Origin: Nocardioides bizhenqiangii
GTDB taxonomy: Bacteria > Actinomycetota > Actinomycetes > Propionibacteriales > Nocardioidaceae
Direction of reading: 5' to 3'
Assembly: GCF_034661235.1 (NCBI RefSeq)
Contig: NZ_CP141059.1
Span: 124,001-188,000 of the forward strand
Length of the DNA stretch: 64,000 bases
The notes under the pieces: generated by a model
Databases searched by the model: none
Seen by the model: only the letters and a program-made list of their open reading frames with translations
What the model was told of the DNA's origin: nothing
Shown here: in pieces, positions 1-64,000 of the stretch
Layout of the letters: each line of letters starts with the position of its first letter
Position numbering within the stretch: position 1 is the stretch's first letter
Made by a program: the position numbers and the translations under genes

Positions 1-402
1 GGTACGACGTACGAGGTCGTGCACGGCATCGTCGCCGTCATCGCCGAGTGGGCGGCGCAGCACCCCAACCTCTACCGGTTCGTCGCCGCGCAGAAGCAGA
101 CCAAGAAGCTGCACCAGGCGCGGATGGGACGCAGCCGCTTCCTGGACGAGCTGTTCGTCGCCCTGAGCGCCTACCTGCGGCCGACCGAGGTGGTGCCGTC
201 AGCCCCCGACGGCGTCCTCGCCGGCCTGATCGGCATGGTCGACGCCAGCATCATCTGGTGGCTCGACCACAAGGACGAGACGCAGGACGAGGTCGTCGAC
301 CGGTTGACCCGGCAGGTGACGCTGGTGCTCACCGACATGCTGTCCCAGCTCGGGTTCGACGTGCCCGACGACATGGTGTTCGATCCCGGTGCCGACGAGT
401 AG
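1..402 (+). CDS. TetR-family regulator, C-terminal part (5' truncated)
   Basis: The reading frame is open from base 1 and ends at a TAG at 400-402, so only the C-terminal 133 residues are present. The DNA-binding helix-turn-helix would lie upstream of the window. The visible part is all-helical with a Trp-rich segment (IIWWLDH) followed by a helix ending near MLSQLGF. This is typical of the ligand-binding and dimerisation half of TetR regulators of fatty-acid or xenobiotic genes. The ligand cannot be inferred. The family call rests on overall pattern only, because the diagnostic N-terminus is missing. The next gene starts about 40 bp downstream on the same strand. Confidence 0.6.
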   Translation, partial: GTTYEVVHGIVAVIAEWAAQHPNLYRFVAAQKQTKKLHQARMGRSRFLDELFVALSAYLRPTEVVPSAPDGVLAGLIGMVDASIIWWLDHKDETQDEVVDRLTRQVTLVLTDMLSQLGFDVPDDMVFDPGADE

Positions 403-441
403 GTCCGGGGGCTGACCGCCCCTCCCGGGTAGGTTGACAAC

Positions 442-1569
442 GTGGGGGTCGCGTCCAGCATCGACCGCACCCAGCGCCGGGTCCCGATCCTCGGGGTCCC
501 GCTGGCGGTCATCTACAAGTACTTCGACGACCAGGGGAACTTCCTGGCCGCGGTGCTGACCTTCTATGCCTTCATCGCGATCTTCCCGCTGCTGCTGCTG
601 GGATCGTCGATCCTCGGGTTCGTCCTCCAGGGCTATCCGGAGCTCGAGAAGCAAGCCCTGGACTCGGCGCTCGCCCAGTTCCCCATCATCGGTAGCGAGC
701 TCGGGCGACCGGGTGGCCTGCAGGGTTCGATCAGCGCGATCGTCATCGGTGGCCTCGGCGCGCTCTACGGTGCGCTCGGCCTCGGTCTGGCGCTGCAGAA
801 CGTCCAGGCCACGGCGTGGGCGGTGCCGCGCAACATCCGGACGCACCCGGTGCTGACCCGGGTCAACAGCGTGGTCCTGATGGCCGTCGCGGGAACGGTC
901 ATCCTGGGCGTCGCCGTCCTGTCGGCGGTGGTGACCGAGACCGAGGTGCTCGGTTCGGTCTCGTCGGCCGGCTGGTTCCACTGGCTCGTCCGTCTGGTCA
1001 CCGTGCTGATCCTCGGCACCGTGATGACGGTCCTGCTGCGGATGGCGGCCGCCAAGGCCATCGAGCACGACATCGCCCGCGCCGCGCCGGGAGGCTTCAC
1101 CATCGCGGTCATGTGGGGGCTTCTCCAGTGGCTGGGCGCCGCTTACGTCGCCCGCGTCGTGAACACGGCCGAGAACAACGAGATGAACGCGACCTTCGCC
1201 CTGGTCCTGGGGCTGATGCTGCTGCTCTACGTGGGCGCGATCATGGGCGTGCTCGGCATCGAGGTCAACGTCGTGCTTGCCGAGAAGCTGTGGCCGCGGG
1301 CGCTGATGACGCCGTTCACCGACCAGGTCGACCTCACCGAGGCCGACCGCAAGGCCTACGCGATGTATGTCCAGAGCCAGCGGCACAAGGGATTCGAGAC
1401 GGTGTCGGTGCGCTTCGACGGCCGGGACGGCGACAGTCACGAGATCGTGCTCGACCCGCGCACCGAGGAGATCATCCAGCAGCGGATCCCCGCCGCTCCG
1501 CCGCCGCCGGAGCGCGGAGCGCCCGACCCGACGGAGCCGATCCGGCAGCCGCAGAACCCGGCGCACTAG
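442..1569 (+). CDS. YihY/BrkB-family integral membrane protein
   Basis: This 375-residue protein has about six hydrophobic segments, the first near residues 38-63 (FYAFIAIFPLLLLGSSILGF). The FYAFIAIFPLLL motif is the hallmark of the YihY/BrkB family, formerly misnamed ribonuclease BN. Family members are inner-membrane proteins of unsettled transport function. The C-terminal 90 residues are hydrophilic and end in a Pro-rich tail (AAPPPPERGAP), probably cytoplasmic. A GTG start is used. No strong ribosome site precedes it, but TTGACA lies just upstream, so a short-leader transcript is possible. Its stop overlaps by 3 bp the end of the convergent phosphatase gene. Confidence 0.85.
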   Translation: MGVASSIDRTQRRVPILGVPLAVIYKYFDDQGNFLAAVLTFYAFIAIFPLLLLGSSILGFVLQGYPELEKQALDSALAQFPIIGSELGRPGGLQGSISAIVIGGLGALYGALGLGLALQNVQATAWAVPRNIRTHPVLTRVNSVVLMAVAGTVILGVAVLSAVVTETEVLGSVSSAGWFHWLVRLVTVLILGTVMTVLLRMAAAKAIEHDIARAAPGGFTIAVMWGLLQWLGAAYVARVVNTAENNEMNATFALVLGLMLLLYVGAIMGVLGIEVNVVLAEKLWPRALMTPFTDQVDLTEADRKAYAMYVQSQRHKGFETVSVRFDGRDGDSHEIVLDPRTEEIIQQRIPAAPPPPERGAPDPTEPIRQPQNPAH

Positions 1570-2336
1570 GCCGGCTCGTCCTCCCTGAGCAGGTCGCGCA
1601 GCGCGGTGACGACGTCGTCGTCGAGGCCGAGGCCCTCGCGCAGGTACGCCGCGCGGTCGCCGTACCTCGCCTGGACGGCGTCGTAGCCGGAGCGGAGGTA
1701 CTCGATGTCTGCCACCAGCGTCGGCTCGAACACGGAGACGTGGTCGCCGCCGAGCACCGTGACGATCTCCGCCTCGACCCGGGCGCGGCTGCTGCCGGTG
1801 AGGGCGTTGGTCAGCAGGTAGTCGCTCTCGATGGTCGGGTCGTCGACGCCGGCGATGTGCAGCAGCAGGGCAGCGACCCACCCGGTGCGGTCCTTGCCGG
1901 CGGTGCAGTGGAAGAGCTGGGGTCCGCCGGTCGCGAGCTGGCGTAACAGCCCTCCGAACTCCACCCGGGCGGCCTCGCTGTCCACGAAGCTGCGGTAGAC
2001 GCGGTCCATCAGCTCGACCGCGCTGCGCCGGTCCCGCAGGGCGGCGACCTGCTCCATGGGGATGCCGGACACGTCGAAGTTGTGCCAGGTGGCGCCTGGC
2101 ACCGCGGCGTCGGGGTGCCGCTCGATCTCCGGCTTCGACCGCAGGTCCAGGACCGCCCGGAGGCCGAGACCGGCGAGTGTGTCGTGGTCGGACTCGTTCA
2201 GTCGCAGCTCGTTGGAACGGAAGAAGACGCCGCGTCGTACCCGGCCCCCGTCGTGGGTCGCGTAGCCCGCTCCGGCGACGTCGCGGAAGTTGTCGGCCGA
2301 CGCAAGCCGCAGGATCTCGTCGCTCGAGGAGGTCAC
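1566..2336 (-). CDS. Tyrosine-protein phosphatase (Y_phosphatase3 family)
   Basis: A 256-residue protein with the Cys phosphatase P-loop HCTAGKDRTG at about residues 143-152 and the conserved N-terminal NFRDV motif at 16-20. Both are diagnostic of the PtpB/Y_phosphatase3 family, which hydrolyses phosphotyrosine or phosphoinositides. No signal peptide is seen, so it is predicted cytoplasmic unless exported by another route. The GTG at 2336 was chosen because the earlier in-frame ATG at 2411 would run into the neighbouring anti-sigma gene and adds a low-complexity stretch not seen in the family. It lies 16 bp downstream of rskA on the same strand, so read-through is possible. The substrate is unknown. 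Confidence 0.88.
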   Translation of the reverse strand: MTSSSDEILRLASADNFRDVAGAGYATHDGGRVRRGVFFRSNELRLNESDHDTLAGLGLRAVLDLRSKPEIERHPDAAVPGATWHNFDVSGIPMEQVAALRDRRSAVELMDRVYRSFVDSEAARVEFGGLLRQLATGGPQLFHCTAGKDRTGWVAALLLHIAGVDDPTIESDYLLTNALTGSSRARVEAEIVTVLGGDHVSVFEPTLVADIEYLRSGYDAVQARYGDRAAYLREGLGLDDDVVTALRDLLREDEPA

Positions 2337-2352
2337 GGGCCGAGCGTAGGGC

Positions 2353-3111
2353 TCAGGCGGTGATCTCGATGACGGCAACCACATCGGGACCGGGCTCGGC
2401 CGAGCCACCATCGGGTTCGATGGTGATGCCCACTGCCGTGGCCTCGCTGGCGTCGCCCTCGAGCAGCACGGTGGCGTCGTCCTGGTCCGGCATCAGGCCT
2501 GCCGGCACCATCGAGCCCGCCGGGTCCTGCAGCCACAGCTCATAGACCTTGCCGTCGGGTGCCGGCGCCATGTCGTCCGTGATGACGACGGCGCGTCCCT
2601 CGGACCGGGAGACCACGACGGTGGCGCTGGACCCGTCAGGGAACTGCTGCTCGAAGTCCTCGCGGTCGTCCGCCTGCAGGACCGCCTCGGTGGCGGACAG
2701 GTTGGTGTCGTCGTCGGAGGCCCACGGCTTCAGCCACACCGTGGTCAGCAGGGCAACGACCACCAGGGCCGCTGCGACGAGGAGCGGCCCGGTGGACGCG
2801 AACCACGGCCGGCGGCGGGTCCGGTCGTCCGTCGCCTCGCTTCCGCGCTCGATGTGCGGCGGCAGCGGGCGGATCGTCTCGATGCCGGCGAGCACCTCGG
2901 CGCGCAGCCTGGCGGGAGGCTCGACCGGGTCCACCGCGAGCGCCGCGGCGGTCTCGCGCAGCGTCTCCACCTCGATCCGGCAGTCGGGGCAGCTCCGTAG
3001 GTGCGCCTCGAAGCGGGCCCGCTCGACGTCGTCGAGCGCGTCGACGACGTACGCACCCGTGAGTGCGTGTGCGTTGTCCCAGTCCGGCCGGGTCTCGTCG
3101 AGATCGCTCAT
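2353..3111 (-). CDS. rskA: RskA-type membrane anti-sigma factor
   Basis: A 252-residue protein with a zinc-binding anti-sigma motif (His37, Cys41, Cys44 in HLRSCPDC), one membrane span at about residues 108-127, and an extracytoplasmic RskA domain. The C-terminal part contains KVYELWL and pairs of acidic residues typical of RskA. Known RskA proteins hold SigK at the membrane and release it after regulated proteolysis. The start overlaps the sigK stop by 4 bp, so the two are translationally coupled, as expected for a sigma/anti-sigma pair. Confidence 0.9.
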   Translation of the reverse strand: MSDLDETRPDWDNAHALTGAYVVDALDDVERARFEAHLRSCPDCRIEVETLRETAAALAVDPVEPPARLRAEVLAGIETIRPLPPHIERGSEATDDRTRRRPWFASTGPLLVAAALVVVALLTTVWLKPWASDDDTNLSATEAVLQADDREDFEQQFPDGSSATVVVSRSEGRAVVITDDMAPAPDGKVYELWLQDPAGSMVPAGLMPDQDDATVLLEGDASEATAVGITIEPDGGSAEPGPDVVAVIEITA

Positions 3112-3713
3112 CGTCCTACTCCGATTGTGTCGCGAAGCCGGATCAGGCCGTCGCGAATCCTGGTTTTCGCCGTTCCGACCGGGAGGTCGAGCAGGACGGC
3201 CACCTCCGTGTGGGTGTAGCCGCCGAAGAACGCCAGCTCGATCGCCTCGCGCTGGACCTCGGTCAGGCCGCCGAGCGCGGCCCGCACCCGGCGTGCCTCG
3301 AGTGAGGCCTGGGCGGCGTCGGCCGTGACGTCGTGGGCGACCGTCTGGTTCCGGTGGTGGTACGTCGCGTCGCGCCGGGTCGCGGCCTCGGCGCTGCGCA
3401 CCCTGTCGACGGCCTTGCGGTGCACGATCGTGAGCAGCCAGGACAGTGCGCTCCCGCGCTCGGGATCGAACCGGCTGGCGGTGCGCCAGATCTCGAGGAA
3501 CGCCTCCTGGGTGACCTCCTCGGCCTGGGCCCGATCGCGGACGACCCTGACGGCGAGGCCGTGGACCCGGGCCGCGGTGGCGTCGTACAAGGAGGCGAAC
3601 GCGTCGCGGTCGCCCTTCGCCGAGCGCTGGAGCAGGTGCGCGAGCTCCGCGCCGCCGCCGGCCGGCGCCCCCGGGTGGGGGTCGCCGGCCTGCGCGGGTA
3701 CGCCGGGGTCCAT
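3108..3713 (-). CDS. sigK: ECF RNA polymerase sigma factor, SigK type
   Basis: A 201-residue ECF sigma factor. Region 2 includes AEEVTQEAFLEIWR, and region 4 includes GYTHTEVAVLLDLPVGTAKT with its helix-turn-helix. The ATG at 3713 was chosen over an upstream in-frame ATG at 3755 because GGAAGGAT sits just upstream of it. It is followed by rskA with a 4-bp overlap and preceded 38 bp upstream by a fasciclin lipoprotein gene on the same strand. In mycobacteria SigK drives the fasciclin proteins MPT70/MPT83. Here the same protein type is physically linked and carries a SigK-type promoter, which makes the SigK assignment firm. Confidence 0.9.
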   Translation of the reverse strand: MDPGVPAQAGDPHPGAPAGGGAELAHLLQRSAKGDRDAFASLYDATAARVHGLAVRVVRDRAQAEEVTQEAFLEIWRTASRFDPERGSALSWLLTIVHRKAVDRVRSAEAATRRDATYHHRNQTVAHDVTADAAQASLEARRVRAALGGLTEVQREAIELAFFGGYTHTEVAVLLDLPVGTAKTRIRDGLIRLRDTIGVGR

Positions 3714-3751
3714 GGGGTGATCCTTCCGTGTCCGGATCGATCGGGCGAGGG

Positions 3752-4393
3752 TCATTGGACCCCGGTCAGCACCTTGTCGATCACGTACACGGTGGCGTTG
3801 GCGGTCGGGATGTTGCCGCAGATCACGTTGGCGGTGACGGTGCCGTCGGAGACGGTCATGCCGCTCTCGGCGTCGCCCTCGATGGTGAGCGAGTCACCAG
3901 CGAGCGTGTCCTTGTCGCCGGGGACGGCGTCCGCGTCGGCGTTCTCGCCAAGGACGTGGTGCGCCAGGACCTTGTAGAGCGTGCTGTCCTGACCCTCCGC
4001 CATCCCGCCTTCGACGAGAGCGTTGAGGTCGGCCTCCGGGATCTCCGCGAACGCACCGTTGTACGGCGCGAACACGGTGAGCTCCTCGGCACCGTTGAGG
4101 GTGTCGCCGAGGCCGTCGACCGCGCCGACCGCGGTCACGAGCGTGGTCAGCAGCGGGTTGTTGCTCGCCGCGGTCGCGACCGGGTCGTTGACCATGCCGT
4201 CGAACGAGCCGGCGCCGTCGGTCGGGACCTCGGCACAACCGTCGCCGAAGGTCTGGGCCTCGGGGCTGTCGGCGGCGGCCTGGTCGCCGCCGCCGCTGGA
4301 CTTGTCGTCCTCGCCGCACGCAGCGAGGGTCAGGGAGAGCGCGATGGCCGCTGCGGCGATGCCGGACCCGCGGCGCAGGTGGTGGAGCTTCAT
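3752..4393 (-). CDS. Fasciclin (FAS1) domain lipoprotein, MPT83-like
   Basis: A 213-residue protein beginning with a lipoprotein signal peptide. The lipobox is LTLAAC with Cys26 as the lipidated residue, followed by a Gly/Ser/Asp-rich linker. A single FAS1 domain fills residues 65-213, with the H1 segment TVFAPYNGAFAEIP and the H2 segment ATVYVIDKVL. FAS1 domains act in cell-surface adhesion. The close relatives MPT70/MPT83 are SigK targets in mycobacteria. The ATG at 4393 gives the signal peptide directly, whereas the longer frame adds a Pro/Ser-rich stretch that hides it. A SigK-like promoter lies at 4441-4467. The gene sits between the molybdopterin oxidoreductase and sigK. Confidence 0.9.
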   Translation of the reverse strand: MKLHHLRRGSGIAAAAIALSLTLAACGEDDKSSGGGDQAAADSPEAQTFGDGCAEVPTDGAGSFDGMVNDPVATAASNNPLLTTLVTAVGAVDGLGDTLNGAEELTVFAPYNGAFAEIPEADLNALVEGGMAEGQDSTLYKVLAHHVLGENADADAVPGDKDTLAGDSLTIEGDAESGMTVSDGTVTANVICGNIPTANATVYVIDKVLTGVQ

Positions 4394-4440
4394 TGTGGTG
4401 GTGCCTTTCGTCTGGGGCGTTGCTGGAGGTGATGGAGGTG

Positions 4441-4467
4441 GTTCGGAGTGGTGCGGCGAACGGATGG
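4441..4467 (-). promoter_or_regulatory. SigK-type promoter of the fasciclin gene
   Basis: Read on the minus strand this is CCATCC, 15 bp, CCGAAC. The mycobacterial SigK consensus is CCATCC-N16-17-CCGAAT, so both hexamers match except the last base, with a spacer one base short. The -10 lies 47 bp upstream of the fasciclin ATG. Confidence 0.7.
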
Positions 4468-4472
4468 GTGGG

Positions 4473-5966
4473 TCAGGCGATCTCGACGATGACCTCGTGC
4501 AGGCCACTCGCACCGTCGGGGAAGGGTTCGGCACGGGCAGCGGTCTGGGGCTCGCCGTCGCCCGACACCGCTCGCGCCGAGATCCGGTGCGAGCCGCTCG
4601 GCGCCTGCCAGCGGTAGAACCACTGGCGCCAGTAGTCGTCGCCGCCGGAGGGCCCGAGGTTCGCGTCCCGCCAGCCCCCTCCGTCGACCTGGACCTGGAC
4701 CTTGGCGACGCCGCCGCGCTCCTGGGCCCACGCCACGCCGCCGATCACCACGTCGCCCGGGTCGAGCTCGGCCAGCGCCTTCGGGGTGTCGATCCGCGCC
4801 GAGATCTTGATCGGGGCGTCGGTCGCCCACCCGCGCTCGGTCCAGTAGGCGTCCTGCTCCGCATAGGTGGTCAGGGTCAGCCTGGTGAGCCACTTGGTCG
4901 CGCTGATGAACCCGTAGAGGCCGGGGACGATCATCCGCACAGGGAAGCCGTGCTCGCGCGGGAGCGGCTCGCCGTTCATGCCGACGCAGACCATCGCGTC
5001 GCGGCCGTCCGTGGCGAGCGCGAGCGGGGTGCTGATCGTCATGCCGTCGAAGTCGGTGGACAGGATCTGGTCGGCACGGTCGCCGACGCCGGCGAGGTCG
5101 AGCAGGTCGGTCAGCCGGACGCCCAGCCAGCGCGCGGCCCCGACGTACTCCCCGCCGACGCTGTTGGAGACGCAGGTGAGCGTGATGTCGCGTTCGATCA
5201 TGGGCATCTCGAGCAGCTCGTCGAAGGTCAGCGTGACCTTGCGGTCGACGTCGCCGTCGATGGTCAGTGTCCAGTCGTCGCTGCTCACCACCGGGGTGTC
5301 GAGGCGGGTGTCGACCCGGTAGAAGTCCTCGTTGTCCGTCTGGAACGGGGTGATGCCCGGGACCTGCTGGTCCAGCCCTCGCGCCAGCGGCGCCGCCGGG
5401 TCCGCCGGGTCGGGGAGGGTGACGTCCTCCGGTCGCAGCCGCAGCCTGGTGACCAGCTGACCGCCCACGCCCCCGACGAGGGCGATGGCGCCGACCACGC
5501 CGGCAGCGATGAGGACGCCGCGACGCCCGCGTGCCGGAGCGCCGACCTGCTCGCGCGAGAGCCACGCCAGTGCGCCGACCGCGCCGATGGCCGCGACCAG
5601 ACTCGGCCCCAGGTCGAGGACCGACGCCTCCGGTCGGGTCGCGACGGCGACGGCGGCGACTGCGACGAGCGCGACGAGCAGGCCGGCGCCGTACAGGAGG
5701 CGACGGCGGGCCAGCAGACCCGCCACCGCAGCGAGGGCGACGACGCCGGCGAAGACCGAGCCGACGAGGATCGGCTTGTCGGCGGTGCCGAACGTCCGGA
5801 TCGCCCACTCCTTCAGGGGTGTGGGCGTGAGGTCGATGACCGCGGCGCCGACGGCGAGCACCGGTGAGGTGTCCGCGTCCGTCAGCGCGGCAACGACGTG
5901 CGCGAGCCCGAGGCCGGTCAGCGTGGCGAGCACGCCGTAGAGAGCCCAGGGCAGTCGCGTCCTCAT
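4473..5966 (-). CDS. Membrane-anchored molybdopterin oxidoreductase (sulfite oxidase fold)
   Basis: A 497-residue protein. About four hydrophobic segments fill residues 1-170. An extracytoplasmic sulfite oxidase-type molybdopterin domain follows at about 210-395, and a dimerisation domain lies at about 400-497. Cys265 in DITLTCVSNSVGG is the expected molybdenum ligand. The GFPVRMIVPGLYG segment near residue 340 is characteristic of the fold. The substrate is unknown. Sulfite, methionine sulfoxide or reductive repair roles are possible for this membrane-linked subgroup. A SigK-type promoter ends 7 bp before the ATG, implying a leaderless mRNA. Co-regulation with the fasciclin protein suggests a shared envelope role. 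Confidence 0.88.
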   Translation of the reverse strand: MRTRLPWALYGVLATLTGLGLAHVVAALTDADTSPVLAVGAAVIDLTPTPLKEWAIRTFGTADKPILVGSVFAGVVALAAVAGLLARRRLLYGAGLLVALVAVAAVAVATRPEASVLDLGPSLVAAIGAVGALAWLSREQVGAPARGRRGVLIAAGVVGAIALVGGVGGQLVTRLRLRPEDVTLPDPADPAAPLARGLDQQVPGITPFQTDNEDFYRVDTRLDTPVVSSDDWTLTIDGDVDRKVTLTFDELLEMPMIERDITLTCVSNSVGGEYVGAARWLGVRLTDLLDLAGVGDRADQILSTDFDGMTISTPLALATDGRDAMVCVGMNGEPLPREHGFPVRMIVPGLYGFISATKWLTRLTLTTYAEQDAYWTERGWATDAPIKISARIDTPKALAELDPGDVVIGGVAWAQERGGVAKVQVQVDGGGWRDANLGPSGGDDYWRQWFYRWQAPSGSHRISARAVSGDGEPQTAARAEPFPDGASGLHEVIVEIA

Positions 5967-5973
5967 GGCGGTG

Positions 5974-6001
5974 GTTCGGTGCGGCGGTGGTTGGCGGATG
6001 G
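5974..6001 (-). promoter_or_regulatory. SigK-type promoter of the molybdopterin oxidoreductase gene
   Basis: On the minus strand the sequence is CCATCC, 16 bp, CCGAAC, matching the published SigK consensus in spacing and in 11 of 12 hexamer bases. The -10 ends at 5974 and the ATG is at 5966, so transcription should begin at or very near the start codon. Confidence 0.75.
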
Positions 6002-6027
6002 GTCAGCGGGTCGACCAAGATGGGGCC

Positions 6028-6801
6028 ATGGCCGACACCCCGCTCGAGCAGCCCGAGGAACTCGTCCACTACGAGGTCGCGGACCGGATCGCGACCATCA
6101 CCCTGGACTCGCCGCACAACCGCAACGCGCTGTCGCGCCAGCTCATCGCCGAGCTGTTCGAGAGGCTGGATCGCGCGGACCAGGATCCTGACGTCCTCGC
6201 TGTGGTGCTGAAGTCGTCCGGCCGGGTCTTCTGCTCGGGCGCCGACCTCTCCGAGGCCGCGACCACCCCGATGGAGGAGGGTGCCCGCGCGATCGTCACC
6301 CTGCAGCGCACGATCGTCGGGCTGAGCAAGCCCGTCGTGACGGTGGTGGCCGGCGCCGCCCGCGCGGGCGGCATTGGCATCGTGGCGGCCTCCGACATCG
6401 TGCTCACCGCGGAGGACGCGACGTTCGCGCTGACCGAGGTGAAGCTCGGCCTCGCGCCCGCCGTCATCTCGCTCACGGTGCTGCCACGCCTCACCCAGCG
6501 CGCCGCCGCGCTGACCGCCCTCGGTGGCGAGGTCTTCACCGGCACCGAGGCGGTGGCGATGGGGCTGGTGACCAGGGCGGTCCCGGCCGACCAGCTCGAC
6601 ACCGCGGTCGCCGAGCTCTGCGGTCAGCTCACGACCGGCGCGGCCCAGGGTCTCCGGGAGACGAAGCGGCTGCTCGCCGCCGACCTGCTCGAGCGGATCG
6701 ACGCCCGCGGCGAGGAGCTGGTCGCCCTCAGCGCCCGGCTCTTCGGCTCCGACGAGGCCCGCGAGGCCATGGTCGCCTTCCTCAACCGCAAGAAGGGCTG
6801 A
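6028..6801 (+). CDS. Enoyl-CoA hydratase/isomerase family protein
   Basis: A 257-residue crotonase-fold protein. The first oxyanion-hole segment is GRVFCSGADLSEA (about residues 68-80) and the second is AGAARAGGIGIVAASDIV. A Glu lies in FALTEVKLGLAP. These match hydratases acting on 2-enoyl-CoA in fatty-acid or branched-chain breakdown, but the exact acyl-CoA is not predictable. The ATG at 6028 was chosen because the longer in-frame start overlaps the divergent SigK promoter and adds unlike sequence. It stands alone between a divergent and a convergent neighbour. Confidence 0.88.
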   Translation: MADTPLEQPEELVHYEVADRIATITLDSPHNRNALSRQLIAELFERLDRADQDPDVLAVVLKSSGRVFCSGADLSEAATTPMEEGARAIVTLQRTIVGLSKPVVTVVAGAARAGGIGIVAASDIVLTAEDATFALTEVKLGLAPAVISLTVLPRLTQRAAALTALGGEVFTGTEAVAMGLVTRAVPADQLDTAVAELCGQLTTGAAQGLRETKRLLAADLLERIDARGEELVALSARLFGSDEAREAMVAFLNRKKG

Positions 6802-6817
6802 TCCGGCTGGGCTCCCG

Positions 6818-7384
6818 TCAGTTGTGCCGCACCCGCGGCCCCAGCCGGCAACGGTCGGAGCGGAACCCCGCGTCGATCCGGGCGTCGTCGATGAAGTGGA
6901 CCTGCTCGGTCTCGCGGCCCATCGACGCTCCGAACCGGATCCACCTCGGCCGGCCGATACAGGCCCGTGGCACCGTCACGACCACGCGTTCCTGGCGCGG
7001 CAGTGCCTTGCCGCGGAGGCCGCTGCAGTCGAGCACCTCGGGTCCGTGGAAGAGGAAGAGCGAGGTGTAGACCGTCCCGGCCCGCCGGTCGTGGTGCAGC
7101 GCCCACCGGTGGTTCGGGGTCTTGACGTCCCACGTCGCTACGTAACCGGTGCGCGGGAGGCTCCGGACCTTCAACCACAGTGTCGAGGTCCGGCCGCGAT
7201 GAACCGTCCCCGCGCGCACGATGTCGTGGTTCCGGTTCGCGGGCGCCAGCGCGGGCGTGCCGCTCGCGGGGACGCGGTAGACGTCGCGCGCGGCGTCCGT
7301 CGTGGTCTGTCGGCCCGCGTCGGCGGGCGCCGCTGTGAGCACGGCGGTGAGCAGCGCGGCGAGGAGCGCGGTGAGAGGTCGCAT
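6818..7384 (-). CDS. Secreted protein of unknown function (paralogue 1)
   Basis: A 188-residue protein with a classic Sec signal peptide (residues 1-23, cleavage near ADAG). The mature part is basic and probably beta-rich. Two Cys residues (in LDCSGLRG and ACIG) could form a disulfide. It shares layout and motifs with the next upstream gene: a D-x-x-R-D-V start to the mature domain, an H-D-I-V/Q-D-V-V strand, an L..R-x-L-P repeat, C-x-G-L-R, VV-x-x-P-R-x-C-I-G, and a final F/L-x-DDAR-hydrophobic block. No known family is recognised. The gene pair looks like a tandem duplication. Confidence 0.7.
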   Translation of the reverse strand: MRPLTALLAALLTAVLTAAPADAGRQTTTDAARDVYRVPASGTPALAPANRNHDIVRAGTVHRGRTSTLWLKVRSLPRTGYVATWDVKTPNHRWALHHDRRAGTVYTSLFLFHGPEVLDCSGLRGKALPRQERVVVTVPRACIGRPRWIRFGASMGRETEQVHFIDDARIDAGFRSDRCRLGPRVRHN

Positions 7385-7405
7385 GACGCCTCCTTCTCGA
7401 CCCGA

Positions 7406-8020
7406 TCAGTTGTAGGCGATCCGGGGCCCGAACGCCGGACCCTGGCGCAGGATGTTCCCGTCGAGCCGGGCGTCGTCGACGAGGAGTGTGCCGTTGTTGA
7501 GCGCGCGAAACGCCGACCCGCCGGTGCGGATCCATTCCCGTGGACCGATGCAGCGGCGGGGGAACGTCATCACCACCCGCTCGGCGTCGTCGACCCGTCG
7601 GGCGCGGAGCCCGGCACAGTCCTGGCGGCCCTCGCCGTCGGTCCGCTCGAAGAAGGCCTCGGGCCTGCGTGACTCGTGGATGTAGCCCACCGACCAGGTA
7701 GCCGTCGCCGTGCGGACCCGCCAGAAGACCCAGAAGTCGCGGAGGGGGAGGTCGCGGACGGTCAGAGCGAGCCGCACCCGACCGCCGCCGTACCTCACCG
7801 CGATGCTGACGACGTCCTGCGCGTGGTTGCGAGGCCGCGGCTCTGTTGTCGGAGCTCCCGTGTTCCGGAAAACAGCGTGGACGACGTCCCGCCGGTCGTC
7901 GCGGGTTCGCTGCTGTTCGGCGGCCGCCGGAGATGTCGCGGTGAGGAGCAGGGCAACCGTCAGCAGCACGCCTACGGCCGCCGAGGGACGTCCGCGCCGG
8001 CCACGCGGTGAGATCGTCAT
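7406..8020 (-). CDS. Secreted protein of unknown function (paralogue 2)
   Basis: A 204-residue protein with an N-terminal signal sequence (RGRR, a hydrophobic run, then SPAAAE). The mature domain is related to the downstream paralogue: RDDRRDVVHAV, QDVVSIAVRYGG, LTVRDLPLRDFW, QDCAGLRARR, VVMTFPRRCIGPREW and VDDARLDGN. The ATG at 8020 gives a normal signal peptide. A longer in-frame start at 8125 would overlap the helR leader. The 21-bp gap to paralogue 1 suggests one transcript. No enzyme motif is visible. Confidence 0.68.
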   Translation of the reverse strand: MTISPRGRRGRPSAAVGVLLTVALLLTATSPAAAEQQRTRDDRRDVVHAVFRNTGAPTTEPRPRNHAQDVVSIAVRYGGGRVRLALTVRDLPLRDFWVFWRVRTATATWSVGYIHESRRPEAFFERTDGEGRQDCAGLRARRVDDAERVVMTFPRRCIGPREWIRTGGSAFRALNNGTLLVDDARLDGNILRQGPAFGPRIAYN

Positions 8021-8072
8021 GACGACAGTGTGGACCGAGTTCGCCGACCACGGTGTGTAGAGTTGGGAAGTT

Positions 8073-8091
8073 GTTGCTCCTGAGGGGCAAC
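8073..8091 (+). promoter_or_regulatory. 19-bp imperfect inverted repeat in the helR leader
   Basis: Eight-base arms GTTGCTCC and GGGGCAAC flank TGA, with 7 of 8 positions paired. A TAGAGT -10-like hexamer lies at 8058-8063, so the repeat would sit just after the transcription start and 40 bp before the chosen GTG. helR genes in other actinobacteria are induced through an inverted repeat called the rifamycin-associated element. Whether this repeat matches that consensus I cannot verify. Confidence 0.45.
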
Positions 8092-8130
8092 GTCTTGGAC
8101 TCGGTAGCGAACACAGCGGGGGCATCGTCG

Positions 8131-10347
8131 GTGGCAGATCAGCTGGTCGATCGCGAGGTCGCGTCCGAGCAGGCGTTCGTGGATCGGGTCTACCAGCAGC
8201 TCGAGCGCGCCGGACTGGCCGCCCAGCAGCTCGCCAAGGAGGGCCACTCCCGGGGGCGGCTCGGCCACGAGGGTGGTCTCGTGGAGCGCGACGCCATGGT
8301 CTTCCAGGCCGCGAAGCGGATCGCGCAGCTCGACGCCGCCCACGAGGGCCTGGTCTTCGGGCGCCTCGACATGACCGCGGCGGTCGACGCGCAACCGCGG
8401 TACGTCGGCCGGATCGGCCTGCGTGACGAGGACCGCGACTCGCTCATCATCGACTGGCGCGCCCCGGCCGCCGCGGTCTTCTACCAGGCCACCGCTGCCG
8501 AGCCGCAGGACGTGATCCGGCGGCGGGTGCTGCGCTGCACCGGCCCGCGGGTGGTGGGCGTCGAGGACGAGCTGCTCGACGCCGAGGCCCTCTCCGAGGC
8601 GGAGGCGACCGGGCGCGAGCTGCCGATCGTCGGCGAGGGCGCGCTGATGGCGCAGCTGTCGCGCGCGCGGGACCGGTCGATGCACTCGATCGTCGCGACC
8701 ATCCAGGCCGAGCAGGACAAGGCGATCCGCGCGCCGGGCAAGGGCGTCGTGTCGATCTCCGGAGGACCGGGCACCGGCAAGACGGTCGTGGCGCTGCACC
8801 GCGCGGCGTACCTCCTTTACAACGACCGCCGTCGCTACGAGTCCGGCGGCGTCCTCATCGTCGGTCCCTCGGGTGTCTTCATGCGCTACATCGAGCGGGT
8901 GCTGCCGTCTCTCGGCGAGACCGCGGTCGCGCTGCGCTCGCTCGGCGAGGTGGTCGACGGCTATCGCGCGACGCGCCACGACGAGCCCGCGGTGGCCGAC
9001 GTCAAGGGCTCCGCGCGGATGGCCGAGCTGTTGCGGCGCGCCGCCCGACAGCAGGCCCCCGGTAGCCCCACCGAGTTCCGCGTCTTCTGGCGAGACGACC
9101 GGATCACCCTCGACCGGGGTGCGCTCGGCCGGGTCCGGCGGAGCCTGATGTCGCAGGGCCGCCGCAACAAGCAGTTGCCGCGGGTCTCCGCCGCGCTCCT
9201 CGACGCGATGTGGAAGCAGGTGCGCGGCGAGCGTGGGCGGGAGCAGGGTCGGGAGAAGTTCGACGACGACATGCTCTCCCGCGACGACTTCCTGGACTTC
9301 GCGCTCAACTGGTGGCCGCCGCTCGACGCGCCCACCGTGCTGGGCTGGCTGCGCGACCCGGAGTTCCTCGCCCGGGTGGCCGAGGGCGTGCTCTCGACGG
9401 AGGAGCAGCGGCTGCTGCTGAAGTCCTGGAGCGGCAGTACCCCGACACCGCAGACCGGGGACCTCTCGATCGAGGACGTCCCGTTGCTCGACGAGCTCCG
9501 CTACGCGCTCGGGGACGTGCCCCAGAAGGCGGACGACGAGCGTGACGACCCGATGGAGCTGATCGAGGGCGGCGTCGACATCCAGGAGCTGATGACGGCC
9601 GCCGACCGTGAGTACGCGCCGACCGGACGGGCGTGGGCCCCGCCGACCCACAGCATCGAGGACGACGGCTTCGCGCACGTGCTCATCGACGAGGCCCAGG
9701 ACCTGACGCCGATGCAGTGGCAGATGGTCGGCCGCCGCGGCCGCGCCGCGTCGTGGACGATCGTCGGCGACCTTGCCCAGTCGTCGTGGCCGGCGCCCGA
9801 CGAGGCGGCTGCCGCGCGTGCGTCGGTGCTCGAGGGCAAGCCGGTGCACGACTTCCACCTGTCGACGAACTACCGCAACTCTGCCGAGATCTACGACTTC
9901 GCCGCGGCGTACGCCGCGCGGGTCGGCCTCCGTGCCGACCTGCCGGACGCGGTCCGCCGTACCGGCGTCGCGCCGGAGGTCGTCACCGGTGTCGGCGACC
10001 TGGAAGCCGCGACCCGGGAGGCCGTGGTCGGCACCGCGAGCAAGGTGGCCGGCACCGTCGGCATCGTGGTCCCTGCCGCCCGTCGGTCGGAGGTCAACGC
10101 CTGGCTGGCATCGTGGCCCGAGCTCGCCGACGACGCGCGCGGCGCCCGCGCGGCCATCGACTCGTCGGTGCCGCCATCGGGTGACGACCGGGTCGTCGTG
10201 CTGACCGGCCTCGACACGAAGGGCCTCGAGTTCGACGGCATCGTCGTGGTCTCCCCGGACGAGATCGAGGCCGAGTCGGCGACCGGTCGATCGACGCTCT
10301 ACGTCGTCCTCACGCGGGCGACGCAGCTGCTGACGACGATCGGCTGA
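8131..10347 (+). CDS. helR: HelR-type RNA polymerase recycling ATPase (HelD class)
   Basis: A 738-residue UvrD/Rep-like ATPase. It has an N-terminal coiled-coil region (DREVASEQAFVDRVYQQLE), Walker A GGPGTGKT at about residues 211-218, Walker B VLIDEAQDLTPMQW, motif III-like TIVGDLAQS, and late motifs VVLTGLDTKGLEFD and YVVLTRAT. This order fits actinobacterial HelD/HelR. These proteins bind stalled RNA polymerase, release it from DNA and can displace rifamycins. The GTG at 8131 was chosen for its AGCGGGGG ribosome site. A TTG at 8095 behind GAGGGG is an alternative that adds 12 residues. The inverted repeat in its leader suggests regulated expression. Confidence 0.85.
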   Translation: MADQLVDREVASEQAFVDRVYQQLERAGLAAQQLAKEGHSRGRLGHEGGLVERDAMVFQAAKRIAQLDAAHEGLVFGRLDMTAAVDAQPRYVGRIGLRDEDRDSLIIDWRAPAAAVFYQATAAEPQDVIRRRVLRCTGPRVVGVEDELLDAEALSEAEATGRELPIVGEGALMAQLSRARDRSMHSIVATIQAEQDKAIRAPGKGVVSISGGPGTGKTVVALHRAAYLLYNDRRRYESGGVLIVGPSGVFMRYIERVLPSLGETAVALRSLGEVVDGYRATRHDEPAVADVKGSARMAELLRRAARQQAPGSPTEFRVFWRDDRITLDRGALGRVRRSLMSQGRRNKQLPRVSAALLDAMWKQVRGERGREQGREKFDDDMLSRDDFLDFALNWWPPLDAPTVLGWLRDPEFLARVAEGVLSTEEQRLLLKSWSGSTPTPQTGDLSIEDVPLLDELRYALGDVPQKADDERDDPMELIEGGVDIQELMTAADREYAPTGRAWAPPTHSIEDDGFAHVLIDEAQDLTPMQWQMVGRRGRAASWTIVGDLAQSSWPAPDEAAAARASVLEGKPVHDFHLSTNYRNSAEIYDFAAAYAARVGLRADLPDAVRRTGVAPEVVTGVGDLEAATREAVVGTASKVAGTVGIVVPAARRSEVNAWLASWPELADDARGARAAIDSSVPPSGDDRVVVLTGLDTKGLEFDGIVVVSPDEIEAESATGRSTLYVVLTRATQLLTTIG

Positions 10348-10361
10348 GCGGACTTGCTCGT

Positions 10362-10628
10362 CTAGAGCGCGCCGTCCTCGCGCAGCAGCACGAGGACGGC
10401 AAGCACCCGCCGGTTGACGTGGTCGGACGGGTACAGGTCCAGCTTGCGGAAGATGCTCGAGCACACGGTCTCGACCGTCTTCCCGGCGAGGTAGAGCTCG
10501 GCTGCGATCGCCGCGTTCGAGAACCCGCGGGCGATCAGCCGGAGCACTTGGAGCTCCCGCCGGGAGAGACGGTCGAGCTGCCGCACGGGCACTTCGTGGT
10601 GCCGAGCTTCCGAGATGGTCAAGGTCAC
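10362..10628 (-). CDS. Small stand-alone LuxR-type DNA-binding protein
   Basis: An 88-residue protein that is essentially one LuxR/GerE helix-turn-helix domain: LSRRELQVLRLIARGFSNAA, then KTVETVCSSIFRKL. There is no receiver or ligand domain. The GTG at 10628 overlaps the stop of the upstream gene as GTGA, so the two are translationally coupled. The usual VKTHVS-like recognition helix reads KTVETVCSSIF. With no sensor of its own it probably works with its coupled partner or constitutively. The target is unknown. Confidence 0.75.
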   Translation of the reverse strand: MTLTISEARHHEVPVRQLDRLSRRELQVLRLIARGFSNAAIAAELYLAGKTVETVCSSIFRKLDLYPSDHVNRRVLAVLVLLREDGAL

Positions 10629-11002
10629 GAGAAGACCGGCCCGCCCCGGAACCGCCGGCTCTTGCGCGACGTCTGCGCCACCGGTGCGCCGGTGAGCGCG
10701 AGGACCTTGGCGCCGGCCTCGGTCTCGCTGGCCTTGCGGAGGATCGCGAGGATGCCCGCGTGGGTGCGACGGAGCTCGGCGAGGGTGTCGACGAAGGCGT
10801 CCTCGCCGGTGCTGCGCACGTCGAGCTGGGCCTCGCACATCCTGTTCCAGCGGGAGCGGAGCGCCGTGAGCAGGCCCTCCGGGCTGCCGAAGAACGGCGC
10901 CCACTCCTCGCGCCAGGGCAGCGCGCCGGTCATGTCGACGGCGGCGGCCGCCTCGACCTCGCGGATGATGCGGGTCCGGTTGTGGGTCTCTTGCCAGGTC
11001 AT
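10625..11002 (-). CDS. Conserved hypothetical protein coupled to a LuxR-type regulator
   Basis: A 125-residue soluble, helical protein with no recognised domain. Notable segments are ALPWREEWAPFFGSPEGLL and SRWNRMCEAQLD. The ATG at 11002 is preceded by GGAAGGAA, which fixes the start. Its stop overlaps the GTG of the LuxR gene. Position suggests a co-factor or sensor for that regulator, which is inference only. It diverges from the sigma-70 gene at 11198 across a 195-bp region with a perfect 12-bp inverted repeat. Confidence 0.6.
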   Translation of the reverse strand: MTWQETHNRTRIIREVEAAAAVDMTGALPWREEWAPFFGSPEGLLTALRSRWNRMCEAQLDVRSTGEDAFVDTLAELRRTHAGILAILRKASETEAGAKVLALTGAPVAQTSRKSRRFRGGPVFS

Positions 11003-11076
11003 CTGAGGGTTCCTTCCGGGGAGTCGCGGTGGGGAGTCACCGCTGCGGTTCACGGAAGGAGGAGGAGCCGGCCGAT

Positions 11077-11131
11077 CCTCCTGATACACGAAGTTCTGAA
11101 CATTTACCCGGGTCGTGGATGTATCAGGAGG
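11077..11131. repeat. Perfect 12-bp inverted repeat between divergent regulators
   Basis: The arms CCTCCTGATACA (11077-11088) and TGTATCAGGAGG (11120-11131) are perfect complements separated by 31 bp. Each copy of TGTATCAGGAGG points toward its own gene, 67 bp before the sigma-70 gene and 75 bp before the hypothetical/LuxR pair. Both copies are preceded by CGTG (two bases further away on the plus side). This looks like one binding site duplicated for two divergent promoters. Confidence 0.6.
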
Positions 11132-11197
11132 CTGTCCCGACACTCCTCCATGCGGGACGATGCACCCGACAGGCCATGCAGCCAGAGGAGGTCGGGT

Positions 11198-11785
11198 GTG
11201 GACACGACTGATCCGCTCGCGACTCTCGTCCACGCGGCGCGGGAGGGAGAGCAAGTTGCCTGGGATGCGATCGTCGACCGCTTTCTACCGCTGGTGGGAG
11301 CGATCATCCGTCGGCACCGGCTGTCCGACGCCGACGGCGACGACGTCAGCCAGACGGTGTGGCTGCGCCTCGTCGAGCACCTCGGCGCGCTGCGTGAGCC
11401 GGACGCCCTCCCCGGGTGGATCCGCACCACGGCGCGCAACGAGTGCCTCCGCGTGCTCGCCGCTCGCGGCCGCGTCCAGGTCGTCGATCCGCAGGAGGGT
11501 GGGAGCTTCCCGGACGCCGACTCCGCCGGGGCGGTGGACGACGAGATGCTCGCCGCCGAACGCCGGCAGGCGCTGCGCGAGGCTCTCGCCGAGCTGCCCG
11601 CCGGCCGCCGCGACCTGCTGCTGCTCCTGCTCACCGACCCACCCCTCGGCTACGAGGAGATCAGTGCCCGGCTCGGCATCCCGATCGGCAGCATCGGTCC
11701 GACCCGGGCGCGAGCGCTCGAGCAGCTGCGGAGGACCCGTGCCCTGCGCGGCCTCGGACCCGACCCGGTGGGAGGTGTCGTGTGA
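11198..11785 (+). CDS. Sigma-70 family RNA polymerase sigma factor (ECF-like)
   Basis: A 195-residue protein. Region 2 is at about 12-80 (AWDAIVDRFLPLVGAII, then DVSQTVWLRLVEHL) and region 4 at about 125-185 (LAELPAGRRDLLLLLL, then GYEEISARLGIPIGSIGPTR). The GTG at 11198 is preceded by GAGGAGG. Its stop overlaps the ATG of the following gene by 1 bp (TGATG). No zinc or membrane anti-sigma gene follows, so the coupled 152-residue protein may take that role or be a target. The gene opens a block holding a subtilase and a CHAT protease. Confidence 0.85.
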   Translation: MDTTDPLATLVHAAREGEQVAWDAIVDRFLPLVGAIIRRHRLSDADGDDVSQTVWLRLVEHLGALREPDALPGWIRTTARNECLRVLAARGRVQVVDPQEGGSFPDADSAGAVDDEMLAAERRQALREALAELPAGRRDLLLLLLTDPPLGYEEISARLGIPIGSIGPTRARALEQLRRTRALRGLGPDPVGGVV

Positions 11786-12243
11786 TGTCTGAACGTGACG
11801 ACGACGAGCTGATGGCCGAGCTGGCCGCTGCGGTCGAGGAGGAGGCCGCCGTCTCCGACCGACGTCGCGCCGCGGCCAAGGCCGCGTTCACCTGGCGCAC
11901 CGTCGACGCCGAGCTCGCCGAGCTGCTGCACGACTCCGCCCTCGACGCCGGCGCCGCCGTCCGCTCCGGCGCCGACGGCCCCCGCATGCTCTCCTTCCGC
12001 CGCGCCGCGGTGACCCTCGAGGTCGAGATCGACGGCGAGTCCGTGCTCGGCGAGGTCATCGACGAGCACGAGGGTGACGCCGCCCCTGCCACGGTCACGC
12101 TGCAGCGCCCCGACGCCGACGACCGCACCGTGGAGGCCGACGCCTCCGGGTTCTTCCGGTTCGACGGTGTGCAGCCGGGGTCGGTGCGGTTCGTCGTGGC
12201 CCGGGCCGGGTGGTCGCTGACCACGCCCTGGGCGACGATCTGA
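11785..12243 (+). CDS. Hypothetical protein coupled to the sigma factor
   Basis: A 152-residue soluble acidic protein. The N-terminal half is helical and charged (MAELAAAVEEEAAVSDRRR). The C-terminal half looks like a small beta-sandwich (AVTLEVEIDGESVLGEVI, then ASGFFRFDGVQPGSVRFVV) resembling carboxypeptidase regulatory-like folds. It has no membrane span and no zinc motif. Translation is coupled to the sigma gene. Proteins of this layout beside sigma factors in actinobacteria are usually left as hypothetical, and here it may modulate the sigma factor. It converges with the subtilase gene, separated by 7 bp. Confidence 0.65.
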   Translation: MSERDDDELMAELAAAVEEEAAVSDRRRAAAKAAFTWRTVDAELAELLHDSALDAGAAVRSGADGPRMLSFRRAAVTLEVEIDGESVLGEVIDEHEGDAAPATVTLQRPDADDRTVEADASGFFRFDGVQPGSVRFVVARAGWSLTTPWATI

Positions 12244-12250
12244 ACGGGGG

Positions 12251-13657
12251 TCAGAGCGGGCCGATGATCGGCTCGCCACCTGGCCCCGTCTGGGGGTTCT
12301 TGGTGAGGTCGGCGTACGCTGCCCGCGCGTCGACCTTGTTGCCGGTGGCGGTCATGTGCGCGGCGATGAGGCCACTGACGATCGGCGTGGAGAACGAGGT
12401 GCCGCTCCACCGAGCGATCCCCTTGAAATGCCGGATGTCCGGTCCGCTCACCTTGTCGATGTTCTCGGGGTAGTGGCAGGAGTAGGTGCCGTTGGGAAAC
12501 GCGTTCACCAGGTCGCGGCCGCGAGCATAGATGTTGACCCAGTCCCCGTAGTTGGAGAAGTCGGAGCGCTTGCCGTCAGCGTCAACCGATCCGACTCCGA
12601 CAACCCAGTCGAATGCGGCAGGATAGAACTCCTCGTCGCTGGAATCGTTGCCCGCTGCGGCGACGACGAGGATCGGCCGCTCGGGGTCGTCGAACTGGTG
12701 GATCCGGGCCAGCAGCTCGAAGCTCAGCAGCGGGATGCTCCACCTCGTATGGGTGCCGGCGGAGATGCTGATGACGTGCGGTCGGTCGCCGTCGGTCAGC
12801 GCCTGGTTGAGCTGCTTGAAGATGTCGGACTCGTAGATGGCGCCGCCCTGGGTCAGGAAACCCTCGACCTCGACTCGGGAGCCTGGCGCCATGCACCGGA
12901 CGACCCCGGAGACGAAGGTGCCATGGCCGGCGTACTCGTGGATCGCCGCTTGGTTGACGATCTCCTCGTCGCTGGGGTCAGCGACGACTCCGGACAGCCA
13001 TGGGGTCGCACTCCCCGGGTCGCCAGCAGCCTTCCACCATCCCGTGTCGACGACGGACACGTTGATCCCGCGCCCCGCCGCCGTGTCAGGCGAAAGCGGC
13101 GGGAACGGGTCCGTAGCTCGCGGTTCTTCAGGTTCGGTCGCGGGGCACGCCCTACCCCACAGCGTCACGTACAACACGTGGTCGGGAGTCGCGACGCCAC
13201 GACCGAGGGTGTCGTCGATGTCGTCGAGCGTCGCCAGGACGACATCGTCGTCGTCTCGCCGCGCGGGCAGGGTCACCAGCGCGAGGCCGCCGACAGAATC
13301 GCGGGCACGACCGATGGTGCCCTCGTAGGTGTGTTGACGGTCGCCGAAGAACCTATCGAGCTCGTCGAATCTGTCGTCCGCAACGAGCGCATGGCCAGGT
13401 CGGAAGAGGAAGGCGGCGTCGCCGTCGTCCTTCGGTCGGCGAGGAGGTCGGCCGTTGTCGCCAGCCGCGACGTCGCCACTCTCGCGAAACGCCCGTCGGA
13501 TGACGTCGATCTGGATCCGCAACCGCTCCCGATCGAGGTCGGCTGGGGTTGGGTCCGGGGCGGGCGACGGGATCCACGGCAGCCGCAACCGGAGTTGGAG
13601 GAGAACCCGGCGCATCATGCTGACCGAGAGGATCGGAGACTTCTTGCTGTCGCTCAC
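12251..13657 (-). CDS. S8 subtilisin-family serine protease, no signal peptide
   Basis: A 468-residue protein with a full subtilase triad. Asp204 lies in VSVVDTGWW, His245 in GHGTFVSG and Ser421 in SGTSFSTP. The oxyanion Asn337 is in AAAGND. The first 190 residues hold no signal peptide or recognisable I9 propeptide, so the enzyme is predicted cytoplasmic. It could be self-restrained or need a trigger. The GTG at 13657 is preceded by GAGGAGTT, which excludes a longer start. It diverges from the TPR-CHAT protease gene, and both proteases sit next to the sigma factor block. Confidence 0.88.
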   Translation of the reverse strand: MSDSKKSPILSVSMMRRVLLQLRLRLPWIPSPAPDPTPADLDRERLRIQIDVIRRAFRESGDVAAGDNGRPPRRPKDDGDAAFLFRPGHALVADDRFDELDRFFGDRQHTYEGTIGRARDSVGGLALVTLPARRDDDDVVLATLDDIDDTLGRGVATPDHVLYVTLWGRACPATEPEEPRATDPFPPLSPDTAAGRGINVSVVDTGWWKAAGDPGSATPWLSGVVADPSDEEIVNQAAIHEYAGHGTFVSGVVRCMAPGSRVEVEGFLTQGGAIYESDIFKQLNQALTDGDRPHVISISAGTHTRWSIPLLSFELLARIHQFDDPERPILVVAAAGNDSSDEEFYPAAFDWVVGVGSVDADGKRSDFSNYGDWVNIYARGRDLVNAFPNGTYSCHYPENIDKVSGPDIRHFKGIARWSGTSFSTPIVSGLIAAHMTATGNKVDARAAYADLTKNPQTGPGGEPIIGPL

Positions 13658-13758
13658 GGTAACTCCTCGGACGGCGGGATCGAGGCGCACCAGTACCTCG
13701 GTGCGGGCGCTAACGTAGTGCCGCTCGAAGGTGGTCGTAAACAGGGATAACCCCCCAG

Positions 13759-16314
13759 ATGCAACTCGAGGCGGCGATGCAGCACCTGTTGGAGCTGGCC
13801 TTCGATGATCCGGATGAGGCGAGCCGCCTCGCGGAGGCGCTCCTGGACACGTCCGACGACTCCATCACGCGATCGTGGGCCCTCCAGTGCCTGGGCATTG
13901 TCTTTCGCGAAGCTGGACGTCTCGACGAGTCCGTAGCGGTCCTGCGACGGGGGTTGGCCGAGGCCACGCGTGCTCGATCGCTCGATCGGATTTGTGACGT
14001 CCGTTCCACTCTCGGCATCACCCTGGTGTTCGGAGGGCGGACAAGATCAGGCTTGAGTCACCTCGCGAAAGCGGTCGGTGCCGAAGCTGCTTCTCATCGC
14101 GTAGCGGCCAAGGCCCTGATGCTGCAGGCGATGGGGCAGGGATACTCCGGAGGCTTTGCCGACGCCCGGACGAGCCTTCATCGATCCCTGGCCCGCGTTC
14201 GTGCGGCCGGTGATCCGGTGTGGGAGGCGCGGACCCTGGTCAACCTCGCGCATGTCGCGCTGCGTCTCGGGCTGGCGAGCGAGGCTGAGCACAGCATCGA
14301 GCTCGCAGAGCGCCTCTTTCGCGGTGAGGGTGCGGCAGTTGAAGCGCTCGACGCGGTGGGCAATCGAGGCGAGATCGCCGCATTCCGTGGCGACCTCGCC
14401 TCTGCGCTTCGGTGGTATGGGCTCGCTGTGGACGGCGCGACGCGCGCAGGTGTGCCCGTGCGACCCGAGCTCGCCGAGTTGCGGGTGTCGGCGATGCGTG
14501 CGGCTGGCCTCGCCGAGGAGGCGGTCGTGATGATGAGGGAGGCGCTGTCCGAAGACTCGCAGGCGCGAGCAAAGACGGCCGAGCTGCGTCTGACCCTGGC
14601 GGAGGCGTTGCTCGCCGCCGGCCATCCTGATGAGGCACTCGCGACCGCCCGCCGGGCCAGAGACGAATTCCGGGCGCAGCGGCGCGAGTGGCACAGGCTC
14701 CGCGCACGGTTGTTAGTGGCACGTGCGCTGGCTGCGCGGTCGGGTCGACCTGGTCACGACATAGCCGATATCGCCGACAAGCTCGACGCACAGGGAGCAG
14801 ACGAGGCGCCACTCGCGCTGACGCTGGCTGGTCGGGTCGCGCAACGGGACGATCGCGTGCCGCTGTTGCGGCGGGCGATGTCATACCGAACCCGCGCGAA
14901 CGGTCTCGTCCGGGCGAGCGCACATCTAGCCGGCGCGCTCGCGTGCGAGGAGTGCCAGGACCGGGCCGGCGTCCTCCGGGCCTGCGCCGCCGGCCTCGAT
15001 GCGATCGACGAGCACCGACGCCTGATGGGCAGCTCCGAGCTTCGCGCACTTGCGACAACGCACGGCCGCGAGCTCACCGAGATCGCGCTCCGACATGCCG
15101 CCCACGACCCCCGCACCCTGCTTCGGTGGAGCGAGCGCACCAGAGCCACCGCGCTCGCCCAGCCGCCGGCGACCTCCGACGCGGCGACCATCCCGGCCTC
15201 CCTCGCGGCCCTCCGTGACAACGGACGGCGGCTGGCCGAGGCGCGGCAGGCGGGGGAGCCGACCGAGGAGCTCGAGAAGGAGCGGCTGCGCCTGGAAAGG
15301 GCGGTGCGCACCGAGCACCACACGCAGTCGGCGGCGGGCACCGATCCCCAGCGGCCCGCGGCGGTCGAGGACATCGTGGCGGGGGTCGGCGACGGGTGCC
15401 TGGTCGAGCTGGTCGATGTCGACGGCACGCTCCACGTCCTGGTCGTCCACAACGGCCGGGTACGGCGGAAGGTCGCGGGCTCCACGACTGAGGTCGCCGA
15501 CCTGCTCGCTCCCGCCGCGATGCTGCTGCGGCGCGCCGCCCGCGGACGGCCGGCCGACACGGCCGACATCGGCCGCCGCCTGCAGGAGGCGATCCTCGGC
15601 GACGCGGTCCGCCTCATCCCGGACGGCCCGGTCACCCTGGCGCCCACCGCCCGCCTCCACGGCCTGGCCTGGTCGCTCCTCCCTGCGCTCCACGACCGGC
15701 CGTTCGCCATCGTGCCCTCAGCAGGTCAGTGGTTGCGCGCCACGAACGCGGAGCGGCCGGACCCGCAGCGCACCGTCCTCGTCGCCGGACCGGAGCTCGA
15801 GTCCGGCGGGGCGGAGGTGCCGGTCCTCGCGCAGCGCCACCCCGGCGCCGTGCTCCTCGACGGCCCGCACGCCACCCTCGGTGCGGTGCTCGACGCTCTC
15901 GACGGTGCCGACCTGGCGCACCTCGCGACCCACGGCCGGTTCCGCGCCGACAGCCCGCTCTTCTCCGCACTCGACCTGGCCGACGGTCCGCTGACCGTGC
16001 ACGACCTCGAGCGGCTGCGAACGGCGCCCTACCGGGTCGTCCTCTCCGCCTGCGAGTCCGGCGTGCTCGCCCCGGTCGGCGCCCAGGAGCTGCTCGGCCT
16101 GGCCGCCGCGCTGTTCTCGATCGGCACCGCCGGCCTGGTCTCCAGCGTCGGCGAGGTCAACGACGCCGCGACCGCCGACCTGATGGTCGGCCTCCACGAC
16201 GGGCTCGCTGCGGGAGCCGATCCGGCAGCCGCACTGCTCGCCGTACGGCGGGCCGCGGCCGACGATCCGGTCGCCGCCGGCACCGCGGCGGCGTTCGTCG
16301 CGCTGGGCGTGTGA
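13759..16314 (+). CDS. TPR-repeat CHAT-domain caspase-like protease
   Basis: An 851-residue protein. Residues 1-400 form helical TPR-like repeats (for example ALQCLGIVFREAGRLDESVA). A helical linker follows, and a CHAT domain occupies about 530-851. The catalytic dyad is complete: His725 in AHLATHGRF and Cys765 in VVLSACESG. CHAT proteins are relatives of caspases and separase, and TPR-CHAT proteins act as triggered proteases in bacterial conflict systems. The ATG at 13759 has a weak ribosome site. An ATG 15 bp later is possible. The first 1.5 kb is visibly less GC-biased at third positions than the CHAT half. It is divergent from the subtilase. Confidence 0.88.
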   Translation: MQLEAAMQHLLELAFDDPDEASRLAEALLDTSDDSITRSWALQCLGIVFREAGRLDESVAVLRRGLAEATRARSLDRICDVRSTLGITLVFGGRTRSGLSHLAKAVGAEAASHRVAAKALMLQAMGQGYSGGFADARTSLHRSLARVRAAGDPVWEARTLVNLAHVALRLGLASEAEHSIELAERLFRGEGAAVEALDAVGNRGEIAAFRGDLASALRWYGLAVDGATRAGVPVRPELAELRVSAMRAAGLAEEAVVMMREALSEDSQARAKTAELRLTLAEALLAAGHPDEALATARRARDEFRAQRREWHRLRARLLVARALAARSGRPGHDIADIADKLDAQGADEAPLALTLAGRVAQRDDRVPLLRRAMSYRTRANGLVRASAHLAGALACEECQDRAGVLRACAAGLDAIDEHRRLMGSSELRALATTHGRELTEIALRHAAHDPRTLLRWSERTRATALAQPPATSDAATIPASLAALRDNGRRLAEARQAGEPTEELEKERLRLERAVRTEHHTQSAAGTDPQRPAAVEDIVAGVGDGCLVELVDVDGTLHVLVVHNGRVRRKVAGSTTEVADLLAPAAMLLRRAARGRPADTADIGRRLQEAILGDAVRLIPDGPVTLAPTARLHGLAWSLLPALHDRPFAIVPSAGQWLRATNAERPDPQRTVLVAGPELESGGAEVPVLAQRHPGAVLLDGPHATLGAVLDALDGADLAHLATHGRFRADSPLFSALDLADGPLTVHDLERLRTAPYRVVLSACESGVLAPVGAQELLGLAAALFSIGTAGLVSSVGEVNDAATADLMVGLHDGLAAGADPAAALLAVRRAAADDPVAAGTAAAFVALGV

Positions 16315-16361
16315 GTCAGCGCCGCCGTCGCGTCACCGCGGTGGGGCCGGTCTCGTCGGCG

Positions 16362-18431
16362 TCACTTGTGGGCGTCTCCGATCCGCCCGGAGAGGTCGTT
16401 GAGCTCGAGCCAGAGCTCGTACTCCGGAGACCCCTCCGGCTGGTTGGAGAGCCAGCCCATGTACTGCGACGGCTCGAGCAGCGGGTCGTTGGCGGCAACG
16501 TTGGCCTGCTCCTTCCACCGCTCGTAGGAATCGGGAGCGCCGTTGCGCTGGAGGTAGAGCAGCCAGGCCATGGTCTGGTGGAGGTCCTCGTCCTTCCAGC
16601 CCTCCTCGAACTTCTTCCGGGCCGCGTCGTCCTTCCCGGCCTCCGCGACGATGGCGTCGAGCGCGGCGATCGCGACGTTGAGCACGGGGATCGTCTTGGC
16701 TGCGGTCGTGCCCCCCGTCTTGATCAGCTCGGCGAGCTGTCCCTGGAGCTCGGACCTGATCTGGCCCGCGATCGGCTTGACCAGCTCACCGACGTTGTAG
16801 TCGACGTGCGCGGCCTCGGCGAGGCCGAGGATGTAGCCGATGTGCTTGGCCGAGGCCTCGATGCCGCCCTCCCCTTGGAGGTCCCGCGCGATCATGTCCT
16901 TGAGGAGCTGGTTGACCTCCTTCTTCCCGACGTACTTCCCGAACAGCGACGCGATGTCGTCCTGGTAGTCGTCGAGCGACTCGGGATACTGCGCGAGCAG
17001 GTCGATCGTCTTCGGGTCGGTGAAGAACTTCCCCAGGTCGTACGTCGCGTCCGCCGGCGGCGGCCGGCTGTCGAGCTGGCCGAGCAGCGCCCCGAGCGCG
17101 CCCAGCGCCTCCTCGTCGCGGGCGGCGTCGAGCAGGCCGGGCAGGATCTCGTTCCAGTTCCTCGTGACCTGCTCGTCGTAGGGGTCGCCGCCGTCGCTGA
17201 GCAGCTCGGAGATCCACCGGTCCCGGGAGGCGGAGTCCATCTCGTTGACCAGGACGGCGAGGTCCTTCGGGTCGAGCATGTTGTCGCGGTAGCCCTGGAT
17301 GATCTCGTCGACCGACTTCTCGCCGTTGGCGAGCTGGCTCATCCACCGGGTCATGTCCCACGTCGAGCCGCCGGGGATCTGGTCGCCGAGGTAGTGGGCG
17401 TAGGGCAGCACGGCGGAGTTGGTGCGCGGCCCGGCGTAGTCGGAGCCGGTGATCGCGGTCAGGATCCCGATGTACTTGGCCGATCCGAGGTCGGCGGTGA
17501 TCTTCCCGAGGGTGGTCCCGTCCACTACCTCCAGGCCCGCGGCATAGACGTCGTTGAGCGCCTGCAGCGGTCCCTCCCAGTCCTCCTGGCTGAGGAGGCC
17601 GCCACCCTGGACCGCGAGGTCGTTGGCCGCGGCGTCGTAGGCGTCCTTGAGCAGCTTGCTGCCACCCGCTCTGACGAACGCAGCCGCGTAGTCGGGGTCG
17701 TCGGCGTGCTCGGCGATGCTCGCCATGAACTCGCGGAGCTCGTCGCTGTCGTACGCCTCGCGCCCATTCAGCAGCTCCTGGAGGTGCTCGGCGTCGCGCT
17801 TGCCCTCCTGCCGGCTCTGCTCCTGCTGCTGGAGCAGGTCGTGGCGCTGGTCGGTCAGGGTCAGGAGCGGCAACAGCGTGTCGGGGTTGGTCCCGTAGCT
17901 GAGGGTCGAGCCGTTGTAGCCGTAGTAGCTGATAGGCGACGACAGGGCGATGGTCTCACCGCACTCCTTCACCCGCTCGCGGCACCAGGTCTTGAGCTCC
18001 TCGAAGTCGGCGTCGGCCGAGCCTTGCAAGCGGTCGCGCCGCTCGCCGGCGGTCTCGCCTCCGCCGTCGGGGTCGTGGTCGCCGATGGGCGCGTCGTCGT
18101 AGTCCGACTGGGCGGTGCTCCAACGAGTGTTGAGCGCGGCGAGCTCCTCCTGCGCGGTGTCGAAGTGCCCGGCGAGGGTGGTCAGCGCCTGCTGCGCGTC
18201 CCCGAGGCCGACCGAGAAGCTGCCGTCGCCCCCGGTCATCACCCCACCGAGCGCACCCATCTCGGCCTTGATCGCGGTTGCGGCCTCCCCGGTCCACTGG
18301 CCGCCGATCTCGCCGGGTGTGCCGGCGACCTGCTGACCCTTGGAGCGCACATGGGCTTCGGCCTCGCCGAGGAACTTCGCGACGTTCCGCAGCTGCTGCG
18401 GGTCGAGGTTCAAGGTGTAGTGGTCGGCCAC
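16362..18431 (-). CDS. Large WXG100-type N-terminal domain protein
   Basis: A 689-residue protein starting with GTG. The N-terminal 100 residues are helical with a WXG motif (EIGGQWTGEAATAI, about residue 46), typical of proteins exported by type VII secretion or binding such systems. The rest is helical and acidic, without a recognised toxin or enzyme motif. Segments such as MTRWMSQLANGEKSVDEII and PKDLAVLVNEMDSASRD recall the long linker domains of actinobacterial WXG proteins. It follows a 100-residue WXG-like gene by 6 bp, forming a pair. The C-terminus could be an uncharacterised effector or structural domain. Confidence 0.65.
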   Translation of the reverse strand: MADHYTLNLDPQQLRNVAKFLGEAEAHVRSKGQQVAGTPGEIGGQWTGEAATAIKAEMGALGGVMTGGDGSFSVGLGDAQQALTTLAGHFDTAQEELAALNTRWSTAQSDYDDAPIGDHDPDGGGETAGERRDRLQGSADADFEELKTWCRERVKECGETIALSSPISYYGYNGSTLSYGTNPDTLLPLLTLTDQRHDLLQQQEQSRQEGKRDAEHLQELLNGREAYDSDELREFMASIAEHADDPDYAAAFVRAGGSKLLKDAYDAAANDLAVQGGGLLSQEDWEGPLQALNDVYAAGLEVVDGTTLGKITADLGSAKYIGILTAITGSDYAGPRTNSAVLPYAHYLGDQIPGGSTWDMTRWMSQLANGEKSVDEIIQGYRDNMLDPKDLAVLVNEMDSASRDRWISELLSDGGDPYDEQVTRNWNEILPGLLDAARDEEALGALGALLGQLDSRPPPADATYDLGKFFTDPKTIDLLAQYPESLDDYQDDIASLFGKYVGKKEVNQLLKDMIARDLQGEGGIEASAKHIGYILGLAEAAHVDYNVGELVKPIAGQIRSELQGQLAELIKTGGTTAAKTIPVLNVAIAALDAIVAEAGKDDAARKKFEEGWKDEDLHQTMAWLLYLQRNGAPDSYERWKEQANVAANDPLLEPSQYMGWLSNQPEGSPEYELWLELNDLSGRIGDAHK

Positions 18432-18437
18432 GGCGCG

Positions 18438-18740
18438 TCAGATCGTGATGGCGGTCTGGTGGGAGGCGTCGCGGTCGACCTTCTGCAGGTCCACCATGAC
18501 CTGGTTGGTGTTGCCGGCGATGAGGCCGGCGCACTCGGACGCGATGTCGAACGTCTGGGACCAACCGGACTCGAAGGTCTGCGTGTAGCCCTGCATGTCG
18601 GAGGAGAAGTCACCGCATGCCCCGTCGAGCTGGTGGCGGGCGGTCACGACCAGGTCGCTGAGGTTGAAGAAGTCCTGCGCGAGGTTGTCGAAGCGGTCCT
18701 CCACCTGGGCTGCCACCTCGGGGCTCATTCGGATGACCAC
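18438..18740 (-). CDS. Small WXG100-like (ESAT-6-type) protein
   Basis: A 100-residue helical protein. The GTG at 18740 sits 9 bp after GGAGGA, giving the length usual for WXG100 proteins. The central turn reads ESGWSQTF, so Trp is kept but Gly is not, a variant of the WXG motif. It is encoded 6 bp upstream of the large WXG-domain gene, and such neighbours commonly form heterodimers. No secretion ATPase genes are in the window, so export cannot be shown. Confidence 0.6.
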   Translation of the reverse strand: MVIRMSPEVAAQVEDRFDNLAQDFFNLSDLVVTARHQLDGACGDFSSDMQGYTQTFESGWSQTFDIASECAGLIAGNTNQVMVDLQKVDRDASHQTAITI

Positions 18741-18811
18741 GCGTTGTTCCTCCGTCCCGATCCGGTCGGCCAACAATCTGACCGGGTTCACCTATCCCGC
18801 CGCGGGCCACC

Positions 18812-19240
18812 TCAAACGTCGGGCCGCGCCTCGTGGCCGGGTCGGTCGTGGGTACGACGGTCCTCCTTCAGCTCGGCCTCGTAGAGGTGGCGCCGGCCCT
18901 CGACGAGGGTGTCCCTCGCCACCTGCTCCAGTGACTTGAAGAGCGAGTAGTAGCCGTCGTCGTACTCCTCGACGATCTGGAAGGTCCAGCGTCCCTCCAG
19001 CACGTTGCGGCCGACCAGCTCCTTCTCGAACCGGTCCGCCAGCTCGTCGTGGCCGGCCTCGCGCAGCTGCTGCACGCCCTTGCCGAGCGTGAAGTCGGCA
19101 GTGCCGGACAGCCGGTGGAACGTGTAGAGGTGGCCGCGGGCGATCTCGACGGCTTCGAGCGCCTCGGAGATGTTGCCGAGCGCCTCGACCGTGAGGTCGT
19201 CGACGCCGTCCGGACGGGTGTGCTCGTCGTCGGGTCCCAT
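18812..19240 (-). CDS. Conserved actinobacterial hypothetical protein
   Basis: A 142-residue soluble protein, mainly helical, with segments that look strongly conserved: YTFHRLSGTADFTLGKGVQ and GRNVLEGRWTFQIVEEYDD. It ends in a very charged tail (KEDRRTHDRPGHEARP). I do not recognise a named domain. It begins 9 bp after the end of the carboxylate-amine ligase gene on the same strand, so the two are probably co-transcribed. No catalytic motif is evident. Confidence 0.62.
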   Translation of the reverse strand: MGPDDEHTRPDGVDDLTVEALGNISEALEAVEIARGHLYTFHRLSGTADFTLGKGVQQLREAGHDELADRFEKELVGRNVLEGRWTFQIVEEYDDGYYSLFKSLEQVARDTLVEGRRHLYEAELKEDRRTHDRPGHEARPDV

Positions 19241-19249
19241 CTCTTCCTC

Positions 19250-20362
19250 TCAGGTATGCCAGCAGGCGTTGGTGCGGACGACGAGGTCGTCGACGACGGC
19301 GGCGAGGTCGCCACCGCTGCGTTCGTACGCCGCGTGCTGGCGACTGGCGCCGCCTCCGGCGAGGACGCGTTCCAGTCCGTCGCTGACGAGGTCGACGTCC
19401 CCGCAGGCCTCGAGCTGGTCGCGCACGGTGGCGAAGAGCAGCGCCAGCACCTCGCGCGCCGGCACGGGTTCAGCGGTGATCGGGCTCAGGAGCCGGTTGG
19501 ACAGGCCGTACCGGGCCGCCCGCCAGTGCGCGGCGCGCAGCAGCTCGGCGCGCCAGACCGGCTCGGACCCGTCCACGTCGCTGTCCGCGGCCCGCATCAC
19601 CAGACCTCGCACCAGAGCAGCGATCAGGACCGCATCGTCGGGGTCGGTGCACACGTCGGAGGTGCGCACCTCCACCGTCGGGTTGGCTTCGGACAGCCGG
19701 GCGTCGAAGTAGATCATTCCGCGATCCAGGGCGGCGCCGGAAGCGATCAGCTGCCCGCTCACCTCGCGGTACGCCGCCAGCGAGCCGAACTGCTCCGCCG
19801 GGCCCGCGCTCGGCCACTGCGCCCACACCCGGGACCGCCAAGAGTGGTAGCCGGTGTCCCGTCCCTCGACGTACGGCGAGTTCGCGCTGATCGCGAGCAC
19901 CACCGGCAGCCACGGTGAGAGCCGGTCGATCACGGCCACCCCCTGCTCCTCGGAGTCGACCTCGACGTGCACGTGCATGCCGCAGATGCCGGCCACGCGG
20001 GCGATCTCGCCGTAGGTCTCCAGCATCGTCAGGTAGCGGTCGACCCTGGTCACCCGGGGCTCACCACTCGCCACCGGGCTGGTCCCCGACGCGATCGTGG
20101 CGACGCCGGCCAGCTCTGCCGCCTCCCCGGCAGCGCGCCGTTGCCGCACCAGGTGCTCCCGCAGCTCTCCGAGGTCCTTGTCCGGCGGCGTGCGCGTCTC
20201 GAGCTGGTGGCGGAACAGCTCCTTGTCGAGGTCCTCGTCCGACGTGGCCGGCTGCTCGCCGTGGGCCCGTTGCAGCACGTGCTGGGAGACCGGCGACACC
20301 TTCCGGGTCGCAGGATCGACGAGCAGGAACTCCTCTTCGACTCCGATGGTCCGCGGCTTCAC
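19250..20362 (-). CDS. YbdK-type carboxylate-amine ligase (glutamate-cysteine ligase 2 family)
   Basis: A 370-residue protein with the family signature TIGVEEEFLLVD at residues 5-16, GICGMHVHVEVD in the middle and YFDARLSEANPTVEVRTSDV later. These are ATP-grasp-like GCS2 motifs. Members make gamma-glutamyl-type bonds weakly in vitro, and the true substrate is usually unknown. The GTG at 20362 places the VEEEF motif at the expected distance from the N-terminus and is preceded by a G-run. The longer in-frame start adds Arg-rich sequence unlike the family. Confidence 0.85.
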   Translation of the reverse strand: MKPRTIGVEEEFLLVDPATRKVSPVSQHVLQRAHGEQPATSDEDLDKELFRHQLETRTPPDKDLGELREHLVRQRRAAGEAAELAGVATIASGTSPVASGEPRVTRVDRYLTMLETYGEIARVAGICGMHVHVEVDSEEQGVAVIDRLSPWLPVVLAISANSPYVEGRDTGYHSWRSRVWAQWPSAGPAEQFGSLAAYREVSGQLIASGAALDRGMIYFDARLSEANPTVEVRTSDVCTDPDDAVLIAALVRGLVMRAADSDVDGSEPVWRAELLRAAHWRAARYGLSNRLLSPITAEPVPAREVLALLFATVRDQLEACGDVDLVSDGLERVLAGGGASRQHAAYERSGGDLAAVVDDLVVRTNACWHT

Positions 20363-20457
20363 GACTACGGAGTACCCCCCGCGGCGACTTCTGAGCCGGG
20401 CGTCCGCGCCTCGTATTCCGACGGCGCTGCCGTCGCGCCGCCGCATAGGCTTCGGTC

Positions 20458-22404
20458 ATGACGCAGTCGTCAGGTGGGCCCACCACCTCAGCCCGGGAAG
20501 CCATCGCGGCCATCCAGGGGCACGAGGCGTGGGCCATCATCCGGCGTTCCACTCGAGCGGGTGACCGCGACACCGTCGGCGTGCTCGGTGGTCGGCGCTG
20601 GGTCGCCGACTCGATCATGGACATCCCGCTCGAGGAGGGCCCGCCACCGCCGGGCCGGCAGTGCGACCGGCTGGTCGCCGTACCTTTCCGGCAGGTGGCC
20701 GAGCGGGGCTTCGACGCGCACGACGACGGCACGCCGCTCGTGGTGGTCGACGTCGAGACCGAGCGGGAGTTCTCCGTCGCCGACGTGATCGAGGCGATCG
20801 ACGACGGCGGGATCGACTTCGCGGACCGGGGTGGGTTCGACGTCGACGACACCGACTACGCCAAGGTCGTCGAGAAGATCATCACGGACGAGATCGGGCA
20901 GGGCGAGGGCGCCAACCTGGTCGTCGGCCGCCACTACCGCGCGGTCGTCGCCGACTGGGGCGCCGACAAGGCGCTCGCCGTCTTCCGCCGGTTGCTCGCG
21001 CGTGAGCGCGGTGCCTACTGGACGTTCCTCTTCTTCACCGGCGACCGCTACCTGGTGGGCGCCAGCCCCGAGCGGCACGTCAGCGTGCACGGCGGCGACG
21101 TCCGGATGAACCCGATCTCCGGCACCTTCCGGGTGCGTCCGCCGGAGGGCGACGACCGGCGGATCGAGACCCGTCTCGCGGAGTTCCTGCGCGACGAGAA
21201 GGAGATCTACGAGCTCTTCATGGTGGTCGACGAAGAGCTCAAGATGATGTGCGACATCTGCCATGAGGGCGGCCAGGTGCTGGGTCCCTTCCTCAAGCCG
21301 ATGACGCACCTGATCCACACCGAGTACCTCCTCGCCGGCCGCAGTCGGCGCGACGTACGCGAGATCCTGCGGGACACGATGTACGCCGCGACGGTCACCG
21401 GGTCTCCGGTGGAGAACGCGTGCCGGCTGATCAAGCAGTACGAGCCGGAGGGCCGCGGCTACTACGGCGCCGCGCTCGCGGTGATCGGTCGCGACGACGA
21501 GGGGCTGCCCGTGATCGACAGCCCGATCGTGATCCGCACCGCCGACGTCGACCTCGACGGTCGGCTCAAGGTGACCGCCGGTGCCACGCTGGTGCGCGAC
21601 TCCGACCCGGCCTACGAGGTCGCCGAGACCCACGCCAAGGCGGGCGGCATCCTGTCCGCCTTCGGTCTGGTGCCGCCGGCGCCCGAGCACGGGGTCGGCG
21701 GCGTCGACTTGGCCGCGCTCGCCGCCGACGAGGACGTGCTGATCGCGCTCAACGCCCGCAACCGCCGGCTGAGCGGCTTCTGGCTGACCGACCAGGCCGG
21801 CACGCCGCCCGACCCGCGACTGGCCGGCAAGAGCGTCGTGATCCTCGACGGCGAGGACGCCTTCGTGAACATGCTGCGGCACCTGCTCGCGGTGATGGGC
21901 ATGAGCTCGGCCGTCGTACGCCACGAGGACTACGCGCCGGGTTGCCTCGACGGGTACGACCTGGTCATCGTCGGGCCCGGCCCGGGCGACCCGCGCGACG
22001 GCCAGGACCCCAAGATGGCGTCGCTGCGGCACGCGGTGGCCTCGCTGCTGGAGACGAAGCGGCCGTTCCTCGCGGTCTGTCTCGGCCACCAGGCGCTGTG
22101 CCACCAGCTCGGCATCCCGCTGACCTACAAGGACATCGTCTTCCAGGGCACGCAGTCGGAGGTCGTCGTCAACGGGCGTCGGGAGCGGGTGGGCTTCTAC
22201 AACACGTTCGTCGGGAGGGCCGCTGACGACACCGTGCTGCCAGCGGGCGTCTCCGTCGAGGGCGACAGCGACTCGGGCGACGTCAACGCCTTGACCGGAC
22301 CCCACTACCGCGGCGTGCAGTTCCACGCGGAGTCGATCCTGACCGAGCGCGGCTGGGACATCGTCCACGACCTCGTCTCCGCTGTGCTGCTGCCTGATGG
22401 CTGA
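20458..22404 (+). CDS. PhzE-like fused chorismate-amination enzyme (synthase + glutaminase)
   Basis: A 648-residue protein. An N-terminal chorismate-utilising (MST) domain spans about 1-420 and a class I glutamine amidotransferase about 450-645. The amidotransferase has its nucleophile in AVCLGHQALCHQ and its His in GVQFHAESIL. The synthase motif is NPISGTFR rather than PIKGT, which points to an anthranilate or aminodeoxyisochorismate synthase (TrpE/PhzE type), not PabB. The fused order is that of PhzE and of actinobacterial anthranilate synthase family proteins. No other phenazine gene is nearby. PabA-type and PabB-type genes follow directly, so chorismate amination is duplicated here. Confidence 0.83.
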   Translation: MTQSSGGPTTSAREAIAAIQGHEAWAIIRRSTRAGDRDTVGVLGGRRWVADSIMDIPLEEGPPPPGRQCDRLVAVPFRQVAERGFDAHDDGTPLVVVDVETEREFSVADVIEAIDDGGIDFADRGGFDVDDTDYAKVVEKIITDEIGQGEGANLVVGRHYRAVVADWGADKALAVFRRLLARERGAYWTFLFFTGDRYLVGASPERHVSVHGGDVRMNPISGTFRVRPPEGDDRRIETRLAEFLRDEKEIYELFMVVDEELKMMCDICHEGGQVLGPFLKPMTHLIHTEYLLAGRSRRDVREILRDTMYAATVTGSPVENACRLIKQYEPEGRGYYGAALAVIGRDDEGLPVIDSPIVIRTADVDLDGRLKVTAGATLVRDSDPAYEVAETHAKAGGILSAFGLVPPAPEHGVGGVDLAALAADEDVLIALNARNRRLSGFWLTDQAGTPPDPRLAGKSVVILDGEDAFVNMLRHLLAVMGMSSAVVRHEDYAPGCLDGYDLVIVGPGPGDPRDGQDPKMASLRHAVASLLETKRPFLAVCLGHQALCHQLGIPLTYKDIVFQGTQSEVVVNGRRERVGFYNTFVGRAADDTVLPAGVSVEGDSDSGDVNALTGPHYRGVQFHAESILTERGWDIVHDLVSAVLLPDG

Positions 22405-22406
22405 GA

Positions 22407-22976
22407 ATGGCCAGGGCGCCTGACGTCGTCGTGGTCGACCACCACGACTCGTACACGCAGAACCTCGTCCACCTCGTCGCCGGCGTGACCGGCGTGCTGC
22501 CGACCGTCGTCCAGCACGACGAGTGCGGGCCGGAGGACGTGCTGCGGCACGAGTACGTCGTGCTCTCGCCGGGCCCCGGCCACCCTGCGGAGCAGCGGGA
22601 CTTCTCGGTGGGCCGTGAGGTGCTGCTCGACGGGAGTCGCCCGGTGCTGGGGGTCTGCCTCGGGATGCAGGGGATGGTGACGACGTACGGCGGCATCGTG
22701 GACCGTGCCGTGCCGGCGCACGGCCAGGTGACGCGGATCCACCACGACGGCGCCGGCGTCTTCCGCGGCCTGCCGCAGGACTTCGCCGCCGTGCGCTACC
22801 ACTCGCTCGCCGCGCGGAGGATGCCCGACGAGCTCACGGTGACCGCCACGACCGGTGCCGAGGTGATGGGCGTCCGGCACCTCGACCGGCCGCAAGAAGG
22901 TGTCCAGTTCCACCCCGAGTCGATCCTCACCGAGCACGGCGCCGCGATGATCGTGAACTTCCTGGGGACGTCGTGA
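22407..22976 (+). CDS. pabA: Glutamine amidotransferase subunit, PabA/TrpG type
   Basis: A 189-residue class I glutaminase with DHHDSYTQNLVHLV at the N-terminus, the nucleophile loop GVCLGMQG, and the catalytic His-Glu pair in VQFHPESIL. It supplies ammonia to a chorismate enzyme. Its stop overlaps the GTG of the PabB-type gene, so the pair most likely makes 4-amino-4-deoxychorismate for folate or a p-aminobenzoate-derived metabolite. The ATG at 22407 follows the preceding stop by 2 bp, so it is translationally coupled to the PhzE-like gene. Confidence 0.85.
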   Translation: MARAPDVVVVDHHDSYTQNLVHLVAGVTGVLPTVVQHDECGPEDVLRHEYVVLSPGPGHPAEQRDFSVGREVLLDGSRPVLGVCLGMQGMVTTYGGIVDRAVPAHGQVTRIHHDGAGVFRGLPQDFAAVRYHSLAARRMPDELTVTATTGAEVMGVRHLDRPQEGVQFHPESILTEHGAAMIVNFLGTS

Positions 22977-24253
22977 GCTCCCGAGTCGGCGCTGTCGAGG
23001 CGTTCACCGAGATCGCGGCCGGGTACCCGCGCTGCGTCTGGCTCGACGGCGGCGGTGCCCGCCAGTGGTCGCGGCAGCGCTCGATCATCGGCTGGCTCGA
23101 CGATGACGACGTCTCGTTGACCTACGACGCCGCCCGGCGTGAGGTCACCCGCCACGCCGGCGGCACCAGCGTCGTCGTCGGCGACGACCCGTTCGTCGTG
23201 CTCGAGGCGGAGCTGGACGCGGGGTCCGAGTCGGACCAGTGGTTCGGCTACTTCGGCTACGCCGCCCGCCCCGACCTCCCCGCTCGCCCCGACACCGACC
23301 TCCCCGATGCGATCTGGATGCGGCCGTCACACATCCGGATGTATGAACACGAGCCCCGCACCGATCTCCCGGTCACGCTCGCCGAGCTTGTCGAGGCGCC
23401 TCGACAGGCTCGGCGAGCGACGCGGCCCCCCGCCGACTACGAAGCCGCTTTCGCAGCCGTCCAGGAGCACCTGCATGCCGGCAACTCCTACGAGGTGAAC
23501 CTGACCCACCGGCTCCGCGTCGCGAGTGACACCGACCCCGCGTCGGCGTACCTCCGGCTGCGCAGCCTCAACCCCGCTCCCTACGCGGGCTTCCTCCAGC
23601 ACAGCGTGCCCGGCCGGCTGGACGCGAACGGCTGGCTGCTGAGCTCCTCGCCCGAGCGGTACGCGCTGGTGACCGCCGACCGGTTCCTCGAGACCAAGCC
23701 GATCAAGGGCACGACGGCCCGCGGCAGCACGCCCGCGGAGGACGAGGCCGCCCGCGAGCGGCTGGCGACGGACCCGAAGTTCCGTGCGGAGAACCTGATG
23801 ATCGTCGACCTGCTCCGCAACGACCTGTCGCAGGTGTGCGAGGTCGGCACCGTGGAGGTGCCGGTCCTGATGGAGGTCGAGTCCTACACCTCGGTGCACC
23901 AACTGGTGTCGACGGTGCGCGGCCGAATGCGCGACGACGTGACCACGGTCGGCGCGCTGCGCGCACTCTTCCCCGCCGGCTCGATGACCGGCGCGCCCAA
24001 GCTGCGGACGATGGAGATCATCGACGCCGTCGAGGCGACGCCCCGCGGTGCGTACGCCGGCGCGTTCGGCTGGGTCTCCGGGGACGGCCGCGCCGACCTC
24101 GGGGTCGTGATCCGCTCTCTGCTCACCGCTGGAGACGGCTACCTGCTCGGCACCGGCGGCGGCATCACCGTCGACTCCGACGTCGCCGACGAGTACGCCG
24201 AGACGCGGTGGAAGGCGGAACGCTTGCTGCGCGCCCTGTCCCTCGACGAGTAG
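22973..24253 (+). CDS. pabB: Aminodeoxychorismate synthase component I (PabB type)
   Basis: A 426-residue chorismate-binding protein carrying ETKPIKGTTARG. The Lys of PIKGT is the nucleophile that marks PabB rather than TrpE. Other motifs are ENLMIVDLLRNDL, GSMTGAPKLRTMEII and YAGAFGWVS. The GTG start overlaps the pabA stop by 4 bp. About residues 135-149 (TLAELVEAPRQARRA) are encoded by a near-perfect 44-bp palindrome, an in-frame repeat insertion between the N-terminal domain and the PADYEAAFAAVQ segment. The rest of the protein looks intact. Confidence 0.87.
   Translation: MSSRVGAVEAFTEIAAGYPRCVWLDGGGARQWSRQRSIIGWLDDDDVSLTYDAARREVTRHAGGTSVVVGDDPFVVLEAELDAGSESDQWFGYFGYAARPDLPARPDTDLPDAIWMRPSHIRMYEHEPRTDLPVTLAELVEAPRQARRATRPPADYEAAFAAVQEHLHAGNSYEVNLTHRLRVASDTDPASAYLRLRSLNPAPYAGFLQHSVPGRLDANGWLLSSSPERYALVTADRFLETKPIKGTTARGSTPAEDEAARERLATDPKFRAENLMIVDLLRNDLSQVCEVGTVEVPVLMEVESYTSVHQLVSTVRGRMRDDVTTVGALRALFPAGSMTGAPKLRTMEIIDAVEATPRGAYAGAFGWVSGDGRADLGVVIRSLLTAGDGYLLGTGGGITVDSDVADEYAETRWKAERLLRALSLDE
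23376..23419. repeat. 44-bp palindromic REP element inside pabB
   Basis: Arms of 21 bp at 23376-23396 and 23399-23419 pair at 20 of 21 positions around a 2-bp centre. The right arm contains TCGACAGGCTCGGCGAGCG, the same core found in the nitrate reductase gene (near 60150) and the FAD oxidoreductase gene (near 60706). It is read in frame without a stop. Confidence 0.8.
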
Positions 24254-24272
24254 CCACCAACGGGGCGCCCTG

Positions 24273-24815
24273 TCAGGCGGGGTCCTCGACGCCGGACTCC
24301 ACCGCGTGCTGCGAGAGAACGGTGAGGGTGGCGCGGACGCCGCGGATGATCTGCTGCTCGTCGTACGGCGCGGGGTCGACGACGTTCACGCTCTGGATCA
24401 GGTCGCCGTTCGCGACGAAGCCGGTGACGCCGATGTCCTTCCGGCCGGCGTTGACGACGATCCGGGCTTCGTCGGCACCCTCGATGTCGGGTGAGGTCGA
24501 CTTGGCATCGGGCGAGATGTCCATCGTCTCCCATGCTTCGTCGAGCGTGCCGGAGAAGAGCAGGTAGTTGACGGTGACCGCCGGCTCGCCGTCCTCGGCC
24601 GGCACGAACCGGCACTCGGGCTGGGTCGGCTCGCCGTTGCTCTCCTCGGCGACGGTGCCGAAGTTCTTCTCGACGAAGCGCGCGTCGAGCACGTCGCACG
24701 GGTTCCAGAGGGCGGGGGTCTCGTCGGGCAGGTCGGGCTTCTCGCCGACGTCCTCGCCGTCGCCGCATCCCGCGAGCAGCACCAGTACGGCGACCGCGGC
24801 CAGCGGCTCACGCAT
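24273..24815 (-). CDS. DUF3558-type lipoprotein
   Basis: A 180-residue lipoprotein with lipobox VLLAGC (Cys17 lipidated). The mature domain has the DUF3558 pattern: NPCDVLDARFVEKNFG near the start, one conserved Cys in PECRFVP, and a strand VTVNYLLFSG. The function of DUF3558 is unknown. It is found in mycolata and related actinobacteria at the cell surface. The start overlaps the end of the sensor kinase gene by 8 bp, so it is the third gene of the MprAB-like operon and may be its sensory accessory. Confidence 0.8.
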   Translation of the reverse strand: MREPLAAVAVLVLLAGCGDGEDVGEKPDLPDETPALWNPCDVLDARFVEKNFGTVAEESNGEPTQPECRFVPAEDGEPAVTVNYLLFSGTLDEAWETMDISPDAKSTSPDIEGADEARIVVNAGRKDIGVTGFVANGDLIQSVNVVDPAPYDEQQIIRGVRATLTVLSQHAVESGVEDPA

Positions 24816-26232
24816 CTACCTTCTCCGTTCCCGGCAGCTTGAGCACCAGCCGTGCGCCGCCGCCGACGTTCTCCGCCGCCTGCACCGAACCCGCATGACG
24901 CTCGGCCACCTGACGGACGATGGCCAGGCCGAGACCGGAGCCGGGAAGCGTGCGGGAGTCGGCGGACCGCCAGAACCTATCGAAGATCCGCGCCCGCTCC
25001 TCCGCGGGGATGCCCGGGCCCTGGTCGTCGACGGTGAGGACGCCGTCGCTGAGCCGGACGGTCACCAAGCCGCCGTCGGGACTCCACTTGGCCGCGTTGT
25101 CGAGCAGGTTGGTGACCGCGCGCTCGAGCGCGGGCGCCTCCCCGACCACCCACCAGGGGCGGGTGAACACCTCGAAGGTGACGTCGGGGGCGCGACGCCG
25201 TACCCGCTCGACGGCATGGTCGACCACGTCGGCGAGGTCGACCGGCTCGACGGTGGGCGGCACCGGCTCGTCGCGGGCGAGCTCGGTCAGGTCGCCGATG
25301 AGGGTGGTCAGCTCCTCGATCTGGGCGCGGATGTCCTCCATCAGCTCCTCCCTCGCCACGGGAGGCAGCGAGGGCGCGTCACCGCCGGACATGGTGAGCA
25401 GGTCGATGTTGGTCCGCAGCGAGGTGAGCGGGGTCCGCAGCTCGTGGCTGGCATCGGCGACCAGCTGCCGCTGGCGCACCCGCGACGCGTCGAGGGCGGT
25501 CAGCATCATGTTGAACGCGTTCGCCAGCCGGGCGACCTCGTCGTCGCCCTCGACCGGGAGGCGGCGGAGGTCCTCGGTACGGGCGATCCGCTCGACCGCG
25601 GTCGTCAGTCGTCGCACGGGCCGCAGGCCGTTGCTGGCGACCAGCCAGCCGGCGAGCCCGGCGGCGAGCACGCCGACGCCGCCGAACGCGATCGTCACCC
25701 AGCCCAGCCGGGCCAGGATCCGGTCCTGGTCCTCGAGCGGCTGGGCGATCACCAGGGCGAGGTCCGGCCGGTGCTCGGTCGGCACGGCGACGACCCGGTA
25801 GCGCTCGCCCTCGATCCGGATCGTGCGGATGCTGGACTCGCGCTTTCCCTGCGCGACCTCGAGCTCGGACCGGCCGAGCAGGATGTCGGGGCCGTCGTCG
25901 AGGACCCGGCCCTTGCCCTCGGCGGGAAGGAACGCGATCCGCACGTCGCCGGCTCCGAGCGCCCAGGACGGGACCTCCTCCCCGACGCCGATCTGGAGCA
26001 GCTCGTCCGCGCCCGCCGCGTCCTGCGCGCGCTCCAACAGAGACGCGTCGAGGCTCTGCTGCATCTGGAACCGCGCGGTGGCGTAGGCGGCGACGGCGAC
26101 GAACGCGACCGCCAGGCCGACGGTCAGCATCGTCAGCAGGATCACCCGGCTGGCGAGCGAGCGCCGGTAGTGCCACCGTCCGTCCGGGCCCGGTCCGACC
26201 GCGAGGGCAGACCCCGCCCAGAACCCGCTCAC
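24808..26232 (-). CDS. Two-component sensor histidine kinase, MprB-like
   Basis: A 474-residue kinase with membrane spans near residues 29-52 and 175-200 flanking an extracytoplasmic sensor region. A HAMP domain follows ([18 protein letters not shown]). The phosphoacceptor H-box is [18 protein letters not shown], the N-box is [10 protein letters not shown], and the G-boxes are DQGPGIP and GSGLGLAIV. This fits the MprB/BaeS-type envelope-stress group. The ATG overlaps the response-regulator stop by 4 bp, so the kinase is made with its partner. A lipoprotein gene overlaps its 3' end. Confidence 0.88.
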
Positions 26233-26936
26233 GATTCCTTCAGCACGTATCCCACGCCGCGCACCGTGTGGATCAGCCGCGGCTCGTCGCCCGACTCGGT
26301 CTTGCGGCGCAGGTAGCCGACGTAGACCTCGAGTGAGTTGGCGGTGGTCGGGAAGTCGTAGCCCCAGACCTCCTCGAGGATGAAGCTGCGGTCCAGCACC
26401 CGTCGCGGCCGGCGCAGGAACATCTCGAGCAGGGTGAACTCGGTGCGGGTCAGCTCGATGGCGCGATCGCCGCGGGTGACCTCGCGGGTGGTCACGTTCA
26501 TGGTGAGGTCGGAGAAGGAGAGCACCTCCTCCTCGTCACCCTCCGTGTGCGGCGCCACCCGGCGCAGCAGCGCGCGGAGCCGGGCGAGCAGCTCCTGCAG
26601 CGCGAACGGCTTGGTCAGGTAGTCGTCGGCACCGGCATCGAGACCCTCCACCCGGTCGCCGACGGCGTCGCGAGCGGTGAGCACCAGGATGGGTACGTCG
26701 TTGCCGGCCGCCCGCAGCGCCCGGGTCGCGTCGAGCCCGTCCAGCCGCGGCATCATCACGTCCATCACGACCACGTCGGGCGCGACCGCCCCGATGCCGG
26801 CGAGCGCCTCGGCGCCGTCACCGGCCAGGTGGACGTCGTACCCGTTGAACTCCAGCGAGCGCCGGAGCGACTCCCGCACCGCACGGTCGTCGTCGACGAC
26901 GAGGACGCGGGGCAGGTGCGGGACACGCTGGGACAC
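26229..26936 (-). CDS. OmpR/PhoB-type response regulator, MprA-like
   Basis: A 235-residue regulator. The receiver domain (about 8-122) has acidic pocket VVDDD, phosphoacceptor Asp in [13 protein letters not shown], and the conserved Lys in YLTKPFAL. The winged-helix domain (about 135-233) has [30 protein letters not shown] and [12 protein letters not shown]. The GTG at 26936 was chosen because earlier starts add Arg-rich sequence from another reading. It overlaps the kinase start by 4 bp. The closest named relative by motif is MprA, but the regulon is unknown. Confidence 0.9.
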
Positions 26937-26992
26937 GCCCCCATGATGCCCAATCCGGCTGAGCGGTGGCTGAGAGGCCGCTTCCGGTGGCG

Positions 26993-27853
26993 TCAGAGAT
27001 AGCGCGCGGCGATCTTGGCGGCGCGGGCGCCGTAGCCGCCGCCGAAGAGGCAGGCGTGCACGAGCAGCGGGAAGAGCTGGTGGATGCCGAGCCGTTCCTG
27101 CCAGTCGTCGCCGAGCGGCGCGACCTCGTCGTACGCCGCCATCACGTGCGGCAGCTGCGGCAGCCCGAAGAGGGTCAGCATCGCGAGATCGACCTCGCGG
27201 TGGCCGCCGTACGCCGCCGGGTCGATGACCACCACGCGGTCCTCCTGGCCCCACAGCACGTTGCCGTTCCAGAGGTCGCCGTGCAGCCGCGCCGCCGGCT
27301 CGTCGGGCACGACCTCGCCGACCCGCGCGGCGGCGCGTTCGATCAGGTCCGCATCGGCGGCAGCGACCAGGCCCTTGTCGCGGGCGACCCGCAGGTACGG
27401 CGTGATCCGCCGCTCCACGTAGAACTCCGCCCAGGTGGGCAGCGGCTGGTTGGCCAGCGGGAGCCGGCCGATGTAGCCGTCGGCGTCGGCACCCCACTCC
27501 GGTGCGCCGGCCAGATGGGTACGAGCGAGCGCCCGGCCGAAGGCCGACGCCGCATCCTGTCCTGGCCGGGTGGTCTCGACCCACCCGAGGATCAGGCAGT
27601 CGGAGTCGACCGCGAGGACGTCGGGGGTGGCGACGCCGTCGTCGACCTCGGCCAGCCAGCGCAGGCCGGCCGCCTCCCGCTCGAAGAACTGCGGCGGGGC
27701 CTGGGTCAGCGACTTGAGGAAGGCGGTCCGGCCGCTCGACAGCCGCAACTTCACCGCGCTGGAGACGTCGCCACCCGCCACCGGCGCGGTCGAGATGACC
27801 GACGAACTGAGCAGCTGCTCTGCTCGTCCGGCGACAGCCGGTTGCCGCGTCAT
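26993..27853 (-). CDS. Fructosamine/ketosamine-3-kinase family protein
   Basis: A 286-residue protein of the aminoglycoside phosphotransferase-like fold. The catalytic loop [11 protein letters not shown] and the DFG-equivalent [19 protein letters not shown] are both intact. The N-terminus has a Lys in AFLKSL. Family members phosphorylate fructosamines or ribulosamines on damaged proteins, starting deglycation. Many bacterial members have untested substrates. It lies 56 bp upstream of the MprA-like gene on the same strand and 29 bp downstream of the holin-like gene. Confidence 0.85.
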
Positions 27854-27882
27854 CTCTCGTCCCCCTGGGCCTTACGACACAG

Positions 27883-28284
27883 TCATGACTGACCCTTGAG
27901 CGCGCGGGGGATCTCGCGTCCCTGCTCGATCGCGCGTTCGGGTGCCTTGACCTGCTTGAACTTCCTGATACCGATCCAGATGCAGAGGACTGCCACCAGC
28001 AGCCAGAAGCCGGCGACGATGAGGAACGCCCAGTGCAGCGACAGCCCCTCGCCGTTCCAGTTGATGAAGTAGGCGGCCGCGACCGACAAGATGATGACGA
28101 ACAGCACCAGGAAGAAGGCCGCGGCGAGCAGCAGGACGCTGCCGAAGCCGCCGGCCGTGACGCTCACCTTCAGCTCGGACTTCACGAGCTGGATCTCCTT
28201 GCGCATCAGCGTGGAGAACTCGGTCTGGGCGTCCTTGACGAGACGTCCGATCGTGGGCTCTTCGCGGAGCGGTTCGACGGCCAT
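27883..28284 (-). CDS. Phage holin-like superfamily membrane protein
   Basis: A 133-residue protein. The amphipathic N-terminus ([28 protein letters not shown] split over residues 11-39) is followed by two membrane spans at about 47-75 and 83-105 and a basic tail. This is the layout of the actinobacterial phage holin superfamily 3-6 group (Actinobacterial putative holin-X). Despite the name these are chromosomal proteins with no prophage nearby, and their role is unknown. It is the first of a same-strand run toward the fructosamine kinase-like gene. Confidence 0.8.
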
Positions 28285-28327
28285 GTGATCGACCCTACCG
28301 AAGCCGCTCAGGCGGCGGGCCTTCTGC

Positions 28328-29608
28328 TCAGAGGTAGCGCCACCAGAGGTACGGCGCGCACAGCGACAGCGTCACCGCGGTCACGACCAGGCCGTACTTC
28401 GTGAACTCCCAGAAGCTGATCGGATGCCCTTGTCGGGCCGCGATGCCGAGGGCGACCACATTGGCCGAGGCCCCGATCGCGGTGGCGTTGCCGCCGAGGT
28501 CGGCGCCGAGCGCCAGCGCCCACCACAGGACCTCGCCGTCCGCGCCGTGGCTGGCCGCCAGGTCGCCCACGATCGGGCTCATCGACGTGACGTAGGGGAT
28601 GTTGTCGACGATCGCCGAGAGGACGCCGGAACCGAAGAGCAGGACCATGGTCGCGAGCGGCAGCTTGCCCTCGGTCTGCTCCGCCGTGTACTCCGAGATG
28701 TCCCCGATCACGCCGGTCTCGACCAGGCCGCCGACCATGATGAAGAGGCCGGCGAAGAACAGCAGGGTCGGCCACTCGACCTCCTCCAGCGCCTGCTCGG
28801 TGGTGACCGACGTGATCAGCAGCAGCAGGCCGGCGCCGAGCAGCGCGACGACGGCGGGGTCGTAGTGGAGCCACGGGTGCAGGACGAAGGCGGCGACGAC
28901 GACCGCGAGCACGACCAACGCCTTGACGAGGAGCGCCGGCTCGGTGATCGCCTCCCGCTCGTTGAGCGCCAACACCGACTGCGCCTTCTCCGGGTCGAAG
29001 GTGAAGGCGGAACGGAAGAGGACGCGGCACAGGACGCAGTAGACAGCGAGCAGCACGACGATGATCGGCGCCATGTGGACGAGGAAGTCGTTGAACTCGA
29101 GATCCGCGTTCGCCGGGCTGGCGATGATGATGTTCGGGGGATCGCCGACGAGCGTCGCGGCTCCGCCGATGTTCGAGGCGAACACCTCGGCCATGATGTA
29201 CGGCGCCGACCGCAGGCCCAGCCGGTCACAGACGAGGAAGGTCACCGGCGCTATGAGGAGCACGGTCGTGACGTTGTCGAGCAGGGCGGACGCGAACGCC
29301 GTGAGCAGCACGAGAAGGACCATCAGCAGGTAGGGGCGGCCGCGGCTTCGCTTGGCCGCCCAGATGGCGACGTACTCGAAGACGCCCGTCTGCCGCAGCA
29401 CGGAGACGATGACCATCATCCCGAACAACAGGAAGATGACGTTCCACTCGATCCCGGTGTGGAGGTCGAAGAACGCCTTCTCGGCATCGGTGATGTGGAG
29501 CAGCAGCATCAACGCGGCGCCACCGAGCGCCACCTTGGTGCGGTGGACCTTCTCGGTCATCAAGAGGACGTAGGCGGCGACGAAGATGACGATGGCGGCG
29601 ATCGCCAC
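28328..29608 (-). CDS. ArsB/NhaD (SLC13-like) anion or Na+/H+ transporter
   Basis: A 426-residue membrane protein with about 11 spans. Signature segments are FASALLDNVTTVLLIAPV, ASNIGGAATLVGDPPNIII and GADLGGNATAIGASANVVA, an inverted-repeat pair typical of the ion transporter superfamily. Members move arsenite, sodium/proton or dicarboxylates. The motifs alone do not choose, though NhaD-type sodium export is plausible. The GTG at 29608 is preceded by GGGAGG. An RNA-like element shared with the nhaA leader lies at 29634-29685 in its leader, and a CBS-domain gene diverges from it. Confidence 0.85.
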   Translation of the reverse strand: MAIAAIVIFVAAYVLLMTEKVHRTKVALGGAALMLLLHITDAEKAFFDLHTGIEWNVIFLLFGMMVIVSVLRQTGVFEYVAIWAAKRSRGRPYLLMVLLVLLTAFASALLDNVTTVLLIAPVTFLVCDRLGLRSAPYIMAEVFASNIGGAATLVGDPPNIIIASPANADLEFNDFLVHMAPIIVVLLAVYCVLCRVLFRSAFTFDPEKAQSVLALNEREAITEPALLVKALVVLAVVVAAFVLHPWLHYDPAVVALLGAGLLLLITSVTTEQALEEVEWPTLLFFAGLFIMVGGLVETGVIGDISEYTAEQTEGKLPLATMVLLFGSGVLSAIVDNIPYVTSMSPIVGDLAASHGADGEVLWWALALGADLGGNATAIGASANVVALGIAARQGHPISFWEFTKYGLVVTAVTLSLCAPYLWWRYL

Positions 29609-29633
29609 GGGGCCTCCCTCGGGCGCGGGACTG

Positions 29634-29685
29634 GGACACGCCGACCAGACTTCCCGGCACACCTGTCCGACGACCCTATCGGCCA
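29634..29685 (-). ncRNA. Candidate cis-regulatory RNA, copy A (possible nhaA-I/Li+ riboswitch type)
   Basis: On the transcript strand the core GUGCCGGGAAG, one variable base, then CUGGUCGGCGU matches copy B near 31560. An outer stem pairs GGACA (29668-29664) with UGUCC (29638-29634). In copy B the same place pairs as GAUG/CAUC, so sequence differs while pairing is kept. An inner stem CCGGG-AAG-UCUGG is possible. The element lies 26 bp upstream of the transporter GTG. Confidence 0.5.
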
Positions 29686-29722
29686 GCATCGGCGGCGGGC
29701 GTTTCCGGGTAGCCTCGATGAG

Positions 29723-30196
29723 GTGAGAGCCCGCGACCTCGCGGCGCCGTACCCCACGGTGCACGCCGACGCCCCCGCCGTCGACGCGGCCCGCATCCTG
29801 ACCGAGGCCGGACGGCCCGCCCTGGTCGTGGTTGACGACCACGACCACCCCACCGCGATCCTGCCCGCCTCCCAGGTGCTGCGGTTCGTCATCCCGCGCT
29901 ACATCCAGGACGACCCTGCGCTGGCACGGGTGGTCGACGAGGAGTTCGCCGACCACATGTGCGACTCACTCGCCGGCAAGACCGTCGCCGAGCTCCTCCC
30001 GAGGGAGGGACCGAAGTTGGTCGTCGTCGAACCCGACGACAACGTGATCGAGATCGCCGCCCTGATGGCCGGCAACCGCAGTCCGTTGGTCGCGGTGGTC
30101 GACGGCAAGGGCTCGAAGGCGCCGATGATGGGAGCGATCACGGTCGCGAGCCTGCTCTCGGGGCTGCTGCCCGAGCGGATCACCGATCCCGGCTGA
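29723..30196 (+). CDS. CBS-domain protein
   Basis: A 157-residue soluble protein with two CBS motifs. The first spans about 1-60 (VRARDLAAPYPTVHADAPAVDAARILTE read across the domain, then ALVVVDDHDHPTAIL). The second spans about 85-157 (KTVAELLP, then VVEPDDNVIEIAALMA and SPLVAVV). CBS pairs bind adenine nucleotides and gate transporters or enzymes. It is divergent from the ArsB/NhaD transporter gene with 114 bp between starts, so it may be the transporter's regulatory partner. The GTG at 29723 was chosen as the only plausible start ahead of the first CBS strand. Confidence 0.8.
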   Translation: MRARDLAAPYPTVHADAPAVDAARILTEAGRPALVVVDDHDHPTAILPASQVLRFVIPRYIQDDPALARVVDEEFADHMCDSLAGKTVAELLPREGPKLVVVEPDDNVIEIAALMAGNRSPLVAVVDGKGSKAPMMGAITVASLLSGLLPERITDPG

Positions 30197-30226
30197 CTTC
30201 GGTCACCCGTCCCGCGCCCGCGGCGC

Positions 30227-31519
30227 TCACTCGCTGCCGCGGTCCTCCAGGAACACGTCGGGCACCCCGTCGTGGTCGGAGTCCTGGGCCTCCAGCTCGC
30301 AGAGCCGGCGGTAGACCCGGTTGCGGGCCCGGAGCACGACCGCCGCGAGCAGGGCGGCGACCAAGGACCCGACGATCACGCCGACCTTGACCCGCTCGGC
30401 ACGAGCGCCGTCGGTGTAGGCGAGCTCCCCGATCAGCAAGGACACGGTGAAGCCGATGCCGGCCAGCATCGCCATCCCGAGCACGTCGGCCCACGCCAGC
30501 TCGTCGTCGAGGTCCGCGTGGGTGAAGGTGTGGAGCAACCAGGTCGCCGCCAGGACGCCGATCGGCTTCCCGAGCACCAGGCCCGCGATGACACCGAGCG
30601 CGACCGGGTCCTGCAGCGCGTCGAACAGGCCGGACCAGCCACCGAGGCCGACCCCGGCGGCGAAGAACGCGAAGACCGGCACGGCGATGCCCGCGGAGAA
30701 CGGGCGCACGAGGTGCTCGATGTGCTCGGCGAGGCCCCTTTCGTCCGGCCGGTGCTGGTGCAGCACGGGCACGGTGAAGGCGAGCAGCACCCCAGCCACG
30801 GTGGCGTGGACGCCCGAGGCGTGCACCAGCGCCCAGGCGACGGCCGCCAGCGGAAGCAGGAGCAGGGGATGGCTGATCCGGCGCTGGACCAGCAGACCGA
30901 ACGCCGCGATCGGCACCAGCGCGAGCAGGAGGTACGACGCGTGCAGCTCATCGGTGTAGAACAGCGCGATCACCGTGATCGCGAGCAGGTCGTCGACGAC
31001 CGCGAGGGTGAGCAGGAACGTCCGCAGCCCGCTCGGCAGGTGCGTGCTGATGACCGCGAGCACCGCCACCGCGAAGGCGATGTCGGTCGCGGTGGGGACT
31101 GCCCATCCCGCCATGTCGCCGGAGCCGGCCAGGTTGACGACCACGTAGCAGGCCGCGGGGGCCAGCATTCCGCCGAGCGCGGCTGCTACCGGCAGCGCCG
31201 CGCGCCGAGGGTCCCGCAGGTCGCCGGCGACGAACTCGCGCTTGAGCTCCAGGCCCGCGACGAAGAAGAACACGGCAAGGAGTCCGTCCGCGGCCCAGGC
31301 GCCGAGAGTGAGGTCGAGGTGGAGCGCGTGCGGGCCGATCCGGAGATCGCGGAACGAGTCGTACGTCGCCGCCCACGGGGTGTTGGCCCAGATGAACGCG
31401 ACCAGCGCCGCGGCGATGACCAGCGCGCCGCCGATGCTCTCGGCGCGCAGGACCTCTGCCACGCGGGAGCTCTCCAGGAACGAGCCGCGCGCGAAGAGCG
31501 GCCGACGGGGGTCAGTCAA
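30227..31519 (-). CDS. nhaA: Na+/H+ antiporter NhaA
   Basis: A 430-residue antiporter with about 12 spans. NhaA motifs include [18 protein letters not shown], the ion-binding Asp pair in [31 protein letters not shown] and [15 protein letters not shown]. It exchanges external protons for internal sodium or lithium. The start is a TTG at 31519 behind GAGGAG. The C-terminus extends past the usual end as a hydrophilic tail with [11 protein letters not shown], a calcium-binding-loop-like Asp repeat. It follows ribA on the same strand with a structured leader element in the 62-bp gap. Confidence 0.92.
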
Positions 31520-31541
31520 AGGAACTCCTCGGAGTCGACAA

Positions 31542-31590
31542 GATGACGCCGACCAGGCTTCCCGGCACTCCGGGCATCACCCTACCGATC
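31542..31590 (-). ncRNA. Candidate cis-regulatory RNA, copy B, upstream of nhaA
   Basis: On the transcript strand the core GUGCCGGGAAGCCUGGUCGGC is nearly identical to copy A near 29650 in a different leader. A 9-bp outer stem GGUGAUGCC/GGCGUCAUC (two G-U pairs) and an inner stem CCGGG-AAG-CCUGG fit. nhaA-I motif RNAs, reported as lithium-sensing riboswitches, are known upstream of nhaA. Identity with that family is inference, not a checked match. Confidence 0.52.
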
Positions 31591-32241
31591 GGGCAGCCCC
31601 CCGCCTCTCCCGCCGACGGCGACGTCCAAGGTGTGCGCGCCGCGCAGGGCCTTGGCGGCGAGGTAGCGGGCGTTGGCGTCGGAGAGGTGCACGGTGGTCG
31701 GCACCTGCTCCGCGATCACCAGTCCGGCTGCCTCCAGCTGCGCCGCCTTGTCGGGATTGTTGGTGAGCAGCCGGAGCCGGCGGATGCCGAGGGCATCGAG
31801 CATCTGGGCGGCCGGTGTGTAGTCGCGCTCGTCGGCTTCGTGGCCGAGCGCCAGGTTGGCCTGGTAGGTGTCCAGCCCGGTGTCCTGGAGCGTGTAGGCA
31901 TCGAGCTTCTCGTAGAGTCCGATTCCGCGCCCCTCCTGGCGGAGGTAGAGCAGGTAACCGCCCTCGTCGGTGATCCGGGCGAGCGACTCGTGCAGCTGGG
32001 GCCCGCAGTCGCAACGCTCGCTGCCGAGGACGTCGCCGGTGAGGCACTCGCTGTGCAGGCGCACCAGGGGCGACTGCTCGGCCGCGGGCACTCCGCGCAC
32101 CGCCGCCGAGCACGACCCGAGCCCGATCGCCAGGTGCTCGCGGCCGTCGAGCAGCCCGTCGAACGTGAACACCCGCCCGACCGTCGAGAACCCGTGCAGG
32201 CTCAACGGGATGGTGAGCTCGGTGCGGATGCGCGCGTCCAT
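31582..32241 (-). CDS. ribA: GTP cyclohydrolase II
   Basis: A 219-residue enzyme. The zinc site is [17 protein letters not shown] (about residues 58-74), and the catalytic segment is [20 protein letters not shown]. It opens GTP to 2,5-diamino-6-ribosylamino-pyrimidinone phosphate, the first riboflavin step. There is no fused DHBP synthase domain. It is the last gene of a six-gene operon with a RibD-like reductase, a pterin synthase-like protein, a glycosyltransferase and membrane proteins, rather than with the rib genes. A role outside vitamin synthesis is likely. The start is 2 bp after the reductase stop. Confidence 0.88.
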
Positions 32242-32243
32242 GG

Positions 32244-32936
32244 TCAGCCCGCGAACCGGTCGGAGAGCGCGTAGCGCAGGAGTACGACGTCGCCGATCGC
32301 GCGGGTCTCGACCAGCCGCGCCCGGTGGTCCGAGCACCACGGGAATCGCCCGTCGTCGACGAACCGGCGGGCGCGGGAGTCGCCCACGAAGAACGGCGCG
32401 ACGACCAGCTGCAGCTCGTCGGCCAGGCCACCGGTCAGGAACTGGGTGTGGACGGTTCCTCCGCCCTCGACCATCAGCCGCCGGATGCCGCGGTCGTGCA
32501 GGTCCTCGCCCACCCGGCGCATCCGACGCGGGGCGTGGCCGGCGTCGATCACCGTCGCCACCGGACCGAGCCGACCCCGGGCGGTCGACACCGCGTCGCT
32601 GCTGCAGTAGACCAGCTTCTCGCTGTCGCCCGCGGTGAAGAAGTTGGCGCGCGGGTCGAGGTCGCCGCGCGCGGTGACCGTCACCTTCGCCGGGGAGCTG
32701 GGCAGGCCGGCGGCGGCCCGCGCGCTGCGGCGCCTGGCCTCGCGCACCAGCAGCCGGGGGTTGTCCTTCCGGACCGTGGCCGCGCCGACCAGGATCGCGT
32801 CGCAACCCGCCCGCACCTCGTCGATCCGGTCGAAGTCGGCGTCGTTGGAGAGCATCAGCCGCTCCTCGGTCGCGCCGCCGAGGTAGCCGTCCAGGGACAT
32901 GCTGCAGCTCAGCAGGGTGTAGGGACGGTCAGCCAT
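32244..32936 (-). CDS. RibD C-terminal/dihydrofolate reductase-like reductase
   Basis: A 230-residue NADPH reductase of the RibD C-terminal fold. It has [13 protein letters not shown] at the N-terminus, [20 protein letters not shown], the nucleotide-binding [15 protein letters not shown], and [14 protein letters not shown]. It would reduce the ribosylamino-pyrimidine made by GTP cyclohydrolase II. There is no deaminase domain. The ATG at 32936 was chosen over a much longer low-complexity start. It overlaps the flippase-like gene end by 8 bp and precedes ribA by 2 bp. The two enzymes supply a reduced pyrimidine intermediate. Confidence 0.85.
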
Positions 32937-33843
32937 GGACGGCCTCCTCGGGTGTGGAATCCGGGGACCGGGTCGTGGGTGGAGTACCCCCGGCGAGGGT
33001 GAGCATGCCGGGCAGCGTGGCCACGAGCGACACCACGCCGAAGGCGACCGCCACGCTGACCCCCGTGTCGACGCCGAGACCGGCCGCACCGAAGAGCCAC
33101 GCCGCCGCGCCCTCGCGCGGGCCCCACCCCGCGACCGACAGTGGCAGCGCGGACGCGACGAGCACGACCAGGCTGAGCGCGACCAGCTCGGGCAGCGGTG
33201 CGGTGACGCCGACCGAGCGGGCGACGACGACGAGCACCACCACGTGACCCACGGCTGCCAGCGCGGAGGCCAGCACCACGCGGGGGAGCACCGCGCGTGC
33301 GGCGACCACCGCGCGCAGCTCGGCGGCGACCGCGCGGCGTACCCGTGCGGGCAATGCGGCGGCGACCACGACGAGCACGGTCGCGACCGCGAGCAGCAGC
33401 CACCCGGCCTCCGCCCGGACCGCGGCGGGAAGCAGGAGCAGGGCGGCCAGCGCGAGGGCGACCTGGACCGCCTGGCCGGACGTCCGGTCCCACAGCACCG
33501 ACCGGAGCCCCCGGCCGAGCGCGCCCGCCGAGCGGCCGTGGTCGATGCCGCGGTGGACGTCGCCGAGGACGCCGCCGGGAAGCGTCGCGTTGAGGAGCTG
33601 GGACCGGTAGTAACGGCGGTACGCCGTCCGCACCGGCACCGCGACGTCGAGCCGCGCGGCCAGCAGGCTCCACCGCCAGGCGCAGCACCACGTGGTGGCC
33701 GCGGTCACGGCGAGCGCGACCACGAGCGTGGTCGCGTCGGTGGAGCGGATGCCCTCGACGAAGGGCTCCGCGCCGAGCCGCACGGCGAGGACTCCCAGGA
33801 TCAGCACGCCGCCCATCAGCCGCACGCGTGCCCAGCGGTTCAT
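32929..33843 (-). CDS. Flippase-like membrane protein (LPG synthase TM family)
   Basis: A 304-residue protein with about eight spans. It matches the lysylphosphatidylglycerol synthase transmembrane family: YRRYYRSQLLNATLPGGVLGDVHRG at about residues 76-100 (read in two parts), SVLWDRTSGQAV, and SVAGWGPREGAAAWLFGAAG. The soluble aminoacyl-transferase half of MprF is absent. Such stand-alone proteins are thought to move or modify lipid-linked products. Overlaps of 4 bp with the glycosyltransferase gene and 8 bp with the reductase gene show tight coupling. Confidence 0.8.
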   Translation of the reverse strand: MNRWARVRLMGGVLILGVLAVRLGAEPFVEGIRSTDATTLVVALAVTAATTWCCAWRWSLLAARLDVAVPVRTAYRRYYRSQLLNATLPGGVLGDVHRGIDHGRSAGALGRGLRSVLWDRTSGQAVQVALALAALLLLPAAVRAEAGWLLLAVATVLVVVAAALPARVRRAVAAELRAVVAARAVLPRVVLASALAAVGHVVVLVVVARSVGVTAPLPELVALSLVVLVASALPLSVAGWGPREGAAAWLFGAAGLGVDTGVSVAVAFGVVSLVATLPGMLTLAGGTPPTTRSPDSTPEEAVHG

Positions 33844-34916
33844 CGGGCGGCTCGCGTGGTGTCGCGAACCACGATCGGTTCCAGCGGGGTCGCGTCGACA
33901 ACCGCGGCCAGCAGGCGCGCGGTGTCCTCCCAGGAGGCGAGGGTGGTGCGCCGGTCCCGTGCGGCCGCGCGCAGCCGCTCCCGGTGGTCTCGGTCGGTCA
34001 GCCAGCAGCGCAGGGCGGCGGCGAGGCGGTCGGGGTCGTCGGGCGGCACCAGCACGCCGGCCCGCTCGCCGGCCGTGGTCCCACCGACCGCCTCGCTGTG
34101 ACCGCCGACGTCGGTCACCACGACCGGCACGCCGCGCGCGAGCGCCTCGGTCACCGCCATCCCGAAGGACTCCCGGCGCGAGGCCGAGACCAGCAGGTCC
34201 GCGTTGTCGAGGGCGAACCCGAGCGGGTCGCCGGTCAGGGGTCCGGTGAACTCGACGCGGTCGCCGATCCCGGCCCCCTGGGCGGTGTCGGCCAGCTCGG
34301 CCACGAAGTCCGGCTCCAGGTCGGTCGCGCCGACGCAGGTGAGGACCCAGTCGAGGTCCGCGATCTGGGCCAGGGCCGCGACCAGGGTGTCGTGGCCCTT
34401 GTCCTGGGTCACCGCCGCCAGGCACATCAGCCGCCCGCCGGGAGGGAACGCCCAGGAGACGGGAGCCGGGTCGACGCCGGGCTTGGCGACGCTGACCCGA
34501 TCTGTCGGCAGCCCGTGGTGGCGGACCACCCACCCCCGGGCCCAGTCGCTGGTCGTGACGACGCCGGACGCGGCGGCGAGGGCGGCGCGCTCCGAGCGTC
34601 GTACCGACTCGTCGGTGGCGGCCTCGGCGAACGGCATGTGCAGGAGCACGACGACGCGGAGCCGCCCGGAGACCGGCTCGAGGGCGCCGGGTGCGGCCGA
34701 CCCCAGCAGGCCGTCGAGAACCACCACCGCGCCGTCGGGAAGGCCGGCCAGCAGCGGGCCGAGGTCCGCCACGTCCCCGACCCGGTGCTCGTGGACCTCC
34801 CTGTCCATCGCGGTCAGCGACTCGATCACCCGACGGTCGTAGTGGTTGCCGCCGCTGGGGCGCGCCGGGTCGTCGATCCCCGCTGGTACGACGAACTCGA
34901 TCGGCGCGCAGGTCAC
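33840..34916 (-). CDS. Glycosyltransferase family 4 protein
   Basis: A 358-residue GT-B enzyme. It has an N-terminal acceptor domain, [18 protein letters not shown] as the start of the donor domain, and the EX7E-type motif [29 protein letters not shown] loop contacts the nucleotide. The DXD motif is not expected in this fold. The acceptor is unknown. The GTG at 34916 overlaps the pterin synthase-like stop by 4 bp. Its place between a pterin-type enzyme and a flippase-like protein suggests glycosylation of a lipid or small-molecule intermediate on the inner face of the membrane. Confidence 0.85.
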
Positions 34917-35326
34917 AACGGCCGCCGGTAGCTGGCCCACGCGACGTGGGACTCCCGCAAGGTGACCTCGACGCCCGACAGCTGGTCCGCCGGCCGGCCG
35001 AGCTGACCGGCCTGTGCGCGCTCCGCGAGCCGGTCGGCGACCAGCCGGGCGAGCACCTCGGTCGTGGTGGTGAGGCCTGCCAGCGCCTCGACGGCGTCGA
35101 GGTTGCGGTAGGTGAGGTCGGCGAGCACCGCCTTGAGCTGCTCGGCGGCCCTCCCGATGTCGACCACGATTCCCGAGCCGTCCAGGTCGTCCGCGACGAA
35201 CGTCGCGTCGACGACGAACGTCGCGCCGTGCAGCTGCTGCGCGGGTCCGAAGACCTCGCCGCGCAGGCTGTGGGCGACCATCATGTGGTCGCGCACGGTC
35301 ACCCGGAACTCAGGACTCGTCGTCAT
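34913..35326 (-). CDS. 6-pyruvoyltetrahydropterin/6-carboxytetrahydropterin synthase-like protein
   Basis: A 137-residue T-fold protein. It has a zinc-type His in HMMVAHSL near residue 14, [11 protein letters not shown] near 33 for the other His, [15 protein letters not shown], and LTYRNLD. The catalytic Cys usual between the first two zinc histidines is not seen ([21 protein letters not shown]), so the reaction may differ from both mammalian PTPS and bacterial QueD. It sits 3 bp after the dehydrogenase gene in the same operon as GTP cyclohydrolase II. Confidence 0.78.
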
Positions 35327-35329
35327 GCC

Positions 35330-36325
35330 CTAGCCCTCCTCGTAGTCGATGGTGTGGCACAGCGTGGTCCGGTCGCCATCGGCGAGTCGGGCGAGCACGG
35401 CAGGCAGGTCGGCGAGGGGCGAGCGACCCGTGAGCAGCGCGTCGAACGCCGGGTCCGCGAGCAGCTCCAGGGCCAGGGCGAGCCGGTCCGCAGGGCTGCG
35501 CCGACCGCTTCGGGCGGGAGCGACGGTGCCCACCTGGCTGGCCCGGATGGTCAGCCGCGAGGAGTGGAACGTGCCGCCGAGCGGCACGGTGACCGGGCGG
35601 TCGCCGTACCAGCTGACGTCGAGCACGGTGCCCTCCGGCGCCAGCAGCTCGAGGGAGCGCTGCAGTCCGGCGGAGGTCGCGCTGGCGTGGACGACGAGGT
35701 CGCAGCCGTCGGACGCGTCCGCCGGTGCGGCGAACCCGACGCCGAGGGCGGCGGCGACGTCCGCCCGGGACGGCTCGGTGTCGACCAGCGTCACCCGGGT
35801 GCCCGGGATCCGACCCAGCAGACGGGCGATGCAGCAGCCGACCATGCCCGCACCGACGACCGCGATCCGGTCGCCGAGGAGCGGTGCGGCGTCCCAGACG
35901 GCATTGACCGCCGTCTCGACCGTCCCGGCGAGCACCGCCCGGTCGGACGGCACCGGGTCCGGGACGGGCGTCACCGCCGTGGCCGGTACGACGTAGGCGG
36001 TCTGGTGGGGATGCAGGCAGAAGACGCGGCGGCCGGTCAGAGCGGCCGGCCCCTCCTCGACGACGCCGACGCTGAGGTAGCCGTACTTCACCGGTCCGGG
36101 GAAGTCGCCGTCCTGGAACGGCGCGCGCATCGCGCGGTGCTGGTCGGCCGGCACGCCGCCGCGGAACACGAGCGTCTCGGTGCCGCGGCTGATCCCCGAG
36201 CGCAGGGCGCGCACCAGCACCTCGTCGTCGCCGGGCGCGCGCAGCTGCTCGGTCCGGATCTCGCCGCGACCCGGTTCGGCCAGCCAGAACGCACGTGCCT
36301 CCCGCACCGTCCGCTGCCTCCTCAC
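35330..36325 (-). CDS. Zinc-binding-type medium-chain dehydrogenase
   Basis: A 331-residue medium-chain dehydrogenase/reductase-like protein. It has an N-terminal GroES-like part (ALRSGISRGTETLVFRGGVP) and a Rossmann part with IAVVGAGMVGCCIARLLGR. It lacks the usual GHE zinc signature (GYLSVGVVEEG occupies that place), so the catalytic zinc is doubtful. The GTG at 36325 follows CAGGAAGC. It is the first gene of the operon that runs to ribA. A SigL-type promoter on its strand lies at 36381-36408. Confidence 0.8.
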   Translation of the reverse strand: MRRQRTVREARAFWLAEPGRGEIRTEQLRAPGDDEVLVRALRSGISRGTETLVFRGGVPADQHRAMRAPFQDGDFPGPVKYGYLSVGVVEEGPAALTGRRVFCLHPHQTAYVVPATAVTPVPDPVPSDRAVLAGTVETAVNAVWDAAPLLGDRIAVVGAGMVGCCIARLLGRIPGTRVTLVDTEPSRADVAAALGVGFAAPADASDGCDLVVHASATSAGLQRSLELLAPEGTVLDVSWYGDRPVTVPLGGTFHSSRLTIRASQVGTVAPARSGRRSPADRLALALELLADPAFDALLTGRSPLADLPAVLARLADGDRTTLCHTIDYEEG

Positions 36326-36339
36326 GTCCGGCTGCTTCC

Positions 36340-36367
36340 TGAACCGGATCGATTCCGGCACCGTATC
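36340..36367 (+). promoter_or_regulatory. SigL-type promoter of the phosphotransferase/sulfatase gene
   Basis: TGAACC at 36340-36345, 16 bp, then CGTATC at 36362-36367. The mycobacterial SigL consensus is TGAACC-N16-18-CGT. The GTG of the downstream gene is 27 bp after the -10. The sigma gene in question lies in this locus, at 39.4 kb. Confidence 0.7.
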
Positions 36368-36380
36368 CCTGATACCCCTA

Positions 36381-36408
36381 ATCACGGAGGCGTTGTGGGT
36401 CGGGTTCA
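36381..36408 (-). promoter_or_regulatory. SigL-type promoter of the dehydrogenase-to-ribA operon
   Basis: On the minus strand, TGAACC at 36408-36403, 16 bp, then CGTGAT at 36386-36381. It faces the dehydrogenase gene, with its -10 about 56 bp before the GTG. It lies back to back with the plus-strand promoter, and its -35 region falls within the first codons of the opposite gene. Confidence 0.68.
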
Positions 36409-38740
36409 GCACGGGCGTGTCCCGGGGCCGGTGGCGGTTGCCGTCGGCGTGCCCGCACTCCTGGTGACCCTCGACGTCGCGGTCGGGCTCGGTCCGCCCG
36501 GGTGGGCGATAGGACTGCTGGGCGGCGCCGTCCTCGCGGCACTCCTCGACGGCGCGCTGGTCCGGCACCGCGCCGGGGGTCTCGGGCCCGCGGGACGGAT
36601 CACCGCGACCCGCGCCGTTCTCGCCTGTGGGGTGGCGGCGCTGACTGCCGAGTCGTACGTCGCCGACGACCACGCAGCGCTGATCGTGGCGCTCGCCACG
36701 GTCGGCCTGGTGCTCGACGCCGTCGACGGCAGGGTGGCGCGTCGTACCCGGACCGAGTCGGCGCTCGGCGGCCGCTTCGACATGGAGGTGGACGCGTTCC
36801 TGATCGCGGTCCTCAGCGTGTACGTCGCACCAGCTGCCGGCTGGTGGGTGCTGGCGATCGGCGCGATCCGCTACGCCTACGTGGCCGTGAGCTGGGTGGT
36901 CCGCTGGCTCCGGCGTCCGCTGCCGCCGCGCTACTCCGCCAAGGTGGTGGCCGCTCTCCAGGGCATCGTGCTCACCGTCGCGGCGTCCGCGCTGGTGCCG
37001 CTGGTGGTGACCCAGGCGGTCCTGGTGGTCGCGCTGGGCCTGCTGGTCGAGTCCTTCGCCCGGGACGTCCGGACGCTGTGGCGGGAGCGTGTGGAGCCGC
37101 TCCCGCCACCACCCGACCCTGCTCCGGTCGGGTCGCTGGTGCGGCCGGCGGTCGTCACCGCCGCCGCCTTCGTCGGTCTCTGGGTCGCATTGGCGCTGCC
37201 GAACCCCGCGACCGGGCTGACGCCGGCGGACCTGCTGCGGATCCCGCTCGAGGGGCTGGTCCTGGTCGCGGTCGCCCTGGTGCTGCCGCACCGGCCACGG
37301 TTCTGGGCGGCCGTCGGGTTCGGCGCGGTCGCCGGTGCCCTGCTCGTCCTCCGGGTCGTCAACGCCGGCTTCGACCTGGTGCTGGACCGCCCGTTCGACC
37401 CGCTCGGTGACTGGGGCTACTTCGCGTCCGGGGTCGACGTGCTCGGTGACTCGATCGGCGACCTGGCGGCGCGGCTGGCCGCGGTGGGCGTGGTGGTGCT
37501 GATCGCTGTGGTGATCGTCGGGCTCGCCGGCGCGGCCGCCCGCGTGGTGCGGGTCGCGGCCGACCACCGGCCGCGGGCCACGCGCGGGGTGGTGGCGCTG
37601 GGCACGGCCTGGGCGGTCTGCGCGATCGCCGGCATCCACGTCGCGGGTGGGGCGCCGGTCGCGGCGGCCGGGGCTGCCGGGCTCGCCGTCGACACGGTCG
37701 ACCAGGTGCGGGCGGGGCTCGCCGACAGCGACGACTTCGCCGAGGAGATCGAGGCGGACCCGTTCGCCGACGTCCCGGACGACCAGCTGCTGCGGGGGCT
37801 CCGGGGCAAGGACGTGCTGCTCGTCTTCGTCGAGAGCTACGGCCGGAGCGCGACCCGCGGGTCGTCGTACTCACCCGGCGTCGAGGAGGTGCTGGTCGAC
37901 GGCACCCGGCGATTGACGGAGGCCGGCTACCTCACCCGCAGCGGCTACCTCACGTCGCCGACGTTCGGGGCGGCGAGCTGGCTGGCGCACGCGACCACCC
38001 AGTCCGGCCTGTGGGTGGACAGCGAGCGCCGCTACGGACAGCTGCTGGACAGCGACCGGCTCACCCTCGCGCGCGCGTTCGGGCGGGCCGGCTGGCGCAC
38101 CGTCTTCGACGTGCCGGCCAACACCGAGGACTGGCCGGAGGGGGAGGCCTTCTACGGGTTCGACCACATCTACGACTCCCGCAACGTCGGGTACGCCGGG
38201 CCCGAGTTCGGCTACGCGCTCGTACCGGACCAGTACACGCTCGAGCACCTCCGTCGCGAGGAGCTCACCGGCGGGGACCGGCCGCCGCTCTTCGCGGAGG
38301 TCGACCTCGTCTCCAGCCACCACCCGTGGACACCGCCGCCGCCGCTCGTGGCGTGGGACGAGGTCGGGGACGGGTCGGTCTTCGAGGGCACGACGGAGGA
38401 CGCCGAACCCGTCGACCAGGAAGCAGATCCCGCCAAGGCGCAGCAGCTCTACGGCCGGTCGATCGAGTACTCCTGGGAGACCCTGGTGTCCTTCCTCGAG
38501 ACCTACCCCGACCCCGACCGGGTGGTGGTGGTGCTCGGCGACCACGAGCCGTGGTCCTTCGTGAGCGGTGACGACGCCGGGCGCGACGTGCCGATCACCG
38601 TGATCGCGCAGGACGGCGACGTCGTACGGCGGACCGCGGACTGGCAGTGGTCTCCCGGGCTGCTGCCGCCCGCCGATGCCCCGGTGTGGCCGATGTCGGA
38701 GCTGCGGGACCGGCTGCTCACTGCGTTCGCGGGAGGTTGA
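36395..38740 (+). CDS. Fusion of CDP-alcohol phosphotransferase and sulfatase-like hydrolase
   Basis: A 781-residue membrane protein. The N-terminal part (about 1-230) carries the complete CDP-alcohol phosphotransferase motif: DAVDGRVAR, then GGRFDMEVD, with all four Asp. A middle region of about five spans follows. The C-terminal part (about 465-781) is an alkaline phosphatase/sulfatase-fold domain: DVLLVFVESYGRS metal site, SSHHPWTPP, and VLGDHEPW. It may attach an alcohol head group to CDP-diacylglycerol and then process a phospho-group outside. The GTG at 36395 has GGAGG only 4 bp away. It is divergent from the pterin/glycosyltransferase operon, with a SigL-type promoter. Confidence 0.8.
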   Translation: MGRVQHGRVPGPVAVAVGVPALLVTLDVAVGLGPPGWAIGLLGGAVLAALLDGALVRHRAGGLGPAGRITATRAVLACGVAALTAESYVADDHAALIVALATVGLVLDAVDGRVARRTRTESALGGRFDMEVDAFLIAVLSVYVAPAAGWWVLAIGAIRYAYVAVSWVVRWLRRPLPPRYSAKVVAALQGIVLTVAASALVPLVVTQAVLVVALGLLVESFARDVRTLWRERVEPLPPPPDPAPVGSLVRPAVVTAAAFVGLWVALALPNPATGLTPADLLRIPLEGLVLVAVALVLPHRPRFWAAVGFGAVAGALLVLRVVNAGFDLVLDRPFDPLGDWGYFASGVDVLGDSIGDLAARLAAVGVVVLIAVVIVGLAGAAARVVRVAADHRPRATRGVVALGTAWAVCAIAGIHVAGGAPVAAAGAAGLAVDTVDQVRAGLADSDDFAEEIEADPFADVPDDQLLRGLRGKDVLLVFVESYGRSATRGSSYSPGVEEVLVDGTRRLTEAGYLTRSGYLTSPTFGAASWLAHATTQSGLWVDSERRYGQLLDSDRLTLARAFGRAGWRTVFDVPANTEDWPEGEAFYGFDHIYDSRNVGYAGPEFGYALVPDQYTLEHLRREELTGGDRPPLFAEVDLVSSHHPWTPPPPLVAWDEVGDGSVFEGTTEDAEPVDQEADPAKAQQLYGRSIEYSWETLVSFLETYPDPDRVVVVLGDHEPWSFVSGDDAGRDVPITVIAQDGDVVRRTADWQWSPGLLPPADAPVWPMSELRDRLLTAFAGG

Positions 38741-39428
38741 GCAGCAGGATCGGCCCGTAGGAGCCCTCGACCGCGACCTTCTCGATCTCGTCCACGTCGA
38801 ACGAGGTCGTGCCGCTCTCCTCCACCTCCTCGCCCGAGGTGGCGGAGAACTCCCTGACCTGCTCGGCGCGACCGCCGTCCCCGGGGTAGACGACCACCGT
38901 GTAGGTGTGGGCCTGATCACCGCCGTACGAGCTGCGGTAGACGCAGGTCAGGTCGAGGCGGGTGCCACCCGACGCGAGCGGCGTCAGCGAGATCCAGCCC
39001 TCCGACTGGCTGTGCCCCACGGGGGTCATCAGCTGCGGTGGCGCGGTGGTCTCGACCACCGGCGGCGGGGAGGTGACGGTCTCGTCGTCGTCGCCGAGCG
39101 AGCCGGCGACGACTGCGGACCCGCCGGCGATGACAGTCACCGCCGCCGCGGCGAGCAGGGCCGCACGGATGGTCCGGCGTCGCTGCTGCCGCTCGGCGGC
39201 AGCGACCAGGGCGGGGAGCAGTGTCCCGGGCACTGGCTCACGGTCGAGATCCGGTGCGAGCACCTCGGCGGGCACCCGAGCCAGCAACCCGGGCAGACCG
39301 GCGAGCTCGCGCACCGACCGCGCGCACTCGTCGCACCCGCTGAGGTGGCGCTCGAAGTCCGCGCGCTCCGCGGGCGCGAGCGAGCCCAGCACGTAGGCCG
39401 CGTCGAGCGTGGAAAACCGGCAGCTCAC
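38718..39428 (-). CDS. Zinc-finger membrane anti-sigma factor, RslA-like
   Basis: A 236-residue protein. The zinc anti-sigma motif is HLSGCDEC at about residues 28-35. One membrane span lies at about 87-110 (AALLAAAAVTVIAGGSAVVAG), followed by an extracytoplasmic domain with one Cys (LTCVYRSSYGG). The GTG at 39428 overlaps the sigma stop as GTGA. Position and motif make it the partner of the adjacent SigL-like factor, released perhaps by redox or proteolysis as described for RslA. Its 3' end overlaps the convergent fusion gene by 23 bp. Confidence 0.85.
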   Translation of the reverse strand: MSCRFSTLDAAYVLGSLAPAERADFERHLSGCDECARSVRELAGLPGLLARVPAEVLAPDLDREPVPGTLLPALVAAAERQQRRRTIRAALLAAAAVTVIAGGSAVVAGSLGDDDETVTSPPPVVETTAPPQLMTPVGHSQSEGWISLTPLASGGTRLDLTCVYRSSYGGDQAHTYTVVVYPGDGGRAEQVREFSATSGEEVEESGTTSFDVDEIEKVAVEGSYGPILLLNLPRTQ

Positions 39429-39937
39429 TGGCTCACCCCCAGCTCTTCGAGGGACAGCCGCAGCGCGCGCAACGCGTAGTGGGTGCGGGACTTGACGGTC
39501 CCCTCGGGGATCCCCAGCCGCCGGGCGGCCTCGGCCACGGACTGGCCGCGGTAGTAGCACTCCAGCAGTACGGCGCGGTGCTCGCGCGAGAGCTGCGTGA
39601 GCGCCTCGGCGACCACCCACGAGAGCAGCAGCTGGTCGGTGCGGTCCTCCGCGCCGGAGAGCTCCGCGAGGTCGTCGGTCGGGATCTCCTTGCGGCTGCG
39701 CTTCGTGCGCCACTCGTCGATCACGATGTTGCGCGCGACGGTGAACAGCCACGACCGCACCGAGCCCCGCGACTCCTCGAGCACCCTGGCGTTGCGCCAC
39801 GCCCGCAACAGCGTCTCCTGCGTGACGTCCTCGGCGTGTGCCCGATCGTTGCCCGTGAGGTGCAGGCAGAACGCCCACAGCGACGCTGCATGCTCGTCGT
39901 GCAGCTGTCGCATCGCCGTGGCCAGGTCTTCCGGCAT
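39425..39937 (-). CDS. ECF RNA polymerase sigma factor, SigL type
   Basis: A 170-residue ECF sigma factor with AEDVTQETLLRAWRNARVL and SVRSWLFTVARNIVIDEWR in region 2, and GQSVAEAARRLGIPEGTVKSR in region 4. The ATG at 39937 follows GGGAGG. An in-frame TTG 12 bp upstream is less likely. The GTGA overlap with the zinc anti-sigma gene and a TGAACC-N16-CGT promoter upstream match SigL of mycobacteria. The same promoter form recurs at the 36.4-kb divergent region, so this factor is the probable controller of that block. Confidence 0.85.
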   Translation of the reverse strand: MPEDLATAMRQLHDEHAASLWAFCLHLTGNDRAHAEDVTQETLLRAWRNARVLEESRGSVRSWLFTVARNIVIDEWRTKRSRKEIPTDDLAELSGAEDRTDQLLLSWVVAEALTQLSREHRAVLLECYYRGQSVAEAARRLGIPEGTVKSRTHYALRALRLSLEELGVSQ

Positions 39938-39954
39938 CACACCTCCCAACCAGT

Positions 39955-39982
39955 CCTACGCAGTCGGCCGGTCCCGGGTTCA
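39955..39982 (-). promoter_or_regulatory. SigL-type autoregulatory promoter
   Basis: On the minus strand, TGAACC at 39982-39977, 16 bp, then CGTAGG at 39960-39955. The -10 ends 17 bp before the sigma ATG, which leaves a short leader with the ribosome site. Autoregulation is usual for ECF sigma genes. Confidence 0.72.
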
Positions 39983-40036
39983 GTCTGCCCTCGTCGCCAC
40001 CGGGTGCTGCGCGGACTTGGATGGGGGTGCGGCGGG

Positions 40037-42043
<2,007 letters not shown>

Positions 42044-42151
42044 GGGTCTCTCCTGAGGTCGTGGGTGCGTGCACCACATTAGGACGGCGATGGTGCCGGG
42101 TCACGGGTTGCATGCCTGTTGCAGCGCCGTTGTCGGGCCGTTCGTCGGGCA

Positions 42152-42190
42152 GTTGTCGGGCCGGCGCGCGCCACGCGCCGGCCCGGCAAC
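42152..42190 (-). terminator. Strong stem-loop after the acetate permease gene
   Basis: A 17-bp stem (one G-U pair) with 5-nt loop, arms at 42152-42168 and 42174-42190, begins 11 bp after the actP stop. There is no U-run, which is common in high-GC actinobacteria. It probably terminates or attenuates transcription before acs. Confidence 0.6.
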
Positions 42191-42200
42191 CTCCGAGCTC

Positions 42201-43805
42201 CTAGTGGACGGTGGCCTTCTCGGCGCCCGCACCCGTCAGGGAACGGACCTCGAGCTCGCTGTAAGCCGCTTCGGCCTCGGGCTCACGCGAGGTGAGGGTG
42301 CCGATGATGCCGAACAGGACGCCTGCCGGGATCGAGACGATGCCCGGGTTGGCGAGCGGGAACCACGAGAAGTCGACCGAGGTCCAGAAGACACCGGTCG
42401 GGCCGGACACCGTGGGCGAGAAGAACACCAGGCCGACGCAGGTGACGAGTCCTCCGTAGATGGCCCAGGTGGCACCGCGGGTGTTGAACTTCTTCCAGAA
42501 GAGGTTCATCACCAGCGCCGGCAGGTTGGCCGAGGCAGCGACCGCGAAGGCGAGCGCCACCAGGAAGGCGATGTTCAACTCCTGCGCGAAGATCGACAGG
42601 ACGATGGCGATGCCACCGATCACGAACGCGGCTATCCGTGCGACCTTCACCTCGTCCTTCTCGGTCGCCGTGCCCTTCTTCCACACGTTCGCGTAGAGGT
42701 CGTGGGCCACCGATGATGCCGAGGTCAACGTCAGCCCGGCCACCACGGCGAGGATGGTCGCGAACGCCACCGCCGCGATGAACGCCAGCAGGATCGCGCC
42801 CCCGTTGGAGCCCGGCCCACCGCCGACCTCCTCGGCGAGCAGTGGCGATGCCAGGTTGCCGCCGCTGGTCGCGACCTCGCTGTCGGGCGCGGTGCTGAGC
42901 AGCGCCGCGGCACCGAAGCCGAGCACCAGCGACATCAGGTAGAACGAGCCGATCAGCCCGATCGCCCAGTTCACCGACGTGCGCGCGTCCTTGGCGGTCG
43001 GCACCGTGTAGAACCGGATCAGGATGTGCGGCAGTCCCGCCGTGCCCAGCACCAGCGCCAGGCCGAGCGACACGAAGTCGATCTGGCTGGTCGTGTTGAT
43101 GCCGTACTTGAGCCCGGGCTCGAGGAACGCGTCGCCCTTGCCGGTGTTGCTGGCTGCGGCGCCGAGCAGGTCGCTGAGGTTGAAGTTGAACTCCGCCAGC
43201 ACCAGCACGGTGATCAGGATCGTGCCGGACATCAGCAGGACGGCCTTCACGATCTGCACCCAGGTGGTCCCCTTCATGCCGCCGACGACGACGTAGAAGA
43301 TCATCAGCAGCCCGACCGCGAGGATCGTGAAGCGGATCGCCCACTCGCCGTCGATGCCGAGCAGCAGCGTGACCAGCGCGCCCGCACCCACCATCTGGGC
43401 GAGGAGGTAGAAGATCGACACCACGACGGTGGAGGTCGCGGCGGCGGTGCGCACCGGACGCTGACGCATCCGGTAGGCCAGCTGGTCTGCCATCGTGTAG
43501 CGACCGGAGTTCCGGAGCAGCTCCGCGACCAGCAGCAGGGCGATCAGCCAGGCGACCAGGAACCCGATCGAGTAGAGGAAGCCGTCGTAGCCGGTCAGCG
43601 CGATGGCTCCGGAGATGCCCAGGAACGATGCGGCGCTCATGTAGTCGCCGGAGATGGCCAGACCGTTCTGGAAGCCGCTGAAGTTGCGCCCGCCCGCGTA
43701 GTAGTCGGCAGCGCTCTTCGTGTTGCGACTGGCCCAGAACGTGATCCCGATGGTGATCGCGACGACGACGATGAAGAGGATCGTGGCGAGGGTCTCTGAG
43801 CTCAT
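42201..43805 (-). CDS. actP: Cation/acetate symporter
   Basis: A 534-residue sodium:solute symporter with about 13 spans. It has SRNTKSAADYYAGGRNFSG near the N-terminus, GDYMSAASFLGISGAIAL, and VGGMKGTTWVQIVKAVLLM, all typical of ActP/MctC carriers for acetate and related short acids. The ATG at 43805 overlaps the DUF485 stop by 1 bp. The GTG directly before it is an alternative. The DUF485-actP pair is standard, and acs follows downstream. Confidence 0.92.
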   Translation of the reverse strand: MSSETLATILFIVVVAITIGITFWASRNTKSAADYYAGGRNFSGFQNGLAISGDYMSAASFLGISGAIALTGYDGFLYSIGFLVAWLIALLLVAELLRNSGRYTMADQLAYRMRQRPVRTAAATSTVVVSIFYLLAQMVGAGALVTLLLGIDGEWAIRFTILAVGLLMIFYVVVGGMKGTTWVQIVKAVLLMSGTILITVLVLAEFNFNLSDLLGAAASNTGKGDAFLEPGLKYGINTTSQIDFVSLGLALVLGTAGLPHILIRFYTVPTAKDARTSVNWAIGLIGSFYLMSLVLGFGAAALLSTAPDSEVATSGGNLASPLLAEEVGGGPGSNGGAILLAFIAAVAFATILAVVAGLTLTSASSVAHDLYANVWKKGTATEKDEVKVARIAAFVIGGIAIVLSIFAQELNIAFLVALAFAVAASANLPALVMNLFWKKFNTRGATWAIYGGLVTCVGLVFFSPTVSGPTGVFWTSVDFSWFPLANPGIVSIPAGVLFGIIGTLTSREPEAEAAYSELEVRSLTGAGAEKATVH

Positions 43806-44170
43806 CACTGCACCTCGCCATCGATCCGGTCGTTGTAGCGCTCGTTGAGATCACGCGCTATCGGGTCGACCCGGTCGTTCATGTAGCGCCCGTACAGCCA
43901 GGCGATCAAGAACGTCGAGACGAACTGGAGGATCCCGAAGACGAGGGCGATGTTGATGTTCCCCACGACCTTCGTGCCCATGAAGTCGGTGGCCCAGTTC
44001 GACATCACGACGTACAGCAGGTACCAGGTCATGAACGCGACCGTGGCCGGGAAGACGAACCCCCGGAACCGTCTGCGCAACTCCTTGAACTCGGACGACT
44101 GCTGAAGCTCGACATAGACCGGATGGTCGGAACGTTGATGTACCCCGCCGTTCCCGTTGGTCGTGGACAC
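43805..44170 (-). CDS. DUF485 membrane protein (YjcH-like)
   Basis: A 121-residue protein with a cytoplasmic N-terminus, QSSEFKELRRRFRGFVFPAT just before the first span, and two spans (about 42-63 and 74-98). This is the DUF485 signature. These proteins are co-encoded with ActP symporters in many bacteria and probably assist them. The GTG at 44170 follows AGGAGGG, rejecting a longer start that would cross the divergent siderophore promoter. Confidence 0.9.
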   Translation of the reverse strand: MSTTNGNGGVHQRSDHPVYVELQQSSEFKELRRRFRGFVFPATVAFMTWYLLYVVMSNWATDFMGTKVVGNINIALVFGILQFVSTFLIAWLYGRYMNDRVDPIARDLNERYNDRIDGEVQ

Positions 44171-44372
44171 GTGCCCTCCTGGAATCGATGTGATCGCCGT
44201 CACGGCTCTTGGGACGCTAGGAGCGGTCGATACCCAGTCGGCAGGGGTGCGGGCCGAACTCGCGCCCGACGGGGAACCGGGGTCGCCGAGCGGTCGGTGG
44301 AGCGCGACGAACGGTCGCGCTGTGACCGAGGGCACGTCGCCAGGGGAGTGACAGCGACGGATCAGGCGTGGC

Positions 44373-44391
44373 TAAGGTAAGGCTTACCTAA
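44373..44391. promoter_or_regulatory. IdeR/DmdR iron box before the siderophore operon
   Basis: The 19-bp palindrome TAAGGTAAGGCTTACCTAA matches the IdeR/DmdR consensus TTAGGTTAGGCTAACCTAA at 16 positions. It lies 22 bp before the desA-type GTG, so iron-loaded repressor would block transcription of the operon. Confidence 0.88.
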
Positions 44392-44412
44392 TCTGTCTCG
44401 GAGGAACCCGCC

Positions 44413-45894
44413 GTGTACCCGCCCCCACTGCACCACGTCTTCCATCCCGCGAACGCCGACCACTACGCGGCGACGATCGGCGCCGGCCTCGAGCACCTGC
44501 TGGCCGCACTCGGCCGGGTGTCCGGCCCGGCCGCCGGCACCGGCGTCGTCGAGGCGGGAGCGCGGGTCGCCGCGGTCGACCTCGACGTCCCGCTGGGGAC
44601 CACGGCGGAGGCGCTCGACGAGCTGTCGCGCGTCTGGCTCGACGACGCGGTGTGGTTCCACGAGCCCACCTACGCCGCGCACCTCAACTGCCCGGTCGTC
44701 GTACCGGCACTGCTCGCCGAGCTGTTCGTCGCCTCGGTGAACAGCTCGCTCGACACCTTCGACCAGAGCGTCGGCGGCACCTTCGTCGAGCGCCGCCTCG
44801 TCGAGTGGACGGCCGGCCGGATCGGCTTCGGCCCGGCGGCCGACGGCGTCTTCACCAGCGGTGGCTCGCAGTCGAACCTCCAGGCCCTGATGCTGGCCCG
44901 GGGCAGCCTCGACCGGGAGCCGCTGGGGCGGTTGCGGATCCTCGCCTCGGCCGACAGCCACTTCTCCGTCCGGAAGTCCGCGCGGCTGCTGGGTCTCGGC
45001 GAGGACAGCGTGGTGTGCGTGCCGACCGACTCCCGGCACCGGATGGACCCGGTCGCGCTCGACCGCTCGCTGGCGGCGTGCACCGCGCTCGGCCTCAGGC
45101 CGATGGCGATCGTCGCGACGGCAGGCACGACCGACTTCGGCGCGATCGACCCGCTGCCCGAGATCGCCGACCTGGCCCGCGCCTACGAGACCTGGCTGCA
45201 CGTCGACGCGGCGTACGGCGGTGGCCTGCTGGTGTCGCCGCGCCGCCGGCACCGGCTGGCGGGCATCGACCGGGCGGACTCGGTGACCGTCGACTACCAC
45301 AAGACGTTCTTCCAGCCGGTGTCCTCCAGCGCCCTGGTCGTGCGCGACCGGGCGCTGCTGGCGCCGGTCGCCTGGCACGCCGACTACCTCAACCCGCGCG
45401 ATCCCGCCGGCGCGGCCGGCTCGCCCAACCAGGTCGACAAGAGCCTGCAGACGACCCGGCGGTTCGACGCCCTCAAGCTCTGGCTCACCCTGCGGATGAT
45501 GGGTCCCGACACGATCGGGGAGTACGTCGACGCGGTGGTCGACCTCGCCCGCGACGTCTTCATCGCCGTGAGCAACGAGCCCGACCTCGAGCTCGCCGCG
45601 CGGCCGGAGCTCAGCACGCTGGTCTTCCGCTACGTCCCGCCCGGCCTCGACCGGCTCGACCAGCGCGAGCGCGAGGCCGCGATCGCGACCCTCAACAACG
45701 ACATTCGGGCGGCCCTCTACCGGTCGGGTCGGGCGATGGTCGCCGCGACGAAGGTCGACGGGCGCCAGTTCCTCAAGCTCACGCTGCTCAACCCGCTGGC
45801 GACCGTCGGCGACATCGTCGGCGTGATCGACCTGGTGCGGGAGACCGGTGCTTCGTTGGTCGAGCCTGTCGGGACCCTGGAGGCGGTCCGGTGA
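44413..45894 (+). CDS. desA: PLP-dependent lysine decarboxylase, DesA type
   Basis: A 493-residue group II decarboxylase. It has TYAAHLNCPVVVPALLAEL, the PLP phosphate loop FTSGGSQSNLQALMLAR, LHVDAAYGGGLL, and the Schiff-base Lys in VDYHKTFFQPVSSS. It converts lysine to cadaverine for hydroxamate siderophores. The GTG at 44413 follows GGAGGAACCCGCC. The last residues (ASLVEPVGTLEAVR) are encoded over a repeat-like sequence GGTCGAGCCTGTCGGGACC at 45858-45876. It opens an iron-regulated operon and overlaps the hydroxylase gene by 4 bp. Confidence 0.92.
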   Translation: MYPPPLHHVFHPANADHYAATIGAGLEHLLAALGRVSGPAAGTGVVEAGARVAAVDLDVPLGTTAEALDELSRVWLDDAVWFHEPTYAAHLNCPVVVPALLAELFVASVNSSLDTFDQSVGGTFVERRLVEWTAGRIGFGPAADGVFTSGGSQSNLQALMLARGSLDREPLGRLRILASADSHFSVRKSARLLGLGEDSVVCVPTDSRHRMDPVALDRSLAACTALGLRPMAIVATAGTTDFGAIDPLPEIADLARAYETWLHVDAAYGGGLLVSPRRRHRLAGIDRADSVTVDYHKTFFQPVSSSALVVRDRALLAPVAWHADYLNPRDPAGAAGSPNQVDKSLQTTRRFDALKLWLTLRMMGPDTIGEYVDAVVDLARDVFIAVSNEPDLELAARPELSTLVFRYVPPGLDRLDQREREAAIATLNNDIRAALYRSGRAMVAATKVDGRQFLKLTLLNPLATVGDIVGVIDLVRETGASLVEPVGTLEAVR

Positions 45895-47207
45895 AGGTCC
45901 ACGACTTCGTCGCCGTCGGGCTGGGTCCGTTCAACCTCGGCCTGGCCTGCCTGACCGATCCACTGCGAACCACGGACGGTATGTCCGGGGTGTTCCTGGA
46001 GGCCCGGGACCGCTTCGACTGGCACCCGGGCATGCTGCTGGACGACGCGACCCTGCAGGTCCCGTTCCTCGCGGACCTGGTGACGATGGCCGACCCGACG
46101 TCACGCTGGTCGTTCCTCAACTACCTCAAGCGGTCCGGCAACCTCTATCCGTTCTACATCCGGGAGAGCTTCTACCCCCTCCGCCGGGAGTACGACGACT
46201 ACTGCCGGTGGGCGGCCGAGCGGCTCGACAACGTGCGGTTCGGGCAGCGGGTCACCGCGGTCGAGCACGACGGCTCGGCGTACGTCGTCCGCAGCGCGAC
46301 CGGGGAGACCTGGCGCAGCAAGCGCCTGGTGCTCGGGATCGGTTCCTCGCCGCGCATCCCGACGGCGCTCGGGCCGCTGCTCGGCGCACCGGACGTCACG
46401 CACTCGTCGGACTACCTCGAGCGCAAGCCCGCCCTCCAGCAGCTGCGCACGATCACGATCGTCGGCAGCGGCCAGAGCGCCGCGGAGATCTACCACGACC
46501 TGCTGGCCGACGCGCCTGCGCACGGCTACGAGCTGGTCTGGCTGACCCGGAGCCCGCGGTTCTTCCCGATGGAGTACACCAAGCTCACGCTCGAGATGAC
46601 GTCGCCGGAGTACGGCGCCTACCACCGGGCGTTGCCGCTCGAGACCCGCGACCGGCTGAGCCGCGAGCAGCGGCACCTGTTCAAGGGCATCAGCGGCGAC
46701 CTGGTCGACGCGATCTTCGACCTGCACTACCAGCAGCGCGTCACCGGCGACGGCCCGCGGACGACGCTGCTCACCAACACCGAGGTGCGTGCCGCGCGCA
46801 CCTTGGGAGCGAGCCACGAGCTCGACCTGCTGCACGTCGAGACGGGTGAGGAGTTCGGGCTGAGCACGGACGGGCTGGTGCTGGCGACGGGTTACGCCCC
46901 GACGACCCCGGCCTTCCTCGACGGCGTGCGCGACCGGATCCGTTTCGACGAGCGGGGACGCTACGACGTCGCCGCCGACTACTCCGTCGACGTCTGCGGC
47001 GGCGAGATCTTCGTCCAGAACGCCGAGGAGCACACGCACTCGCTGCTGGCGCCGGACCTGGGCATGGGCGCCTACCGCAACTCGGTGATCATCGCGGCGA
47101 TGCTCGGCCGCGAGGTCTACCCCGTCGAGAAGCGGATCGCCGTGCAGACCTTCGGGGTACCAGACCACCTGCGCCGCTCGCCCGTGCCCGCCGGAGCCGG
47201 CCGATGA
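45891..47207 (+). CDS. desB: Lysine/cadaverine N6-hydroxylase, DesB type
   Basis: A 438-residue FAD-dependent N-hydroxylating monooxygenase of the SidA/IucD/PvdA family. It has FAD motif AVGLGPFNLGLA, the substrate/FAD segment WHPGMLLDDATLQVPFLADLV (given in two parts in the family), NADPH motif TIVGSGQSAAEIYHDLL, and the C-terminal LATGYAPTTP. It makes N-hydroxycadaverine, the second step of desferrioxamine-type assembly. The GTG start overlaps the desA stop as GTGA, and its stop overlaps the next gene. Confidence 0.92.
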   Translation: MKVHDFVAVGLGPFNLGLACLTDPLRTTDGMSGVFLEARDRFDWHPGMLLDDATLQVPFLADLVTMADPTSRWSFLNYLKRSGNLYPFYIRESFYPLRREYDDYCRWAAERLDNVRFGQRVTAVEHDGSAYVVRSATGETWRSKRLVLGIGSSPRIPTALGPLLGAPDVTHSSDYLERKPALQQLRTITIVGSGQSAAEIYHDLLADAPAHGYELVWLTRSPRFFPMEYTKLTLEMTSPEYGAYHRALPLETRDRLSREQRHLFKGISGDLVDAIFDLHYQQRVTGDGPRTTLLTNTEVRAARTLGASHELDLLHVETGEEFGLSTDGLVLATGYAPTTPAFLDGVRDRIRFDERGRYDVAADYSVDVCGGEIFVQNAEEHTHSLLAPDLGMGAYRNSVIIAAMLGREVYPVEKRIAVQTFGVPDHLRRSPVPAGAGR

Positions 47208-49459
47208 AGTTGACCATCGAGCCGCTCGACTTCGAGCGCGACTGCCGGCTGCTGCACGCATGGGTGACCCATCCGCGCTCCGCGTTCTGGATGATGCAGG
47301 ACGCGACGCTGGACGACGTACGACGCGAGTACGGCGCCATCGTCGCCGACCCGCACCACGACGTGTTCCTCGGCCGCGCCGACGGCCGTCCGGCCTTCCT
47401 CGTCGAGACCTACGACCCCGGTCGCTCCCCGCTCGCCGATCTCCCGGAGTTCCGGCCCGGTGACCTCGGCATGCACGTGCTGGTCGGTCCGCCGGAAGGC
47501 GGGCCGCTCCCGGGCTTCACCACGCAGGTCTTCGCGGCTGTGCTCGAGCACTGCTTCGCCGACCCCGCCGTCCGCCGGGTCGTGGTCGAGCCCGACGTCG
47601 ACAACGCGGCGATCCGGGTCAAGAACGTCGCCGCCGGCTTCGTCGAGCTGCGCGAGGTGGCGGTGCCGGGCAAGACCGCGATGCTCTCGGTGTGCACGCG
47701 CGAGGCCTACGAGCTGGCGACCGGCGCCACCGCACCTCACCTGACGCCGGCGCTGATGGAGCGGGCGCACCGGCACCTGGTGGCCAAGGCCATCGGCGAG
47801 TACGCCCACGAGCGGCTGGTCACGCCCGAGCCCGACGAGTCGCGACCGGGCTGGTGGTCCCTGACGGCGGGGACGTCGTCGTACTCCTTCAGCGCGCGGG
47901 TGCACCCTCTCGAGCACTGGGTCGTCGACGCGGACTCGATCGATCCGGCACCGGACGCCCAGGCGTTCGTCGCCGAGCTGGCGCCGGCGCTGGGGATCCC
48001 CGACCAGCTGCTGCCGACCTACCTCGAGGAGATCGCCTCGACGCTCGCCGCGGCGGCGTGGAAGCTGCGGCACCGCCGGATCCCGGTTGCCGAGCTGGTC
48101 GACGCCGACTACCAGACCATCGAGGCGGCAATGACCGAGGGCCACCCGGCCTTCGTCGCCAACAACGGCCGGATCGGGTTCGGTCTCGACGACTACCAGG
48201 CCTTCGCGCCCGAGACCGGCGAGCCGGTGCGGCTGCACTGGCTGGCGGCCCGGCGCGCCGTCACCCGGCTGACCCTGGGCGCCGGCCGGACCGAGGAGGA
48301 GCTGTACGACGGCGAGCTCGCCCGGTCGACCCGCGAGCGGTTCCATGCCCGGCTGCGCGGTCTCGGGCTCGACCCGGCCGACTACCTGTTCCTCCCCGTG
48401 CACCCGTGGCAGTGGGTCAACAAGCTGGCCGTTACCTTCGCCCCCGACCTGGCACGCCGCGACCTGGTGCACCTCGGTGCCGGCGACGACGAGCACCGTC
48501 CGCAGCAGTCGATCCGGACCTTCTTCAACCAGAGCCGGCCGGAACGGCACTACGTGAAGACGGCGCTGGCGATCCAGAACATGGGGTTCCTGCGCGGGCT
48601 GTCGCCGGCCTACATGGAGGCGACGCCCGCCATCAACGACTGGGTGGCGGCGACCGTCGAGGCGGACCCGGAGCTGCGGTCGACCGGGTTCACCGTGCTG
48701 CGGGAGCTGGCGGCGATCGGCTACACGGGTGACGCGTTCCACCGCCATGCCGGGCCGTCGCCGTACCGGAAGCTGGTCGCGGCCCTGTGGCGGGAGAGCC
48801 CGGTCCCGCAGCTGGGAGCCGGCGAGCGGCCGGCCACGATGGCGTCGCTGTTGCACCGCGACGCCGACGGCGACGCGCTGGTGACGGCGCTGATCAAGGC
48901 GTCGCCGGTCGACGCGGCTACCTGGGTCAGGGGCTATCTCCGTGCCTATCTGCGGCCGCTGGTGCACTGCCTCTACGCCTACGACCTCGCCTTCATGCCG
49001 CACGGGGAGAACCTGGTGCTGGTGCTGCGCGACCACGTGCCGGTGCGGGCGCTGATGAAGGACATCGGCGAGGAGGTGGCGGTGATGGGCTCGCTCCCGT
49101 TGCCGCCCGAGGTGGAGCGGATCCGCGGTGCGTTCCCCGACGACGTGAAGGCGTTGGCGATCCACACCGACGTGTTCGACGGGGTGCTGCGGTTCGTCGG
49201 CGCGATCCTCGCCGAGGACGGCGTCCTGGGCTCGGATGAGTTCTGGGGGCTGGTGCGCGCGACGATCGAGGAGCACCTCGCGGACCATCCGGAGCTCGCC
49301 GACGCGGCCGCGCACTACGACCTGCTGCGACCGAGCTTCCGGCACAGCTGTCTCAACCGGCTGCAGCTCCGCAACACGCTGCAGATGGTGGACCTGGCCG
49401 ACCAGGCCGAGTCGCTGATCTTCGCCGGCACCCTGGCCAACCCGGTGGCCCGGCGGTGA
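47204..49459 (+). CDS. desCD: DesC-DesD fusion: acyltransferase plus NIS siderophore synthetase
   Basis: A 751-residue protein. The first 165-175 residues are a siderophore GNAT acyltransferase: HAWVTHPRSAFWMMQD, then GDLGMHVLVGPPEGG and RVVVEPDVDNAAIRVKNVAAG. The rest (about 185-751) is an IucA/IucC-family ligase: GHPAFVANNGRIGFGLDDY, LPVHPWQWVNK, QQSIRTFFNQSRPERHYVKT, and HGENLVLVLRDHVPVRALMKD. It would both acylate N-hydroxycadaverine and join the units with ATP. These are normally separate desC and desD genes. No stop or frameshift lies between the domains. The ATG overlaps the desB stop. Confidence 0.9.
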   Translation: MKLTIEPLDFERDCRLLHAWVTHPRSAFWMMQDATLDDVRREYGAIVADPHHDVFLGRADGRPAFLVETYDPGRSPLADLPEFRPGDLGMHVLVGPPEGGPLPGFTTQVFAAVLEHCFADPAVRRVVVEPDVDNAAIRVKNVAAGFVELREVAVPGKTAMLSVCTREAYELATGATAPHLTPALMERAHRHLVAKAIGEYAHERLVTPEPDESRPGWWSLTAGTSSYSFSARVHPLEHWVVDADSIDPAPDAQAFVAELAPALGIPDQLLPTYLEEIASTLAAAAWKLRHRRIPVAELVDADYQTIEAAMTEGHPAFVANNGRIGFGLDDYQAFAPETGEPVRLHWLAARRAVTRLTLGAGRTEEELYDGELARSTRERFHARLRGLGLDPADYLFLPVHPWQWVNKLAVTFAPDLARRDLVHLGAGDDEHRPQQSIRTFFNQSRPERHYVKTALAIQNMGFLRGLSPAYMEATPAINDWVAATVEADPELRSTGFTVLRELAAIGYTGDAFHRHAGPSPYRKLVAALWRESPVPQLGAGERPATMASLLHRDADGDALVTALIKASPVDAATWVRGYLRAYLRPLVHCLYAYDLAFMPHGENLVLVLRDHVPVRALMKDIGEEVAVMGSLPLPPEVERIRGAFPDDVKALAIHTDVFDGVLRFVGAILAEDGVLGSDEFWGLVRATIEEHLADHPELADAAAHYDLLRPSFRHSCLNRLQLRNTLQMVDLADQAESLIFAGTLANPVARR

Positions 49460-49971
49460 CGGTCGCGATCCGGCCCGTCGATCCCGCCGCCGACTCGCCG
49501 TTGCTGCACGGGTGGGTCACCGAGGAGCGCGCGGCGTTCTGGGGGATGACCGACTGCGACGAGGACCGGGTCCGGGAGATCTACAGCTACATCGACGAGC
49601 AGGAGCACCTCGCGGCGTACCTCTTCCTGGTCGACGGCACCCCGGTCGGGCTGCTGCAGACCTACGACCCCGAGGTCGACGAGATCGGGGAGTGGTACGA
49701 CCGGCGGCCGGGGGACGTGGGCGTCCACCTGTTGCTCGCGGCCGACGAGGCACGCGCCGGTCGCACCGAGGAGATCGTCGCCGCGGGGCTGATGTTCGTC
49801 TTCGCCCTGGCCCGTTGCCGGCGGCTGGTGTTCGAGCCGGACGCCCGCAACGCCGCCTCGTTGGCGATGATGGCGCGGATCGGCGCTGTGCGCGGCCCGC
49901 TGGTCGACATGAGGACAAGCATCGCCGCGAAGCCGGCGCAGTTCTTCTTCCTCGAACGGGACCAGATGTAG
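49456..49971 (+). CDS. Second DesC-like siderophore GNAT acyltransferase
   Basis: A 171-residue stand-alone acyltransferase, similar in layout to the N-terminal domain of the preceding fusion: HGWVTEERAAFWGMTDCDED, then GLLQTYDPEVDE, GDVGVHLLLAADEARAG and LVFEPDARNAASLAMMARIGA. The GTG overlaps the fusion stop as GTGA, so it is co-translated. Two acyltransferases in one operon suggest two acyl donors, for example succinyl-CoA for chain units and acetyl-CoA for a cap, which is inference. Confidence 0.85.
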   Translation: MTVAIRPVDPAADSPLLHGWVTEERAAFWGMTDCDEDRVREIYSYIDEQEHLAAYLFLVDGTPVGLLQTYDPEVDEIGEWYDRRPGDVGVHLLLAADEARAGRTEEIVAAGLMFVFALARCRRLVFEPDARNAASLAMMARIGAVRGPLVDMRTSIAAKPAQFFFLERDQM

Positions 49972-50047
49972 CCGAAAGGATGAATCAGGCGGCGGTGCGC
50001 CGCGCTCCTCCTTGTGTCCCTCAATCGACGACACCCAGGAGTCACTC

Positions 50048-50485
50048 GTGGCGAGCAACCGCACCCTTCTGTCCATCATCGGCAGCCTCAACCCGGCTGC
50101 GTACGACGCCCTGTTCCCGCACGGACCCGTGATCTCCCAGGGCATCCGCTTCGGCAGGTCGCTCGCCCAGCTCGCGTTCGTGGCCGACAAGCTCGACGTG
50201 GCAGTGCGGCCGATGGCGCAGTGGACCGACCCCGGTGACTTCCGCGACGACCTGGGTGACGACTCCGCGATCGCCGCGCTCGTCGCCAAGCTCCTCCAGG
50301 GTGGCGTACCCGCGCCTGACGACGAGCCGAAGCCGCACTACCGCAACGAGCTCCTCGCCGGCGTCGCGCTCGGCATCGCGTCCGCAGGCGCGCTGGTCGA
50401 CAGGAACCCGTTCCTCAGCGAGGTGTTCGACGCCGTCGTCGGTGGCATCACCGACGTCCGCAGCACCCGCAGCGCCGCGGCCTGA
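50048..50485 (+). CDS. Hypothetical protein
   Basis: A 145-residue protein starting with GTG behind AGGAG. It is mostly helical: SLNPAAYDALFPHGPVISQG, then FVADKLDVAVRPMAQWTD, and a short hydrophobic stretch NELLAGVALGIASAGALVD (about residues 102-120) that may be a weak membrane segment. It ends in Ala/Ser-rich sequence. No family is recognised. It lies 76 bp after the siderophore operon and before a strong hairpin, so it may be the last gene of that transcript or separate. Confidence 0.5.
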   Translation: MASNRTLLSIIGSLNPAAYDALFPHGPVISQGIRFGRSLAQLAFVADKLDVAVRPMAQWTDPGDFRDDLGDDSAIAALVAKLLQGGVPAPDDEPKPHYRNELLAGVALGIASAGALVDRNPFLSEVFDAVVGGITDVRSTRSAAA

Positions 50486-50501
50486 GAAGGACGCGCAAGC
50501 A

Positions 50502-50547
50502 TCCTCGGCCGGCGGGCCCTCCCTCCTTCCATCCCGCCGGCCGAGGA
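50502..50547. terminator. Perfect 15-bp stem-loop between convergent genes
   Basis: The arms at 50502-50516 and 50533-50547 pair at all 15 positions around a 16-nt loop. It sits 17 bp after the plus-strand stop and 198 bp beyond the end of the minus-strand HNH gene. It is a good candidate for a two-way terminator. Confidence 0.7.
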
Positions 50548-50744
50548 GATCGTCCTCGGTTGCGGTGCGGTTCCCCGGGCCCTGCCCGGGCGCGGGGAGG
50601 TCTGGGGTGCTCGTTGTGGTTGCGGCCGCAAGGGGATGACGGGTGGTGGCGGCAGGTGCGCGGCTTGCGGCTTCAGGACCGGCTTCGGGACCGGTGTGGG
50701 CATGCCTTTGGCCCCGCCGGGTGGCGGGGTGCGGGGCGGGGTCG

Positions 50745-52086
50745 CTAGTCCTCGGGCGGTGGTGTGGCGGTGAGTTGGTGGGTGCCGGTGGGGTCGACCA
50801 GGTAGGTCCCGGTGGGCAGGGTCCAGTGGTAGGTGCCGGGGCTGAGCATCCGGTAGGTCGCTTGGCCCGAGGTTTTGTACCGGTGGTGGCCGCGGCAGGC
50901 CGGGGAGAGGTTGCAGGCGCAGGTCGTCCCGCCGCCGGCGTGTGGGGTGATGTGGTCGATCGCAGGCTTCGGCGGGTTGGGTGCAGTAGGGGAAGCCGCA
51001 GTGGTGGTCGCGTTCGGTGACCTGGCGGCGGATCCGGTCGGGGATCTCATAGGAGTCGACCGGTTGGTGGCCGGCGAGGTCGACCACCGGCCGCACGATC
51101 ACAGTGGTGTGGGGGGTGTTGAGCCATTCCTTGACCTGCTCCACCGAGATGGGGGTGCGGGTGTTGCCGAACCGGCCCACGGTCTGGTCGGTGGCGGAGA
51201 GGTGGAGGGTGAGCTCGGTCTTCCGGCCGGGAATGGTCCGGGTGATCTCTCCGGTGTCGGGGTCGGCGACCTCGAGGTCGAGGACCAGGTCCTCCCGGGC
51301 GATCTCCCCGAGTGCTTTGGCCCGCCGGACGTCGAGGGTGTCGGTGTCGCCGAGTTGGCCGGCGAGCTGGGCGCGGCGGGCGATGGCGTGTTCGAGGTCG
51401 AGGGCATCCGCGGCGTCCAGGGTGCCGGAGAGGTCGGCGGTGCCGTTGTAGCCGACCCGGTCCAGGCCGGTGTGGACGTGCCGGTGGTCCCGGGACTCCC
51501 GGCGCCGTTCTTCGGCGGCATCGGGGTCGTAGCGGACCAGGGCTTCCTCGACCAGCCGGTCGACCTGCGCCCAGGTCACCCCGTGCGCGAACGGTGCCAG
51601 GTGATTGTCGACGAACCCGACAGCGTCCTGCGGTAGGAGTCGGGTGGCGTCGGCGACCCGCAGTGCTTTCCACACCGGGACCTGGCCGTCGAGGAGGCGG
51701 GTCCAGGTCTTGGGGAGGCGGTGGGCGAGCTCGAGGACCTGGCCGACGTAGTTGCGCCCCGAGTCCAACGACCGCCCCAACAACGCGGAGAGCTCCATCA
51801 CCGCGAAGTCGGAGATCAGGGGTGCGCCGGGTCCGGCCAGCGGGAGCCCGGTGTCCAGACCCCGCTCGGTCAACGTCGCCACATCCGCCGCGTCCTCAGC
51901 AACGACATGCTCGGCAGCCCATTCGGCGATCTCGCGGACGGTGGCGATCTCCTGATCGGCAATGACCGTGCGGCGCTGCTTGATGCTGGCCAGCAGCGCC
52001 TGGGACCGGGTGCGGACCGCGGGTTCGGCGACCTGGGTCACCACTGGGGCGGTGAGGTCGAAGAGGGGTGCGGTCCCGAGATCCAT
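50745..52086 (-). pseudogene. DUF222/HNH endonuclease-type gene, frameshifted
   Basis: The first 375 or so codons encode a normal DUF222 domain (LLGRSLDSGRNYVGQVLELA, then RRAKALGEIAREDLVLD) and the start of the HNH motif (HHCGFPYCTQPAEACD). At about 50956-50963 the frame breaks. One base must be dropped, or two added, to continue as IDHITPHAGGGTTCACNLSPACRGHH, which holds the rest of the HNH site (shown in two overlapping parts of the family) and runs to a TAG at 50745. Members occur in many copies in Nocardioidaceae and may be mobile or intron-derived nucleases. This copy is inactive unless the break is a sequencing error. Confidence 0.8.
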
Positions 52087-52196
52087 GAGGCCTATTCAAC
52101 CCCGACCCTCCGACACAACGAAACGTTCAGAACCCGCCTGTGGACAGGCGATCCGCCGTTCGGCGCCTGTGGATGGTAGGTGGTTCGGGTGCCTTG

Positions 52197-52571
52197 GTTT
52201 CGAGGCTCCTAGCTGCGCTCGTCGCACCTCAACCAGCGGCCACGGCCTACCCACCGTGAGCCGGCCGCGGCGCGCAACCAACAGCCCCCTCCTCCCCTCC
52301 CAAGCCTTTCGGTCGCAACCCCTGCGGACCGCAACGAAGGCTCTGGCGCTCATAGGTCCAAGGGGTCTCGAGACGGTCACAGCGCGACCTCCTCGACCAG
52401 CGGCGCTTCCGAACCCACCGTGAGCCGGCCGCGGCCCGCAACCAGCGGCCCTCCGCTCCCGTCCAAAGCCATTTCGGTCGCAACCCCCGCGGACCGCAAC
52501 GAAGGGCTCATAGGTCGAAGGGGTCTCGAGACGGTCACAGCGCGACCTCCTCGACCACCGATCGCTCGTCA
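52197..52571. repeat. Tandem repeat tract with REP-like units
   Basis: Most of the 579-bp gap 52087-52665 is repetitive. Two copies of a unit of about 160 bp start at 52250 and 52414. Each contains CCCACCGTGAGCCGGCCGCGG, TTCGGTCGCAACCCC, GCGGACCGCAACGAAGG, GCTCATAGGTC, and a REP core GGTCTCGAGACGGTCACAG followed by CGCGACCTCCTCGACCA. A diverged REP core begins at 52197 and a partial third unit follows to about 52660. No gene is supported here. Confidence 0.75.
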
Positions 52572-52665
52572 CGACGAGCAGCCGTCCGCTCGCCGTCCAA
52601 GCCCGTCGGTCGCAACGACGCACGGCCCGCAACCTGCCGGCATGGGCCGCAACCAACGACGCGGC

Positions 52666-53601
52666 TCACAAACCGACCCAGGGATCCTCGCGCGCCCACA
52701 CGGTGGGGAAGTGCAGGCTGACGCCGTCCTCCTCCGCCAGCGGCAGGAGGACCCGCATGGTCGCGTCGAGGTCGTCGCCGAAGTAGGGCAGGGCGCGGAG
52801 CGGCCGGTCGAGCGGGCGGAAGAAGTCGTCCCAGTGGATGAGGACGACACGGCGCGCGCCGATGGCGCGCACTGTGTGCTCCCAATAGGCCCGGATGTAG
52901 GTCTCGTCCTGCTTGCCGAGCTGGCCGACGCCGAGGTACGCGACCTCGGCCCGGAGGCCGGTGAGCGCGCCCTCGACGTACCCGGCGCTGCCCTGGATCA
53001 GCAGCCGATGGCTGCTCGCGTGCTCGACGAGGATGCTCCACGCCTCGCCGCACTTGTAGGCGCCGACCTTGGCCGGAGGGACGACGGGCTCGGTGATCGC
53101 GCCGGGGAACCGGTCGGGCGGACAGTGCTCGGACGCGATGAACGTGAGCGAGAAGGCGCCCTGCTGCACCTCGTCGCCGCTGTCGACGACCCGGATCCGG
53201 TCGTCGGGCAGGTCGCCGCCACGCCCGATGTTGGCCGTCGACTCCCCGCCGACGAGTCGCGCGCCGGTCAGGTCCGCGACGACGGCGCTGTCGAGCGCGT
53301 GGTCGTAGTGACTGTGCACGGGCGCGACTGCGCGCACCCGGGTGGCGCCGGCTCGAGTCAGGCACTCCTCGATCCGCCGCCGATCGGGTTCGACCCGGCG
53401 CAGACCCACCGACAACAGACCCGGCCGCGAGAAGAACCCGTCGGTCAGTAGCTGCGTCTCCCCGTCGTCGACCAGCAGCGTCGCCACCCCGAGGAACTGC
53501 ACCGACATCGGCCCCTCAGCGGCCGGCACGTCGAAGCGGTCGGCGTACGGCTCCAGACGGGGCCGACCGAGCGGCGCTCGCGGATGGACGGGCAGGCGCA
53601 C
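52666..53601 (-). CDS. Metallo-beta-lactamase-fold hydrolase
   Basis: A 311-residue protein with the metal motif VHSHYDHA (about residues 108-115), an upstream strand TLLVDDGETQLLTDGFF, and a downstream LIHWDDFFRP. This fits the MBL-fold hydrolase (UlaG/YcjR-like) group. The substrate is unknown. The GTG at 53601 was chosen as a start near the RPRLEPYADRFD block, and an ATG at about 53508 would remove this N-terminal segment. The gene reads away from the ECF42-type locus. The repeat tract lies at its 3' end. Confidence 0.78.
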   Translation of the reverse strand: MRLPVHPRAPLGRPRLEPYADRFDVPAAEGPMSVQFLGVATLLVDDGETQLLTDGFFSRPGLLSVGLRRVEPDRRRIEECLTRAGATRVRAVAPVHSHYDHALDSAVVADLTGARLVGGESTANIGRGGDLPDDRIRVVDSGDEVQQGAFSLTFIASEHCPPDRFPGAITEPVVPPAKVGAYKCGEAWSILVEHASSHRLLIQGSAGYVEGALTGLRAEVAYLGVGQLGKQDETYIRAYWEHTVRAIGARRVVLIHWDDFFRPLDRPLRALPYFGDDLDATMRVLLPLAEEDGVSLHFPTVWAREDPWVGL

Positions 53602-53667
53602 CCCGCGACCGTAGACGACGGAGGACGAAGCGCGCACAAAACAAATTCCAAGAAAACTCCCTGGACG

Positions 53668-53673
53668 TGTCGA
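53668..53673 (+). promoter_or_regulatory. Candidate ECF42-type -35 element
   Basis: TGTCGA at 53668-53673 lies 75 bp before the reductase-family gene that opens the ECF42-type operon. TGTCGA in the -35 region is reported for ECF42 targets. The -10 here is not clear. Confidence 0.4.
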
Positions 53674-53747
53674 AATCCGGCTGGTCGGATCGGCGCAGGG
53701 GTGACAGGGCACCGAACCCGGGCCCACCGACACAGGGAGAAACGATC

Positions 53748-54287
53748 ATGGGATCCATCAAGTCCGGCCTCTTCATCTCACTCGACGGCGTCATCGAGTC
53801 GCCCGAGACCTGGCACTTCGACTACTGGAGCGACGAGATGGGCGCGGCCGTCGGGGAGCTGATGAGCGACTCCGACGCCACGCTGCTCGGGCGGCAGACC
53901 TACGAGGAGTTCGCGTCGTACTGGCCCGACGCCGACCCCGATGACCCGATCACCGCGCAGATGAACGGCGCCAAGAAGTACGTCGTCTCCAGCTCGCTGA
54001 AGGAGGCGACCTGGGAGAACTCCACGGTCGTCAACGGCGACGTCGCGGCCGAGTTGGCCGCGCTCAAGGAGAACGCCAAGCTCGGCACCACGGGCAGCGC
54101 CACCCTCGTCCGCTGGATGCTCGAGCAGGGCCTCGTCGACGAGCTGCACCTGCTGGTGCACCCGGTCGTGGTCGGCAAGGGCAAGAAGCTCTTCGAGGAC
54201 GGCGCCAAGGTGCCGCTCCAGCTCAAGTCGTCCACCCAGTTCGACAGCGGCGTGCTGCACCTCGTCTACGTGCCGGCTGGAGAATGA
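53748..54287 (+). CDS. Dihydrofolate reductase-family (RibD C-terminal-like) protein
   Basis: A 179-residue NADPH-reductase-fold protein: GLFISLDGVIESPETWHFDY, then TLLGRQTYEEFASYWP, GSATLVRWMLEQGLVDELHL and HPVVVGKGKKLFED. This group is common beside YciI-like proteins and ECF sigma factors in actinobacteria, and its substrate is unknown. The ATG at 53748 follows AGGGAGA. Its stop overlaps the DGPF-protein start by 4 bp, so it belongs to the ECF42-type operon. Confidence 0.82.
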   Translation: MGSIKSGLFISLDGVIESPETWHFDYWSDEMGAAVGELMSDSDATLLGRQTYEEFASYWPDADPDDPITAQMNGAKKYVVSSSLKEATWENSTVVNGDVAAELAALKENAKLGTTGSATLVRWMLEQGLVDELHLLVHPVVVGKGKKLFEDGAKVPLQLKSSTQFDSGVLHLVYVPAGE

Positions 54288-54649
54288 TCCGCATGCGCTA
54301 CATGGTGATGCACTACCAGACCCAGGACATGGAGGACGGCGTCAAGCCGTCGCCCGAGCAGCAAGCCGAGATCGGCGCCTACATGCAGGAGGCCGCCCAG
54401 GCCGGGGTGTTCCTGACGGGTGAGGGCGTGCACGGGAGCTCGCAGGGCGCCCGGGTCGAGGTCGCCGACGGCGACGTCCGGGTGATCGACGGCCCGTTCG
54501 CCGAGGCCAAGGAGCTGATCGCCGGCTTCGCGATCCTCGAGGTCGACTCGCTCGCCGAGGCGATCGAGCACGCGCGGAAGTTCGCGTTGCTCGTGGGCAC
54601 CCACCGGGTCGACGTCCGCCGTGTCATCGAGTACGCCGACCTTGCCTGA
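54284..54649 (+). CDS. YciI-like DGPF-motif protein
   Basis: A 121-residue YciI-family protein carrying the DGPF signature (VIDGPFAEAKELIAGFAILE). Proteins of this type are co-encoded with ECF42 sigma factors and belong to their regulons. The enzymatic role is unknown. The ATG at 54284 overlaps the reductase stop. Another ATG nine bases later is possible. Its 3' end overlaps the sigma gene by 29 bp. Confidence 0.87.
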   Translation: MIRMRYMVMHYQTQDMEDGVKPSPEQQAEIGAYMQEAAQAGVFLTGEGVHGSSQGARVEVADGDVRVIDGPFAEAKELIAGFAILEVDSLAEAIEHARKFALLVGTHRVDVRRVIEYADLA

Positions 54650-55889
54650 TGGTCCTGACGCCACGGTCGCCGCACTGTGGCGCGTGGAGTCCGCGCGCGT
54701 CATCGCCCGGCTGACCCGCATCGTCGGCGACGTCGACACCGCGGAGGAGCTGGCCCAGGACGCCTTCGCCACAGCACTCGAGAAGTGGCGTGGTGAGGGC
54801 GTCCCGGCCAACCCCGCCGCCTGGCTGCACAAGACCGCGCACTTCCTGGCCGTGGACCGGGTGCGGCGGCGGGACACCCAGCGCAGCAAGTACCGGGAGG
54901 TCGCGGCTCGGGAACCGGCCGCGGTCGAGCTCGACCTCGACGCGGACCTGGCCGACGACCTGCTCGGCCTGATCTTCATGGTCTGCCACCCGATCCTGGC
55001 TCCGGACGCCCGGTCGGCACTGATCCTCAAGCTGGTCTGCGGCCTGTCGACCGACGAGGTCGCCCGCGCCTTCCTCGCGCCGGAGACCACCGTCGCGCAG
55101 CGGATCGTGCGGGCGAAGAAGACGCTGTCGGCGGCGGGGATCCGCTTCGAGCTGCCGCCGGAGAACGAGCGGCCGGCGCGCCTCGACGCCGTCCGGGAGG
55201 TCGTCTACCTCCTCTTCAACGAGGGCCACACGGCGACCAGCGGCGACCAGCTCGTGCGCCACGACCTGGCGGCGGAGGCGCTCCGGCTCGGCCGGATGCT
55301 CGCGGCCCTCGCCCCGCGCGACCCCGAGACCCTCGGGCTGCTCGCGCTGATGGAGCTGCAGGCGTCGCGGCTGGCGGCGCGCACGGCGGCGGACGGCTCC
55401 GCCGTGCTCCTCATGGACCAGGACCGGTCCCGCTGGGACCAGCTCCTGATTCGCCGCGGGCTGGCCCTGCTCGACCAGGTCGACGCCCTCGGCGGCAACG
55501 CCGGCGCTTATGCGCTCCAGGCGGCGATCGCCGCCTGCCACGCCCGCGCCCGCACCCCCGAGGAGACCGACTGGCAGCGGATCACCGCGCTGTACGACGG
55601 GCTCGCCCAGATCAGCCCGTCCCCGGTGGTCGACCTCAACCGCGCCGTGGCGACGGCACAGGCGTTCGGTCCCGAGGCCGGGCTGGCGATCGTGCGTCAG
55701 CTCCAGGAGCTCGCCAGCATGCGGAGCTACCACCTGCTGCCCGCGGTCGCCGGCGATCTGCTGTGCCGGTCGGGCGACCACGTCGCCGCCCGCGAGGAGT
55801 TCCTCCGCGCCGCGTCGCTCACCAGGAACAACCAGGAGCGCAGCACCCTGCAGGGCCGGGCGGCGGACTGCGCCGCGGGTCACGCCTAG
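54621..55889 (+). CDS. ECF42-type RNA polymerase sigma factor with C-terminal extension
   Basis: A 422-residue sigma factor. Sigma regions 2 and 4 lie at about 15-190 (AEELAQDAFATALEKWR, then LSTDEVARAFLAPETTVAQR). A long helical TPR-like extension follows (DUF6596-type: VYLLFNEGHTAT, LLALMELQASRLAART, AYALQAAIAACHARA). Such extensions replace a classical anti-sigma factor in the ECF42 group and are needed for activity. The GTG at 54621 overlaps the DGPF-protein gene. The three genes form the standard ECF42 set plus a reductase. Confidence 0.87.
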   Translation: MSSSTPTLPDGPDATVAALWRVESARVIARLTRIVGDVDTAEELAQDAFATALEKWRGEGVPANPAAWLHKTAHFLAVDRVRRRDTQRSKYREVAAREPAAVELDLDADLADDLLGLIFMVCHPILAPDARSALILKLVCGLSTDEVARAFLAPETTVAQRIVRAKKTLSAAGIRFELPPENERPARLDAVREVVYLLFNEGHTATSGDQLVRHDLAAEALRLGRMLAALAPRDPETLGLLALMELQASRLAARTAADGSAVLLMDQDRSRWDQLLIRRGLALLDQVDALGGNAGAYALQAAIAACHARARTPEETDWQRITALYDGLAQISPSPVVDLNRAVATAQAFGPEAGLAIVRQLQELASMRSYHLLPAVAGDLLCRSGDHVAAREEFLRAASLTRNNQERSTLQGRAADCAAGHA

Positions 55890-56623
55890 AGCAACGCCAC
55901 GACCGCTGCCGGGTCCTCGATGTGCGGGTTGTGGCCGAGACCCTCGAACGTGACGACGTCGACGCCGAGACCCGCGTAGTTGTCCGTCCGGACGAACTGG
56001 TCCTCCGAGCCACGGCCGAGCGTGACCGGGCAGGACACCCTGGCCAGCAGGGCAGGCATGTCCGGTACCCCGAAGTCGAAGGTGCCCATGTCCTGGGCGA
56101 TCCGCCAGCCCGGCTCAGGGGCGTCGACCTCGACGACGCCCGCCTCGTGCTCGGGCGCCGAGGGGTCGCCGAGCCCACGCAGCCCGGACGCCATCAGGTA
56201 GCGCTCGATCGCCTCCTCCCGTGTCGCGAACACCCGGGCCGGCTTCTGCGACTGCCCCCGCATGCCCTCCACCTGGTCCGGCGGCCACCAGGTCTTGATC
56301 GAGAACCCCACGACGCGGCGGACGCCGGGGTGGGAGCCCGCCATCGCGAGCGCCACCATGCCGCCCATCGAGTGGCCGAGCAGCACCAGGTCGCGGTCGG
56401 CCGGGAGCGCCTCGGCGACCAGTGCCGCCTGCGCGTCGAAGGTGTACGACGCCGCGCGGGGCGACCGTCCGTGACCCGGCAGGTCGGGCGTCAGCCACCC
56501 ACCAGGCCACCGCTCGGGCAGGAGCGCCTCGACGCCGCGCCACAGCTCCGCCGTACCGCCGAGCCCGTGGAGGAGCACGAGGAGGGGGCCGTCGTCGCTG
56601 CCGCCGGTCCGATGCCAGATCAC
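55886..56623 (-). CDS. Alpha/beta-fold hydrolase
   Basis: A 245-residue hydrolase. It has the oxyanion segment VLLHGLGGTAELW, nucleophile elbow LLGHSMGGMVALAMAG (Ser near residue 90), a likely acid residue in GRGSEDQFV, and the His in EGLGHNPHIED. No signal peptide is seen. The substrate is unknown. The GTG at 56623 was chosen for the family-typical short N-terminus. The gene converges with the ECF42-type sigma gene, overlapping it by 4 bp, and its start faces the narK promoter region. Confidence 0.85.
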   Translation of the reverse strand: MIWHRTGGSDDGPLLVLLHGLGGTAELWRGVEALLPERWPGGWLTPDLPGHGRSPRAASYTFDAQAALVAEALPADRDLVLLGHSMGGMVALAMAGSHPGVRRVVGFSIKTWWPPDQVEGMRGQSQKPARVFATREEAIERYLMASGLRGLGDPSAPEHEAGVVEVDAPEPGWRIAQDMGTFDFGVPDMPALLARVSCPVTLGRGSEDQFVRTDNYAGLGVDVVTFEGLGHNPHIEDPAAVVALL

Positions 56624-56666
56624 GGGCGTCAGGTTACGCAGGCGTGGGTGAGTGAGGCGGTGAGAC

Positions 56667-56726
56667 GTGTGAGGGCGTGAGGACAAGTTGACCAAGGGGA
56701 CGCCGCCACGCGCGACGACGTGAAAC
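56667..56726 (+). promoter_or_regulatory. Shared upstream module, narK copy
   Basis: GTGTGAGG at 56667, then 13 bp, TTGACC at 56688, then 26 bp, GTGAAAC at 56720. The same three blocks with identical spacing lie before the nitrate reductase gene. This region lies 61 to 120 bp before the narK ATG. Confidence 0.65.
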
Positions 56727-56786
56727 GACCGGCATCCACGATCAGTGCATTCGATGGCCACCATGCCCTCAGCACAGGAGCACCAC

Positions 56787-58358
56787 ATGACTCTCACCTC
56801 ACCTCCGGGCAGCGTCGACACCGCTGCTCCCACCAAGGGGCACCGCACCGGCCGCTGGATCAAGGACTGGCGTCCCGAGGACAAGGAGTTCTGGACCGAG
56901 ACGGGTGCCCCGATCGCCAAGCGCAACCTGATCTGGTCCATCTTCGCCGAGCACCTCGGATTCTCGGTCTGGCTCATCTGGAGCGTCAGCTCGGCGTTCC
57001 TGCTGGCCATGGGCTTCCAGTTCTCCGTCGAGCAGCTGTTCTTCCTCGTCGCGATCCCCAACCTGGTCGGCTCCCTGCTCCGGGTGCCCTACACCTTGGC
57101 GGTGCCGAAGTTCGGCGGCCGCAACTGGACGATGGTCAGCGCCGCTCTGCTGCTGGTCCCGACGCTCGGCTTCGCCTATGCGGTGACCAACCCTGACACG
57201 CCGTACTGGGCCTTCTGCCTGATCGCCGCGACGGCCGGCTTCGGTGGCGGAAACTTCGCGAGCTCGATGGCGAACATCAACTTCTTCTACCCCGCTGACA
57301 AGAAGGGGGCCGCGCTCGGCCTCAACGCCGCCGGCGGCAACCTGGGCGTCTCCCTGATCCAGTTCTTCCTGCCGATCATCGTCGGCGGCGCCGGCATCTT
57401 CGGCCTGGTCAAGGCCAGCGAGGGTGGCATCCACCTCGAGCGAGCAGCGTGGGTCTACGCCGGCCTCGCGGTCGCCGCCACGGTCGCGGCGTACTTCTTC
57501 ATGGACAACCTCGAGAGTGCGAAGTCGAACCCGCGCGAGCAGCTGTCGGTGCTGAAGGAGAAGCAGACCTGGATCATGTCGTTCCTCTACATCGGGACGT
57601 TCGGCTCGTTCATCGGCTACTCGGCCGCGATGCCGCTGCTGATCAAGGTCAACTTCTGGCGCCAGCCGCTGCCGTCGATCACCGGCATCGGCATCAACTT
57701 CGCCTTCTACGCGTTCCTCGGCGCCCTCGTCGGCTCGATGGCCCGTCCGCTCGGCGGCTACCTCGCCGACAAGTACGGCGGCGCTCGGATCACGCTCTTC
57801 GCGTTCTGCGGCATGATCCTCAGCACCCTGACCGTGCTGTTCACGCTCAGCAAACTGACCGTGCTGCCCCCGCCGCCCGCTCCTGACGCGGTCGCCGAGA
57901 TCGCGAAGGACCCGGCCGGGTTCCAGTTCCCCGAGGCAGTGGTCACGGCGATCGACGCCAACAAGGACGTCTTCCCGTGGTTCCTCGCAGCCTTCTTGAT
58001 GGTGTTCGTGTTCAGCGGCATCGGCAACGGGTCGACCTACAAGATGATCCCCGCGATCTTCCGCAAGGACGCCCTCCGCGACACCGACCCCGACTCCCCG
58101 GAGCGCGAGCTCGCCCTGCACAGCCAGGCGAAGAAGGCCTCGGCCGCGATCGGCATCATCGGTGCGGTGGGCGCGATCGGCGGCTTCCTCATCCCGATCA
58201 CGTTCAACAGCCCCTGGGTCACCGAGCCGTTGGCCGCGACCAAGAACGCGTTCTGGATCTTCACGGCCTTCTACGTGGTCTGCGCGATCGTCACCTGGGC
58301 GGTCTACATCCGCAAGCGGAAGGGTGCGAATGCCGACGCCGGATACGTGGGCGTCTGA
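56787..58358 (+). CDS. narK: Nitrate/nitrite transporter NarK (major facilitator family)
   Basis: A 523-residue transporter with 12 spans. Nitrate signatures are GFGGGNFASSMANINFFYP and SGIGNGSTYKMIP, the paired Gly-rich motifs of the NNP family. Conserved Arg residues in LLRVPYTL and MARPLGGYLADKYGG fit substrate contacts. It imports nitrate for the adjacent assimilatory enzymes, and may exchange nitrite. The ATG at 56787 follows AGGAG. Two ATGs just upstream lack a good ribosome site. Confidence 0.93.
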   Translation: MTLTSPPGSVDTAAPTKGHRTGRWIKDWRPEDKEFWTETGAPIAKRNLIWSIFAEHLGFSVWLIWSVSSAFLLAMGFQFSVEQLFFLVAIPNLVGSLLRVPYTLAVPKFGGRNWTMVSAALLLVPTLGFAYAVTNPDTPYWAFCLIAATAGFGGGNFASSMANINFFYPADKKGAALGLNAAGGNLGVSLIQFFLPIIVGGAGIFGLVKASEGGIHLERAAWVYAGLAVAATVAAYFFMDNLESAKSNPREQLSVLKEKQTWIMSFLYIGTFGSFIGYSAAMPLLIKVNFWRQPLPSITGIGINFAFYAFLGALVGSMARPLGGYLADKYGGARITLFAFCGMILSTLTVLFTLSKLTVLPPPPAPDAVAEIAKDPAGFQFPEAVVTAIDANKDVFPWFLAAFLMVFVFSGIGNGSTYKMIPAIFRKDALRDTDPDSPERELALHSQAKKASAAIGIIGAVGAIGGFLIPITFNSPWVTEPLAATKNAFWIFTAFYVVCAIVTWAVYIRKRKGANADAGYVGV

Positions 58359-58430
58359 GTCCTGAGGCGTACCAGAAGTGCCGGTGGCGCGGTCCGTGTG
58401 GGCCGCGCCACAGGCGTCCCCCCCGCTCGG

Positions 58431-58490
58431 GTGTGAGGCCGTGAGAAGTAGTTGACCTTTCGGTCGCGGTCTCCGGACCACCCGTGAAAC
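58431..58490 (+). promoter_or_regulatory. Shared upstream module, nitrate reductase copy
   Basis: GTGTGAGG at 58431, 13 bp, TTGACC at 58452, 26 bp, GTGAAAC at 58484. Spacing is identical to the narK copy. AGTGCA follows in both, after 8 bp here and 17 bp there. The module ends 54 bp before the reductase ATG. Confidence 0.65.
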
Positions 58491-58544
58491 CGACCCGAAG
58501 TGCAATGGACACATGACCGCCGACGAGGGAGCGAGGGCGAGCGC

Positions 58545-60617
58545 ATGACGCACACCCATTGCCCCTACTGCAGCCTGCAGTGCGGCATGACCCTGCAGAA
58601 GAAGGGTCGTGCCGGGCTGGAGGTGCTGCCCTGGGCGGAGTTCCCGGTCAACGAGGGGGCTCTCTGCCGCAAGGGCTGGACGGCGGGGGAGCTGCGCGGG
58701 CACCGCGAGCGGCTCACGACCCCGATGATCAAGGACCGGGCGACCGGCGAGCTCCGCGCCGCCGGGTGGGACGAGGCGCTCGACCTGGTCGCCTGGAAGA
58801 TCACCGACCTGCAGGCGTCGTACGGCGCCGACAGCGTGGCCGTCTTCGGCGGCGGCGGTCTCACCAACGAGAAGGCCTACCAGCTCGGCAAGTTCGCCCG
58901 GGTCGCGCTGCGCACCAGCCAGATCGACTACAACGGCCGCTGGTGCATGTCGTCGGCCGCGAGCGCCGGCAACCAGGCGTTCGGCGTCGACCGCGGCCTG
59001 CCGTTCCCCCTGGCCGACGTCGAGCAGGCCGACGTCGTCGTCCTCGTCGGCTCCAACCTGGCCGAGACGATGCCGCCGGCCGCCCGTCACCTCGACCGGC
59101 TCCGTGAGCGCGGCGGCAAGCTCGTCGTCATCGACCCGCGCCGGACCGCCACCGCCGACCGAGCCGACCTCTTCCTGCAGCCGGTCCCCGGCACCGACCT
59201 CGCGCTGGCACAAGGCGCGCTGCACCTGATCGACGCGGCCGGCGCCGTCGACGAGGAGTACGTCGCCACCCGCACCACCGGCTGGGAACCGGTCCGCCGT
59301 TCGGTCGCCGCGTGGTGGCCGGAGCGGGTCGAGCGGGTGACCGGCGTGGCCACGTCCGAGCTCCGGGAGCTCGTCGACCTGCTGGCGACCCACGACAAGG
59401 TCATGATCCTCACCGCGCGCGGCGCGGAGCAGCACAGCCAGGGCACCGCCACCGTGCTCGGCTGGATCAACGTCGCCCTCGCCCTGGGGTTGCCGGGCAA
59501 GCCGCACGCCGGCTACGGATGCCTCACCGGCCAGGGCAACGGACAGGGTGGCCGGGAGCACGGCCAGAAGGCCGACCAGCTCCCCGGCTACCGGATGATC
59601 GACGACCCGGCCGCCCGCGAGCACGTCGCCCGGGTCTGGGGCGTGACACCCGAGTCGCTGCCCGGGAAGGGCGTGTCGGCCTACGAGCTGCTGGACTCGC
59701 TGGGTGACGGCGGCGGACCCCGGGCGCTGCTGGTGTTCGGCAGCAACATCGTCGTCTCGGCTCCGCGCGCGACCCACATCACCCAGCGGCTGGAGTCGCT
59801 CGACCTGCTCGTGGTCTGCGACATGGTGATGAGCGAGACCGCCGCGCTCGCGGACGTCGTACTCCCGATCACGCAGTGGGCCGAGGAGTCCGGCACCATG
59901 ACCAACCTCGAGGGCCGGGTGATCCTGCGCGAGCAGGCCGTCGAGCCTCCGAAGGGCGTGCGGAGCGACCTCGACGTGATCGCCGGCCTGGCCGACCGGC
60001 TCGGCTCGCCGGTGCCGTTCGGCACCGACGTCGAGGAGATCTTCGCCGAGCTCGGCCGTGCCTCGGCCGGCGGCAAGGCCGACTACAGCGGCATCACCTA
60101 CGACCGGATCCGTGACGAGCGAGGCGTGTTCTGGCCGTGCCCGGCCCCCTCGACAGGCTCGGGGAGCGAGGCGCTGCACCCCGGCACCCCGCGGATGTTC
60201 GGCGACGGATTCCCGACCCCGGACGGCCGCGCTCGGTTCCTCCCCGTCGAGCACGCCGGGCCGGCGGAGCCGACCGACGCGACGTACGACGTCCACCTGA
60301 CGACGGGTCGCGTCCTCGCGCAGTACCAGTCCGGCGCCCAGACCCGGCGGGTCCGGTCGCTGCCGGACAGCGGGCCGTTCGTCGAGATGCACCCGATGCT
60401 CGCGCAGCGGATCGGCGCCCGCGACGGCGATCCGGTCCTCGTCCGCACCCGACGCGGGGAGATGAAGGCACCGGCCAAGGTCGTCACGACGATCCGTCCC
60501 GACACCGTCTTCGTGCCCTTCCACTGGGTCGGCGCCAACCGGCTCACCAACGACGCGCTCGACCCGTCCAGCCGGATGCCGGAGTTCAAGGTCTGCGCTG
60601 CGGCGGTGACGGCATGA
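58545..60617 (+). CDS. nasC: Assimilatory nitrate reductase, molybdopterin catalytic subunit
   Basis: A 690-residue Mo-bisMGD enzyme. It has an N-terminal 4Fe-4S site CPYCSLQCGM, with the fourth Cys in ALCRKGW, and a molybdenum Cys in NGRWCMSSA. Cofactor-binding segments are VVLVGSNLAETMP, GYGCLTGQGNGQGGREHG and HLTTGRVLAQYQSGAQTRR. This is the NarB/NasC group reducing nitrate to nitrite in the cytoplasm. Near residue 540 the in-frame peptide PSTGSGSEA comes from a REP core. It overlaps the next gene by 4 bp. Confidence 0.92.
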   Translation: MTHTHCPYCSLQCGMTLQKKGRAGLEVLPWAEFPVNEGALCRKGWTAGELRGHRERLTTPMIKDRATGELRAAGWDEALDLVAWKITDLQASYGADSVAVFGGGGLTNEKAYQLGKFARVALRTSQIDYNGRWCMSSAASAGNQAFGVDRGLPFPLADVEQADVVVLVGSNLAETMPPAARHLDRLRERGGKLVVIDPRRTATADRADLFLQPVPGTDLALAQGALHLIDAAGAVDEEYVATRTTGWEPVRRSVAAWWPERVERVTGVATSELRELVDLLATHDKVMILTARGAEQHSQGTATVLGWINVALALGLPGKPHAGYGCLTGQGNGQGGREHGQKADQLPGYRMIDDPAAREHVARVWGVTPESLPGKGVSAYELLDSLGDGGGPRALLVFGSNIVVSAPRATHITQRLESLDLLVVCDMVMSETAALADVVLPITQWAEESGTMTNLEGRVILREQAVEPPKGVRSDLDVIAGLADRLGSPVPFGTDVEEIFAELGRASAGGKADYSGITYDRIRDERGVFWPCPAPSTGSGSEALHPGTPRMFGDGFPTPDGRARFLPVEHAGPAEPTDATYDVHLTTGRVLAQYQSGAQTRRVRSLPDSGPFVEMHPMLAQRIGARDGDPVLVRTRRGEMKAPAKVVTTIRPDTVFVPFHWVGANRLTNDALDPSSRMPEFKVCAAAVTA
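60147..60168 (+). repeat. REP half-element inside the nitrate reductase gene
   Basis: The core TCGACAGGCTCGGGGAGCG is read as PSTGSGS. It is the same frame and peptide as the copy in the neighbouring FAD oxidoreductase gene, and the core matches the pabB palindrome arm. Confidence 0.7.
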
Positions 60618-62083
60618 CCGCCACCCGCCTCGTCGTCGTCGGCAACGGGATGGCGGCGACCCGCCTGGTCGAGGAGCTGGTTGCGCGCGGCGCGGTCTCG
60701 AACCCTTCGACAGGCTCAGGGAGCGGGGGGAGCGAAGGCTGGACGATCACGGTGCTCGGCGACGAGCCGCACCCGCCGTACAACCGGATCCTGCTGTCCG
60801 CGGTGCTCGAGGGGACCCACCGGCCGGAGGCGCTGACCCTCCGCGGCGAGGAGTGGTACGCCGAGCACGGCATCGACCTCCGCCTCGGCGCGCGGGTCCT
60901 CGAGATCGAGAGAGATCTCAAGGACGTGATGCTCGTCGACGGCACGATCATCGAGTACGACGTGCTGGTGCTCGCGACCGGCAGCATCCCGACGCTGCCC
61001 CCGATCCGCGGCCTGGTGAGGATGGACGGCTCGCTGCACGAGTCGGTCCACGCCTTCCGCTCCCTCGACGACTGCGACCGGCTGCTCGCCGCCCTCAAGG
61101 CCGGACCGCGCCGCGCGGTGGTCGTGGGCGGCGGCCTCCTGGGCCTCCAGGTGGCCCGGGCCCTCGGAGCCCGCGGCATCGACACCGAGGTCGTCGAGGG
61201 CGGCGACCACCTGCTGCACCAGCAGCTCGGCGCGGCTGCCGGCCGAATGCTCGCCCGCGACCTCAAGCGGCTCGGCGTCGCGGTCTACACCGGCGCCCGC
61301 GCGGTGCGGATGGCGGACACCGACGACGGCGCGGTCGCGCTGCGCCTCGACACCGGGTTCACCCTCGACACCGACCTGGTCGTCCTCACCGCCGGCGGCC
61401 GTCCGTCGACGGCGCTGGCCCGCCGCGCCGGACTCGAGGTACGGCGCGGGATCGTCGTCGACGACCGCCTGGCGAGCGTCACCGACCCCGACATCCACGC
61501 CCTCGGCGACTGCGTCGAGCACTCCGGCCGGGTGACCGGCTTCGTGCCGCCCGCCTGGGAGCAGGCCGGCGTCCTCGCCGGCGTCCTCACCGAGGAGCCG
61601 GTGAAGTACGACGGCAGCCGGACCGTCGCCCGGCTGCGGGCCACCGGCCTGGACGTCGCCGTCCTCGGCGACCCCGAGCGCGAGGTGGCCAACGGCGGGG
61701 AGGTCGTCGAGATGTCCAACCCGGTCCGCGGCTCGCACCGCAAGCTCGTGGTCCGCGACGGCCGGATCGTCGCGGGCGCCCTGGTCGGCGACCTCAACCG
61801 GATCGGCCTGATCACCCAGCACTACGACCGGCAGACCGTGCTCGGGCCGACCGAGCCCGGCGATCTGCTCCTGGTCGAGCGCTCGTCCCAGCCCCTGCAG
61901 CTCCCCGACGACGCGGAGGTCTGCAACTGCGCCGGCGTCACCGTCGCCGCCGTCCGCGCGTGCTCGTCCTTCGAGGACGCCCGGACCCAGACGCGCGCGA
62001 CCACCGGATGCGGTGGTTGCGCCTCGACCGTGCGCCAGATCCTGGCCGGGCGGTCGAGCTTCACCCCGGAAGGAATTCACTAG
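60614..62083 (+). CDS. FAD-dependent oxidoreductase with BFD [2Fe-2S] domain (nitrate reductase electron donor)
   Basis: A 489-residue protein like the N-terminal half of NirB/NasB: FAD site LVVVGNGMAATRLVEELV, NAD site AVVVGGGLLGLQVARALG, LVVLTAGGRPS, and DIHALGDCVEH. A C-terminal BFD-like iron-sulfur domain has CNCAGVTVAAV and TTGCGGCAS. It probably passes electrons from NAD(P)H to the nitrate reductase. Residues 29-43 include a REP-derived SNPSTGSGSGGSEG insertion between the FAD helix and the next strand. It overlaps the reductase stop and precedes nirB by 2 bp. Confidence 0.87.
   Translation: MTATRLVVVGNGMAATRLVEELVARGAVSNPSTGSGSGGSEGWTITVLGDEPHPPYNRILLSAVLEGTHRPEALTLRGEEWYAEHGIDLRLGARVLEIERDLKDVMLVDGTIIEYDVLVLATGSIPTLPPIRGLVRMDGSLHESVHAFRSLDDCDRLLAALKAGPRRAVVVGGGLLGLQVARALGARGIDTEVVEGGDHLLHQQLGAAAGRMLARDLKRLGVAVYTGARAVRMADTDDGAVALRLDTGFTLDTDLVVLTAGGRPSTALARRAGLEVRRGIVVDDRLASVTDPDIHALGDCVEHSGRVTGFVPPAWEQAGVLAGVLTEEPVKYDGSRTVARLRATGLDVAVLGDPEREVANGGEVVEMSNPVRGSHRKLVVRDGRIVAGALVGDLNRIGLITQHYDRQTVLGPTEPGDLLLVERSSQPLQLPDDAEVCNCAGVTVAAVRACSSFEDARTQTRATTGCGGCASTVRQILAGRSSFTPEGIH
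60703..60726 (+). repeat. REP half-element inside the FAD oxidoreductase gene
   Basis: CCTTCGACAGGCTCAGGGAG is the core, read in frame as PSTGSGS. It lies 32 codons after the start, in a surface loop between beta-strands of the FAD fold. Confidence 0.7.
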
Positions 62084-62085
62084 CG

Positions 62086-64000
62086 ATGCCAGCACCGCAC
62101 CTCCGCAAGCAGCTCGTCGTGGTCGGCCACGGCATGGTCGGTCACCGGTTCGTCGAGTCCGCGATCTCGCGCGGGCTCACCGAGACCTACGACATCACCG
62201 TCCTCGGCGAGGAACCGCGCCCGGCGTACGACCGGGTCGCGCTGACGTCGTACTTCGAAGTGGGCGCCGAGGCGCTGAGCTACCTCCCGTCCGGGCGGTA
62301 CGACGACCCGCGGGTGCAGCTGCGCACCAGCGCCGAGGTCGTGGCGATCTCGCCCCGGCACCGGATCGTCACCCTCGCCACCGGTGAGGACCTCCACTAC
62401 GACGAGCTGGTGCTCGCCACCGGCGCTGCGCCGTTCGTGCCGCCGGTGCCCGGCCACGACCTCGACGGCTGCTTCGTCTACCGCACCATCGAGGACCTCG
62501 AGGCGATCCGGGACGCGTCGAGGAGGGCGAAGGTCGGCGCCGTCATCGGCGGCGGTCTGCTCGGCCTCGAGGCCGCCAACGCGCTGCACCAGCTCGGGAT
62601 CGAGACCCACGTCGTCGAGCTCGCGCCGCGGCTGATGGCGGTCCAGATCGACGACATGGGCGGCCGGACGCTCAACCGTCACATCGGCGGTCTCGGCCTC
62701 ACCGTGCACACCGGCGCCATGACCGAGGCGGTGCTGGGCGACAAGAAGGGCCGGGTCGACCGGCTCGCGCTCAAGGACCGCAACCCGCTCGACGTCGACA
62801 TCGTCGTCTTCTCCGCCGGCATCCGGCCGCGGGACGCGCTCGCGCGCGCCGCCGGCCTCGACGTCGCCGACCGCGGAGGCGTGCTGGTCGACGGGACGCT
62901 GCGCAGCTCCGACGAGCACATCTGGGCGATCGGCGAGTGCGCCGCGGTCGAGGGCCGGATGTACGGCCTGGTGGCTCCCGGCTACGAGATGGCCGAGATC
63001 GTCGTCGACCGCCTGCTCGAGGGCGGCGGCGAGTTCAGCGGCGCCGACATGTCCACGAAGCTCAAGCTGCTCGGCGTCGACGTCGCCTCGTTCGGCGACG
63101 CGCACGGCGAGACCGAGGGCTCGCTCGAGCTGACCTACCAGGACGCCGTCTCGGGCGTCTACAAGAAGCTGGTCGTCAGCGAGGATGGCAAACGACTCCT
63201 CGGCGGCGTGCTCGTGGGCGACGCGACGGCGTACGGAATCCTCCGCCCGATGGTGGCGTCGGGGATGGAGCTGCCGGAGAACCCGGAGGAGCTGATCCTC
63301 CCGGCCGGCCGCGGCGGCGTGGACATGGAGCTGCCCGACGACATGCAGGTGTGCTCCTGCAACGACGTCACCAAGGCACAGATCAAGGAAGCGGTCGCTG
63401 AAGAGGCCACGCTCAACGACGGCGGCCCGTGCGTCGACGCAGCGTGCGTCACCACCCACACCCGCGCCGGCTCGACCTGCGGCTCGTGCAAGCCGGTCGT
63501 CAAGAAGATCGTCGAGGACTACTTCGCTGCGACCGGCAAGGAGGTCGACAAGTCCCTCTGCCAGCACTTCAGGATGACCCGCCAGGAGCTCTTCGACGTC
63601 GTCGCGATCCACGGCTACACGCGGTTCGACGACATCGTCGAGGGTCACGGCACCGGCCGCGGGTGCGACATCTGCAAGCCGGCGGTCGCCTCGATCCTCG
63701 CCAGCCTGCTCAACCACCACGTCCTCGAACCGGGCAACCGGCAGCTGCAGGACACCAACGACGCCTACCTCGCCAACATCCAGCGCAACGGCACCTACTC
63801 GGTGGTGCCGCGGGTGCCCGGCGGCGAGATCACGCCGGAGAAGCTGATCGCCATCGGCGAGGTGGCCCGTGACTTCGGGCTCTACACGAAGATCACCGGC
63901 GGCCAGCGGATCGACCTCTTCGGCGCCCGGATGGAGGACCTGCCGGCCATCTGGAAGCGTCTCGTCGACGCCGGCATGGAGTCCGGCCACGCCTACGGCA
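62086..64000 (+). CDS. nirB: Nitrite reductase large subunit NirB (3' truncated)
   Basis: The first 638 residues are present, and the gene runs off the window. FAD and NAD domains span about 1-400: LVVVGHGMVGHRFVE, GAVIGGGLLGLEAANAL, and VFSAGIRPRDALA. A BFD-type [2Fe-2S] domain follows with CSCNDVTK and STCGSCKP, and a second CDICKP lies at about residue 525. The sulfite/nitrite reductase ferredoxin-like half domain begins with YTKITGGQRIDLFGA near residue 600. It reduces nitrite to ammonium using NADH, completing the pathway. The siroheme domain and NirD lie beyond the window. Confidence 0.93.
   Translation, partial: MPAPHLRKQLVVVGHGMVGHRFVESAISRGLTETYDITVLGEEPRPAYDRVALTSYFEVGAEALSYLPSGRYDDPRVQLRTSAEVVAISPRHRIVTLATGEDLHYDELVLATGAAPFVPPVPGHDLDGCFVYRTIEDLEAIRDASRRAKVGAVIGGGLLGLEAANALHQLGIETHVVELAPRLMAVQIDDMGGRTLNRHIGGLGLTVHTGAMTEAVLGDKKGRVDRLALKDRNPLDVDIVVFSAGIRPRDALARAAGLDVADRGGVLVDGTLRSSDEHIWAIGECAAVEGRMYGLVAPGYEMAEIVVDRLLEGGGEFSGADMSTKLKLLGVDVASFGDAHGETEGSLELTYQDAVSGVYKKLVVSEDGKRLLGGVLVGDATAYGILRPMVASGMELPENPEELILPAGRGGVDMELPDDMQVCSCNDVTKAQIKEAVAEEATLNDGGPCVDAACVTTHTRAGSTCGSCKPVVKKIVEDYFAATGKEVDKSLCQHFRMTRQELFDVVAIHGYTRFDDIVEGHGTGRGCDICKPAVASILASLLNHHVLEPGNRQLQDTNDAYLANIQRNGTYSVVPRVPGGEITPEKLIAIGEVARDFGLYTKITGGQRIDLFGARMEDLPAIWKRLVDAGMESGHAYG

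Follow-up and report, generated by a model that had tools for sequence, protein, structure and literature searches.

What the second GTP cyclohydrolase II of Nocardioides bizhenqiangii may be for, placed as it is among pterin-, sugar- and lipid-type genes, and what switches such a locus on, are the questions raised by one part of a 64,000-nucleotide stretch of its genome (the window). In the window, open reading frames and family searches show a minus-strand set of six tightly packed genes running from a dehydrogenase to RibA (Table 1). Given a GT4 start at GTG 34916, which overlaps the PTPS stop as GTGA (34940 is an alternative start), the operon junctions are gaps of 2–3 nt or overlaps of 4–8 nt, and the sigma and anti-sigma genes overlap by 4 nt. 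A sequence-only reading had described a six-gene minus-strand operon facing a CDP-alcohol phosphotransferase (CDP-OH-PT) fusion, with a sigma/anti-sigma pair beyond, and all of these genes and families were found.

Table 1. Genes and promoter-like sites of the locus (window coordinates)
Feature	Position	Strand	Basis
Dehydrogenase (DH), MDR-like	36307-35330	-	PF00107 and BchC matches weak, below cut-offs
PTPS-family T-fold protein	35326-34913	-	E 6.9e-48 to 3d7j
GT4 glycosyltransferase	34916 (or 34940)-33840	-	PF00534, 102 bits
LPG_synthase_TM (flippase-like) membrane protein	33843-32929	-	PF03706, 100.6 bits; 8 hydrophobic segments
RibD_C (RibD C-terminal-type reductase)	32936-32244	-	PF01872, 131.6 bits
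RibA (GTP cyclohydrolase II), second copy, tyrosine lineage	32241-31582	-	PF00925, 187 bits; tree
CDP-OH-PT / LtaS/EptA-fold fusion	36395-38740	+	PF01066, 39.4 bits; fold matches
SigL-like ECF sigma factor	39937-39425	-	NF007227, 227.8 bits (cut-off 202)
RslA-like anti-sigma factor	39428-38718	-	PF13490; 3hug_B, 1.2e-12; HLSGCDEC
TGAACC-N16-CGT toward CDP-OH-PT gene	36340-36364	+	exact match
TGAACC-N16-CGT toward dehydrogenase-led operon	36408-36384	-	exact match
TGAACC-N16-CGT ahead of sigma gene	39982-39958	-	exact match

The regulatory pair had been called SigL-like, and the best solved relatives of both proteins bear this out. The sigma factor matches M. tuberculosis SigL (6dv9) at 2.4e-47, with the next near-full-length chain at 4.8e-14, and it scores above the cut-off of NF007227, which we take to be the SigL model. 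The anti-sigma factor, encoded by the adjoining gene, is closest to RslA (3hug_B) and carries a zinc-type HxxxCxxC motif and one hydrophobic segment. Among 61 genomes of the window's family, 12 have both the cluster and a close SigL-like gene, 3 the cluster only, 1 the sigma only and 45 neither (Fisher 3.2e-9, at E 1e-64, a threshold chosen after seeing the list). With all 17 sigma matches at 1e-45 the counts become 12, 3, 5 and 41 (Fisher 1.2e-6), and the three cluster-only genomes have no SigL-like match at that level. Sigma and PTPS genes lie at most 7 kb apart in 10 of the 12 co-occurring genomes, the window included. Within this family, the expected co-conservation of cluster and pair thus holds, as the two co-occur and usually adjoin.

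All three transcription units are preceded by an exact TGAACC-N16-CGT site, the first two face to face; the sites had been noticed earlier, with end coordinates 3 nt too far. Allowing spacers of 15–19, the window holds 5 matches against 1.78 expected, and at least 5 occurred in 2 of 100 shuffles. The whole genome has 55 exact N16 sites versus 8 for the reversed pattern. Placement was scored with a crude gene caller for only the 30 sites with loci, and 23 of these 30 fell inside genes, among them the window's divergent pair, scored inside spurious frames; the idea of a genome-wide SigL regulon drawn from the motif alone was therefore given up. Because one genome alone is weak evidence, the case for the motif rests on conservation across relatives. 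Within 150 bp upstream of the dehydrogenase gene in 92 relatives, YGAACC-N16-CGT points toward the dehydrogenase in 43, away in 50 and both ways in 36, compared with 51, 35 and 9 of 4600 random windows, and no other spacer between 10 and 24 exceeded 4 per strand. This enrichment, at spacer 16 only and on both strands, rules out a chance motif. In 35 of the 92, including Streptomyces, Amycolatopsis and Pseudonocardia rows, the strict motif is on neither strand of that region; some of them have looser TGAAC-type or N17 matches. The CCTCCGT conserved on the strand directing the operon is partly the reverse of the neighbour's Shine-Dalgarno sequence ACGGAGG, so the CGT half-site alone proves little, but this overlap gives no explanation for the −35 half. 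SigL reportedly favours a T-G −10 element preceded by CG (PMC6372665); the window sites read CGTAT, CGTGA and CGTAG, with the preferred T-G in only one. The motif also lies upstream of 19 of 30 SigL-like genes in cluster genomes (30 loci out of 54 sigma matches, no chance control). The sigma factor may also act on its own promoter. Taken together, co-occurrence and a shared motif before all units make it very probable that, in the window's group, the SigL-like sigma controls the cluster; the proposal of control over the whole set stands to that extent, but the relatives without the strict motif speak against its generality.

The gene set is kept together in many actinobacteria, as had been supposed. 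Among 80 named loci, PTPS and GT4 are present in 80 each, DH in 79, LPG in 70, CDP-OH-PT in 66 and the RibD_C-type reductase (RibDC) and RibA in 59 each, although 30 of the 80 are Micromonospora and the rows are not independent. RibA and RibDC are each absent from 21 of the 80, some of these on cut contigs. DH directly precedes PTPS in 77 of 79 loci and GT4 directly follows it in 78 of 80. In many relatives the next gene is for a methyltransferase. Among 20 more distant loci, 13 have a linked RibDC-DH-PTPS-GT4 core, where tblastn found neither a CDP-OH-PT nor an LPG gene; this, too, counts against the generality of the full set.

The fusion protein bears on a possible lipid-linked product. Its CDP-OH-PT domain spans about residues 1–240, with the signature DxxDGxxAR..GxxxDxxxD at 108, and an alkaline-phosphatase-superfamily fold with ES, SSH and GDH motifs spans about 443–781; the membrane half of the structure model is of low confidence. 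Fold matches include LtaS/EptA-type phosphotransferases and (aryl)sulfatases alike. The earlier description of a CDP-OH-PT/sulfatase fusion was right as to the fusion, whereas a sulfatase is disfavoured, since the C/S-x-P-x-R formylglycine signature is missing from the window protein (SAPGR occurs in one of eight aligned rows). The second half is predicted, from its matches, to be an LtaS/EptA-type phosphotransferase. The product could also be soluble and secreted, a glycosylated pterin or pyrimidine comparable to pterin glycosides, with the CDP-OH-PT/LtaS-type protein a separate envelope enzyme that shares SigL. The distant cores without detected membrane genes fit this reading, as do the position of the CDP-OH-PT gene, divergent and outside the operon, and the LtaS-like half not being found near 27 of 65 loci with a CDP-OH-PT domain (contig ends included). 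However, where named loci have CDP-OH-PT it is mostly divergent from the dehydrogenase, the face-to-face promoter region serves both, and the LPG_TM gene is frequent across the named loci. We regard a soluble product as unlikely, and attachment of the product to lipid as a tentative proposal that falls short of even chances.

The T-fold protein is an ortholog of S. coelicolor SCO6650 (PDB 3D7J), with residues 6–137 of 137 aligned at 164.8 bits, and is the only PTPS-family match in the genome. In the alignment, from which row P0065 was left out for an internal repeat, it departs from PTPS and QueD, reading LHGA for GHGH and LTYRNLD for LDHKNLD, with no Cys. It keeps the pterin-anchoring glutamate and lacks the PTPS triad at what we take to be the Cys/Asp/His positions; distant rows keep the zinc histidines but not the triad. 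The window's protein is probably metal-free. The dehydrogenase, which has no further match in the genome at 1e-10, has GISRGTE at what is presumably the position of the Cys motif in zinc MDRs.

The entry to the pathway is indicated by RibA, in which the zinc cysteines, EGRGIGL and the canonical tyrosine are all present, and by the RibD-type reductase, in which no deaminase motif was found. The reductase may instead act after ring closure, as a dihydropterin or other reductase, giving a product without a ribityl chain. RibD_C and DHFR have a common fold, and the best NCBIfam match, TIGR01508 (archaeal ribosylaminopyrimidinone reductase), scores 131 bits, below the cut-off of 186. This model and the structures 6p8c and 2azn, among the named matches (the top four are unnamed 'Conserved protein' chains), are nonetheless ribosylaminopyrimidinone reductases, for which the RibA product is a known substrate, and a late reductase seems quite improbable. 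Least probable of all is that the second RibA and reductase simply raise the supply of riboflavin or deazaflavin during SigL stress: both come from riboflavin-pathway families, but plain duplication is disfavoured by the family and motif search of the nine cluster and sigma proteins, which found no RibB, RibE, RibH or deaminase motif, by another GTP cyclohydrolase II and strong RibD_C match located together elsewhere in the genome (a higher-scoring GTP cyclohydrolase II copy is at C1:2204010, in an open frame of 451 aa), and by the constant linkage with T-fold, DH and GT4.

Comparison of RibA copies also favours the early entry point. Across the named loci the RibA site is Tyr in 47 and Met/His in 10, with L098 (cut) and L115 (degenerate, Ser) in neither class. 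A creatininase-family gene was found in all 10 Met/His loci (nine by tblastn, L134 by Pfam) and in none of the 47 Tyr loci. This suggests that the two classes reach a common diaminopyrimidine intermediate. In S. meliloti, the formylated RibA intermediate is the substrate of a creatininase-family formamidase (PMC9478397). The cluster creatininases score best to MftE (132–139 bits, cut-off 172), and 32–40 bits to ArfB (cut-off 180). In a tree of 34 of 61 rows, hand-picked for spread and with unsettled bootstrap and a long-branch warning, the cluster RibAs form two separate lineages, with one Tyr row, L114, outside the Tyr lineage. The Met/His label requires only one or two changes on the tree, so the creatininase link does not reflect many independent events. 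The window's genome contains a single creatininase-family gene, at a distance of 3 Mb from the cluster; by ORF reading it adjoins an MftD-like gene and is therefore taken for a mycofactocin gene. Genome-wide searches of 12 relatives found at least one creatininase in nine and none in the Tyr genomes L092, L105 and L118.

On balance, we favour a biosynthetic locus with a dedicated SigL/RslA-type pair as its switch, making a GTP-derived, glycosylated, pterin-like and perhaps lipid-linked product. The second RibA would open GTP to 2,5-diamino-6-(5-phosphoribosylamino)pyrimidin-4(3H)-one, an entry intermediate that we consider probable; the RibD-type reductase would convert the ribosyl to a ribityl chain, and the 2-amino group would be retained because the cluster has no deaminase. 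The T-fold protein and dehydrogenase may then make the pterin-like product, to which GT4 would attach a sugar; that the product is glycosylated and pterin-like stands at about even chances. Membrane passage and coupling of this product to a phospholipid or headgroup would fall to the flippase-like and CDP-OH-PT/LtaS-type proteins. The two face-to-face promoters would be fired by SigL; their predicted starts are about 6 bp apart, so that one polymerase is likely bound at a time. Where the sequence-only reading proposed an envelope component from a GTP-derived pyrimidine or pterin plus sugar and phospholipid, the GTP start and sugar transfer fit the families. A bolder and rather doubtful extension is an undescribed class of actinobacterial envelope molecule, a phospholipid-anchored, glycosylated 8-ribityl-type pterin made from GTP, whose RibA/RibD route arose more than once and, in certain families, came under a redox-sensing SigL/RslA switch; such a molecule might serve outside the cytoplasm as a redox cofactor or antioxidant.

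The literature searched, with most subscription papers outside its reach, yielded no description of the whole gene set; single members are already known from S. coelicolor. We know of no function assigned to SCO6650 despite its solved structure, which is entered as 'uncharacterized', and Streptomyces loci share the DH-PTPS-GT4 order. SCO6655 lies near SCO6650 and stops at the formylated intermediate, with Tyr changed to Met; this would put it in the other RibA lineage, unlike the window's Tyr RibA, and the four Streptomyces rows, again unlike the window, have no strict SigL site. The reading offered here would provide a widespread pathway with a probable first step, a list of its genes and, in deletion of the anti-sigma gene, a way to turn it on. 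The orphan structure 3D7J and surplus actinomycete RibA copies would gain a function. SigL, which one study reports to act on cell-wall and polyketide genes (PMC2877774), would acquire a target of a different kind. The window cluster differs from these M. tuberculosis targets, even though SigL and RslA are the closest solved relatives of its two regulators and HxxxCxxC is common to the anti-sigmas. Archaeal ArfB/ArfC and S. meliloti BrbF resemble the locus in GTP ring opening and ribosyl reduction, and creatininase-family deformylation would be shared by the Met/His loci only; their steps feed riboflavin or F420, whereas the window's are encoded among T-fold, GT4 and membrane genes. Compared with LtaS/EptA-type phosphotransferases, the window's version is fused to a CDP-alcohol phosphotransferase.

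The T-fold protein served as the anchor: of 575 confirmed matches to it, the 80 best were fetched (30 from Micromonospora), and the cluster genes were scored by tblastn with the window proteins, contig ends cutting some loci. The T-fold and GT4 genes were present in all 80 loci, the dehydrogenase gene in 79, LPG_synthase_TM in 70, the CDP-alcohol phosphotransferase in 66, and the RibD_C-type reductase and RibA in 59 each, while the sigma gene was matched in 11 (several at merely 34–39% identity) and the anti-sigma gene in 5. A phylum-wide search matched 31 of 296 genomes at 1e-10. The 20 distant loci (the regions around 19 of the 21 matches of ≤42% identity, together with G008) carried reductase, dehydrogenase, T-fold and GT4 genes together in 13 cases and three of the four in L200; the set was absent from 6. 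Conservation of the gene set as a group, the check named in the sequence-only reading, is supported. In many loci a methyltransferase gene lies between GT4 and LPG_synthase_TM, and in L182 it shares one frame with GT4. Among these 80 best-matching loci, 65 have the phosphotransferase half and 39 the LtaS-like half. The halves share one frame in the window and in relatives L092, L105, L108 and L120; their frames differ in L063, L081 and L137, where we read them as separate genes. Two transporter-type genes lie just beyond the operon's 3' end (Table). At the distant locus L183, a FolB gene stands divergent from the cluster, and its neighbours are an acyltransferase gene and an MFS transporter gene; FolB may be a pathway member, or a folate gene that is there by chance.

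The genome (4.55 Mb, one contig) holds one GTP cyclohydrolase II match besides the cluster RibA, a 451-residue open frame at 2.20 Mb that is probably RibBA, with a strong RibD_C match 1.3 kb away. RibD_C-family matches number 12 in total, and one of these, distinct from the cluster reductase, also lies inside the window. No second genomic match was found for the T-fold protein or the dehydrogenase at the thresholds used, and the cluster RibA and reductase are read as extra copies.

The tyrosine in the window's EKLDAY aligns with Tyr (47), Met (6), His (4) or Ser (1) in the 59 cluster RibA rows, one row being cut; the same listing covers the window itself and the genome's other copy. Tblastn detected no creatininase-family gene in the 47 Tyr loci, and all 10 Met/His loci have one (nine by tblastn, L134 by Pfam). 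The RibA tree unites the 21 rows sampled from the window's type, every one Tyr, in a single supported lineage. Opposite it, close to the genome's other copy, stand the Met and His rows; a long branch carrying L114 (Tyr) and L115 (Ser) belongs to that side too. The Met/His label requires two changes (1–2 in bootstraps). The L115 RibA looks degenerate, with the other cluster genes present. The Met-type SCO6655 of S. coelicolor reportedly stops at the formylated product. That two routes would reach the same compound argues for the diaminopyrimidine as the pathway's substrate. BrbF is described as a creatininase-family formamidase acting on the formylated RibA product (PMC9478397). The cluster creatininases are closer to MftE than to ArfB and pass neither cut-off, so their deformylation role is one we infer. 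The window genome's sole creatininase-family match (L263) adjoins an apparent MftD and a short-chain dehydrogenase, and is therefore probably a mycofactocin locus.

As no deaminase motif was found in the cluster proteins, the RibA/reductase product would keep its 2-amino-4-oxo edge. In the alignment, 12 close T-fold rows have Ala for the second zinc histidine and an invariant Glu125, and the triad positions differ from those of PTPS/QueD; distant rows keep three histidines, not the triad. Neither group thus resembles a PTPS or QueD. Both may hold a 2-amino-4-oxo ring.

Coordinates of further features noted
Feature	Position	Strand	Remark
CitMHS/ArsB-type transporter gene	window 28328-29689	-	
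NhaA antiporter gene	window 30227-31519	-	
RibD_C-family match	window 53769-54257 = G000:C1:177769-178257	+	86 bits
Creatininase-family match (L263)	G000:C1:3220027-3220650		
TGAACC-N16-CGT site not scored inside a gene	L009:1501-1525		96 bp before methyltransferase-family gene
RibA (Pseudonocardia)	L115:14214-14847		altered zinc-ligand stretch, tyrosine lost
FolB (dihydroneopterin aldolase) gene	L183:7639-8130	-	

The 150 bp before the dehydrogenase gene were scanned in 92 regions (80 named and 14 family loci, with L094 and L242 dropped for lack of a dehydrogenase match). YGAACC-N16-CGT pointed toward the dehydrogenase in 43, away in 50 and both ways in 36, 15 of these from Micromonospora; other spacers of 10–24 gave at most 4 matches on either strand, and 4600 random windows of the same loci gave 51 toward, 35 away and 9 both. 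The two facing sites span 71–98 bp in 35 of the 36 regions and overlap in L120. Strict TGAACC-N16-CGT counts in 79 named loci were 12 and 20, with 4 more at N17. Among 13 family relatives, 10 have both sites and 3 the outward site alone. YGAACC-N16-CGT was found on neither strand in 35 of the 92 regions, among them four Micromonospora rows and every row from Streptomyces, Amycolatopsis, Saccharothrix and Pseudonocardia; a looser match (just TGAAC, N17 spacing, or a start inside the gene) occurs in some of the 35. According to one report, SigL prefers a -10 region that reads C-G followed by T-G-N-C/A-A-G (PMC6372665); many relatives have CGTGT there, and the window's three sites CGTAT, CGTGA and CGTAG. 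The face-to-face sites would place starts near 36371 and 36377, with 5' ends overlapping by ~7 nt, so the transcription complexes at the two sites should be mutually exclusive.

TGAACC-N16-CGT also precedes sigma genes. It lies ≤250 bp upstream in 19 of 30 SigL-like loci examined (of 54 matches, from 24 cluster genomes) and in 14 of the 16 best-matching ones, both raw counts uncorrected for chance, and in 7 of 9 cluster-linked family sigmas, an eighth having N17. Of 30 genomic sites examined, 7 were not scored inside a gene; the methyltransferase-family gene behind one of them, at L009, is a possible further SigL target. In the window's family, the T-fold gene occurs in 15 of 61 genomes; 13 have a SigL-like gene when the E cut-off is 1e-64, a value chosen after the list had been viewed, and 12 have both (Fisher 3.2e-9). 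Admitting all 17 sigma matches at 1e-45 gives 12 genomes with both, 3 with the cluster only, 5 with sigma only and 41 with neither (Fisher 1.2e-6). Both p values are indicative, because the genomes are related by descent and not all are complete. Sigma lies within 7 kb of the T-fold gene in 10 of these 12, the window counted, and on a different contig in the remaining 2. The closest solved structure to the sigma protein is M. tuberculosis SigL (2.4e-47), and the anti-sigma protein matches RslA (1.2e-12). Since RslA is described as sequestering SigL under reducing conditions and losing its zinc on oxidation (PMC2877774), the likeness suggests possible redox control of the window cluster.
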